IMG/VR virus record: IMGVR_UViG_3300044451_000303
Coordinates: 1-37,565 of that record
DNA length: 37,565 bases
Strand: one strand, 5' to 3'
From: a virus
Position numbers and translations under genes: made by a program. Below the pieces are notes generated by a model. That model made no database searches, was not told the origin of the DNA, and saw only the letters and a program-made list of their open reading frames with translations. Below, piece by piece: positions 1 to 37,565 of this stretch; the first letter of the stretch is position 1; every line of letters starts with the position of its first letter.

Positions 1-467
1 TCGCCGCCGTCGACCAGGATATCGTCGCCGTCGCTGAGCGTCGGGGCCATCGAATCGCCCTCGACGCGGATGATGCTGAGCGCGCGCGGGTCGGCGCCGA
101 GGTCGCGGAGCCATTTGGGATCGAACGCGACCTGTCCCTCCACCGTTTCGCCGTCGACACTCGCCCCCGCGCCCGCCGAAGCACCGATCGCGAGCTTCGG
201 CACCAGCACCATGTCGCCGCCGCGCGATCGCGTTGGCACCGCGACACGCGGCGCAGGGCCGCCGAGCAGCGCTTCCGACACGCCCAGATAGGCGGCGATG
301 CGTGCGCGATCCTCCTCCGCCAGCCGGCGCGGCGAGCCACGCTTGATATATTGCTGGATATAGGCGGGGTTGCGCCCGATGCGCTGCGAGAGCTGCGCAT
401 AATCGACGCCCTTTTCGGTCAGCAGGCGGTCGAGCGTGGCGCGCGGGTCGAGATCGAAATCAGTCAT
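1..467 (-). CDS. S24 (LexA/CI-type) repressor, partial
   Basis: This is a transcriptional repressor whose C-terminus lies outside the window; 155 residues are visible. Residues 8-60 form a helix-turn-helix of XRE type (AQLSQRIGRNPAYIQQYIKR). Residues about 88-155 are the start of an S24 peptidase domain: the GDSMAPT motif places the catalytic serine at S139, and GASAGAG near 95-101 is a plausible self-cleavage site. The catalytic lysine would lie beyond position 1. It starts at the ATG at 467, diverges from the gene at 605, and the spacer holds dyads that suit a repressor of this family. It is a second S24 repressor, separate from that at 17553, so it probably belongs to the host or a neighbouring element. 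Confidence 0.85.
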   Translation of the reverse strand, partial: MTDFDLDPRATLDRLLTEKGVDYAQLSQRIGRNPAYIQQYIKRGSPRRLAEEDRARIAAYLGVSEALLGGPAPRVAVPTRSRGGDMVLVPKLAIGASAGAGASVDGETVEGQVAFDPKWLRDLGADPRALSIIRVEGDSMAPTLSDGDDILVDGG

Positions 468-484
468 GGGTCACCGGAAACTGG

Positions 485-563
485 TCCTTCCTATTTCGCA
501 TATAGCGATAGGATTTTTCCTAGACAAGTAGGAAAATTGGCATCAGATAGGAAATATCCTATC
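485..563. promoter_or_regulatory. Operator cluster between divergent repressor and small gene
   Basis: Two dyads share one design. One is TAGGA-N4-TCCTA at 509-522; the other is GATAGGA-N4-TCCTATC at 546-563, a perfect 7-bp inverted repeat. Further half sites are TTCCTAT at 488-494 and TAGGA at 529-533. The spacer is AT-rich against a GC-rich background. Repeated dyads between a divergent S24 repressor and a small gene are typical of a phage-like switch. The binding protein (product of the gene at 467) is inferred. Confidence 0.7.
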
Positions 564-604
564 GGATGAGTCGCCTTGGGAATGGGAAGAAAACAGGAGG
601 AACT

Positions 605-847
605 ATGGAGCGAAACCTGCTGCACCGGATCGAGGCCTTTCTGGCCGAATCGCGGATGCCGCCGAGCGTTTTCGGTCGTGCCGCAGCGCACGATCCGCGG
701 CTGGTGAGCGACCTGCGCGGAGGACGCGCGCCCGGTCGCAGCCTGATCTGCCGCGTGGAACATTTCATGAACAAATGGCGTGCCGACTTTCACGCGGGCC
801 GTGTGATGAAGCGGGGCGACCAACGATTCCGTGTGACGCGCCATTAA
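605..847 (+). CDS. Small HTH-like conserved protein, Cro-like position
   Basis: 80 residues, rich in Arg. The part LLHRIEAFLAESRMPPSVFG followed by a DPRLVSDLRGGR segment looks like two short helices and a turn; similar small proteins occur in sphingomonad genomes next to phage repressors (from memory). I chose ATG 605 rather than the in-frame ATG at 566 because AGGAGG at 595-600 is ideally spaced from it, and because 566 lies directly beside the 546-563 operator. It is divergent from the S24 repressor and probably controlled by it. A Cro-like or excisionase-like role is possible but unproven. Confidence 0.65.
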   Translation: MERNLLHRIEAFLAESRMPPSVFGRAAAHDPRLVSDLRGGRAPGRSLICRVEHFMNKWRADFHAGRVMKRGDQRFRVTRH

Positions 848-906
848 TTACCTTCGCGGGATATGCGGGGACATCGGGGCACAGCAGCGGGATGAGAGTG
901 GCTGAA

Positions 907-950
907 AAGTGGGATTTTCGCGACTTCGAAGTGGGACGGATAATTTTTGG
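907..950. repeat. Two tandem 22-bp units, candidate transposase-binding end
   Basis: AAGTGGGA occurs at 907-914 and at 929-936, exactly 22 bp apart, and a weaker AGTGG lies at 897-901. A phased pair of sites with a TG at 893-894 just outside is what the end of a Mu-type element could look like (Mu ends start with TG and MuA sites are 22 bp). No partner end is visible in the window, so this remains a candidate. An IS21-type terminal remnant is an alternative, as those ends also carry repeated AAGTGG motifs. Confidence 0.35.
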
Positions 951-1017
951 CGCGCTCGCGCGTTTTGCTCCCGAAATCGGCCCTTCAACCGCCCTTAAAG
1001 CCGCAGAAATGCGTCCG

Positions 1018-1136
1018 CGCGTCAAAGTTATGCGGTTTTCGAACATTGACGCGAGGATTGGCTGATTTCTGCGGCTCTCGACCGCGCCAAATTTGTGGCG
1101 CGGTCGCCCGAACATTGACGCGAACATTGACGCGAG
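1018..1136. repeat. Four copies of a 12-bp GAACATTGACGC-type repeat
   Basis: GAACATTGACGC is found at 1041-1052, 1110-1121 and 1122-1133; the last two are head to tail without a gap. A diverged inverted copy, CGCGTCAAAGTT, sits at 1018-1029. The cluster lies between the likely prophage edge and the stop codon of the methylase gene (1138). The arrangement suits multiple binding sites for a transposase or regulator near a phage end. Nothing in the 290 bp from 848 to 1137 looks like a gene. Confidence 0.6.
1080..1105 (-). terminator. Hairpin downstream of the methylase gene
   Basis: A perfect 10-bp stem, GACCGCGCCA/TGGCGCGGTC, encloses a 6-base AATTTG loop. It lies 32 bases beyond the stop of the minus-strand methylase gene and would end its transcript. 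There is no clear U-run, so it may only stabilise the 3' end. Confidence 0.45.
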
Positions 1137-1137
1137 C

Positions 1138-1992
1138 TCAGCCGCCGCGGCCGCCCGAAATGATGAGCTCGGGGACGGCCTTCGCCTTGTCGTTTCCGCC
1201 GACCTGATAGGTGGTCCAAACCTCCTCAAAATCGAAGCCGGCGAAGATCTCGCGCACGTCCGGATGGTCGTTGAGACTGAGCAGGAAGCGCCCCCTGATC
1301 GACGCCAGCAGCTGGGCCATTTCCTCGAACTCGGGACGCCCGAAAAGCGGCTTGCCGTCGTCACCGACGTAGTCCTTCTCCGACCCGTAGTAGGGCGGAT
1401 CGAGATAGAAGAGTGTGCCCGGACGGTCATAGCGGGCGATGAAGTCTGCCCAGGGCAGGCGTTCGATGACGACGGGGGCCAGGCGCTCATGCGCGGCCTC
1501 GAGCAGCGGTGCGAGCTTGGTGATGTCGAAGCGCGCGGCCGTCGTTGGCGAGACGCCGAAGGTTCGGCCGGACACCCTGCCGCCGAACGCATTCCGCTGG
1601 AGATAGAGGAAGCGCGCGGAGCGCTCCAGATCGGTCAGCGTGGTCGGATCGGTGCGGAGCAGCTGCTCGAAGCCGATGCGCGTCGTCAGCTGAAATCGAA
1701 GCATGTCCATGAACGCGACATAGTGCCGCTGCAGGATGCGAAAGAAGGTCGCGACATCGGCCGACCAGTCGTTGATCGCCTCCGCCTTCGGCCGATAGTC
1801 GCGGCGCAGAAAGATGCCGCCCATGCCGACGAACGGCTCGGCATAGGTGGTGTGCGGGATCGCGGCGATCCGCTGGACGATGACCTTCGCGAGGTTGCGC
1901 TTGCCACCGATATAGCCGGCGACGGGACGGGTGGGCGCGATGGGCAACAGCCCCGCGGCCGGAGTGAAAGACGGACTCGACACAGCTACCAA
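1138..1992 (-). CDS. D12-class DNA N6-adenine methyltransferase (Dam-like)
   Basis: 284 residues. It transfers a methyl group from S-adenosylmethionine to adenine N6 in DNA. Visible motifs in D12 order: YIGGK at 27-31, the SAM-binding loop AEPFVGMGG at 51-59, and the catalytic DPPYY at 198-202. The length matches the family. The only upstream start is TTG at 1992, with AGGG just before it; the next ATG would remove the SAM motif. It is the outermost minus-strand gene, 288 bases from MuF, so it may have its own promoter. Mu carries a different DNA-modification gene (mom) near one genome end; here a methylase may likewise protect phage DNA from restriction. The target sequence cannot be read from the protein. 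Confidence 0.9.
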   Translation of the reverse strand: MVAVSSPSFTPAAGLLPIAPTRPVAGYIGGKRNLAKVIVQRIAAIPHTTYAEPFVGMGGIFLRRDYRPKAEAINDWSADVATFFRILQRHYVAFMDMLRFQLTTRIGFEQLLRTDPTTLTDLERSARFLYLQRNAFGGRVSGRTFGVSPTTAARFDITKLAPLLEAAHERLAPVVIERLPWADFIARYDRPGTLFYLDPPYYGSEKDYVGDDGKPLFGRPEFEEMAQLLASIRGRFLLSLNDHPDVREIFAGFDFEEVWTTYQVGGNDKAKAVPELIISGGRGG

Positions 1993-2280
1993 TGTTCCCT
2001 ATTCGTTCCCGCGTCCGGTCGGACAGGCGGGATGGTCCAGCTCCTCGATATCTAGAGCGGGACCGGTTGGGCCATGACGGCTGCTGTCCGTCGGATGAAG
2101 GGCGCGCCAACGCCCTTTCCCCCGCCTTCGACAGCGGGAATTGAGAATTAACGCCTGCGGTGCTATATGGGCCGGGCAACGGGCGCGACGCGGTGAATTC
2201 TTCCCTCCGTAGCGCGAGGCCACTGGCCATCGACCGTTCAGCAGGGGACAGGAAGTCCCTGCCGCTCGTTGCCCCATCCC
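1993..2280. other. 288-bp intergenic region between MuF and methylase
   Basis: I see no convincing gene. It contains a 7-bp perfect stem AAGGGCG/CGCCCTT at 2098-2117 and, on the plus strand, a promoter-like TTGAGA at 2141-2146 with TATATG at 2164-2169, spacing 17 bp, in an AT-rich patch. That promoter would point antisense into the methylase gene. The true methylase promoter is not obvious and may need a phage activator. Confidence 0.4.
2242..2261 (-). terminator. Bulged hairpin after MuF
   Basis: CAGGGGAC/GTCCCTG pair with one bulged G around an AGGAA loop, 20 bases beyond the MuF stop codon. It is well placed to end the long minus-strand transcript, but it has no U-run. Confidence 0.35.
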
Positions 2281-3516
2281 TCATGACCGGCGATTATCCA
2301 GCACGATGTCGAGATTGCGCGTCTCGGGCGTGATGTTGCGCGGGCGGCTCTTGTGGAAGCTGACGATGATCGGGAGCGCGTCGCCGCTGTCCTGGCGAAC
2401 AACGGCCTTCCAGATGCGCCCGGCCTCATCGGCGAAATAGACGAGCCGGCTGTCCCCCTGCTTCGCGATCACGATCGCGCGATCGATGATGTCGGGGAGC
2501 AGGCGATAGTCGCCGATCGTCAGTTCGGCGTGGCCCGCCGATATCTCCGGCGCCGCGCCGCTTTGCTTGCGATAGACGCCCGCGGGCATGACGACGATGC
2601 GCGAGTTCGATCCGATCAGCGCCCGGTGCGCGTCATCGATGATGGCGACCGGAAACACGCCCTCGGGCATCGCGGCGAACTGTTCGAACGCGGGATCGTT
2701 GACCAGCTCGCGGAGCGTCTGGCGGGCGAGCTGGTCGAGGCCGGCGTCGAGCGCCGACGCCAGCGACGCGGTCGCGCGATCGGCGACGACGCGAAGATGG
2801 GCGGTGCCGGGATTGTAGCCGAAGCCCGGCGCGATGCCTTCGGGCACTGAGACGATCTCGCCTGCGGCGGTGATGAAGTCGTGGCGCGGCGGATCGGGCG
2901 CCTCGCCGACCTTCCAGCCCATCCGCCGCATCCGGGCCTCGCTGACCTGTTCGACGCGGCAATTGCAGCCCCAGCCGTTCGGCGGGAAAAGCCACTGCCA
3001 CGCGGGATGGTCGACCGGAAGGATCAGGCCGTGCCAGCTCTTGTGATTGAGGCGCGGGTGCTTGCGATAGTGGTCCGACAGGTAGCGGAGATAGGGGAAT
3101 AGCGCCTTTTCACGCTGATATTTGCGCCAGCGGCCCGCCGCGATGCTCATCCGCACGTTGGTGCGGTAGATAGTACGTAGACGGCGATCGTTGACTACGA
3201 CGGGTTCAGGCGTTCCGGTCAGCGCCTCGTTCTCCACGACGCCCCACCAGCCGTGCCTCTTCAGATCCGGCAGCAGATTGGCCTTCCACTGCTCGAAGGT
3301 GCCGCCGTTGCGGATGACGTCGTCGAGCGAGTTGCGGATCGAGACCAGGAGATCGAGCTTCGCGACCTTCGCCACGGTGAAGGCTGCGGCGTGCTCCTCC
3401 ATCCATGTGTCGGTCCAATGCGTCGAGAAGAGATAGCCCGACCGCTCGGTCCAGGCGGCGACGATGTCGCCTGGGTCCATGTAAATCGTATCGGAGAGGA
3501 TGGGGCGATCAGCCAC
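2281..3516 (-). CDS. MuF-type head protein with C-terminal PBECR-like nuclease domain
   Basis: 411 residues. Residues about 45-195 are the MuF head-morphogenesis domain: RTIYRTNVRMSIAAGRW (114-130) and the GWGCNC element (181-186) are characteristic. MuF proteins sit inside the head near the portal. Residues about 290-411 are not needed for that fold and resemble the PBECR (phage-Barnase-EndoU-ColicinE5/D-RelE) toxin domains often fused to MuF: H329, Y337, K370, S386-H388 and R391 are candidate active-site residues, with strands at GRIWKAVVR and ALPIIVSFHK. Such domains are thought to be injected with DNA. The start is GTG at 3516, overlapping the previous stop by 8 bases; the ribosome binding site is weak. 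Catalytic activity is inferred. Confidence 0.85.
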   Translation of the reverse strand: MADRPILSDTIYMDPGDIVAAWTERSGYLFSTHWTDTWMEEHAAAFTVAKVAKLDLLVSIRNSLDDVIRNGGTFEQWKANLLPDLKRHGWWGVVENEALTGTPEPVVVNDRRLRTIYRTNVRMSIAAGRWRKYQREKALFPYLRYLSDHYRKHPRLNHKSWHGLILPVDHPAWQWLFPPNGWGCNCRVEQVSEARMRRMGWKVGEAPDPPRHDFITAAGEIVSVPEGIAPGFGYNPGTAHLRVVADRATASLASALDAGLDQLARQTLRELVNDPAFEQFAAMPEGVFPVAIIDDAHRALIGSNSRIVVMPAGVYRKQSGAAPEISAGHAELTIGDYRLLPDIIDRAIVIAKQGDSRLVYFADEAGRIWKAVVRQDSGDALPIIVSFHKSRPRNITPETRNLDIVLDNRRS

Positions 3517-3763
3517 AGGAGACCCCGGCGTTCACCCAATCCGCGCCGCGATCGGTCAGCTCCCAAAAATAGCTGTTAGGCACCGAATAGCGTTCCGACC
3601 GACGAACCATTCCTGATTTTTCCAACGACTGCAGTCGGCGCGTGACGCGGCGAAGATGTCGATCGGGAATGCCGAGCCGATCAGCAACGTGATAAGCGCG
3701 ACCGCCGTTTCGCAATGCCCGCGCGATGGAGTAGTCGGTCGGGAATTCCGTTGCTCCGGCCAT
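3509..3763 (-). CDS. Small winged-helix protein
   Basis: 84 residues. A predicted winged helix spans most of it: PTDYSIARALRNGGRAYHVA followed by a recognition-like helix RHLRRVTRRLQSLEKSGMV and a wing ending in FWELTDRG. It probably binds DNA. Its ATG at 3763 shares one base with the stop of the upstream gene, and its own stop overlaps the MuF start, so it is translated in the portal-MuF transcript. A regulator among head genes is unusual; it could control the methylase or late switching. It is not a known head protein. Confidence 0.7.
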   Translation of the reverse strand: MAGATEFPTDYSIARALRNGGRAYHVADRLGIPDRHLRRVTRRLQSLEKSGMVRRSERYSVPNSYFWELTDRGADWVNAGVSCG

Positions 3764-3876
3764 CACTGCCTCCGTTCGAACAGAAACCACACCGTGAAGT
3801 CGAGCGCCGCCTTCGCGACAAAACCGAGCAGGAAGGCGCGCACGAGGTCTGTTACGGAGAAGCATGTAGGGTCCAT
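3763..3876 (-). CDS. 37-residue membrane-associated small protein
   Basis: The reading frame is ATG at 3876 to TGA at 3763. The middle is hydrophobic, with LVRAFLLGFVAKAALDF and VWFLF, fitting a single membrane or amphipathic helix, and the end ERRQ is basic. It shares one base with each neighbour (TAATG and TGATG), which argues that it is a real translated gene. Function unknown; a lysis or injection accessory is possible. Confidence 0.5.
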   Translation of the reverse strand: MDPTCFSVTDLVRAFLLGFVAKAALDFTVWFLFERRQ

Positions 3877-4151
3877 TACTGCCTCCGCTGGTTGGGCGCG
3901 TCGCCGCCCGCGATCATGTCGGCCATCGACTGCATCGCGCTGGCGTTCATGATGGCGACGGCTTCGAGCGCGAGTTCGGGCGTTGCAGCGCCGCGATGCA
4001 GGATCTTCGTGGCGGCGAAGCTGAGGGCCATCGCCGTCGTGATCTCGTCGAGGCCGAGGGACTTGGCTGCGGGAACGGTTTCGCGGACGAGAGCTTCGGC
4101 AAGTGCGCTCATGGCGACGGTCTCTTCTTGTGTCGGATGGCCCGTCATCAC
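3876..4151 (-). CDS. Unrecognised phage protein, alpha-helical
   Basis: About 91 residues, mostly helical and Ala-rich, without cysteines or membrane segments. GTG at 4151 overlaps the upstream stop as GTGA; ATG at 4148 is the alternative start. It lies in the tightly packed cluster between portal and MuF. I do not recognise a family. The overlap pattern and codon use support a real gene. Confidence 0.6.
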   Translation of the reverse strand: MMTGHPTQEETVAMSALAEALVRETVPAAKSLGLDEITTAMALSFAATKILHRGAATPELALEAVAIMNASAMQSMADMIAGGDAPNQRRQ

Positions 4152-4306
4152 TCCACTCCTTTGTTCCGCGATGAAAAAGGCTTGGCGGTCTGCATCACAC
4201 GCAGAGTTTCATCGCGAGCCGGGTTCGGCTGGTTCATGATGTTGGACGGGCAGTCGCAACGTGGGCTGTGCTGTGACCGCCCGCATTGGGGGCATTTCGG
4301 GTCCAT
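4148..4306 (-). CDS. Small zinc-ribbon-like protein
   Basis: 52 residues from ATG at 4306, which shares one base with the upstream stop (TGATG). The N-terminus has CPQC at 5-8 and CDC nearby, a likely one-zinc knuckle (CxxC...CxC). A longer frame begins at 4381, but that start is inside the upstream gene and lacks a ribosome binding site. Function unknown; small zinc proteins of this kind in phages may bind nucleic acid or protein. Confidence 0.55.
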   Translation of the reverse strand: MDPKCPQCGRSQHSPRCDCPSNIMNQPNPARDETLRVMQTAKPFSSRNKGVE

Positions 4307-4758
4307 CACTCCGCTCCCTCGGTAAGGGCGGCGCGTTGCTGTTCGACGCGGCGACGGTTCAACGTTGAGCGGATTGTGCAAAGCTTGGCGTGCAATCCTT
4401 GTCCGATACCCCAGTGGCTGCGCGAGTGTGATCGCTCGTTGATCTCGTCAATCAGCGCTATTGCTTCGTGAACTGCCATCCCGACGTCTCCGGAGAGGCC
4501 GTGCGATCCCTCCCCCGCATCGGCTTGCGATGGTCGTGAATGGGCGAGCATGGCTTCAAGCTCGGCGGGATCATCATAGGCATCTTGAGAGATCGCCCAC
4601 TGCCGTTCGATCTCGGCATCACTCAACGGGAACGGCGCCTTGTTGCCGTTGCTGATCATCGCTTCGGCGTAGCAAGCGCCAAAGCCCATCTCGAAAAAGA
4701 ACTGCGCGGGGCTGCGTTCGTCCACCTGCGTCACAATCGTTTCATCGGTCATGGTCAT
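4306..4758 (-). CDS. Unrecognised 150-residue protein next to portal
   Basis: Starts at ATG 4758 (with a second ATG two codons later), overlapping the portal stop as ATGA. Acidic N-terminal half (AEIERQWAISQDAYDDPAEL) and a C-terminal helix ending NRRRVEQQRAALTEG. No membrane segment or known motif. It resembles the small uncharacterised proteins often encoded after Mu-type portals. Function unknown. Confidence 0.65.
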   Translation of the reverse strand: MTMTDETIVTQVDERSPAQFFFEMGFGACYAEAMISNGNKAPFPLSDAEIERQWAISQDAYDDPAELEAMLAHSRPSQADAGEGSHGLSGDVGMAVHEAIALIDEINERSHSRSHWGIGQGLHAKLCTIRSTLNRRRVEQQRAALTEGAE

Positions 4759-6794
4759 TCTCCATCGTCAGCATCGAGCGTGGCGGCGAGGCCTGCGGCC
4801 TCGAGGTCGGCGGCGATCGGGGCCTCGTCGCCGGGGGTGAGGCCGAGGGTGGCGAGCAGTTCCTCGGGCGAACGAGCGGCGCGAATAGCGCCGAGCATCG
4901 GTTCGGTGAGCGCGCGGACGGCGCGGTAGCCGTCCTCGGCGATCAGATCGTCGACCAGCTTGTCGGTGGCGCTGTCGGGGGCTTCGGCCTGCGTCTCGGC
5001 GAAGCTCGCCTCGCGGATCCGCGTCTGCCAATCCTCCTCGAGCGGCTCGAACATCTCGGGGCCGAAGCGCAGCTCGCCGCGGAACGGCGTCACCTTCGAC
5101 AGGTCGACGTCGCCCTGCCAATAGGTGAAGGTGATGTGCGGCAGATAGTCGGGGTAATCCCAGCTGCAGCCGGCGTCGCGCATCTCGCGATTGCGCTGGT
5201 TGAGGTGGCCCGAGAAGAAGTGCAGCGCCACGGCGCCGTCGCTGCCGATGCGTTCGACCAGGCGCGGCCCGCCATAGGGTACGAGATGGTCGCTGGTGTC
5301 CGGTCCCCAGCCCCAGAAACCGCCCATCTTCATCCAGTTCACCGGGCGCCGCGAATACATCACGGTGGTGTGCAGATCCTTCGGGTCCATCAATCGGGTG
5401 AAGCCCTGCTCGCGCGCCCAGGCGAGCAGCTCGAGCGCGCTTTCCTCCTTCAGCGGCCGATGGACGTAAAGCGGGCGCGGATCGTCAGCCGCGAAGCTGA
5501 TATTGCGGTCGTTGACGTTGGGATCGGCCTTTTCGGGCTGATCGTCCTCGCCGGCATCGGGATCGTCGACCTGGACGTCGTCGCCACCGGGGGCCGAGGT
5601 TTCCGATTTCGGCTTGCGGGCGTAGCCCTCGCCATAGGTGTCGTTGAAGCTCTCGTCGGTGCGCTGCCAGCCGAGCCGGTCGAGTACCTCGTCGGTTTGG
5701 GCGGTCTTTTGGACGTCCTCTTCCTCTTCGACCTGTCGCATGACGCGCGGCGCGGCGACGTCGGGGCCGAAATTCAGGTCGGTCCACCAACGCGCGACCT
5801 CGGCGAAGCTGTCGGAAAGAAGGTCGGAGTCGGACTTGACCACCTCCATCTTCACATCGGCATGGACCTCGCCCTGGCTGCGGCTCGATCCGTTGTCGGT
5901 GGTCATCGTCTGCGACAGGACGATCTTCGCGATCGCGGCGTCCATGTAGCGGACCATCGTGCCGTAATCGGCGGTGCCCGATCGCGCGGCCTCGAGCAGA
6001 TCGACCGCCATGCCCTCGGGGATCGTGATGCCGCTGTCGGTCGAGATCGCGCCGAGCGCCTCGAGCAGGCGCTCCTGGTCAGCCTTCGGAGTGCCGGGGC
6101 GATATTTGCCGATGGCGGTCGGCGAACCGAACTTGTCGAGAAAGATATTCCAGAAGCGGATGCCGTTGCGCTTGAACAGCGTCGGCCAGTAGAGCCATTC
6201 GGCGAGGCCGCGGCCGTAGGGCTCGTCGTCGTTGGTACCGCCGACCTTGAACACCCAGAATTTGCGATCCGGCAAGATCTCGCCGAGGCCGCCGACCGAT
6301 GTCAGCAGGCGCAAGCGACCCTGGACGTCATAGCGGAACCGGCGGGCGTGGCGGACCTTGATCGCGCCGATGTCGATCAGGCCGTCGCGGACCTCCCACA
6401 TGATTTCTGCGACTGCAGGGCCGTAGAAGACCGCCCAGAGCATCTTGCCCGTGATGCGGTCCCAGCCGATGCGGTCGATCGTGTTGCTGAACGCCTCGGC
6501 CGCGGCGACAGATCGCGGGTCGGTTTCCTCGCCGGCCACGACGTCCCATGTCCGCGACACCACGGCGCCGCGGCGCTGCTGCATCGTCGAAAAGACCTGA
6601 TCGTCCTGCAGGATGCGGTCGTAGATGCCCCAATCGACCGAGCCGGCGAGGCGCGGGTCTTTCGGTTCGCGCAGGCCAGTGATGAACGGCTGGGTGATGT
6701 CGCGGCCGTCGGCCGTCGTGGCGATCTCGCCCGCCAGATCGGCGGGTAGCGTCGTCTTGGCAGCGCGGGTGCGCGTGCCCCTGGGACCAGTCAT
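4755..6794 (-). CDS. DUF935-type portal protein with inserted Acb1-like 2H phosphoesterase domain
   Basis: 679 residues, about 150 more than a usual Mu gp29-type portal. Residues 1-390 are the portal core: DWGIYDRILQDDQVFSTM, VVSRTWDVV and DKFGSPTAIGKY are typical. Residues about 437-596 are an inserted domain with two 2H phosphoesterase motifs, HTTVMY (H475, T477) and HITFTY (H553, T555), a LYVHRP strand with Y443 and a FGPEMFEPLEEDW end. This pattern matches Acb1, which cuts CBASS cyclic nucleotide signals. SFAA (433-436) and SFAE (597-600) flank it. Residues about 605-679 are the ordinary portal C-terminal tail, so the domain is an insertion, not a fusion at the end. ATGA overlaps on both sides. 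Portal assignment is firm; Acb1-like activity is inferred from motifs. Confidence 0.9.
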   Translation of the reverse strand: MTGPRGTRTRAAKTTLPADLAGEIATTADGRDITQPFITGLREPKDPRLAGSVDWGIYDRILQDDQVFSTMQQRRGAVVSRTWDVVAGEETDPRSVAAAEAFSNTIDRIGWDRITGKMLWAVFYGPAVAEIMWEVRDGLIDIGAIKVRHARRFRYDVQGRLRLLTSVGGLGEILPDRKFWVFKVGGTNDDEPYGRGLAEWLYWPTLFKRNGIRFWNIFLDKFGSPTAIGKYRPGTPKADQERLLEALGAISTDSGITIPEGMAVDLLEAARSGTADYGTMVRYMDAAIAKIVLSQTMTTDNGSSRSQGEVHADVKMEVVKSDSDLLSDSFAEVARWWTDLNFGPDVAAPRVMRQVEEEEDVQKTAQTDEVLDRLGWQRTDESFNDTYGEGYARKPKSETSAPGGDDVQVDDPDAGEDDQPEKADPNVNDRNISFAADDPRPLYVHRPLKEESALELLAWAREQGFTRLMDPKDLHTTVMYSRRPVNWMKMGGFWGWGPDTSDHLVPYGGPRLVERIGSDGAVALHFFSGHLNQRNREMRDAGCSWDYPDYLPHITFTYWQGDVDLSKVTPFRGELRFGPEMFEPLEEDWQTRIREASFAETQAEAPDSATDKLVDDLIAEDGYRAVRALTEPMLGAIRAARSPEELLATLGLTPGDEAPIAADLEAAGLAATLDADDGE

Positions 6795-8458
6795 AGCCCG
6801 TAACCTCCATCATTCTTGCGCGCGACGGTGCCGAAGCCGCGCTGGGTGAGTTCCATCTCGCCGCCCGTCGTCGCGCGGTTGCCGGAGCTGAGAAATTCGA
6901 TGTCGCCGGGATCTTCGTTCGCGGCGGCGACGAGGTGCATTGCCGAGATCGCGGTATCGCCGTGGCGCTTCGCGATCTTGCCGTCCTCCTTGCTCGCGCG
7001 CGGCGAGTCGGGGATCTTCGGCACACCGCGCACCTGCTTGATCATCCGGATATCGTCGAGGACGCCCTCGTCGAACGGGAGGAGAAGGTTGCGGTCCTCG
7101 ATGCCCGATTTGAGCAGCGGCATGTACTGCAGGTACGTCTTGTCGCTGGCCATCACCGCTTCGATGACATCGAAGCCGAACAGCATCTGCAGGGCTTCGG
7201 CGAGCGCCGAGCCGTTCCCGCGACCATCGACCTTGCCGCGCGCGAAGTGCGGCACGCGGTTGATCAGCCATTCGATGATGAACTGCTGATCCGAGAAGGG
7301 CACATTGCGCATCTCGAGCGTCAGGCGCGTTACGAGGCGCATGTATTCGTCATGCTGTCCGAACATGACGGGCGAGACGTCCCCGCTGCGCGCGAAATCC
7401 TGCCCCATGAAAGTGCGGCGTGTGGGATCGAAATTCGCGAGCCAGGGCTTGACCTCGGCCTCGAGGAATTCGAGCAGCCAGTCGCGACGGCGATCCTCGT
7501 GCCAGCGCTCGAACCCGTCGGGGCAGCGCAAGCGGACGACGGGCAAGTCCTTCGACATCGCCTCGAGGATCGTGGCGCGGGCGAGATAGGTACCCGACCC
7601 GCGCGACGGAATCACGTCCAGCTCTTCGTCCGCGGCCTCGAGATAGGATTTGCGGATGCCCGCTTCCCATGCCTGCTCGGCCTCCAGCGTCCATTCCTTG
7701 CCGTTGACCAGGCAGATGCGTTTGTAGAGGCCCGCGGCGATCGCGTCCTTCAGGGTGATGCGCTGGACGTAGCCGGCGCGCTTGCCCGCGCGGATCTCCT
7801 CGATCAGCGTATTGAAATAGTTATCGGTCCCGTCGTGGGTCGAAATCACGATGACCTGGCCGCCCCACATCAGGGCCGCGAGGATGGCCTTGATCAGCTG
7901 CTCGAGGTTGTCGTGAAAGGCCGCTTCATCGATGATGAAGATGCCCTGCTTGCCGCGCACCGATCGAGGGCTCGACGGGAGGGCTGCGACGGCCTTGCCT
8001 GAGGGGAAGTCCACGCGGAAAGCCTTCACCGACTTGCCCGCGTCGCCGTTGATCAGGAAGCCACCCTGCGCTTCGGTCACCACCTGATCGCGGCGATAAT
8101 CGGCGTCCTTGGCGTCGACCAGGACATCGCCTTTGGCATCGAGGAAGCTGCCATCCTCGCGCTTCACGACGTAAGCGACATTTTCGTCCGGCAGCGACAC
8201 GACGACATCGTCGAAGGCCTTTGCGAAATCGGCGCAATAGCCGATGAATTCGCGGGCCATGTCGAGGTTGTAGCCGATGTAATAGACGTTCTGCGGCGCA
8301 CGCGCGGCCGAGGCGGCGAGATCAGCATAGGGCGCGAACGCATAAGACAAGCCGATGCGACGGGACTTCTCGACGATCAGCAGCTGATGCTCGTCGGCCA
8401 GGGCAAGGCTTTCCTGCTGGTATGGGAGCAGGACTTCGGGGGCGGCTACCTCCGACAT
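6791..8458 (-). CDS. Terminase large subunit (Mu gp28-type)
   Basis: 555 residues. This is the packaging motor ATPase and nuclease. An atypical Walker A lies in EKSRRIGLSY (about 31-40) and Walker B in IFIIDEAAF; the ISTHDG segment follows as motif III. The C-terminal RNase H-like nuclease starts at FMGQDFARSGD. It starts at ATG 8458, 13 bases inside the upstream gene with GGGGATG before it, and its stop overlaps the portal start as ATGA. The long upstream in-frame extension to 8797 is not needed for any motif and was not used. Confidence 0.93.
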   Translation of the reverse strand: MSEVAAPEVLLPYQQESLALADEHQLLIVEKSRRIGLSYAFAPYADLAASAARAPQNVYYIGYNLDMAREFIGYCADFAKAFDDVVVSLPDENVAYVVKREDGSFLDAKGDVLVDAKDADYRRDQVVTEAQGGFLINGDAGKSVKAFRVDFPSGKAVAALPSSPRSVRGKQGIFIIDEAAFHDNLEQLIKAILAALMWGGQVIVISTHDGTDNYFNTLIEEIRAGKRAGYVQRITLKDAIAAGLYKRICLVNGKEWTLEAEQAWEAGIRKSYLEAADEELDVIPSRGSGTYLARATILEAMSKDLPVVRLRCPDGFERWHEDRRRDWLLEFLEAEVKPWLANFDPTRRTFMGQDFARSGDVSPVMFGQHDEYMRLVTRLTLEMRNVPFSDQQFIIEWLINRVPHFARGKVDGRGNGSALAEALQMLFGFDVIEAVMASDKTYLQYMPLLKSGIEDRNLLLPFDEGVLDDIRMIKQVRGVPKIPDSPRASKEDGKIAKRHGDTAISAMHLVAAANEDPGDIEFLSSGNRATTGGEMELTQRGFGTVARKNDGGYGL

Positions 8459-8880
8459 TGGCGCATCCCCTTCCGGCGCTTGGTGTGGGGCAGGCAGCGG
8501 ACGGTTGCGTCGGCGTCGAACCATTCGGCGGCGCCGGAGACGATGCGGTCGATCATCGAACAGCCGAGGGCGAGGCCCGAGCTGCCGTCGAAGCTGACAA
8601 AATCGAGGTGCGGCATCGCGTGGCCGGTGCGACGCGGGCGAAGGTGGTTCGAGATCCGCATCCGCCACTGGCGGCCCGCGGCGTCGCGCATTGTGAGGTA
8701 GAGGCTGGCCGAGATTTTCGCCCGGCTGCGCTCCAGCTTGTCGATCTTCAGCCCCTTCGCCTGGGCATGGTCGCGCAACGCATAGGCGAGCTTCCACGGC
8801 ACGGGCGCAAATACGCCGTCCTCGGGCCGCCTGCCGGCTGCGCGCATATAGGCGCGCGGCGAGGCCGGCGCCGCCTTCAC
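8446..8880 (-). CDS. Unrecognised protein between the terminase subunits
   Basis: 144 residues from GTG at 8880 (GTGA overlap with the small terminase stop). Basic, with an RQWRMRISNHLRPR segment and a C-terminal CLPHTKRRKG. The central MPHLDFVSFDGSSG stretch looks like a compact beta domain. It is not a known terminase subunit. Its position suggests a packaging accessory, but no motif supports a particular function. Confidence 0.65.
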   Translation of the reverse strand: MKAAPASPRAYMRAAGRRPEDGVFAPVPWKLAYALRDHAQAKGLKIDKLERSRAKISASLYLTMRDAAGRQWRMRISNHLRPRRTGHAMPHLDFVSFDGSSGLALGCSMIDRIVSGAAEWFDADATVRCLPHTKRRKGMRQCRR

Positions 8881-9404
8881 TTCGCCTTCATGCCGAGGAT
8901 CTGGCGGCGGATGACGTCGATCTGCGCATCGCCGACGCCGGCATCCTTCGCGGCGGCCGCGGCGGCGTCGGCCGCCTTGTTGCGTTCGCTGGCGCGGATT
9001 TCGTCCTCGAACGCGCGCTTGTCGCGCATCGCCTTGATCACGCCGCCCAGCGACCGGACGAGCTTGGCGATCCGGTCGGGGCTGGCGGGCTCGTCCTCGT
9101 CGCCCATCGTGTCGAGCGCGCGCAGCACTTCGGATTGCGCGCGGTGGATCGCGATATCGATCAGCCCGGTGTCGACGCCATCGGGCAGGTGCTTGTGCAT
9201 CGCCTGCCGGACGGCGCGGTCGCGGATGATCGTTTCGACCATCGGGCGGTAGCGGTTGGCATAGCGGCCGACGGCCGAGCGCGAGACGCCATATTCGGCG
9301 ACCGCTTCATGGATATCGTCGATCGAGTGCTCGCCCTCGGCGATCAGCTTTTCGACGGCGGCCTGAAGCGCGGGATTTTTCTCGATCGAGGAGCGGGGCG
9401 CCAT
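8877..9404 (-). CDS. Terminase small subunit, DUF3486 (Mu gp27-type)
   Basis: 175 residues. N-terminal helix-turn-helix around SIDDIHEAVAEYGVSRSAVG (about 27-46) recognises phage DNA. The middle is acidic and helical, and the C-terminal helices hold FEDEIRASERNKAADAA, as in DUF3486. The start at ATG 9404, one base after the upstream stop, removes 19 arginine-rich residues of an over-long frame. It partners the large subunit encoded downstream. Confidence 0.88.
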   Translation of the reverse strand: MAPRSSIEKNPALQAAVEKLIAEGEHSIDDIHEAVAEYGVSRSAVGRYANRYRPMVETIIRDRAVRQAMHKHLPDGVDTGLIDIAIHRAQSEVLRALDTMGDEDEPASPDRIAKLVRSLGGVIKAMRDKRAFEDEIRASERNKAADAAAAAAKDAGVGDAQIDVIRRQILGMKAK

Positions 9405-9405
9405 G

Positions 9406-9696
9406 TCATTCCCCCGTCTTGTGGGGGCTGACGCCTTCGTATCGCATCGTGCCCGCCGCAATCGCGCGCCCGAGCTTGGTCGAGGACACGACGGTGTAAG
9501 CGGGATATTTTTGCACCTTAAGCAGTTCCTTGGCGCCGAGCCAGTCGAATTCGTCGACGACGTCAGGCGCGCCGACGCGGTGGCCCAGCTCGTTGAGCAG
9601 AATGGTGACGTCGTCGTCGTTCACCTCGCCGCCGACATCGAGGACGAGGTCGAGGATCGCGCGCCGGATCAGCGGGCGGATTTTTTCGTGGAGCAT
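9406..9696 (-). CDS. VpaChn25_0724-family phage protein, winged helix
   Basis: 96 residues from ATG 9696, which shares one base with the upstream stop. LIRRAILDLVLDVGGEVNDD then LLNELGHRV and a winged segment KVQKYPAYTVVSSTKLGRAIAAG match this Mu-phage family, which has a winged-helix fold of the ArsR type. The gene usually sits just before the small terminase, as here. The molecular role is not known; a regulatory or assembly role is inferred. Confidence 0.75.
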   Translation of the reverse strand: MLHEKIRPLIRRAILDLVLDVGGEVNDDDVTILLNELGHRVGAPDVVDEFDWLGAKELLKVQKYPAYTVVSSTKLGRAIAAGTMRYEGVSPHKTGE

Positions 9697-10055
9697 CAGC
9701 GTGCTCCCTGCGGAAGCGCGAGTGCCTGGATCCACTGGCTCTGCGATTTCATGTGGCGTTCGATCGATTCGAAGCTGCCCTCCAGGCGGCTGAGGCGCTC
9801 GATCGCATTGCCGATCTTGTCGAGCACCTGTGCTCGGGTCGGTTCGCTGTCGATGTCGTTGTCGATCTGGCTTACGCGCTGCTCGAGCAGTTCGACCTTG
9901 GTCTCGAGAGTGGCGATCTTGACCTGCGCCTGGTTGAACGCGGCGACATCGGGGAACTTGGTCCGGAGCCAGAGAAGGCCGATCGCGAGGAGGACCGGCG
10001 TCATGACGACCGCGATCGGCCAGAGCGTTGAAATCCAACCAAAGACGGTAATCAT
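9696..10055 (-). CDS. DUF2730 family membrane-anchored coiled-coil protein
   Basis: 119 residues. One N-terminal membrane segment (TLWPIAVVMTPVLLAIGLLW, 10-29) is followed by a coiled coil: KIATLETKVELLEQRVSQID and AIERLSRLEGSFESI. This matches DUF2730, found in the middle region of Mu-type phages just before the terminase genes. Function unproven; a spanin-like or inner-membrane role is possible. ATG 10055 has no overlapping neighbour upstream: a 94-bp gap with a hairpin precedes it, so this may be the first gene of the packaging/head block. Confidence 0.8.
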   Translation of the reverse strand: MITVFGWISTLWPIAVVMTPVLLAIGLLWLRTKFPDVAAFNQAQVKIATLETKVELLEQRVSQIDNDIDSEPTRAQVLDKIGNAIERLSRLEGSFESIERHMKSQSQWIQALALPQGAR

Positions 10056-10081
10056 GAAACCCCCAGATGCGGATGCAATCT

Positions 10082-10102
10082 GCGGCGCCTTTCAGGCGCC
10101 GC
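10082..10102 (-). terminator. Hairpin between early and packaging genes
   Basis: Perfect 8-bp stem GCGGCGCC/GGCGCCGC with a 5-base loop in the only gap of the minus-strand block between the early genes and DUF2730. It could attenuate early transcription. No U-run, so readthrough is likely. Confidence 0.4.
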
Positions 10103-10149
10103 GCGTGGAGGTCACAGTGTCATGGGTGGCCGATGCGGGCCGGTGTCCG

Positions 10150-10515
10150 TCAGCGGACGGGGGGCGAAGAAAGTCCAGCAAGTTCGAGGAGTTCAGCCTC
10201 GGTGATATTGCGGCTGGCGCCGCCCGGCCATGTCGCGAGATAGACCAGGGGCTGGCCGGGGATCAAGCGTCGGCATGGTTCGACATAGATGCCGCGGCCG
10301 AGCAGAATCGCCGCGGCCTGATAGGTCGGATCGAGTATCTCCATCGCGTCCTGCGACAGGAAATCCCGGATCGCTTCGCCGCCATCGCGCGCCTTGAGGG
10401 CCGCCCACAGGCGGCGCGCAAGATACTTCACGATGATCGCGGGAGGGTCTTCCGCCGCCCGCACTGCCATTGAGCGCGCAAGCGCGATCGTTTCGGGGCG
10501 AGGCCGGCGCGTCAC
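10150..10515 (-). CDS. Unrecognised early-region protein, 121 residues
   Basis: GTG start at 10515 overlaps the upstream stop as GTGA. N-terminal half is basic and helical (MTRRPRPETIALARSMAVRA); the middle contains RGIYVEPCRRLIPGQPLVYL. No catalytic motif is seen. It is the last gene of the early chain before the hairpin at 10082. By position it could be analogous to the Mor-type middle regulators, but no Mor/C helix-turn-helix signature is visible, so I leave the function open. Confidence 0.6.
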   Translation of the reverse strand: MTRRPRPETIALARSMAVRAAEDPPAIIVKYLARRLWAALKARDGGEAIRDFLSQDAMEILDPTYQAAAILLGRGIYVEPCRRLIPGQPLVYLATWPGGASRNITEAELLELAGLSSPPVR

Positions 10516-10805
10516 TGCGGATCAGCCGACGGGGCGAACATATCGAGCTGGCGCGGGTCGACGCGCGAGCGCTTCGGCACATAGGGTGCCGCTTCTTCGC
10601 CTTCGCTCGTCCCGTTGACGAGGTGGCTCAGATAGCTGCGCGACGTTTTGAGGATAGGCACGGCGTCGGCGATCGTCATCTTCTTTTCGCGGATCGCGGC
10701 GATGACGCCCGCCCGGCGCGCCTCGTCCAGGGCGGCGCGGCCGACCGGGACGCGCAGCACGTTGCCGCGTAGGCGGCCTCGTCGGGGAGATAGTGGCTCA
10801 TGCAA
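10512..10805 (-). CDS. Small HTH protein, start uncertain and possibly frameshifted
   Basis: 97 residues if started at TTG 10805. The clear part is IREKKMTIADAVPILKTSRS plus YLSHLVNG, a helix-turn-helix. The start is a problem: GGAGGA touches the TTG but is well spaced from ATG 10801 in another frame. That ATG begins MSHYLPDEAAYAA, overlaps the upstream stop as ATGA and reads 41 residues to a stop at 10676, where ATGA recurs with ATG 10679 of the HTH frame. One extra C near 10762 would join both frames into one protein. So it may be a broken gene, two short genes, or a sequencing error. Confidence 0.5.
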   Translation of the reverse strand: MHEPLSPRRGRLRGNVLRVPVGRAALDEARRAGVIAAIREKKMTIADAVPILKTSRSYLSHLVNGTSEGEEAAPYVPKRSRVDPRQLDMFAPSADPQ

Positions 10806-11061
10806 TCCTCCAGCAGCGGACGATCGAATTCGCGCGGTCGATCTGGGTCGAGAAATCGCGGCCGTTCTTGCGCTTCCACGACGCGGCGGCGCAGGAGATG
10901 CGGCGATAGGCCTTGTCGGTGTTGCCGTCGCTGGACAGTTCCCCGGTCAACGGGACGCTAAAGCTGTCGCCGACCTCCATTTCGCCGAAGGGATAGACGA
11001 TCTTCCCGCTCATCTTGGGCGCGCGCGGCATGGGGATGCCGCGTTCGACGACGATGCTCAT
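10798..11061 (-). CDS. Unrecognised early protein, 87 residues
   Basis: ATG 11061 overlaps the upstream stop as ATGA. The middle YPFGEMEVGDSFSVPLTGE has the look of a short beta domain seen in many phage early proteins, and the C-terminus (KAYRRISCAAASWKRKNGRD) looks like a basic helix. I recall similar small phage proteins of unknown function; no reaction can be assigned. Confidence 0.65.
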   Translation of the reverse strand: MSIVVERGIPMPRAPKMSGKIVYPFGEMEVGDSFSVPLTGELSSDGNTDKAYRRISCAAASWKRKNGRDFSTQIDRANSIVRCWRIA

Positions 11062-11333
11062 TTCGGTTCTCCATGGTTGCGGCGCGCCAGCTCGGCGCGC
11101 AGGTCGGCGGTCGGCACCTCGGCAAGCGAATGCGACGTGAGCGAGAGGCCACGGTGGCGGCCTTCCTTGCGGAACAACTTGCCCTCGCGGACGAGCGCAT
11201 CGACGATGCGCGAGGTGGAGGATTTGCTCTTGTGGCCGAGGGCTTCGCGGATCTCGTCGTACGACGGGCCGACGCCCGTTATCTCGATCCGCTCGCGCAC
11301 ATAGTCGAGCACCTTCAACTGGTTGGGGGTCAT
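11058..11333 (-). CDS. LexA-N-terminal-domain-like winged-helix protein
   Basis: 91 residues. Residues 1-65 match the LexA DNA-binding domain: MTPNQLKVLDYVRERIEITG, then GPSYDEIREALGHKSKSST and IVDALVREGKLFRKEGRHRGL. There is no S24 peptidase part, so it cannot self-cleave. ATGA overlaps both neighbours. It probably regulates phage or host SOS-type promoters; whether it competes with LexA is a guess. Confidence 0.75.
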   Translation of the reverse strand: MTPNQLKVLDYVRERIEITGVGPSYDEIREALGHKSKSSTSRIVDALVREGKLFRKEGRHRGLSLTSHSLAEVPTADLRAELARRNHGEPK

Positions 11334-11521
11334 GAAATCACCTCATATTCAGCGATGTCGAAAGGGGAGCCAGTCAGCGTCCAGCGGCAGCCGCCCCGCC
11401 CGTCGGCGGGCCATCCGGGTGCGGCGCCAGGCACGTCGGTGGCCATCGATCCGTCGGCCAGACGCACGCGGACGCGCTTGCCTTCGGCCTCCTCGGGGCA
11501 ATGGCCGGGGTTCGGCTTCAC
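11330..11521 (-). CDS. Unrecognised small early protein, 63 residues
   Basis: GTG at 11521 gives a GTGA overlap with the upstream stop, and its own stop overlaps the next ATG. It contains EGKRVRVRLADG and RGGCRWTLTGSPFDIAEYEV. The second stretch is, from memory, conserved in sphingomonad and rhodobacter phage proteins of this size. Compact beta-rich protein; function unknown. Confidence 0.65.
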   Translation of the reverse strand: MKPNPGHCPEEAEGKRVRVRLADGSMATDVPGAAPGWPADGRGGCRWTLTGSPFDIAEYEVIS

Positions 11522-11907
11522 AGCGCGAACTGCGGTTCGACGTCGACGACGGCGGGTTCGGCGCCCTTGATCGCGCGCGCGATCGCGAGGATCAGTGGCA
11601 GGAGCTGGCGAAACTCGCCGTCGGTACCGAGGCGCAATTTGCCGCGGTTGTAGGAACATATGATGGCCGCATGGTTGCGGCCGCCGAGGTCGCGAGCGAT
11701 CGCCGACCAGTTCTTTTCGAACACGTCGACCGCGGCGACGACGATCGCATCGCGAAGCGTGACGGCCCAGGGCGCACGCCCCGGCCCCACGAGGATCGCG
11801 GGGTCGGTGCCGCCGATCTCGGCCGCCGCCGCCACCAGCTGGGGCATCCAGCGATGGAAGCGGTGGACGCGAAGCGTTACGGCTTCGGTTACTGTCGCCT
11901 CGCGCAC
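11518..11907 (-). CDS. Early protein with DnaA domain-IV-like helix-turn-helix
   Basis: 129 residues from GTG 11907 (alternative starts lie nearby; the stop upstream is at 11889). Residues 48-90 resemble the DnaA box-binding domain: VTLRDAIVVAAVDVFEKNWS then AIARDLGGRNHAAIICSYNR, where GGRNHAAI (75-82) corresponds to the DnaA signature GGRDHTTV. There is no ATPase domain. It may bind DnaA boxes or a phage sequence during replicative transposition, or recruit or block host initiation. The similarity is read by eye; the role is inferred. Confidence 0.6.
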   Translation of the reverse strand: MREATVTEAVTLRVHRFHRWMPQLVAAAAEIGGTDPAILVGPGRAPWAVTLRDAIVVAAVDVFEKNWSAIARDLGGRNHAAIICSYNRGKLRLGTDGEFRQLLPLILAIARAIKGAEPAVVDVEPQFAL

Positions 11908-12158
11908 AGCGCCTCTCCCAGCTTGGCGGCGTCGACGGCGCCGCGCGCGATCGACGGCAGGTGGTCGGCGAGCAGGCCGCAGAACTCCTCGGCGCTCGCC
12001 TGATCGAGGCGGGCAACCATCACGCGGTTTCCGCCATGCTCGGCGATGGTGAAGCACAGCTGGCCGTCGATCACGGCGATGCCGAAGCTGCCCTGATTGT
12101 CGCCGTGGAATACGGCGGTCATCGTGGTGCGGGCGGGGACGGTGAGGAAACTGCTCAC
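11889..12158 (-). CDS. Unrecognised early protein, 89 residues
   Basis: GTG 12158 overlaps the upstream stop (GTGA). Beta-rich middle (GSFGIAVIDGQLCFTIAEHG) and a helical C-terminus with EEFCGLLADHL. Its layout resembles that of the next gene upstream (a short beta sheet followed by a helix ending in a hydrophobic patch), so the two may be distant paralogues. Function unknown. Confidence 0.6.
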   Translation of the reverse strand: MSSFLTVPARTTMTAVFHGDNQGSFGIAVIDGQLCFTIAEHGGNRVMVARLDQASAEEFCGLLADHLPSIARGAVDAAKLGEALCARRQ

Positions 12159-12430
12159 AGCGTGAACCTCCCGGCCTGATCCGCCCCGACGGGCGATTTC
12201 ACCTGCGGATTGCTGGCCATTTCGGTAAGGAACTGCGCGATGCCGTCGGCGTTGACGAAGGTGTCGCCGACGACGCTGAGGCGCCCCGCTACGGGATGAT
12301 CGGTGTGCGCGGCCCAGGCGCCGATCACCGCCATGCCGTCGGGTTGCGGCCAGATGCCGACAGTCCACCCGTTTGCGAGCTGCAGCAGGAGGCGATCGGC
12401 GCCGCGCGCCGAGCATTCGACCTTGATCAT
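12155..12430 (-). CDS. Unrecognised early protein, 91 residues
   Basis: ATG 12430 overlaps the Gam stop as ATGA. Beta strands at ADRLLLQLANGWTVGIWP and MAVIGAW, then a helix ADGIAQFLTEMAS. No catalytic residues stand out. It sits directly after Gam in the early chain. Function unknown. Confidence 0.6.
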   Translation of the reverse strand: MIKVECSARGADRLLLQLANGWTVGIWPQPDGMAVIGAWAAHTDHPVAGRLSVVGDTFVNADGIAQFLTEMASNPQVKSPVGADQAGRFTL

Positions 12431-13029
12431 GGCCGTGCCTCCACGATCTCGGGCTCCGGCACGTCGACGACGTCGGGGTCGGCTTCCTTCGGCGCGGCGC
12501 GATCGATGAAGAATTCGTCGCCCTGGGCGACGGTGAAGCCCAGCTCGCGCAGGCGAAGCGTGATCGGGCAGACCGACGTCGTGACGTTCAGCCGCTTGAC
12601 GATCTCCTTCTTCTCCAGCTCGATCTTGGTGCGCAGCAGCTCCTTCGCACCTGGCCATGTCGCGACGATCGCCTGGACCAACAGCACGGCGTCAGCATCC
12701 TTCTTGACCCCCTTCGGGTTCTTGAGTTTGCCGGGCGTCATGCGCAGGCCGATGTTCGCGCCGGCCAGCTCGATCGACTTACGATCCTTGGCGATGTCAG
12801 GGCCGGCGACGGACCACCATGCGCGGAGCTGAAGGAAGATATTCTCGACCTCGGCACCGAACGGCGCGACCAGTTCGTCGCGGGTCGCCTGGATCGCGGC
12901 GATCGCCTTGTCGGCTTCGGCGACCGCGGCGGCGATTTCATGCTCGAGCACGAGGTAACGTTCGATGAGCGCGATCGCTTCGGGCAGAGTCGAGGGTGCG
13001 GTTTGGGGTTTGGACTTGCGGCGGGCCAT
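12427..13029 (-). CDS. gam: Host-nuclease inhibitor Gam-family protein
   Basis: 200 residues. Mu Gam binds double-stranded DNA ends and protects them from exonucleases; it is related to Ku. The N-terminal helix ALIERYLVLEHEIAAAVAEA and the repeated FxxxVxxxFLQLR-like part, then GLRMTPGKLKNPKGVKKDAD, fit the family, as does length. The C-terminus is acidic and unstructured. It begins 10 bases after the stop of the small membrane protein upstream. In a transposing phage it would guard ends during infection before insertion. Confidence 0.85.
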   Translation of the reverse strand: MARRKSKPQTAPSTLPEAIALIERYLVLEHEIAAAVAEADKAIAAIQATRDELVAPFGAEVENIFLQLRAWWSVAGPDIAKDRKSIELAGANIGLRMTPGKLKNPKGVKKDADAVLLVQAIVATWPGAKELLRTKIELEKKEIVKRLNVTTSVCPITLRLRELGFTVAQGDEFFIDRAAPKEADPDVVDVPEPEIVEARP

Positions 13030-13039
13030 ATCGATCCCT

Positions 13040-13150
13040 TCAGATCAGCGGAGTGAACAGGATGGCGGCGGCCACGAGGACGCCGGCCAGGATGAGGGTT
13101 GCCCCGATCGCCAGGCGCGATGCGGCTGAAGGCGGCGGATCGGCGATCAC
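13040..13150 (-). CDS. 36-residue single-pass membrane protein
   Basis: GTG 13150 to TGA 13040. RLAIGATLILAGVLVAAAIL is one clear membrane helix after a Pro-rich start. The start overlaps the stop of the previous tiny gene as GTGA, the same coupling seen through the operon, which argues for translation. Function unknown; a longer frame to 13288 is a shadow rich in Arg. Confidence 0.5.
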   Translation of the reverse strand: MIADPPPSAASRLAIGATLILAGVLVAAAILFTPLI

Positions 13151-13263
13151 GGGCCGACCGCCAGGACGGCGCCGACGACGAGCCAGACGGCGGGGAAGAG
13201 CCACGCGAAGCCGATGGCGGCGCTGCGCCATTGCTGGGCGCGCGTGGGGATCGGGGCGGTCAC
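13147..13263 (-). CDS. 38-residue single-pass membrane protein
   Basis: GTG 13263 to TGA 13147. IGFAWLFPAVWLVVGAVLAV forms one membrane helix after a basic start. GTGA overlaps at both ends. Together with the next gene it makes a pair of tiny membrane proteins between the regulator and Gam. Function unknown; superinfection exclusion is one idea without direct support. Confidence 0.5.
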   Translation of the reverse strand: MTAPIPTRAQQWRSAAIGFAWLFPAVWLVVGAVLAVGP

Positions 13264-13667
13264 GCGCAGGCCTCCAGCTCGTGCCCATGCCCGTCAGTGT
13301 TGTTCGGGCATGTCGGACAGTGGCGGCGATGCTGGTGGTGCATCAGGTTGACGGGCGGAGCGGTTCGGCGACGGGCGTGCATGCAGCTGGCGAGCGGGAT
13401 CGGGCCCCAGATCGGACAGTCGACCTGTTCGCCGCCCCATGCGGCGCGGACGAGCTTTTCGGCCTCGGCAAGATCGCCGTTGTAGGTGTTGCTGATGACC
13501 CGGCTGACGTAGCCGCTCGAGCGCCCGATCTTCTCGCCGGCCTCGCGCTGGTTCGTCGCGTCGCAGGCAGTCGCGAGCAGCTGGACCCAGCGCGGCATGT
13601 CGGCACCCCACGCAGATCGCGCGCGGTCGAGGTTGCTTAAGTCCTTGTTATTAACCTTAACAGACAT
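13260..13667 (-). CDS. Early transcriptional regulator-like protein with Cys-rich tail
   Basis: 135 residues from ATG 13667. Residues 30-65 hold a helix-turn-helix (NQREAGEKIGRSSGYVSRVI). The tail has CPIWGPIPLASCMHAR and HCPTCPNN, a set of cysteines and histidines that probably binds zinc. The same HTH-plus-CPxxG...C...CxxC design occurs in early regulators of Mu/D3112-type phages (from memory). A longer in-frame extension to 14309 runs antisense-like through the upstream gene and was rejected. Confidence 0.7.
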   Translation of the reverse strand: MSVKVNNKDLSNLDRARSAWGADMPRWVQLLATACDATNQREAGEKIGRSSGYVSRVISNTYNGDLAEAEKLVRAAWGGEQVDCPIWGPIPLASCMHARRRTAPPVNLMHHQHRRHCPTCPNNTDGHGHELEACA

Positions 13668-13669
13668 GG

Positions 13670-14377
13670 TTAACTTACCCCCCCATCCAGCGCGGCTGCG
13701 GTGGACGATCCTGATGTGGTCGACGTGGCCCGCCCGGCGGATGCCGCGTCGCGGCTGCGCTGGCGGCGGACGGGCAGTTCGATGACCGTTCCGTCCAGAT
13801 GGTCGGTGATGCGGATGATCGCGCCCTCGGCGGCGGCGATCCGCGATATGGTCGGTGCGACCGATCCCCAGGGCCGCGCGGCCGCGGTGCTCCATCCGGT
13901 CGCGGTACGACGGAGCCAGCCGCCGCGCTGCAGCACGCCCAGCATCTGTCGGGCGGCTTGTTCGTTGGCCCGCGCGGTCATGGTCAGCGTGGGCAGGTCG
14001 AAATGTTTGAGGATGCGCATCGCGGACCAAAGGCGCTGGTGTTGGGTGCGCTTTGGAAACGGATTGCGCCGCAGGGTGTTTGGAAAGGCAGGCGGCGACG
14101 CCATGTTCAGATATGTCCTTTCGAGCGAATAGAGGGCAGGTGTTCCGGTGGCCGCGACCATGCCTGCCGCGACCCAGCGCACGATCGTGCGCTCCAGGTA
14201 GCGGAAGGTCTGGCCCCGCTTCGGGTGGGCACCCTCGCAATGGCGAATGGCGCCGATCAGCAGGGTGAAGAGGTCGACCGGCGCGGCGGCGAAACGCAGC
14301 TCGCTCCACAGCGCCTGGTCGGGGTCAGCGAGCGCCGGGTTGGGTGCCCAGCGGGTGGTGGTCGCGATCGCGCTCAT
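13670..14377 (-). CDS. Unrecognised early protein with winged-helix-like segment
   Basis: 235 residues, ATG 14377 overlapping the upstream stop as ATGA. LTMTARANEQAARQMLGVLQ and GGWLRRTATGW look like a winged helix in the middle. The start is an Ala/Pro-rich segment and the last 30 residues are Ser/Thr/Ala-rich and likely disordered. It lies just downstream of the ATPase B pair, so a role in transposition or early control is plausible. Not recognised. Confidence 0.6.
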   Translation of the reverse strand: MSAIATTTRWAPNPALADPDQALWSELRFAAAPVDLFTLLIGAIRHCEGAHPKRGQTFRYLERTIVRWVAAGMVAATGTPALYSLERTYLNMASPPAFPNTLRRNPFPKRTQHQRLWSAMRILKHFDLPTLTMTARANEQAARQMLGVLQRGGWLRRTATGWSTAAARPWGSVAPTISRIAAAEGAIIRITDHLDGTVIELPVRRQRSRDAASAGRATSTTSGSSTAAALDGGVS

Positions 14378-14619
14378 GCGCCAAAGCCGCAGCGGTCGGG
14401 GTGGTGGCGTTTCAGCGCCCGGAGCAGCGCTTCGCTTCCCGCCTTTGCCGACGCCTGCCAGTCGCCGACGAGCGGGTTGCCCAGGCGTTGGATGACATCG
14501 CGTACATAGCGCGGCGACAAAGCAAGCTCGTTGCCGATGTCGTCGGGCTTTCTGCCTCCGTCATGGAGGTCGAGGATAGCCTGTTCGCGGCGCGTCGGGC
14601 CGTGGCCATAGGCGCTCAT
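14374..14619 (-). CDS. Small HTH protein next to transposition ATPase
   Basis: 81 residues from ATG 14619 (ATGA overlap with the MuB-type stop). TRREQAILDLHDGGRKPDDI then LSPRYVRDVIQRLG is a sigma-70-region-4-like or GerE-like helix-turn-helix. The in-frame extension to 14679 lies inside the ATPase gene and was not used. It probably binds DNA; possible early regulator. Confidence 0.65.
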   Translation of the reverse strand: MSAYGHGPTRREQAILDLHDGGRKPDDIGNELALSPRYVRDVIQRLGNPLVGDWQASAKAGSEALLRALKRHHPDRCGFGA

Positions 14620-15386
14620 GCCGCAAAGCTCTTGCGCGTGGCGATCTCGCCGCTTGCGACGGGGCGGTTGCCCCACCACAGCCGGTCCATGTGATCGACG
14701 CCCTCGGCATCGGCGAGGCGCTGGGCCGCGCGCAGGTTGTTGACGATACGGCGGGTGACGCCTCGGCAGCGTTCGGCGAAATAGATCGCGAGGTCATCGG
14801 CGATCAGGCTGGCGAGGCCGTAGTGGTTGCGGAGCAGCAGGGCATCGTCGGCCGATGCGGGTTCGGCGGCGCGGGCGACGAGGATGCGATTGTCGAACCG
14901 CTCCCATTCCTTGAGCTTGGCGGGGAGCGCCTCCTCGCCGATCATCAGGATGGCGACGCCGGTCGCGTCGTGAATGTCGCGGATGACCTCGACCATCAGC
15001 TTTTTGACCAGGTGGTCCATTTCGTCGAGGATCACAGGGCGCGGCGCGCGGTTAAGCTCGTCGATGATCTGCTGCAGCAGGCGTGGCGCGGTGCGCTCGA
15101 AGCGGGTGATGCCGAGCTCGGCCGCGATCGCCTCGAGCAGCGCGCGGACGGTCCAGACGCTCTTCGCCTCGAGATAGATCGCGCCGGAAAGAGCGGCGGC
15201 GTAGGCGGCCGCCACGGTCTTTCCGTAGCCGGAAAAGCCGTAGAAGAGGCCCAGGCGCGGGCTGTCCTCGCCGGCTTCGGTGCAGTCGACCAGCGTCTGC
15301 ATGAGCAGCGCCATGTTGGTCAGGGGGGCATAGCCCGCGCGCAGTCCCGCTGTCGCGGGTGCGGGCCGGGTCAATAAGGTGTGCAA
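14616..15386 (-). CDS. Transposition ATPase, MuB/TniB-type
   Basis: 256 residues. AAA+ ATPase that binds target DNA and delivers it to the transposase. Walker A GFSGYGKT at 50-57 and Walker B PVILDEMD at 117-124; a helix-rich lid follows, with RCRGVTRRIVNNLRAA as the likely sensor-2 region. There is no early ATG: TTG 15386 has AGGAGAAG four bases before it, so it is the best start; the next ATG (15322) would leave only 26 residues before the Walker A motif. It begins 17 bases after the transposase stop. Family length (Mu B 312) is slightly longer; the N-terminal HTH of Mu B is absent or reduced. Confidence 0.85.
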   Translation of the reverse strand: MHTLLTRPAPATAGLRAGYAPLTNMALLMQTLVDCTEAGEDSPRLGLFYGFSGYGKTVAAAYAAALSGAIYLEAKSVWTVRALLEAIAAELGITRFERTAPRLLQQIIDELNRAPRPVILDEMDHLVKKLMVEVIRDIHDATGVAILMIGEEALPAKLKEWERFDNRILVARAAEPASADDALLLRNHYGLASLIADDLAIYFAERCRGVTRRIVNNLRAAQRLADAEGVDHMDRLWWGNRPVASGEIATRKSFAA

Positions 15387-15403
15387 GGCTCTTCTCCTTC
15401 TTC

Positions 15404-17266
15404 TCAGGCGGACGTGGTTCGGGCGGCGCCGAGGCTGTCGGCGATCGCGCGGTGGGCGCGATATTCGCTGCTGGTCGCGTAGCGTTGCGCACGGCGCAGC
15501 TCGTCGGCGTCGACATCCTGCCCCGCCGCGGCGGCGGCGATGACGGCGTCGGCCTCGCGCACCTTCTGGGCCGCGCTCTTCGGCATCGGAATGACGGCGG
15601 CCACGGTGCGCGGGCCGCGTGGCTCCGGCTGCGGCACCGACGCGGCCGCGCCCTGCGCGAGCGTGTCTATCGTCGGGGTCGAGTGCGGCTGGGTCGGCGG
15701 CGGCAGGTGGGCGAGCTTGCCCGCGGCCTCGGCCTCGCGGCGCAGCAGCTTGTCGCGCGCCTTTTCGAAGGTGACGCCGGTTGCGCGGGTCCGAGCCTTC
15801 AGCTCGGCCTTTTGCTCGCTGACCCAACGCTGCTGCTCGGCGCGTGCCTGCGTCGCGAATTCTTCCTGCGACAGGCCCGACCGCTGGTGGTTGATCGCGA
15901 CGTCGATGAACAAGCCGTCGGGCGAGAAGATCAGCAGCTCGCCGAGATCGTCCTCGTCGCGGCGGACAATGACCTCGCGCCCGACCCAACCGGCGAGCCC
16001 CGCCGCCCAATAGCGACCGCCCTGCCACTGGATGCCGCGCTTGCCGACCGTGCGCTGGCCGACAAGCGCCGAGAGCGCCATGCGCAGCACGTCACCGGCG
16101 GGCGCGGCGCGAGCGGGGACCGGCGTCGACTGCCATTTCGCCATCGGCGTCATGCGCAGCGAGCTGTGCTCGCGAACATGATATTCACCGTCGGTCCACG
16201 CATCGAGCGCGGCCTGCAGGTCGGCGGCCGACATGCGGGGCACGATGAGCGCGCGGCCTGTTTGCTTGCGCGCCCGCGCGCGCAGTTTCTGCGCCTCGGC
16301 GACGTTGTGGCCGAGATAGCCGTCGAACAGCTCGGCGCGGTCGCGGGTGAAGGTGCCGAACACGCGCTCGACATGCGGCTTCTTCTCCGGCGATCCCGGC
16401 GGGCATGGCCAATGCTCGATGCCCAGCAGCTCCAGCGCAGAGACGATCGAGCCGTTGATGAAGCCAGAGCCCTGGTCGGTCATCACGACTTCGGGCATGA
16501 CGCCCCAGCGCGCGATCGCCGTGGTGAGCAGCCGGCGCACCGACTGCGCACTCTCCGATTCACACACCATGAACAGGACGCGGCGCGACCAGCGGTCTAT
16601 CAGCCCGAGCACCATCTTGCGGCCGTCCGTCGTCATGACGTCCGCGGGCGTGGTGTCGATTTCCCAGATCTGATGCGCGCGATCGGTGTTGCCGTCGGCG
16701 CGACCGAGGGCGAGGCGATATTTGCCCTTGTAGGTGTCGGGGTCGCGCACCGAGGCGATGACGACTTTGCGCTCGTCCTCCAGTCGGGCGATGAAGCGCT
16801 GCAGCGAACGCTTCGACGGCAGGTGGACGAAATCCTCCTTCAGCAGCTTCAGGACGGCGGTCGACGACAGGCAGCGTTCGGTGATGTACATTTCGACCAC
16901 CGCGGCCACGTCGGGGTTCTGGGTGAAATAGTCCGACCCTCGAGGGCGGCCGACCGGCGCCGCTTTGACGGCGTCCAGGCGCTGGTCGCGGAGCGCGGCC
17001 TGCGCATCGACCGGCAAATCGGTGACGCGATACAGCCGTCCGCCACCGCGCCCGACCCGATCGATATAGGCCCATCCATCGGCGGCGGCGCGTCGCACGA
17101 TCGCGCTGTGCGTTGTCGGCAGGCCGGGCAAAGCAGCAGCAGCCAGCTCCTTTGCCGAGACGAAGCCCGGCAGTTTGCCGGTCACTGTGCCGTCTTGAGA
17201 CGGGTCGAGTTGGGAACGAACAGGGGACGTTGGCGCTTTGCGCGGAGTGTGATACGCCCCCTTCAT
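15404..17266 (-). CDS. Mu-type DDE transposase
   Basis: 620 residues. Carries out strand transfer for integration and replicative transposition. Residues about 32-95 are the MuA N-terminal winged-helix DNA-binding type (SAKELAAAALPGLPTTHSAI, then WAYIDRVGRGGGRLYRV). The RNase H-like core has D204 (WEIDTTPAD), D264 (VMTDQGSGF) and E300 (KPHVERVFGTF); D264 and E300 are 35 residues apart, a DD35E spacing unlike the longer MuA spacing. Residues about 400-460 form the beta-barrel domain and the last 120 residues are helical, probably for contacting ATPase B. ATGA overlap with Ner places it second in the early operon. Confidence 0.93.
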   Translation of the reverse strand: MKGAYHTPRKAPTSPVRSQLDPSQDGTVTGKLPGFVSAKELAAAALPGLPTTHSAIVRRAAADGWAYIDRVGRGGGRLYRVTDLPVDAQAALRDQRLDAVKAAPVGRPRGSDYFTQNPDVAAVVEMYITERCLSSTAVLKLLKEDFVHLPSKRSLQRFIARLEDERKVVIASVRDPDTYKGKYRLALGRADGNTDRAHQIWEIDTTPADVMTTDGRKMVLGLIDRWSRRVLFMVCESESAQSVRRLLTTAIARWGVMPEVVMTDQGSGFINGSIVSALELLGIEHWPCPPGSPEKKPHVERVFGTFTRDRAELFDGYLGHNVAEAQKLRARARKQTGRALIVPRMSAADLQAALDAWTDGEYHVREHSSLRMTPMAKWQSTPVPARAAPAGDVLRMALSALVGQRTVGKRGIQWQGGRYWAAGLAGWVGREVIVRRDEDDLGELLIFSPDGLFIDVAINHQRSGLSQEEFATQARAEQQRWVSEQKAELKARTRATGVTFEKARDKLLRREAEAAGKLAHLPPPTQPHSTPTIDTLAQGAAASVPQPEPRGPRTVAAVIPMPKSAAQKVREADAVIAAAAAGQDVDADELRRAQRYATSSEYRAHRAIADSLGAARTTSA

Positions 17267-17538
17267 GCGTGCACCTGCGGGGCTGCGGGTGCCGCGCGGT
17301 AGCGGATGCGCTTACCTTTGGCGTTGTAGCGGGAGGGCCAAATCTGATGCGGTTTCAAACCGATGAAATCTGCGATGATCTGGTCGATACGCTCGGAAGC
17401 GCGCCGATCAATCGCGGCACTGATGGACTGTTTCGAGACGCCGGCGGTGGACGCGAGTTCTGCCAGGGTAGAGCCCTGCTTGCGGATCGCCGCCTTGACG
17501 TCCTCGGGATGCCAGTCGGTTTGAAGGTCGTTCTGCAT
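17263..17538 (-). CDS. ner: Ner-like early regulator
   Basis: 91 residues. DNA-binding protein that turns down early transcription and repressor expression in Mu. The typical sequence is present: WHPEDVKAAIRKQGSTLAEL, then VSKQSISAAIDRRASERIDQ and the hallmark IGLKPHQIWPSRY. ATG 17538 is only 14 bases from the divergent repressor start. It is the first gene of the long minus-strand operon, and its transcript probably starts almost at the ATG. Confidence 0.88.
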   Translation of the reverse strand: MQNDLQTDWHPEDVKAAIRKQGSTLAELASTAGVSKQSISAAIDRRASERIDQIIADFIGLKPHQIWPSRYNAKGKRIRYRAAPAAPQVHA

Positions 17539-17545
17539 GACGACT

Positions 17546-17576
17546 TGTCAATATGACCGGTAAAATGACAGGTCAA
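17546..17576. promoter_or_regulatory. Divergent early promoter and operators
   Basis: On the minus strand, TTGACC (17576-17571) and TATTGA (17553-17548) are 17 bp apart and make a good sigma-70 early promoter for Ner. The same bases hold a direct repeat TGACCGGTAAAA/TGACAGGTCAAC with a 12-bp period (17554-17577), an inverted TGACC-N12-GGTCA and GTCA-N3-TGAC. They overlap the repressor start codon. Binding by the repressor and Ner here is the Mu model; it is inferred. Confidence 0.65.
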
Positions 17577-18257
17577 CCGAAAAATGAGCGGGCGCGCGTC
17601 GTCGGCTGGTCGCAGGATGCCGCGGACAGGTTGAAAGAGGCCGTCAAGGCCTACGGCCCCGTGGGTTCGGTGGCGGAATTGGTGGGGATCAAGCGGCAAT
17701 CATTGAGCGAGATCCTTCAGGGGCGAGCGACGCCAACGGTCGGAACCTTCGAGAAATTGTGCGAGCTGCTGAAGGTGCGTCCGGCCTTCATCCTGGTGGT
17801 AGAGGACGTTGACGAAGATGTGGCCGAACCATCGGAGGACATGGCCGGTGTCGTCGCCATCAACGAAATCAACCTCGCTTACGGCATGGGTGCGACGTTC
17901 ATCGACGGTGGGCCTGTCAAGGAAACTGTCCGGTATTTTGCGCTGGACTGGCTGCGCGTCTATACGCAGGCGCCGCCAAGCCAGCTGCGTTTCGCGCCGG
18001 GGCGCGGCAATTCGATGTCGCCGACGATCGACGACGGCGACATCATGTTGATCGACCTGTCGGAAAAGACGCCGAGTTTCGCGGATCTGATATGGGTGTG
18101 CGCCATCGGCGAAATGGGGATGGTCAAACGGCTGTCGGCGAAGCCGGGCGGCGCGATCGTCATCAAGAGCGACAATCCGAGCGTTCCCGACGATATCGTT
18201 CACGACGGCGAGATCCATGTTGTCGGCCGCGTCGTCGCGGTCATAAAGCGAGTTTAG
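17553..18257 (+). CDS. Prophage S24 repressor (C)
   Basis: 234 residues. N-terminal helix-turn-helix at about 36-60 (GSVAELVGIKRQSLSEILQG). A linker of about 60 residues leads to the S24 peptidase domain: GNSMSPT with S154, and MVKRL with K192 (38 residues apart, near the LexA spacing of 37). So repression is likely relieved by RecA-stimulated self-cleavage. This differs from Mu C, which is not an S24 protease. ATG 17553 or ATG 17565 may be the start; neither has a good ribosome binding site, and the transcript may be short-leadered. It keeps the early operon off in the lysogen. Confidence 0.88.
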   Translation: MTGKMTGQPKNERARVVGWSQDAADRLKEAVKAYGPVGSVAELVGIKRQSLSEILQGRATPTVGTFEKLCELLKVRPAFILVVEDVDEDVAEPSEDMAGVVAINEINLAYGMGATFIDGGPVKETVRYFALDWLRVYTQAPPSQLRFAPGRGNSMSPTIDDGDIMLIDLSEKTPSFADLIWVCAIGEMGMVKRLSAKPGGAIVIKSDNPSVPDDIVHDGEIHVVGRVVAVIKRV

Positions 18258-18265
18258 GGGTGTTT

Positions 18266-18616
18266 ATGCCGAGAGTCTTCAGCCTGTTCCTGCTCTCTGC
18301 GGCCGCGTTGCCCGCCCAGGCGATCGCCGCGCCCGCCTATATGACTTGCACGTTCGTCAGCGATGGCGGCGCGAGGTCGGAGGTGAAGATCACGGCCGAC
18401 GAGGCGGCGGGGACCGTCGATGTGTTCGTGCCGTCGACTGGCTTCAATCAGCGATTGCCCGGCACGTTCACCGCGGACCGTCTGCTGTTCAAGGACAAGA
18501 TGCTGGATTATGCGATCAGCCGCGTAGACTTGACCGCCGTCAGGACCATCCGGATGATCGATTCGACCGACAAGGGAAAGTGTTCGATCGACCCTGCGCC
18601 GAAGCGAGCATTCTGA
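18266..18616 (+). CDS. Small exported protein co-transcribed with the repressor
   Basis: 116 residues from ATG 18266, 8 bases after the repressor stop. Residues 1-22 are a signal peptide (RVFSLFLLSAAALPAQAIA with an AxA site). The mature part is a beta-rich domain of about 94 residues with two cysteines (MTCTF and GKCSI), which could form a disulphide in the periplasm. Because it follows the repressor, it should be made in lysogens, as expected of a lysogenic-conversion gene. Not recognised; superinfection exclusion or surface change are possible roles. Confidence 0.7.
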   Translation: MPRVFSLFLLSAAALPAQAIAAPAYMTCTFVSDGGARSEVKITADEAAGTVDVFVPSTGFNQRLPGTFTADRLLFKDKMLDYAISRVDLTAVRTIRMIDSTDKGKCSIDPAPKRAF

Positions 18617-18674
18617 CCTGCCGAAATAAGGCCCGTACAGCGCATCGGGGTCGCGGACGGATAAATCCGCATCT

Positions 18675-18801
18675 TTTGCCGAAGACCCCCTTGGGCATCG
18701 TGCCCACGGCAAATTTCGGGCAAGTGGAATGAACCCGCGACCCGTCATGTCGGTTACATGATCACCTCCATCGGTTTGCTGCTCTTGCCACTGCGGCAAA
18801 T
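18675..18801. promoter_or_regulatory. Dyad-rich region, candidate late control region
   Basis: Between the exported protein and the late operon lie: TTTGCCG (18675-18681) facing CGGCAAA (18707-18713) around an inner stem TGGGCA/TGCCCA; a perfect dyad TCATGT-N5-ACATGA at 18745-18761; and TTGCC-N5-GGCAA at 18785-18799. The element CGGCAAAT is repeated at 18707-18714 and 18794-18801. The region starts the late plus-strand operon, so one of these is likely the site of an activator (Mor/C role). The activator is not identified. Confidence 0.5.
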
Positions 18802-18833
18802 GACGGGCTAAGCGATAGCTCGCGACCCAGAAA

Positions 18834-18867
18834 GCAAGGGGGCGTCCGTCGGCGGACGCCCCCTTGC
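18834..18867. terminator. 15-bp perfect hairpin with TCGG loop
   Basis: GCAAGGGGGCGTCCG and its exact complement flank a TCGG tetraloop, 27 bases before the protease start codon. No U-run follows on the plus strand; the minus strand gives TTTC. It may block readthrough from the repressor transcript or stabilise the late mRNA 5' end. Confidence 0.6.
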
Positions 18868-18894
18868 CGTTCCGCCCCCGCCTAAGTCCGGGGC

Positions 18895-19881
18895 ATGACG
18901 ATTGAAACCGCCACCGACAAGCCGTTGAAGCCGATCCGGATATTCCGGAAAGGGACGTTCACGTCGGTCGAGGGCGACCAGATCACCTTCGGTGAAGCCG
19001 AGCTGGCGGGCATCGTCTCCAGCTATAACGCCGAAGCCAACCCCGCGCCGCTGGTCGTCGGGCATCCCAAGCTCAACGATCCGGCCTATGGCTGGGTCGA
19101 TCGTCTGGCGATCGAGGATGGCGAGGTTGTCGCCTATCCGGATCCAAAGCTGACCGAGCCGGCGTTCGCCGAGGCTGTCAATGCCGGGCGCTATCGCAAG
19201 ATCTCCGCGCAATTCTATCCGCCCGCCAACGCCAACAACCCGGTGCCGGGCGAATATTACCTGAAGCATGTCGGCTTCCTCGGCGCGCACCCGCCCTCGG
19301 TCAAAGGCCTGGGCACGGTGAGCTTCGCCGACGGCGATGTCGGCCCCCTCGTCACCTTCGAACAGGAGAATGTCATGTCGGACAGCAACGACAAAGATCG
19401 CGAAAGCAAGGATAAGGAAGTCAGCTTCGCCGAGCGCGAGAAGGCGCTCAGCGACCGCGAGGCCGCGATCAAGGCGCGCGAGGATGCGGCCAACGAAAAG
19501 GCCGCGGCGGATCGTCACGACGCCAATGTCAGCTTTGCCGAGGGGCTTTTCGCCGCCGCGAAGATCAAGCCCGAGGGCAAGGATCTGCTGATCGGCGTGC
19601 TCGACGCGCTGGGCGAATCGAACGCCGACACGATCAGCTTTGGCGAAGGCGCCGAGCTGACGCCGCGCGATGCGCTGGTCAAGCTGCTCGATGCGGCGCA
19701 GCCGCTCGTCAGCCTGGGCGAGGCCGCGGCCGACGACGGCAAGGCGATCGGCGAGCTCGATCCCGCCGCTATCGCCGAAGAGGCCGCCTCGTTTGCCGAG
19801 AGCGAAGCCAAGGCGGGTCGCCCGATCTCGACGGCGCGCGCCGTCCGTCACGTCACCGAAAAAGCAAAGAAGGGAGCATAA
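18895..19881 (+). CDS. Prohead protease/scaffold (Mu gpI-type)
   Basis: 328 residues. Residues 1-140 are the protease: PAPLVVGHPKLNDPAYGWVD, ISAQFYPP and HVGFLGAHPPSVKGL match Mu I. Residues 160-328 are charged and helical, the scaffold. The motif (V/I/A)SFAE or a close variant occurs at 142-146 (SFAD), 176-180, 212-216, 247-251 (SFGE), 272-276 (SLGE) and 298-302. These may be self-processing sites, as the protease must destroy the scaffold; cleavage there is inferred. Same tetrapeptides flank the Acb1-like domain of the portal. It is the first late gene, and an internal scaffold start is given separately. Confidence 0.87.
   Translation: MTIETATDKPLKPIRIFRKGTFTSVEGDQITFGEAELAGIVSSYNAEANPAPLVVGHPKLNDPAYGWVDRLAIEDGEVVAYPDPKLTEPAFAEAVNAGRYRKISAQFYPPANANNPVPGEYYLKHVGFLGAHPPSVKGLGTVSFADGDVGPLVTFEQENVMSDSNDKDRESKDKEVSFAEREKALSDREAAIKAREDAANEKAAADRHDANVSFAEGLFAAAKIKPEGKDLLIGVLDALGESNADTISFGEGAELTPRDALVKLLDAAQPLVSLGEAAADDGKAIGELDPAAIAEEAASFAESEAKAGRPISTARAVRHVTEKAKKGA
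19375..19881 (+). CDS. Internal-start scaffold protein (Mu gpZ-type)
   Basis: In-frame ATG at codon 161 of the protease gene has AGGAG at 19364-19368 with a 6-base spacer, a better ribosome binding site than the main gene has. Translation from here gives the 168-residue scaffold alone, as in Mu, where Z is made from inside I. The residues are highly charged and coiled (REKALSDREAAIKAREDAAN). Not proven by sequence alone, but the signal is strong. Confidence 0.7.
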   Translation: MSDSNDKDRESKDKEVSFAEREKALSDREAAIKAREDAANEKAAADRHDANVSFAEGLFAAAKIKPEGKDLLIGVLDALGESNADTISFGEGAELTPRDALVKLLDAAQPLVSLGEAAADDGKAIGELDPAAIAEEAASFAESEAKAGRPISTARAVRHVTEKAKKGA

Positions 19882-19885
19882 TCCG

Positions 19886-20266
19886 ATGGCTGGCCTGAGC
19901 ACCACCCTCACCAAGAATTCCAGGGCAGAGGCCGCCGTGCCGCGACGCCGCATCGTCAAGTTCGGCGCCGCCGACAACGCGGTCCTCGTTGGCGCGGCCT
20001 CGACCGACAAGATCTTCGCCATTTCGTCGGAGATCGACGCGGCGATCGGCGAGCCTTGCGACATCCATATCGGCGGCATTGCCGAGGTCGAATACGGCGG
20101 CGCCGTCACCCGCGGCGACTATCTGACGTCCGATGGCGTCGGCCGCGCGGTCGCGGCCGCGCCGGGCGCGGGCGTCAACGCATCGATCATCGGGCAGGCG
20201 ATGGTGTCGGGCGTGCTCGGCGACATCGGCAGCTGCACCATCTTCCCTGGGCGCATCCAGGGCTGA
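19886..20266 (+). CDS. Capsid decoration/stabilisation protein
   Basis: 126 residues from ATG 19886, with AGGGAG upstream. GGIAEVEYGGAVTRGDYLTS followed by DGVGRAVAAAPGAG and IIGQAMVSGVLGD is the beta-barrel pattern of DUF2190/gpD-like cement proteins. Position between protease and major capsid fits. It strengthens the mature head. Confidence 0.75.
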   Translation: MAGLSTTLTKNSRAEAAVPRRRIVKFGAADNAVLVGAASTDKIFAISSEIDAAIGEPCDIHIGGIAEVEYGGAVTRGDYLTSDGVGRAVAAAPGAGVNASIIGQAMVSGVLGDIGSCTIFPGRIQG

Positions 20267-20324
20267 TCCCGTCCCGGCGTTTCGGCGCCGGGGTTTTCCG
20301 ATCCCGTTCAATTGAGGAGCGACT

Positions 20325-21254
20325 ATGTCTCTGTCCGCCTACCCCATCGATCCGCACCTCACCGCGATCGCCATCGCCTACAGGAATGCGGCCTATATCG
20401 CCGACCAGGTGCTGCCGCGCGTGCGCGTCGGCAAGCAGAAGTTCACCTTCCTGCAGTATGCGTCGGATCAGTACTTCAACATCCCCGACACGCTGGTCGG
20501 GCGCCGGTCGAAGCCGAACGAGGTCAACCTCGAGGCGACCGAGGTGACCGACTCGACGTTCGACTATGCGCTCGATGGCGGCATCCCCAAGGCCGACGAG
20601 GATAACGCCGACGAGCGTTACGATCCGCTGGGCAGCGAAGTCGAGTTCCTTCAGGAACTGATCGCCCTCGATCGGGAGGCGCGCGCAGCCGGTCTGGTGT
20701 TCACCAACGGCAACTACAACGCCGGCCTGCGCCAGACGCTCTCGGGCACGTCGCAGTTCAGCGACTATGCCAACAGCACGCCGATCAAGAAGATCAACGA
20801 GGCGCTGGACCTTCCGCTCGTCCGCCCGAACCAGATGGTGTTCGGTCAGGAGGGGTGGACTTCGTTCCGCCAGCACCCCGAGATCGTCGAGGCGGTGCTC
20901 GGCACCGGCGCAAAGAAGGGCAATGTGACGCGCCAGGCCGTGGCCGAGCTGTTCGAGGTCGACGAAGTCGTCGTCGGCGCTTCGCGCAGCAACTCGGCCA
21001 AGCGCGGACAGGCTCCGGCGCTGACGCGGTTGTGGGGCAAGCATCTGGCGCTGACCCACAAGGCGCCGGTTCCCGAAGCGAAGGGCGCGCTGCAGTTCGG
21101 TGCCACCTTCCAGTGGGGCGACCGCATCGCTGCCCAGTGGGAAGACAAGAATATTGGCATGCGGGGCGGCACGGCCTGCCGTACCGGCGAGAGCGTCAAG
21201 GAACGCATCGTCGCGAACGACGCCGGCTACTTCTTCAACAACGCCTTCGCCTGA
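20325..21254 (+). CDS. Major capsid protein
   Basis: 309 residues. No membrane or signal. RVGKQKFTFLQYASDQYFNI, then the SEVEFLQELIALDREARAA helix and PNQMVFGQEGWTSFRQHPEI match a family of HK97-fold capsid proteins in alphaproteobacterial transposable and other phages. It lies after the protease and decoration genes and before a strong terminator. It is not of the Mu gpT type. The order and length support the call. Confidence 0.85.
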   Translation: MSLSAYPIDPHLTAIAIAYRNAAYIADQVLPRVRVGKQKFTFLQYASDQYFNIPDTLVGRRSKPNEVNLEATEVTDSTFDYALDGGIPKADEDNADERYDPLGSEVEFLQELIALDREARAAGLVFTNGNYNAGLRQTLSGTSQFSDYANSTPIKKINEALDLPLVRPNQMVFGQEGWTSFRQHPEIVEAVLGTGAKKGNVTRQAVAELFEVDEVVVGASRSNSAKRGQAPALTRLWGKHLALTHKAPVPEAKGALQFGATFQWGDRIAAQWEDKNIGMRGGTACRTGESVKERIVANDAGYFFNNAFA

Positions 21255-21284
21255 TCGGCGGCGCCGCGCGCGCTGTCGATCCAA

Positions 21285-21317
21285 AAAGGGGCGCCGCGTC
21301 AGGCGCGGTGCCCCTTT
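21285..21317 (+). terminator. Terminator after major capsid gene
   Basis: AAAGGGGCGCCGCG pairs with CGCGGTGCCCCTTT (14 bp with one G-U pair) around TCAGG, followed by CTTCTTCCC. It lies 31 bases beyond the capsid stop. It should raise capsid mRNA relative to the tail genes by partial termination or by 3'-end protection. Confidence 0.75.
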
Positions 21318-21362
21318 CTTCTTCCCGACCCGGTTCCCCTTCGCTTTCATGGGAGATTTTCA

Positions 21363-22043
21363 ATGGGTAGCTACCCCGTACTCGAACGCCTCGACCACAA
21401 TGGCAAATCCTATGGCCCCGGCGATATCGTAGAGATCGACGACGCCGATACGGCCTATGACCTTCTGATTGTCGGCGTGATCGGCGCGGAAGGCGAGCCC
21501 GCCATTCTGTCGTCGACCATCATCGGTGGCGATCTCTTCGCAGCCGAGCCTCTGGCTGATGGAAATTTCCCGGTGCTCGAGCGCCTCGATCACGACGGCG
21601 AGACCTATAAGCCCGGCGACACGATCGTGATCACCAGCGCCAAGGTCGCGGCCGAGCTGCAGATCGCGGGCGCGATCGGCGGCGGTGCGGTTGTCGACGC
21701 GCCCGTCGAGGACGATGCCCAGGATGATGGCGATGTCGACGAACCGGTCATCGAAACGCCTGCGGCGCCTGTTGCCGCTGCGGACGTAACGCCGCCCGCC
21801 GCCGAGACGAAGTCCGCCACGGAAACTGCTCCTGCCCCGACGCCCACTCCGACTCCGACGCCGACCCCGACCCCGACGCCCACTCCGACGCCCACTCCGA
21901 CGCCCACTCCGACTCCGACGCCGACCCCGACCCCGACGCCCACTCCGACGCCCACTCCGGCCCCGTCGGCCAAGCCCGCCGGGGCGAAGCCGGCGGCCAA
22001 GAAGACCGCCGCCGCCAAGCCCGCCACTGCGACCAAGTCGTAA
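21363..22043 (+). CDS. Two-repeat protein with long poly-Pro-Thr linker
   Basis: 226 residues. Two copies of (Y/F)[17 protein letters not shown] occur at 4-21 and 69-86, each a short beta unit (probably a head-tail-associated SH3-like piece). An acidic segment leads to a run of about 44 residues of alternating Pro and Thr, then a Lys/Ala tail. The Pro-Thr run is coded by a duplicated 60-bp unit. It sits in the head-completion block. Similar N-terminal units are found in small phage proteins without the linker. The linker looks like an extended, possibly surface-exposed rod. Confidence 0.7.
21841..21960. repeat. 60-bp tandem duplication coding for Pro-Thr
   Basis: Bases 21841-21900 and 21901-21960 are identical except for the last base. 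Each holds ten 6-bp Pro-Thr units with varied synonymous codons, so the duplication is recent. Slippage or unequal crossover could vary linker length. Confidence 0.95.
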
Positions 22044-22046
22044 TTC

Positions 22047-22274
22047 GTGGCGGCGCTGGTTTCCAACATCGGCGCCGTGATCATGCTGGCGGGCGTCATC
22101 CTGATGGCCCTGCCGGTGATCCGCGCCGCGCCGTGGGGCTATGCCCCGCTGTTCGAAGCGGGGCTGGCGATCTTCCTGGTCGGGGTGCTGATCGCACTGC
22201 TCGGCGCGATCGGATGGATCCTCGGCTTTGCCTTCGCCTGGTCGCTGACCCTCTACCCCCTGTCGGGGGTGTAG
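22047..22274 (+). CDS. Small membrane protein, holin candidate
   Basis: 75 residues from GTG 22047. Two membrane helices: [18 protein letters not shown] (8-25) and [20 protein letters not shown] (38-57), with a third weak hydrophobic part after. Two small membrane genes in a row resemble a holin/antiholin arrangement, although they lie far from the endolysin at 34478. Function inferred from topology only. Confidence 0.55.
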
Positions 22275-22275
22275 A

Positions 22276-22503
22276 ATGGTTGCGCTGGGGCTCCTCTATC
22301 TCGGCATCTCGACCGCGCTGGCCGCGATCGTTGCAATCGGCGTGGCGGTCGCGCCCAGGGCGGATCGCGCCGAGCTGGCCGCGTGGGGCGTGGGCGCCGT
22401 CCTGCTGTGGCCGCTCGTCCTGGGCGGGCTGTTCCTCGATACCGTCGCCGCCGCGCTCGCCCACGTCTTCACCCGCTTTTCAGGATGGTTGAACGGCCGA
22501 TGA
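22276..22503 (+). CDS. Small membrane protein, second of a pair
   Basis: 75 residues. Helices LGLLYLGISTALAAIVAIGV and GVGAVLLWPLVLGGLFL. It starts two bases after the stop of the gene before, and its stop overlaps the next start as ATGA. Possible holin or membrane partner of the previous protein. Not recognised. Confidence 0.55.
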   Translation: MVALGLLYLGISTALAAIVAIGVAVAPRADRAELAAWGVGAVLLWPLVLGGLFLDTVAAALAHVFTRFSGWLNGR

Positions 22504-23219
22504 AACTGATCGTCAAACAGCCCGTCGAGGTGTCACGCCTGCCGATGGAGTTCGGCGGGATCGCGACGATCAGCGCGCTGGTCGCGATCGATGTCGTGGA
22601 TCGCGGGCTCGTATCGGGCGCGCAGCCGGTCGAGGCCGAGGGTCAATTGTTCGCCGGTGCGCTGACGCTGATCGTCGAAGGCGGCTCGGCTGGCGAACGT
22701 TACCTGATCACCGTGACGGTCGACGATGCGAGCGGCGCGCGCGTGCAGCAAGAGGTCGAGGTCGTTGTCCTCGATCTTGCCTGGGCCATGCCCGACGGCG
22801 GCGCGCCGATGCTGTCAATCGCGGAATTCGTCGATCGCTTCGGCCTGGACGAGACTGTCCGCATGACCGACGAGCGCGGCGACGGCCGAATCGGCAAGGA
22901 ACTGCTCGTAGGCGCACTGATCGCCGCGCAGGCAAAGGTCGAGGCGCCGCTGTCGGGCCGTTACGCGCTGCCGCTGGTCGACGTACCACAGATCGTCAAA
23001 GTGTGGATCGGCGACATTGCGCGAGCCAGCCTGTATCCGAACGGGGCGCCCGAAGGCATCGACGGTCCGGCCAAGCTCGCGCTGCGCGCGCTCGAGAGGG
23101 TCGAGGACGGCAAGTCGAGCCTGCCCGGCGTGCCCGCGGCGACGGCGCCGACCGAGGGCGGTACCGTGTCCTATCACTCGGGTGGCCGGCGCTATGCCAA
23201 CGGCCTTTCGGACTATTGA
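22500..23219 (+). CDS. Head-tail adaptor, DUF1320 (Mu gp36-type) with N-terminal extension
   Basis: 239 residues from ATG 22500. Residues about 105-239 fit DUF1320: LSIAEFVDRFGLDETVRMTD, then ELLVGALIAAQAKVEAPLSG and PLVDVPQIVKVWIGDIARAS. Residues 1-100 are an additional beta domain (TLIVEGGSAGERYLITVTVD), which resembles immunoglobulin-like or connector domains. The usual length is about 140. It connects the head to the tail. Confidence 0.75.
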   Translation: MKLIVKQPVEVSRLPMEFGGIATISALVAIDVVDRGLVSGAQPVEAEGQLFAGALTLIVEGGSAGERYLITVTVDDASGARVQQEVEVVVLDLAWAMPDGGAPMLSIAEFVDRFGLDETVRMTDERGDGRIGKELLVGALIAAQAKVEAPLSGRYALPLVDVPQIVKVWIGDIARASLYPNGAPEGIDGPAKLALRALERVEDGKSSLPGVPAATAPTEGGTVSYHSGGRRYANGLSDY

Positions 23220-23221
23220 CC

Positions 23222-23731
23222 ATGAGCGGCGGCCTGCTCCTCGAGATCGAGACGCTCGACGTGTTGGCGCCGACGCTGCGCCGGATGAAGGCGGCGGCGG
23301 TCGACCTGTCGGCGCCGATGGCCGAGGCCTCCGAAGTGATGCTGGAGGACAGTTTCGAGAATTTCCGCGGCGAGCATGATCCGCTGGGCATTCCCTGGGC
23401 AAAGTCCGCCGCGGCGATCGAGGAAGGCCGCAAGACCTTGTTCGACAGCGGCGACCTGTTCAACGCGCTCGAGCGCCAGAGCGGCGAGGATTTCGCAGCC
23501 GTCGGCGTGTATCAGACGGGCGGTCCGGCGATTTATGGCCGCATCCACCAGTGGGGCGGCACGATTCGCGCCAAAGTCGGCAAGGCGCTGAAGACGCCCT
23601 TCGGCTATCGCGCCAGCGTCACGATGCCGCGGCGATCGTTCCTCGGCTTCTCTGACGATGCAATCATGCGGATCGACCGTATTCTCGTGCGCCACCTGCT
23701 CCGCGCGTTCGGCCAGGGCGCATCGGCATGA
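23222..23731 (+). CDS. Tail completion protein, Mu gpG/virion morphogenesis family
   Basis: 169 residues. IYGRIHQWGGTIRAK followed by an aromatic-rich loop and MPRRSFLGFSDD is the family signature. The N-terminal helix LAPTLRRMKAAAVDL is typical. It probably joins the tail to the head. Its stop overlaps the next start as ATGA. Confidence 0.85.
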   Translation: MSGGLLLEIETLDVLAPTLRRMKAAAVDLSAPMAEASEVMLEDSFENFRGEHDPLGIPWAKSAAAIEEGRKTLFDSGDLFNALERQSGEDFAAVGVYQTGGPAIYGRIHQWGGTIRAKVGKALKTPFGYRASVTMPRRSFLGFSDDAIMRIDRILVRHLLRAFGQGASA

Positions 23732-24150
23732 TCGCGGCGGCGCCGATCGTCGATCGCCTCGAGGCGCGTGGCTGCAAGAAGGTCGAGGGGTTGATCGAAT
23801 TCGCCGGTCTGAAGAACGCGCCCGCGATCAGTCCGGCCTATTTCGTCATTCCCGCGCGCGACGCCGCGCCGCGCGACAGCGATCAGACCGGAATCCATGA
23901 CCAGCGCGTCCAGGCACAATTCCGCGTCGTCATCGTCGTGAAGCCGGCAGTGCGCGTCGAGGGCGGCATCTCGCGCCAGCTCGAGGAAGAAGAGCGCCGC
24001 GTGATCGATGCGCTGATCGGCTGGACGCACCCCGACGCCGCGGGGCCGGTCAACTATGCGGGTGGGTCGCTCCTGTCCGCTGACGGGTGGGGGGTCGCGT
24101 GGGCCGTCGACTTTAGGACGGCGTGGAGACTCAGGAAAGGAACGAGCTGA
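23728..24150 (+). CDS. Gp37-type tail terminator-like protein
   Basis: 140 residues. Small alpha/beta protein beginning AAPIVDRLEARGCKKVEGLI, with a sheet QFRVVIVVKPAV and helix QLEEEERRVIDALIGW; position after gpG matches Mu gp37-type proteins. Probably caps the tail tube. Overlaps of 1-4 bases on both sides. Confidence 0.65.
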   Translation: MIAAAPIVDRLEARGCKKVEGLIEFAGLKNAPAISPAYFVIPARDAAPRDSDQTGIHDQRVQAQFRVVIVVKPAVRVEGGISRQLEEEERRVIDALIGWTHPDAAGPVNYAGGSLLSADGWGVAWAVDFRTAWRLRKGTS

Positions 24151-24446
24151 TGGCGGAAGGTGGCACCGATATCGCGCCCCAGTCAAGCGGCGACGAAGAA
24201 ATCGTCGACACCCAGCCCACCGCGACGGGCGGCAAGGGGCGGAAGGGCAAGCCGGCGGCGGCCGAGCCCGAAGCCACCCAGGGCGATCCGACGCGGCCGA
24301 TGCCGGTCGACGAAGATACCGGGCTTGCGCTCGACCAATGGGGTTTGCCGATCTCCGGCCCGGCGCGCCTGCGCTGGCTGGCCGATGCCGGCATCGAAGT
24401 CGATCCGGCGCTGATCCCCGCCGAAGAGGAGAATGACAATGGTTGA
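24150..24446 (+). CDS. Small acidic phage protein, gp38-like position
   Basis: 98 residues. ATG 24150 shares one base with the previous stop. The first 55 residues are low-complexity, rich in Gly, Pro, Glu; the last part GLPISGPARLRWLADAGIEV forms the ordered region. Similar short proteins are found before tail tube genes. Function unknown. Confidence 0.6.
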   Translation: MAEGGTDIAPQSSGDEEIVDTQPTATGGKGRKGKPAAAEPEATQGDPTRPMPVDEDTGLALDQWGLPISGPARLRWLADAGIEVDPALIPAEEENDNG

Positions 24447-25377
24447 TGCGGTCAAAGTCCTGACCTCGAAAAAGGAGACGGTTTACGGCACCGACGCCGC
24501 GCCGACCCTTGCCGCCAACGCGATCCTGACGCGCAACTTCTCGGCGACGCCGGTCGAGGTCGACGCGCTGCAGCGCAACCTCGACAGCGGCAGCTTCGGC
24601 GCAACGCCGCAGGCTTCGACAAACGAGCGCCAGTCGATCCGCTTCGAAACCGAAATGGCCGGTTCCGGCGCCGCGGGCACCGCGCCGCCGTGGATGGAGC
24701 TGCTTGAGGGATGCGGCATGGCCGCTCCGGTGCTCGTCGCGACGACGAGCGCGACCCAGCAGTTTGCCGCCGCCAGCGCGGCACAGTCGTCGCTGACCCA
24801 CTATCACTGGATGGGCAACCAGCGGCGCAAGGCGCTCGGTTCGCGCGGCACCTTCGGTATCAACTGGACCGCGGGCGCCTATCCTTTCCTCAATTTTGCC
24901 TATGTCGGCATGCTGCCGGCCGCGACGCCGTTCGACGTCAACGCGCCCGGCGCCGCGACCCTGACGCGGTGGAAAGACCCGGTCGAGTGCAACCTCGAGA
25001 ATACGCTGATCGAGCTGGACGGCTATGCGTGCATCACGCGCAGCCTTGAGCTGAACGCGAACCTCGACGCCAAGGTCCGCGCCCTGATCGGGGCGCGCTA
25101 CGTCAACCGCGGCGATCACGGCATCACGGGCCGCCTGTCGATCGAGGCGCCCTCGGTCGCGACCAAGAATTTCCTGCAGACGTTGCGATCGAGCGCGATC
25201 GTCGACCTGTCTGGCACCCATGGCCTGGTCGCCGGCAATATCATCGAGATCGGATGCGCGCACACCCAGGTGACCGCGATCACCGAGCGCGAGGAAGACA
25301 AGAAGCTGATGTGGGATCTGGACCTACTGCTGACCGTCGGGCCGGGGCAGGAAGATCTGATCATCGTCGCGAAATAA
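24439..25377 (+). CDS. Major tail tube protein
   Basis: 312 residues from ATG 24439, with AGGAG seven bases upstream (an ATG at 24433 is too close). KVLTSKKETVYGTDAAPTLA and the LNANLDAKVRALIGARYVN part suit siphovirus tail tube proteins. No sheath gene follows, and the tape measure comes next but two, so the tail is non-contractile. Confidence 0.75.
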   Translation: MVDAVKVLTSKKETVYGTDAAPTLAANAILTRNFSATPVEVDALQRNLDSGSFGATPQASTNERQSIRFETEMAGSGAAGTAPPWMELLEGCGMAAPVLVATTSATQQFAAASAAQSSLTHYHWMGNQRRKALGSRGTFGINWTAGAYPFLNFAYVGMLPAATPFDVNAPGAATLTRWKDPVECNLENTLIELDGYACITRSLELNANLDAKVRALIGARYVNRGDHGITGRLSIEAPSVATKNFLQTLRSSAIVDLSGTHGLVAGNIIEIGCAHTQVTAITEREEDKKLMWDLDLLLTVGPGQEDLIIVAK

Positions 25378-25492
25378 CCACCGCCCGAGCGGCCATTGAC
25401 GCCGGGAGCTGACGTTCGGGTCGGCTTCCGGTCGAGGCCACGGCACACCGGAGAGGTCGCGCCAGCAGTCCCGCGGCGACCAGCGTCCGGCA

Positions 25493-25514
25493 CGGGGGAG
25501 CCGAACATCCCCCG
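25493..25514 (+). terminator. Hairpin after tail tube gene
   Basis: Perfect 7-bp stem CGGGGGA/TCCCCCG with an 8-base loop in the 158-bp gap before the chaperone gene. A short CGACTAAC follows, with no U-run. Probably attenuates, lowering chaperone expression relative to the tail tube. Confidence 0.4.
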
Positions 25515-25535
25515 ACTAACCGACAGGAGGCCGCC

Positions 25536-25928
25536 TTGACATACAAGATCGTATCGAAGCCCCATGCATGGTGGCCCATCCGCTTCAACGGCGTGACCGA
25601 AGAGGGCGAGATCGTCACCAACGAGATCCAGGGCCGCTTCGTCATCCTGGACGAGGATGAGTTCAAGCAGCTTGAAACCGACATGATGCCCGCGTTGCTG
25701 GGCGATGCAGCGGATAATGCGGACAAGCCGCTGAGCGCGCAGTTCGTTCCGTTCGTGCAGCGCATGATGGTCGATTGGAAGGACGTGCTGGACGAGGACG
25801 GATCCTCGCTGCCGTTCAATCCGGAAAATCTGGGGCGCCTGCTCCGCGTCCCGAATTTCGCATGGGGCGTGGCGACGGCGTTCCGCGAGGTCCGCCGCGG
25901 CGAGCCGGAGCGCCGCAAGGGAAACTGA
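25536..25928 (+). CDS. Tail assembly chaperone G
   Basis: 130 residues. TTG start at 25536 with CAGGAGG five bases upstream; no ATG is available earlier. The N-terminus IVSKPHAWWPIRFNG and LGRLLRVPNFAWGVATAFRE are consistent with lambda-G-like chaperones. Its last codons contain a -1 slippery site, so a share of ribosomes continues into the next frame to make G-T. It coats the tape measure during assembly. Confidence 0.75.
   Translation: MTYKIVSKPHAWWPIRFNGVTEEGEIVTNEIQGRFVILDEDEFKQLETDMMPALLGDAADNADKPLSAQFVPFVQRMMVDWKDVLDEDGSSLPFNPENLGRLLRVPNFAWGVATAFREVRRGEPERRKGN
25919..25925 (+). promoter_or_regulatory. -1 ribosomal frameshift site
   Basis: GGGAAAC in the phase G GGA AAC just before the TGA stop at 25926. 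Lambda uses GGGAAAG at the same gene boundary. A small hairpin GGGC/GCCC (25929-25940) with an overlapping alternative (25937-25950) follows and may help slippage. The next frame is open for 116 codons. Confidence 0.8.
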
Positions 25929-26275
25929 GGGCGGTCGCCCGCGCCTGGGCCTCGGGGCGTGGCGGCCGAAGGCAAAAGGCCGACGACGTGGTAACGCAGC
26001 TGACCGAAATTCCTGAACGCTTCCTGACCGGCCCGCGGCCGACCGAGGAAGAGGTCGAGATCCACGCCGACGATGCGCCCGTCGTCGCGCTGTTCTTTGC
26101 GCTCGGCACCCAATGGCATCGCCACCCCTTTTCGGGCCTGCGCACCGGGTTGGACTATTCCGCGGTGCGGCCGATGGCTGATCTGGCCGGCATCGACATC
26201 ACCCCGACGACGCTGCCCGCGCTGCAGGCGATGGAGCATGCCGCGCTCGAGACGTTCGCAGAGGCGGCCCGGTGA
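25925..26275 (+). CDS. Tail assembly chaperone T domain, made by frameshift
   Basis: 116 codons, no good start of its own (the first codons are CTG AGG GCG). Read from the slip, the product is 130 + 116 = 246 residues. The T part includes LTEIPERFLTGPRPTEEEVE and FALGTQWHRHPFSG. Its stop overlaps the tape measure GTG. A separate start at GTG 25988 cannot be excluded. Confidence 0.75.
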   Translation: MRAVARAWASGRGGRRQKADDVVTQLTEIPERFLTGPRPTEEEVEIHADDAPVVALFFALGTQWHRHPFSGLRTGLDYSAVRPMADLAGIDITPTTLPALQAMEHAALETFAEAAR

Positions 26276-29200
26276 GCGCAGAAACGGTTCTTGAAGCCCG
26301 GCTCAGGGCGCGCGACGACGGGCTTGTCGGGCAGCTGAATGCCGCCGAGCAGCGCGCCAGGGGCGCAGCCGGCGGGCTCGACCAGCTCGCGTCGTCGGCG
26401 CGCGGCGCTGCGGCCGCGACGGCGACCACTGCCGCCGCCGATCGCGAAGCCGCGCGCGCGGCGAAAGAGGTCGAGCGCGCGCGAAAGGACCAGGAGCGCG
26501 CGGCCAAGGCCGCCGCCCGCGCCGAAAAGGAGGCGGCCGACGCGATCGCACGGGCGCAGGCGCGCAATCGCGCCGGCCAGATGCAGATCGGCCAGCAGTT
26601 CCAGGACTTCTTCATCCAGATCGAGGGCGGCACGCCCTTCTTGCGCGCTTTTTCGCAGCAGGCATCGCAGATGCAGGGCGCGATCGCGCTGCTCGGCGGC
26701 GAGGTCAACGGCACATCCAGCAGGTTCGCCAAATTCGCAGCCTTCATGGGCGGGCCGTTCGGCATCGCCCTGGGCGTCGGCATTCCGCTCGCCGCGGCGC
26801 TCGCGTCCAAGCTGTTCGAAAACGCCGATGCCAGCGCGGCCGCCGAGGCCGGTGCGAACGGCCTTGCCTCGGCGCAGTCGGTGCTCGGCCAGATCTTCGA
26901 CAGCGTATCGGGCAAGTTGAAGACCCAGAACGAGCTGCTGATCATCAACGCCCGCCTGCAGGCGATCAGCCTGCGCGCCGATGCCGCCAAGGCCGAAGCG
27001 AATGCGCGCAGCGCGACCGACCGCCTGCTCAATCCGGGCAATCTCGACAGCGCGCGGCTCTATGGCCAATTTGTCGGTTCGCAGCAGTACGGCGCCGATC
27101 CCAAGCAGTTTTCGAACATCCTCGCCAACCGGCGGCAACTCGGCATGATCGCCGGGGGAGTCGAGGCCGGTCGGATCACGCGCGCCGATGCGGTCAAGAT
27201 GACCGAAAGCATCGATTTCAAGGGAACGGGCTTCAACCAGGCAGAGGTCACGGCAGCGTTCCGAGACGGCGCCGTCGCCGAGCTCAATCGTCGCGCGGCC
27301 GACCTGATCGAGCAGTCGCTCGATAGCGGCAAGCTCGCCACCGAATTCCGCACCAAGGGGCCGAAGGGTCGCACGCCGTCCAAGGGGGGCGGCGCCAACG
27401 CACTCGCCAATTTCGGCGACAGCGCGGCCGAGAAGATCGCGCGGATCGCAGACGGTTACAATCCGGCACCGCGCGGGCTGGACAAGGCGTTTACCGACCT
27501 TCGCCAGCTCGACGGGCTGATCGAGGATCTGGGCAAGCGCAAGCCGCCGTCGTTTGAAAAGCTGATCGGCGAGGCCAAGCAGGCGCGCGAGGCGGTGATG
27601 GCCGGCCTGACCCAGCCGCTGGACGATATCCAGCAGCGGCTCGTCCCGCTACCCGACGGGATCGTCAAAGCGAAGACCGCGATCGAGGAGCTGGACGGCG
27701 TGATCGCGGTGCTGAGCGAGCGCAAGCCGCCGAACTGGGAGCAGCTCGTCGCGCGGGCGAAAGAGCTGAAGATCGTGGCGGCCGACACGGTCAATGGGCC
27801 GTTCAACGACATGATCCGCGCTGCGCGTGAACAGCGCGAGCAGCAGCTGCTGATCCTTGCGGGCCGCGAGCGCGAAGCGGAGGTGCTGGCGAAGATCCAA
27901 TCCCTGCAGGAACGAGGCGTCCCGATCACGGCCAAGGTTCGCGAAGGCGTGGAGCAGACGGTTGCGGCCGAGGAACGGATCAATGATCTGCTCGCGAAGC
28001 GTCAGGACATCATCTCGATCTATATGACGTCGATCGGCGACCTGCGCGGCGCGCTCGAGGATCTGTTCAGCGGCGGCAGCGCGGGCAATTTTTTCAAGAA
28101 TATCGAGCGGTCGATCAAACAGTTGCAGGGCCGCCTGCTCGTCGAGAGCCTGTTCGGTGACAGCCTGCGCGCGCTGGAAAAGAAGGTTCGCGGCAAATCG
28201 CCGCTCGATCGCGAGATCGAGGATCTGGCGAAGCAGGTGAACGGGTTGGAAGGCGGGGTGGGCAAGTCGTCGGCGGCGCTGAAGCTCTTCACCGACGCGG
28301 TGGCCGGCGCGACCGCGCGCATCAACGGCACCGTTGCGCCCACGTCGATCGGCAAGGGCGCCAAATCCTTCCTCGACGTCTTTTCGGGCGCGCAGCAGGC
28401 CGGGGCCGGCGACGAGATCGTGGTGACCGGATCGCGCGCGCGGCCGATCGGCGGGCAGGTGATGAAGGAGCAGACCGATTTCCTGCGCGATCTAGCGGGC
28501 GCGATCTACAACCCCTTTGCCAAGCTGTTCGACCAGTTCCTCGGCGCGAAATTCTTCCAGAAGCTGTCGCCTGCCCTGCAGGGCGGCGTCGCCGGCTATC
28601 TGACCGCGGGGCCGGTCGGAGGCATATTGGGCGCGCTGAAGGAATTCCCCGGCCTGCCCGACAAGCTGAAGGAAAAGCTGGGCGGCGCATTCGAGGGCGC
28701 GCAGACCGGCACCTTCGTCGCCGGCATCGGCAAGGCGCTGGGCCTGAAGATGAGCACCACCGGGGCCCAGGTGGGCGGCGCGATCGGCGCCGCGTTGCCG
28801 ATCCCCGGTGGCGATATCATCGGTTCGGTGCTCGGCGGCTTCGTCGGCGGGCTGTTCAAGAAAACCCCGCGCGCGTCGGCCACCATCACCAGCGCCGACG
28901 GCGACGCGGTCATCACCGGCAGCAAGAAATACCAGCAGGCCGCAGGCGAGGCGGCCGAATCGGTGCAGGGCGTGCTGAAGTCGATCGCCGACCAGCTCGG
29001 CGGCGAGCTGGGCAATTTTTCCGTCTCGATCGGCAAGAGCGGCGATAGCTGGCACGTCGACCCGACCGGTCGCGGCAGGCTGAAGAAAAGCCAGGGCGGG
29101 CTCGATTTCAACGACGATTACGAGGCCGCGGTCATGGCGGCGGCGTTCGACGCGATCGGCGACGGCGGCATCAAGGGGCTATCGGCCGCGGTGATGAAGG

Positions 29201-29901
29201 CGCTGAAATCGAGCAGCGACATCGACAAGGCGGTCAAGGAAGCCCTGAAGGTCCGCGAGGTCGAGGAAATCGTCACCGGGCTCGGCGGCGCCCTGGAGCG
29301 GCAGTTCCGCGAATTCGAGACGCAGGCGAAAGAGCGCGTCCGGATCGCGACGCAATATGGCTTCGATGTCACCAAGATCGAGGCGCGCAACGCCGAGGAC
29401 CGCGCCAAACTGGTCGAACAGATCCTGGCGTCGAGGGTCGGGTCGTTGCAGTCGCTGCTGGATGACCTGAAGTTCGGTGACCTGTTCGAGGGCACGGCCG
29501 CCGATCGCCGGTCGAAGCTGCTGACCGAGATCGCGACCGCGAAAACCGATGCCGAGAAGGGTGTCGACGGCGCGGCCGACAAGCTGGCCGAGCTGCAGCG
29601 CCGCCTGGTCGAGACGAGCCGCGAAGCCTATGGCACCGCGGGCGGCGAATATGCAGCCGATCGCGCGAACGCGATCAGCACGGCCGAGGCGATCATCGCG
29701 GCCGAGAATGAGCGCATCCGCGCGGCGCAGCAGGCGACCGTCGACACCGCGAAGGCGATGCAGACGCAAAACCAGCTGACCAACGAGGGCAACGACATCC
29801 TGTCCGAGATCCGCACGCTGCTGCGGTCTGGAGGCGCTGCGGGCATTGCGGCCTCGGCCGTCCAGGCGCGCGCCTCGATCGCGCGGAGCGTCGACCTTTG
29901 A
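26272..29901 (+). CDS. Tail tape measure protein
   Basis: 1209 residues; its length sets tail length. GTG 26272 overlaps the previous stop as GTGA. The first 110 residues are Ala/Arg/Glu-rich coiled coil. Two glycine-rich hydrophobic segments (about 810-870) may act in the membrane during injection. Two related internal segments around 395-440 and 470-515 share LDG(L/V)I..L..RKPP(S/N)(F/W)E(K/Q)L. The C-terminus TQNQLTNEGNDILSEIRTLL is typical. By the common 1.5 Angstrom per residue rule the tail would be about 180 nm. Confidence 0.92.
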   Translation: MSAETVLEARLRARDDGLVGQLNAAEQRARGAAGGLDQLASSARGAAAATATTAAADREAARAAKEVERARKDQERAAKAAARAEKEAADAIARAQARNRAGQMQIGQQFQDFFIQIEGGTPFLRAFSQQASQMQGAIALLGGEVNGTSSRFAKFAAFMGGPFGIALGVGIPLAAALASKLFENADASAAAEAGANGLASAQSVLGQIFDSVSGKLKTQNELLIINARLQAISLRADAAKAEANARSATDRLLNPGNLDSARLYGQFVGSQQYGADPKQFSNILANRRQLGMIAGGVEAGRITRADAVKMTESIDFKGTGFNQAEVTAAFRDGAVAELNRRAADLIEQSLDSGKLATEFRTKGPKGRTPSKGGGANALANFGDSAAEKIARIADGYNPAPRGLDKAFTDLRQLDGLIEDLGKRKPPSFEKLIGEAKQAREAVMAGLTQPLDDIQQRLVPLPDGIVKAKTAIEELDGVIAVLSERKPPNWEQLVARAKELKIVAADTVNGPFNDMIRAAREQREQQLLILAGREREAEVLAKIQSLQERGVPITAKVREGVEQTVAAEERINDLLAKRQDIISIYMTSIGDLRGALEDLFSGGSAGNFFKNIERSIKQLQGRLLVESLFGDSLRALEKKVRGKSPLDREIEDLAKQVNGLEGGVGKSSAALKLFTDAVAGATARINGTVAPTSIGKGAKSFLDVFSGAQQAGAGDEIVVTGSRARPIGGQVMKEQTDFLRDLAGAIYNPFAKLFDQFLGAKFFQKLSPALQGGVAGYLTAGPVGGILGALKEFPGLPDKLKEKLGGAFEGAQTGTFVAGIGKALGLKMSTTGAQVGGAIGAALPIPGGDIIGSVLGGFVGGLFKKTPRASATITSADGDAVITGSKKYQQAAGEAAESVQGVLKSIADQLGGELGNFSVSIGKSGDSWHVDPTGRGRLKKSQGGLDFNDDYEAAVMAAAFDAIGDGGIKGLSAAVMKALKSSSDIDKAVKEALKVREVEEIVTGLGGALERQFREFETQAKERVRIATQYGFDVTKIEARNAEDRAKLVEQILASRVGSLQSLLDDLKFGDLFEGTAADRRSKLLTEIATAKTDAEKGVDGAADKLAELQRRLVETSREAYGTAGGEYAADRANAISTAEAIIAAENERIRAAQQATVDTAKAMQTQNQLTNEGNDILSEIRTLLRSGGAAGIAASAVQARASIARSVDL

Positions 29902-32765
29902 GCAGCGAGATCTGTTTCATCGAAGCGCGGCCGCGGGTGATCGCGACCGGCGCCGAGTCGGTGGTCCGGCTGGCGGGCGGCGGGACCGAAACCGCCTATT
30001 ATCGTGGCGGCGAGCATTATCGGGCGGGCGTCGTCGCAATGCCGCGCTTTCGCGCCGCCTTCGGATTCGACGACAATGGCTGGACAGGCGGCACGGTGCC
30101 GACGAACGGTGAGCTGGGGTTCATGCCCGGCGATACGACGCTGATCGAGACGCTATCGGCGCTGTACTGGCGCGATGCGTCGATCCTGATCGATGCCGGC
30201 GACGAGCTGGGCGCGCTCGCCCGCCGCCTGACGGGCACGATCGCGGGGGTCGCGAATAATGAGGGCCAGCTCGCCTTTGCGATCACCGACCCCGGCAAGC
30301 TGCTCGACAAGCCGATCCTGGGCACCGGCTTTGCCGGGACGGGAGGGATCGAGGGGCCGGCCGAGGCGGCGGGGCGCGAGAAGCGCCGGAGCTGGGGCCA
30401 GTTGTTCAATATTCCTGGCCGCCTGCTCGACAAGGTCAACAATATCTATGAGTTCGGCGATCCGTCGAAGCCGTGGCAGGCGTTCGACGCGCTGCGCGAT
30501 ATGGGGCGCGCAGGGACCATCACCGTGCTGGCATGGCAAGGCAGCATAGCGGCGACCTTTGCCGCGCTGCAGGCCGCCGCCGCGCCTGCAGGCGGGGGTG
30601 TCGTCGCGCCGTCGATCGCCTGCGCCAAATGGTGGACGCAGCCCGCGGGACCGCTGACCGCCGATATTCGCGGCGAGACGGCGGGCGGCTATGCCGACAC
30701 GGCCGTAGCGATCGCGGCGCGGATGCTGACCGCGGTCGCGGGTCCGGCGATCGACGATCAGGCGGCGGCCGATGCTTTGCGCACGGCGACTGTCGGCCTG
30801 CATATCGCGTCGACCAGCGACACGGTCGCGCAGGCGATCGACCGGCTGTTCCTCGGCGTATCGCTGTTCTGGGTGCTGCAGCCCGACGGGACGATCCGCG
30901 TTGGCGAATGGGCGTGGAAGGCGCCTGTCGCGAGCTTTGAAGCGCAGTTTATCGGCCGTGAAAGGCAGCTGCCCCCGGTCAAATCGCGCAAGCTGGGATA
31001 TCGGCGCAATCACCAGATCCATCAAGCGAGCGAGATCTCTGTTGCCATCCTGGACGCGGTCAAGGTTTCTGCCAGCCGCAACACGGTGAGCGTCGACGCG
31101 GCGGGCGCGCTGATCGACACCGCTGCAATCGAGCTGAAGGCGGTGCGGCAGAATACCGCCGACCTGACATATTGGGAGGTCAAGGATCAGGCCGGCAACA
31201 TTCACGGATCTGGGACCGGCGCCGTCACCGGGCTGACCGGCACGGGCGACAGTCGGGCGATTTCAGCGGCCGATGCTCGCGACATCATCCTTTGGGCGCG
31301 GACCCACGGATCGCCGGCCGTCCCGACCGCTACATCGATGACAATCACGGCATCGATCGCGGGCGGTGCGATCCTTGATCAGGTCAGCATTTCGCTCGTC
31401 AAAGACGGCGCCAATGGTGTTCCCGGCGCGGCAGGTGCGCCTGGCGCGCCGGGCGCGCCGGGCGCGAATGGTACGACCTTCTATACTTGGTACGCCTATG
31501 CCGACGCGGATAACGGCAGCTTCAACTTCACGACGGGCGCGCCGGGTGACCGGGTTTACCAAGGGATCGCAACCGGCAAAACGACGGCGGTCGAAAGCAC
31601 GAATCCTGCCGATTACGCTTGGTCGCCCTATGCAGGGCCACCTAACTTCGGGCTTGCCGTAAAGGCCAACGCGATCCTTGCCGGTAACAAGCTGATCAGC
31701 ACGCCTGCCGTCGCCGGCTGGAATGGCTCGATCCATTCGACCGAGAGCTTCAAGGGCGGCGCGTCTGTCAGCTTCGTTGTCGACAACCTTGGCGGCTTTA
31801 TGGTCGGCCTCAATACCGACCCGACGACCGATGCAAGCTACACCTCGCTGGATTTTGCGATCTATATCGCGGGCGGATCCACGGTGCAGGTTTATCAGAG
31901 CAACAGCATGGTGCACGACATGGGTGCACCGGCGTCGATCGGCGACGTCTTCACCGTCACCTACAACGGTAAAAGTGTCGTCTACTCCAAGAACGGCGTG
32001 GCATTCTTCACCAATAGTTCGCCGACGCCTAACCTTACCCTCTTCCTGGACACTTCGTTCAACTCGGGCGACTATTACTTCGGCCGCATCCTTGCTTTCG
32101 CCGCCGTCGGCCAGCCCGGCCGCGACGCGGTTGCGATCCGTTCCGACACTACCCCGGCTGGCACCTTCTTCGATAATGACATGTGGTATCAGCCCACGCC
32201 GAAGAAGCTCTGGCAATGGAATTCGGGCGCATGGACTCAGGTTCTCGGGGATATTGCCTCGATCAACGCCATTCTCGCTGCCCATTTCGCGACCGATCAG
32301 GGGGTTGACCTTCCCGCGATTGTGCCGGGAGCGCTGAACACCTCAGCCACCGCGACCCAGGGCTCGGCGATCAACCTGCCGGTCGTTCTCAACGCCCCGA
32401 ACACTGGCACAGCCATCGTGGTCGCCACCCCTGCGATAACGATCAACAACGCCGGGGACACGATTTTCGTCAATGGCTCCGTTGTGATAACGGCGGGCTC
32501 GAACCGCGCCTTCATCCTGCTTGAGACCTCCCCCGACAACACGAACTGGACCACCGTGCAGGAGGTCACACCGAGCACGCAGCAACAGGCACCGGCGGGG
32601 ACTTACTCCTTCTCGATCGAATTCCCCAATCCCGGTGTCGGCTCTCTCTACTTTCGGATGAAAGCCTTCCAGCAGGCCGCGCAAAGCCTCGGCGACGGCA
32701 CAGCGGGCACGAACTGGACCATCACGTCGGGCTCGATCCGCGTGCGCAGGTTCTTCAGCAAATGA
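29898..32765 (+). CDS. Tail tip/hub protein with collagen-like stretch
   Basis: 955 residues, TTG start overlapping the stop (TTGA). N-terminal 400 residues: beta-rich tip module (MPRFRAAFGFDDNGWTGGTV, then GDELGALARRLTGTIAGVAN). A short collagen-like GVPGAAGAPGAPGAPGANG run lies at about 505-524. Residues 530-955 hold lectin-like beta domains: WNGSIHSTESFKGG...VDNLGGFMVGL resembles a SPRY/concanavalin fold, with a last domain of FILLETSPDNTNWTTV type. Base use in 31000-32700 is slightly less GC-rich than before. Probably the receptor-binding tip. Confidence 0.75.
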   Translation: MSSEICFIEARPRVIATGAESVVRLAGGGTETAYYRGGEHYRAGVVAMPRFRAAFGFDDNGWTGGTVPTNGELGFMPGDTTLIETLSALYWRDASILIDAGDELGALARRLTGTIAGVANNEGQLAFAITDPGKLLDKPILGTGFAGTGGIEGPAEAAGREKRRSWGQLFNIPGRLLDKVNNIYEFGDPSKPWQAFDALRDMGRAGTITVLAWQGSIAATFAALQAAAAPAGGGVVAPSIACAKWWTQPAGPLTADIRGETAGGYADTAVAIAARMLTAVAGPAIDDQAAADALRTATVGLHIASTSDTVAQAIDRLFLGVSLFWVLQPDGTIRVGEWAWKAPVASFEAQFIGRERQLPPVKSRKLGYRRNHQIHQASEISVAILDAVKVSASRNTVSVDAAGALIDTAAIELKAVRQNTADLTYWEVKDQAGNIHGSGTGAVTGLTGTGDSRAISAADARDIILWARTHGSPAVPTATSMTITASIAGGAILDQVSISLVKDGANGVPGAAGAPGAPGAPGANGTTFYTWYAYADADNGSFNFTTGAPGDRVYQGIATGKTTAVESTNPADYAWSPYAGPPNFGLAVKANAILAGNKLISTPAVAGWNGSIHSTESFKGGASVSFVVDNLGGFMVGLNTDPTTDASYTSLDFAIYIAGGSTVQVYQSNSMVHDMGAPASIGDVFTVTYNGKSVVYSKNGVAFFTNSSPTPNLTLFLDTSFNSGDYYFGRILAFAAVGQPGRDAVAIRSDTTPAGTFFDNDMWYQPTPKKLWQWNSGAWTQVLGDIASINAILAAHFATDQGVDLPAIVPGALNTSATATQGSAINLPVVLNAPNTGTAIVVATPAITINNAGDTIFVNGSVVITAGSNRAFILLETSPDNTNWTTVQEVTPSTQQQAPAGTYSFSIEFPNPGVGSLYFRMKAFQQAAQSLGDGTAGTNWTITSGSIRVRRFFSK

Positions 32766-33328
32766 CCGCTCAGGCCTTCCTTGTCGACATTGCGACCGGC
32801 GAGACGATTCAGCGTGTCACCTCGGGGAGCACGATCAGCCTCCAGCCCGACGAGGGGCAGGCGGTCATCGGCTACATGGGCGACGAGGATATCGAGACGC
32901 TCGAAACCTTTCTCGACGGGACACTGCAGCTGCGCGCGCGCACGATCGACCCGGCGCTGGTCTTTTCGATTGCGAAGATCGAGATGCGCGAAGCCCTGCG
33001 CCGCCGCCGTGATCGTGCGGAGTTTTCCGGCTGCGACACGCCGCTTGGTCGCATGGACACCGACGCCGACAGCCAGCGCAAGGTGAACGGGTCGGTCACG
33101 ATGGCGCTGATCGCGCAGGCGGCGGGTCAACCCTTCGCGATCGACTGGACGATGGCCGATAACAGCAGCGTCACCCATGACGCCGCGGCGATGATCGCCG
33201 CCGGTGTGGCGGTGGGCCTGCATGTTTCCGCCTGCCATGCGAACGGCGTGGCGCTGAAGGCGGCGATCGATGCGGCCACGGACGTCGTCGAGCTGGCGGC
33301 GGTCGACATCGAGGAAGGATGGCCATGA
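32762..33328 (+). CDS. DUF4376-like tail protein
   Basis: 188 residues; ATGA overlap with the tip gene. IAKIEMREALRRRRDRAEFS is the characteristic helix before a series of helices ending WTMADNSSVTHDAAAMIAAG, as in DUF4376 proteins at phage tails. Possibly a tail-fibre assembly protein or a baseplate piece. The role is inferred by position. Confidence 0.65.
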   Translation: MTAQAFLVDIATGETIQRVTSGSTISLQPDEGQAVIGYMGDEDIETLETFLDGTLQLRARTIDPALVFSIAKIEMREALRRRRDRAEFSGCDTPLGRMDTDADSQRKVNGSVTMALIAQAAGQPFAIDWTMADNSSVTHDAAAMIAAGVAVGLHVSACHANGVALKAAIDAATDVVELAAVDIEEGWP

Positions 33329-33684
33329 GCGTCGATGGCGATTTCGCGGCTTGGCTGCAGAGCGAGGAAATGACCACGGTCGCGGCCGACGCAGCGGCGG
33401 CCGCCAAATGGGGCTCGCTTGCGATCGATACGCGCATTTCCAGTCCGATTGCCTTTGCGGCCGACGCCGCGATCGAGGCCGATCGGCAGCTTGATTTCCG
33501 TCCTGGTCCGCTCGCGGTCGAGGTGCTGCGCATTCCCGGCCTTCACCTCGAGCTGATCGGCGAGGTGGTGACCCTGCGCGCCGACAAGGGCGGATATTCG
33601 GCGGGGATCGATGTGTTCGTCCTGGGCGCCGACGAGATCGACGGCGACGGCGGGACGAAGCTGACCGTATTGAGGAGGATGTAG
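33325..33684 (+). CDS. Unrecognised tail-region protein, 119 residues
   Basis: ATG 33325 overlaps the previous stop (ATGA); an ATG two codons earlier is possible. Helical start, then beta-rich with GLHLELIGEVVTLRADKGGY and a hydrophobic DVFVLGADE part. The end shares one base with the next GTG. Function unknown. Confidence 0.6.
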   Translation: MSVDGDFAAWLQSEEMTTVAADAAAAAKWGSLAIDTRISSPIAFAADAAIEADRQLDFRPGPLAVEVLRIPGLHLELIGEVVTLRADKGGYSAGIDVFVLGADEIDGDGGTKLTVLRRM

Positions 33685-34427
33685 TGGCCGGCCTGACGCT
33701 CTTTCGGCCGATCGTGGCCAACATCACCGCACCGGGCAGCGGCGTAGCTAACCTGCAGACGCCATCGCCGCGCGAGATCTGGATCGCGCCGGGCACGGGC
33801 GCGCAGACCATCGACCTCGACCTGCAGTCCGCCCAGGACGTCGATTGCTTCTATCTCGGGTCGACGAATGCGCGGGCGGATGCAGTCTGGACGATCCAGA
33901 GCATCGCCGCGATCGGCGGGGCGGTCACCGCGACCCACGTCAATGCCCAGGCCATGCGCCTGGCGGGGAATATCCGCACCCGATATCCGGCGTTCGCGCG
34001 CCTGCCGGCACCGGTCACCGGCCGCTATTTCCGAATCGTCGTCAACCAGCCGACGACGCCGATGCAGATCGGCGTGCTGGCTGCGGGCCTCGCGGTCGAA
34101 TGGCCATATGCCTATGGCTCGGGCCGCCTGCCGATCGACACCTCGCGGGTCGTCGCGCATCCGGACGGGGGCTTCGGCGTCGATCCGGGCATCGTGAAAA
34201 CCGCCTTTCAATGGCGCTTCGTCGACCTTGACGAAACCATGCTGGACAAATTGTGGGCGATCGCCGACGAACGGGGCGAGAGCAAGCCGATCGTCGCCGT
34301 CGAGGGGCCGAGCGCCCCGCCCAAGGCGACGGCGGTCCATTACGGATTGTTCCGCAAGTTCGAGGCCTTTGAGCGCGAGGATGCCGCGCAAACCAAGTGG
34401 GCCTTTTCCATCGAAGAGTGGCGGTAG
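33684..34427 (+). CDS. Tail protein, galactose-binding-like fold
   Basis: 247 residues from GTG 33684 (TAGTG overlap). QTIDLDLQSAQDVDCFYLGS and RYFRIVVNQPTTPMQIG are the jelly-roll elements of coagulation-factor-like/discoidin domains; the C-terminal part FQWRFVDLDETMLDKLWAIA resembles distal-tail accessory proteins. It probably lies on the tail tip and may bind a carbohydrate. Confidence 0.65.
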   Translation: MAGLTLFRPIVANITAPGSGVANLQTPSPREIWIAPGTGAQTIDLDLQSAQDVDCFYLGSTNARADAVWTIQSIAAIGGAVTATHVNAQAMRLAGNIRTRYPAFARLPAPVTGRYFRIVVNQPTTPMQIGVLAAGLAVEWPYAYGSGRLPIDTSRVVAHPDGGFGVDPGIVKTAFQWRFVDLDETMLDKLWAIADERGESKPIVAVEGPSAPPKATAVHYGLFRKFEAFEREDAAQTKWAFSIEEWR

Positions 34428-34428
34428 C

Positions 34429-34446
34429 GTCCGTGAGCGGACGGGG
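34429..34446 (+). other. Short hairpin shared with two other gene ends
   Basis: GTCCG-TGAG-CGGAC followed by GGGGG directly after the stop of the gene at 33684. Nearly the same string GTCCG-TCAG-CGGACGGGGG is found at 10145-10163 across the stop of another gene, and GTCCG-TCGG-CGGAC forms the tip of the hairpin at 18834-18867. Confidence 0.6.
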
Positions 34447-34477
34447 GAGCGAGGCGCCCGGCGCGGTAAACCGCGAC

Positions 34478-34942
34478 ATGCGCAAGATCACTCGCCTCGC
34501 CGTCCATTGCTCCGCCACGGTGGAGGGCAAACCCTTCACCGCTGCAGACATCGATGCGATGCATCGTCGCCGCGGCTTTCGCAAAATCGGCTATCATTTC
34601 GTGATCGGCCTGAATGGCGAGCGCTGGACGGGACGTGCGCTGGATGAGGTCGGCGCCCATGTCGAGGGTCACAATGCCGACTCGATCGGCATTTGCTACA
34701 TCGGCGGCATCGGCGCCGACGGCAAGGCGAAGGACACCCGCACCCCCGAACAGAAGGCCGAGCTGAAGAAGCTGCTCAACGAGCTTGCTGTCCAGTTTCC
34801 CGGCGCGGCGATCCGCGGCCACCGTGACCTGTCGCCCGACCGCGACGGCGACGGCGTCGTCGAGCCGCATGAGTGGCTGAAAATGTGTCCCTGTTTCGAT
34901 GTCGCCGCGTGGTGCCGCTCCGTCGGCATCGACCCCAAGTGA
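34478..34942 (+). CDS. Endolysin: N-acetylmuramoyl-L-alanine amidase (Amidase_2)
   Basis: 154 residues from ATG 34478. Cuts the amide bond between MurNAc and the stem peptide. Zinc ligands H10 (AVHCSAT), H115 (RGHRDLSPD) and C137 (KMCPCFDV) are visible, and GYHFVIGLNG is the family strand. DRDGDGVVEP may bind a divalent ion. No signal peptide or membrane anchor, so release by a holin is needed. Longer starts (GTG 34433, ATG 34397) are possible; I chose 34478 because homologues start near MRKITRLAVH. No good ribosome binding site precedes any of them. Confidence 0.85.
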   Translation: MRKITRLAVHCSATVEGKPFTAADIDAMHRRRGFRKIGYHFVIGLNGERWTGRALDEVGAHVEGHNADSIGICYIGGIGADGKAKDTRTPEQKAELKKLLNELAVQFPGAAIRGHRDLSPDRDGDGVVEPHEWLKMCPCFDVAAWCRSVGIDPK

Positions 34943-34953
34943 GGAGCTGACAA

Positions 34954-35217
34954 ATGCCGCCAGTCGATCCCTTTGCCAGCCAGCGCTCGGATCGCGACGA
35001 TCCGTCGCGTGACGCTTTCATCATTACACCCGGTTCCGGCGATCTCGCGAAGCTGACCAAGGCCATCCGCGCAGGTTCGGACGGATCCATCACCCTGAAG
35101 CCCGTTGACGGCGTAGAGTTCGTGCACCCGGTCTATGCCGGCGAGCGCATCGACATGGTCGTAAGCAAGGTCACGGCCTCCACCCCATCCAACATGGTGA
35201 TCATCGGTTACTGCTGA
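34954..35217 (+). CDS. Spike base protein, RCAP_Rcc01079 family
   Basis: 87 residues. DPFASQRSDRDDPSRDAFII and the hydrophobic strands KLTKAIRAGSDGSITLKPVD, then YAGERIDMVVSKVTASTPSN match the small spike-base protein first named in the Rhodobacter capsulatus gene transfer agent. ATG 34954 has GAGGAG eight bases before. It probably joins the terminal spike or fibre at 35217 to the virion. The two genes overlap by one base. Confidence 0.75.
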   Translation: MPPVDPFASQRSDRDDPSRDAFIITPGSGDLAKLTKAIRAGSDGSITLKPVDGVEFVHPVYAGERIDMVVSKVTASTPSNMVIIGYC

Positions 35218-36950
35218 TGCGAATCGGGTTTGGAGCAGGTGGAAAGCGCAAGAAGCCAAGTGGCTACACGGGTGGCGGCGCCCTCCCGCCCGTCACCAAT
35301 GGCATTATCCATGATATCGACAACGATAGCGATGGGGGGGACATCCTCAACACGCTCGTCGCGATCAACGGCGGGCATCATCACCGCGGACTCACCAAAC
35401 TGCTGGCGTTCGTCGTGACTAGCGCGAACGACTATGCCGCGCCGATGGTAGAGGCACAGCTTGCGTTTCACGGCTACACCGATGTTGCGGTCGGCGCGGT
35501 CGTCGATACAACGGGGACGCCTGCGTCCTTTGCGCTTAGGTCGCAGAGCGTGTTTACCCAGTCCGTTCGGGACCAGTTCAACCCGACAAAGTCTCGGACC
35601 AGCTATCAAACGGAGGTCGCCGTCTATAAGGAGGCGCTGGCCAAATGCGCTGATGGAACATGCAAGGTCATCATCACCGGCGGCTTCACCAGCATTGCCC
35701 GCTTGCTCGCTGACGCGGCTGGCAAGGCGCTACTCGCGCAAAAATGCGCCGCTATCTATTGCATGGGCGGCCATTTCACCAACGCGGCCTTTTCCGAAGC
35801 GAACATTCATACCGATCAGCCCGCAGCAGCGTATTTCTGCGCAAATGTTCCTGCTGGCATTCCGGTGATTTGGGCGGGGTACGAGGCTGGAAACACAATC
35901 CTAAACTACCTGCCGACGGATTACGGATTTACGACATCCACTGACCCCAACATGCGGGGAATCAACCTGTTTCAGGGCAATTACAACCCCCTGCCGGTAT
36001 GGGACCACATCGCGACGTTCTACGCGCATTTCGGCCTTGGCACGGACCCGGTGAGCGGGGGGGCGCTGTTCGGGCTCTCCTCGCCGCAGGATGTGACATT
36101 CGACACCAACAACTATACGGTCAAATCGGCCAATCCTTCGGGCCAACACCGCTATTTGTCCAAAGTCGCCGCTGACAACATCATACAGGCCGTGCTGCAG
36201 CGCGAGGTTTACGAAGCCTATCATCGTGCGACCGCTTCGTGGGTGGCACAGGACGCGATCGAGGCGGGCAGCGGTTATCGCAGCCTCTATCAGTTTTACG
36301 GAAAACTCGACGCTGGTTCGGGCCAGACAGTGGCCGACAGTAGTGGCTATGGGCGCAACGGCACCTTGGGGCAGTCTGCATCTGTGGCTAGCGACGATCC
36401 AACCTGGATTGCGCAGGGCCTTCAATTCGATGGATTGAACGATCTTGTATCAGTACCGCACAGCGCGGGGTTCAATAGCCGCCACTTGTTCATGTGGGCT
36501 ATCGTTTCGATCAGCGCGACGGGCGCCGTGCAGATTTTTTCTGCCCGCGACGACGGCGGATCAAATCGCCAGTTCCATTTTCGGGTTAATGCCTCGAACC
36601 AATTTGAATTCATCGCCTTCAATGGCGGTGCTGTAACGGTCACGGCAACCAGTCTGACGCTGTCGCCGGGCAACTGGTATCTCGTTAGCGCAGAAATCTT
36701 CGATCAGATCGTCATTCTGCGGAATGGCACCACGATTGTCGCGGCTGCTTCAACAACGATAACGAATGGCTGGGTGGCAATCTCGGCAAGCACCCCTCTG
36801 ACGCTTGGCGTTCGGGGGACGGCGACCAACCCGCTTAACGGCAAGATAGCAGCCTATGGCCTGATGCGCGATCCGCCCGCCGACAAGATTAATTCTGTTC
36901 TAGCGGATGCTGCGGCTTTGGCGGTGACGAAAGGGATAACCCTGTCATGA
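35217..36950 (+). CDS. Tail/spike protein: nucleoside-hydrolase-like domain plus LamG-like domain
   Basis: 577 residues. Residues 28-300 resemble the inosine-uridine nucleoside hydrolase fold: IHDIDNDSDGGD (31-42, compare DxDxxxDD), LLAFVVTSANDYAAPMVEAQ, KVIITGGFTSIARLL, and CMGGHFTNAAFSEANIHTD in the middle. Residues about 400-577 are a concanavalin/LamG-like sandwich: LQFDGLNDLVSVPHSAGFNS and QFHFRVNASNQFEFIAFNGG. The first 24 residues are basic and Gly-rich. It follows the spike base and is probably the receptor-binding appendage. Catalysis is uncertain. Confidence 0.7.
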   Translation: MRIGFGAGGKRKKPSGYTGGGALPPVTNGIIHDIDNDSDGGDILNTLVAINGGHHHRGLTKLLAFVVTSANDYAAPMVEAQLAFHGYTDVAVGAVVDTTGTPASFALRSQSVFTQSVRDQFNPTKSRTSYQTEVAVYKEALAKCADGTCKVIITGGFTSIARLLADAAGKALLAQKCAAIYCMGGHFTNAAFSEANIHTDQPAAAYFCANVPAGIPVIWAGYEAGNTILNYLPTDYGFTTSTDPNMRGINLFQGNYNPLPVWDHIATFYAHFGLGTDPVSGGALFGLSSPQDVTFDTNNYTVKSANPSGQHRYLSKVAADNIIQAVLQREVYEAYHRATASWVAQDAIEAGSGYRSLYQFYGKLDAGSGQTVADSSGYGRNGTLGQSASVASDDPTWIAQGLQFDGLNDLVSVPHSAGFNSRHLFMWAIVSISATGAVQIFSARDDGGSNRQFHFRVNASNQFEFIAFNGGAVTVTATSLTLSPGNWYLVSAEIFDQIVILRNGTTIVAAASTTITNGWVAISASTPLTLGVRGTATNPLNGKIAAYGLMRDPPADKINSVLADAAALAVTKGITLS

Positions 36951-37565
36951 CCTTGCTGGTCAACGCCCTGACAGCCGGTTCGGCATGTAGCGCTACCAGC
37001 AGGGATGCTCCTACCGCTGCGGCCATGCCGATCGCGAGAGCGACATGCTGATTGACGCCAGATCTAATCAGCCAGCTCATAGTGGAGGCGCCGACAGCGG
37101 TGTGCAGCAAGTAGAGCGGATAGGTTGCCAGCCCCAAGTTGCGGACGAAATTCGGAGCGCGGTTCGGCAGAAGTGCGATCAGCAGAGTGTTGTGTTGCGC
37201 GGCAAGGTGCACTGCGAGCGTAGCCCCGAGCCAGATCATGCATGGGATCAGCGCAGGCACCTGAAGGTGGTCCGCCCAAGCCGATATCTCGAACATCGCA
37301 GCGACGGTGAATGTGGCGATGAGCACATACTCTACCGACCTCAGAGCCCGCGTCGTGGCAATCCAGAGAAAGCCACCCAGCGCGAAATAGATGCCGTGCG
37401 GGAGGAGCGTCAGTTCGGCCCATCGTTCCCTTATTGCAATCGGCAGAGCCAGTTCGGCAGCGAAAATGGCAGCGCAGCTCAGGACTCCAATCACGGCGAG
37501 GACGTTGCCGATTTGATGAAATCGCCCGACGAGAAGTACGGCGAAAATCACGGCGTAGAAGGACA
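36889..37565 (-). CDS. Acyltransferase 3-family membrane protein, partial
   Basis: The N-terminal part lies outside the window; about 225 residues are seen and the frame is open to the edge (SFYAVIFAVLLVG). Six or more membrane helices are visible, for example IFAAELALPIAIRE, LIPCMIWLGATLAVHLAA and AIGMAAAVGASLLVALHA, and YPLYLLHTAVG is the family C-terminal motif. Such enzymes O-acetylate surface sugars. It converges on the spike gene with a 62-base overlap. In phages these are often lysogenic-conversion genes that change the receptor. It may also be host DNA. Confidence 0.75.
   Translation of the reverse strand, partial: SFYAVIFAVLLVGRFHQIGNVLAVIGVLSCAAIFAAELALPIAIRERWAELTLLPHGIYFALGGFLWIATTRALRSVEYVLIATFTVAAMFEISAWADHLQVPALIPCMIWLGATLAVHLAAQHNTLLIALLPNRAPNFVRNLGLATYPLYLLHTAVGASTMSWLIRSGVNQHVALAIGMAAAVGASLLVALHAEPAVRALTSKVMTGLSLSSPPKPQHPLEQN

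Follow-up and report, generated by a model that had tools for sequence, protein, structure and literature searches.

Acb1 is an anti-CBASS phosphodiesterase family that was characterised in 2022 (PMC9117128). In the T4 enzyme the catalytic residues are H44, T46, H113 and T115; base stacking falls to Y12, W74, F107 and W147, with E141 in contact with adenine. The protein is made in the infected cell, and its activity is seen no earlier than about 15 min after infection begins (PMC9117128). The idea of a 2H-portal fusion is not wholly new, as 2H domains fused to MuF or portal domains, in polyvalent proteins, were reported in 2017, with a proposed role of the 2H-portal fusions in degrading defence nucleotides (Iyer et al., PMC5512222). 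That account predates the Acb1 assignment, and its accessible part makes no mention of protease-type motifs flanking the domain. In those portals of the DUF1073 family that carry Acb1 (such as Pam3, phiPSA1 and psageB2), a portal core is followed by a linker and then by Acb1. Head proteins of other phages offer further points of comparison. The virion portal of Mu lacks the last 124 of its 512 residues, a loss that the authors attribute to protease I (PMC11915804), and for JBD30 the prohead protease is described as cleaving the scaffold (PMC11445458). DarA and DdrB of P1, counter-defence-type proteins, undergo proteolytic processing and are packaged in the head (PMC5512222); their domains are unrelated and lie outside the portal, so the likeness is by analogy only.

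In this study, we analysed a stretch of viral DNA of 37,565 bases from an IMG/VR virus record (hereafter the window), whose portal gene joins a Mu-family portal and an Acb1 domain in one polypeptide, like the 2H-portal proteins of 2017 (PMC5512222). By sequence, this is a new arrangement, a Mu-family portal with Acb1 flanked by two head-protease-type motifs, and no account of it was found in the literature on Acb1 with portal, virion or DUF1073, our coverage of which was incomplete. The features are listed in Table 1. The terminase gene overlaps the start of the portal gene on the same strand. Pfam assigned the portal core to Portal_Mu (PF06074) with an E-value of 7.9e-100 (334.9 bits against a cut-off of 23.9). 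A full-length model of the portal was poor (pLDDT 55) and was used for the portal core and the low-confidence stretches only; its residues ~50-357 matched the Mu virion portals 9khx and 9knu and that of JBD30, 8rka, at Z ~12 within this low-confidence model, and the modelled portal fold is of the Mu type, in agreement with the profile match. Genes for a Mu-type transposase, an AAA ATPase and a repressor lie in the middle of the window. The head genes are split, with terminase, portal and MuF on 2281-8797(-) and protease and major head protein on 18895-21254(+), and the repressor and transposase genes separate the two sets. A D12-class adenine DNA methyltransferase (PF02086) occupies the left end of the window, 1138-1992(-).

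Table 1. Portal gene of the window, its parts, and the other head genes.
Feature	Position	Strand	Basis or remark
Portal protein with embedded Acb1 domain, 679 aa	4755..6794, stop codon counted in	-	one open frame
Portal_Mu core, residues 57-388	5631..6626	-	Pfam; part retained in Mu virion structure
Predicted head-protease site N-terminal of Acb1, S433-F-A-A436	5487..5498	-	motif model
Acb1 2H phosphoesterase domain, residues 441-591	5022..5474	-	Pfam, predicted fold, T4 residue correspondence
Predicted head-protease site between Acb1 and tail, S597-F-A-E600	4995..5006	-	motif model
C-terminal portal tail, residues 601-679	4758..4994	-	equivalent of part missing from Mu virion
Head maturation protease with scaffold half	18895..19881	+	phrog_976, E 1.5e-75
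Major head protein	20325..21254	+	phrog_1005, E 7e-89
Terminase large subunit, upstream neighbour of portal	6791..8797	-	phrog_2, E 1e-27
MuF-like minor head protein, downstream of portal	2281..3516	-	PF04233, E 8e-14; phrog_220, E 2e-75

The presence of an Acb1-type domain in the portal of the window is confirmed far beyond chance. A search with the Acb1 profile (PF23474), which a preliminary description of this DNA had proposed, gave 126.9 bits against a curated cut-off of 27 (E 6.4e-37), and the domain is inserted ahead of the usual C-terminal portal tail. Neither PADLOC nor NCBIfam matched the portal protein. The two HxT motifs which that description had noticed, HTTVMY (H475/T477) and HITFTY (H553/T555), were located in the 679-residue frame with their histidines 78 residues apart, and the correspondences with T4 Acb1 that it had given were all recovered in an alignment with T4 57B, both for the catalytic tetrad (H475=H44, T477=T46, H553=H113, T555=T115) and for the pocket residues (Y443=Y12, E583=E141 and, for the lid tryptophan, W589=W147). 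H475, T477 and H553 were invariant in 73 related domains, and T555 was threonine in 67 and serine in 5 of them. The position of T4 W74 is occupied by E514 in the window domain, and by E or D in 69 of the 73; that of F107 is occupied by Y547. Because the stacking aromatic W74 is replaced by E514, the substrate preference may differ. Comparison with relatives also agreed with the earlier view that the stretch is missing from plain Mu-type portals (Mu, 512 aa; B3, 488 aa; D3112, 528 aa) and that the portal tail resumes beyond it.

A model of the domain alone (residues 438-600, 73 aligned sequences, pLDDT 88) had Acb1 7t26 as its best structural match, with Z 17.0 and an rmsd of 2.0 over 134 residues, followed by a phosphodiesterase of Burkholderia phage BCSR5 (Z 14.7) and by LigT (about 11). 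The predicted fold is the two-lobed 2H fold of Acb1. The domain is like the Acb1 of T4 (gp57B) and FBB1 (7t26/7t27) in this fold, in the HxT/HxT tetrad and in the equivalents of Y12, E141 and W147; unlike these free proteins it is embedded in a portal, and it differs from them at W74 and F107, with ~26% identity in the structural alignment. Identity to the Acb1 of DUF1073 portals reached 49% among phage records. Between the window and its relatives, dN/dS was 0.10-0.30 for the Acb1 domain and 0.32-1.15 for the linker before it, the linker values being those that were computable (one pair was saturated), and these estimates indicate purifying selection on the Acb1 domain.

The domain in the window portal is bracketed by (I/A)SFA(A/E) motifs. 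All Mu-type fusions carry (I/V/A)SFAA to the left of the cassette and ASFAE, with slight variation, to its right, and their Acb1-free relatives mostly have one such site, at the start of the tail. In an alignment of 21 portals, some with Acb1 and some lacking it, E600 was invariant and A599 nearly so. The scaffold half of the phage's own protease repeats (V/I/A)SF(A/G)(E/D), as VSFAD, VSFAE twice, ISFGE and ASFAE, with a weaker VSLGE. The motif occurred 107 times in 23 protease/scaffold proteins; the number expected from shuffled sequences was 11, and the highest count in 200 shuffles was 18. We then scored the portal with a motif model trained on the protease/scaffold proteins of relatives only, with the window's own scaffold left out. 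The Acb1 borders scored 12.3 (S597-F-A-E600, the best position of the portal) and 10.0 (S433-F-A-A436, the second), the third-best position reached 2.3, and none of 2000 shuffled portals attained the second-border score. A six-frame scan of the whole window (54,760 residues) gave only six other sites with scores equal to or above those of the portal borders: five belong to the protease of the window itself, and the sixth falls in an open reading frame near 35.8 kb. The last of these, TNAAFSEANI, lies at 35778(+) in a 613-codon open frame; its score is as high as those of the portal sites, and the encoded protein had no match among the PHROGs families. Of 15 fused portals, 12 had their two highest motif scores at the two borders, and in the remaining 3 both borders ranked among the first four positions. 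In the full-length model, confidence was low, as in disorder, at residues 397-439 and 589-611, and the borders of the cassette fall in these stretches. The motif that is repeated in the protease/scaffold protein of the same phage thus recurs in the portal sequence, as it would in a substrate of a Mu-type head protease.

Similar signs were seen at the portal tail junction of other Mu-like phages. Mu gp29 resembles the window portal in having a portal core, a junction motif related to its own scaffold and a C-terminal tail missing from virions, and differs in having no Acb1 domain. Its motif, AALSA, lies in the missing portal part and has six close copies in the protease/scaffold protein (0 of 300 shuffles). 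In D3112, IAALA is common to the portal junction and the scaffold (p 0.013); in B3, the junction word TEFAE, of which the scaffold has 3 copies, appears to be that phage's form of the scaffold motif, with a weak p of 0.12. No significant portal-scaffold word match was found for RcapMu, phiSHP3, YPCBV-1 or Mushu, and the motif argument rests accordingly on the window lineage, Mu and D3112. In the portal structure of JBD30, 405 of 526 residues were modelled. Given the loss of the Mu tail, the lineage-own junction motifs and the low-confidence borders, the tail junction very probably serves as a protease site, to which the Acb1 cassette would add a second, upstream one. Five DUF1073 phages were also searched for a scaffold motif at the Acb1 border, with no significant word match. 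DUF1073 portals belong to another portal family and carry Acb1 at the extreme C-terminus, without SFA motifs or a Mu-type tail; excision is therefore not proposed as general for portal-borne Acb1, and we restrict it to the Mu-type group.

Taken together, these observations suggest the following course of events. The portal would be made as a fusion with an Acb1-type cyclic-oligonucleotide phosphodiesterase in its C-terminal region. This region presumably points into the prohead, so that the domain would be carried into it. The portal ring has twelve subunits, which would bring about twelve copies of Acb1 into each prohead. The Mu-type head protease would cut the scaffold at its repeated (V/I/A)SFA|E-like sites and then both sides of Acb1, near A435/A436 and A599/E600, thereby removing the portal tail and freeing an intact enzyme. 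The fragment predicted between the cuts has about 164 residues and 19.2 kDa, a length close to that of T4 Acb1 (152 residues). Twin border motifs shared with the scaffold, and the loss of the last 124 residues from the Mu virion portal, argue that Acb1 is probably cut free by the head protease within the prohead. Once free, the enzyme would cleave 3'3'-cGAMP, cA3 and similar CBASS signals. Its most likely place of action is the next cell, which it would enter together with the ejected DNA; it might also act late in the cell that produces the phage. We consider the explanation as a whole, a portal-borne Acb1 that is excised by the head protease and then cleaves CBASS signals, reasonably likely from the sequence evidence. 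Its more specific form, in which the enzyme is stored in the portal, is released by the head protease and leaves the virion along with the genome, is put forward tentatively. The preliminary description held that a structural protein delivers or stores an immune-evasion enzyme; the building of the domain into the portal was borne out, while the motifs suggest that it is cut out rather than acting as part of the portal.

The same observations could be explained by an active anti-CBASS Acb1 that works within the newly made portal in the producing cell, the border cuts only clearing a bulky domain from the prohead. CBASS responds late, the activity of T4 Acb1 also begins late (about 15 min into infection, PMC9117128), and the DUF1073 fusions occur without a second site. 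Moreover, a type I CBASS senses a prohead protease, according to work cited in PMC12409349, and late head genes would then be expressed at the right time for an antidote. However, a free gene would do for such a purpose, as in T4 or RcXuper, and embedding in a head protein with two retained protease-type sites fits the loading of cargo better; we regard action confined to the producing cell as rather doubtful, and favour cargo over it because a free gene would suffice there. It is also unlikely that the SFA motifs are a structural or scaffold-docking motif of the portal tail and scaffold, with Acb1 staying on the portal. Short hydrophobic motifs can indeed dock proteins to each other, and Pam3 and other DUF1073 portals have their C-terminal Acb1 without an SFA motif, but the motifs of the window portal lie in low-confidence, disorder-like stretches and are repeated through the scaffold. 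Docking also sits poorly with the absence from Mu virions of the portal part beyond the junction, ascribed to protease I (PMC11915804), and with the reported cutting of the JBD30 scaffold (PMC11445458).

The nature of the enzyme has to be weighed as well, since the 2H superfamily is broad and the domain might be an RNA-processing enzyme, either an RNase or a 2',3'-cyclic phosphodiesterase such as LigT or Usb1, instead of an anti-CBASS protein. The PHROGs label for the family is 'RNA ligase', LigT-like structures match at Z about 11, and an RNase role was considered by Iyer et al. (PMC5512222). Acb1 structures are nevertheless the clearly better match (Z 17.0, as compared with 11.2), the Pfam assignment is to Acb1, and the cyclic-nucleotide pocket, with the equivalents of E141, Y12 and W147, is kept, which makes an RNA-processing role quite improbable. 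For the Acb1 that we favour, we infer the cleavage sites, the excision itself, the substrate and the place of action.

Regarding distribution, a portal-core search in the Mu family returned 29 loci, 10 with Acb1, 17 without and 2 apparently cut by contig ends. Fourteen Mu-type Acb1 domains formed one clade in the tree, with support of 100/99. Several independent gains within the Mu group were rejected on this ground, and the simplest reading of the sequences is that the domain entered the Mu portal family once and was afterwards inherited and either lost or exchanged. Even among closely similar portals some have the domain and some do not (L136 has it, L130 does not), so that it behaves as a removable cassette. 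A search among phages for the joined portal flanks of an empty site gave no match, although direct comparison of relatives found portals without the domain. Two relatives, L188 and L189, lie in bacterial genomes of the same order as the Sphingomonadales MAG of L021, L189 being in that MAG itself.

Beyond the Mu group, Acb1 is found C-terminal on Phage_portal_3 (DUF1073) portals in about 60 dereplicated cases, with carriers including phiPSA1-type Pseudomonas phages, Rhizobium phages and cyanophage Pam3 (portal PDB 8hds). The Pam3 portal was absent among the structure matches listed for the domain and full-length models, which could reflect an unmodelled domain, a low rank or a missing entry. 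The preliminary description had suggested a second, independent gain beside DUF1073; the separate, single clade of the Mu-type domains is consistent with such a gain, and the forks that join the portal families in the tree were open. That there were only two cases did not hold, given that Acb1 is also found in PF04860 portals and on proteins bearing domains of the head-protease type, DUF2213 and XkdF. In detail, four portals of a third family, PF04860, carry Acb1 at their C-terminus (L022, L033, L068, L097). In a 110-kb viral contig it lies between ChaB and XkdF-type serine protease domains in one protein (L009:2743-3816), and it is at the N-terminus of proteins of 621-625 aa at L036:2181-4055, L119:3761-5635 and L120:756-2618. 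The Pfam scan covered two of these, L036 and L119, and both match DUF2213, a family adjoining DUF1073 portals and head genes. In addition, Acb1 is fused to an ART-PolyVal ADP-ribosyltransferase domain (L101:3251-4657) and lies upstream of a Gp49-like domain (L038:3827-4888). Roseobacter phage DSS3P8 gp129 (L019:3992-4444), annotated as 'prohead protease', is actually a standalone Acb1-like protein.

In the host order, 19 of 298 genomes had a SMODS-type nucleotidyltransferase above the cut-off, and the two genomes carrying Mu-type fusions had sub-cut-off SMODS matches only, which says little either way. A link to CBASS is suggested by the sensing of a phage prohead protease by a type I CBASS (cited in PMC12409349) and by the fusion of Acb1 to DUF2213 and XkdF protease-type domains. 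If packaged and freed by the head protease, Acb1 would be on hand as soon as infection starts; alternatively, its appearance would coincide exactly with the onset of head assembly, which some CBASS systems sense. If true, the phage would deliver a counter-defence enzyme that relies for its release on the protease class sensed by some CBASS systems, and the system offers a direct way to test whether enzymes that counter nucleotide-signal defences are packaged by phages. Furthermore, the rule that the portal junction motif is the lineage's scaffold motif, as seen in the window group, Mu and D3112, could predict processed, possibly packaged, cargo in other Mu-like phages.
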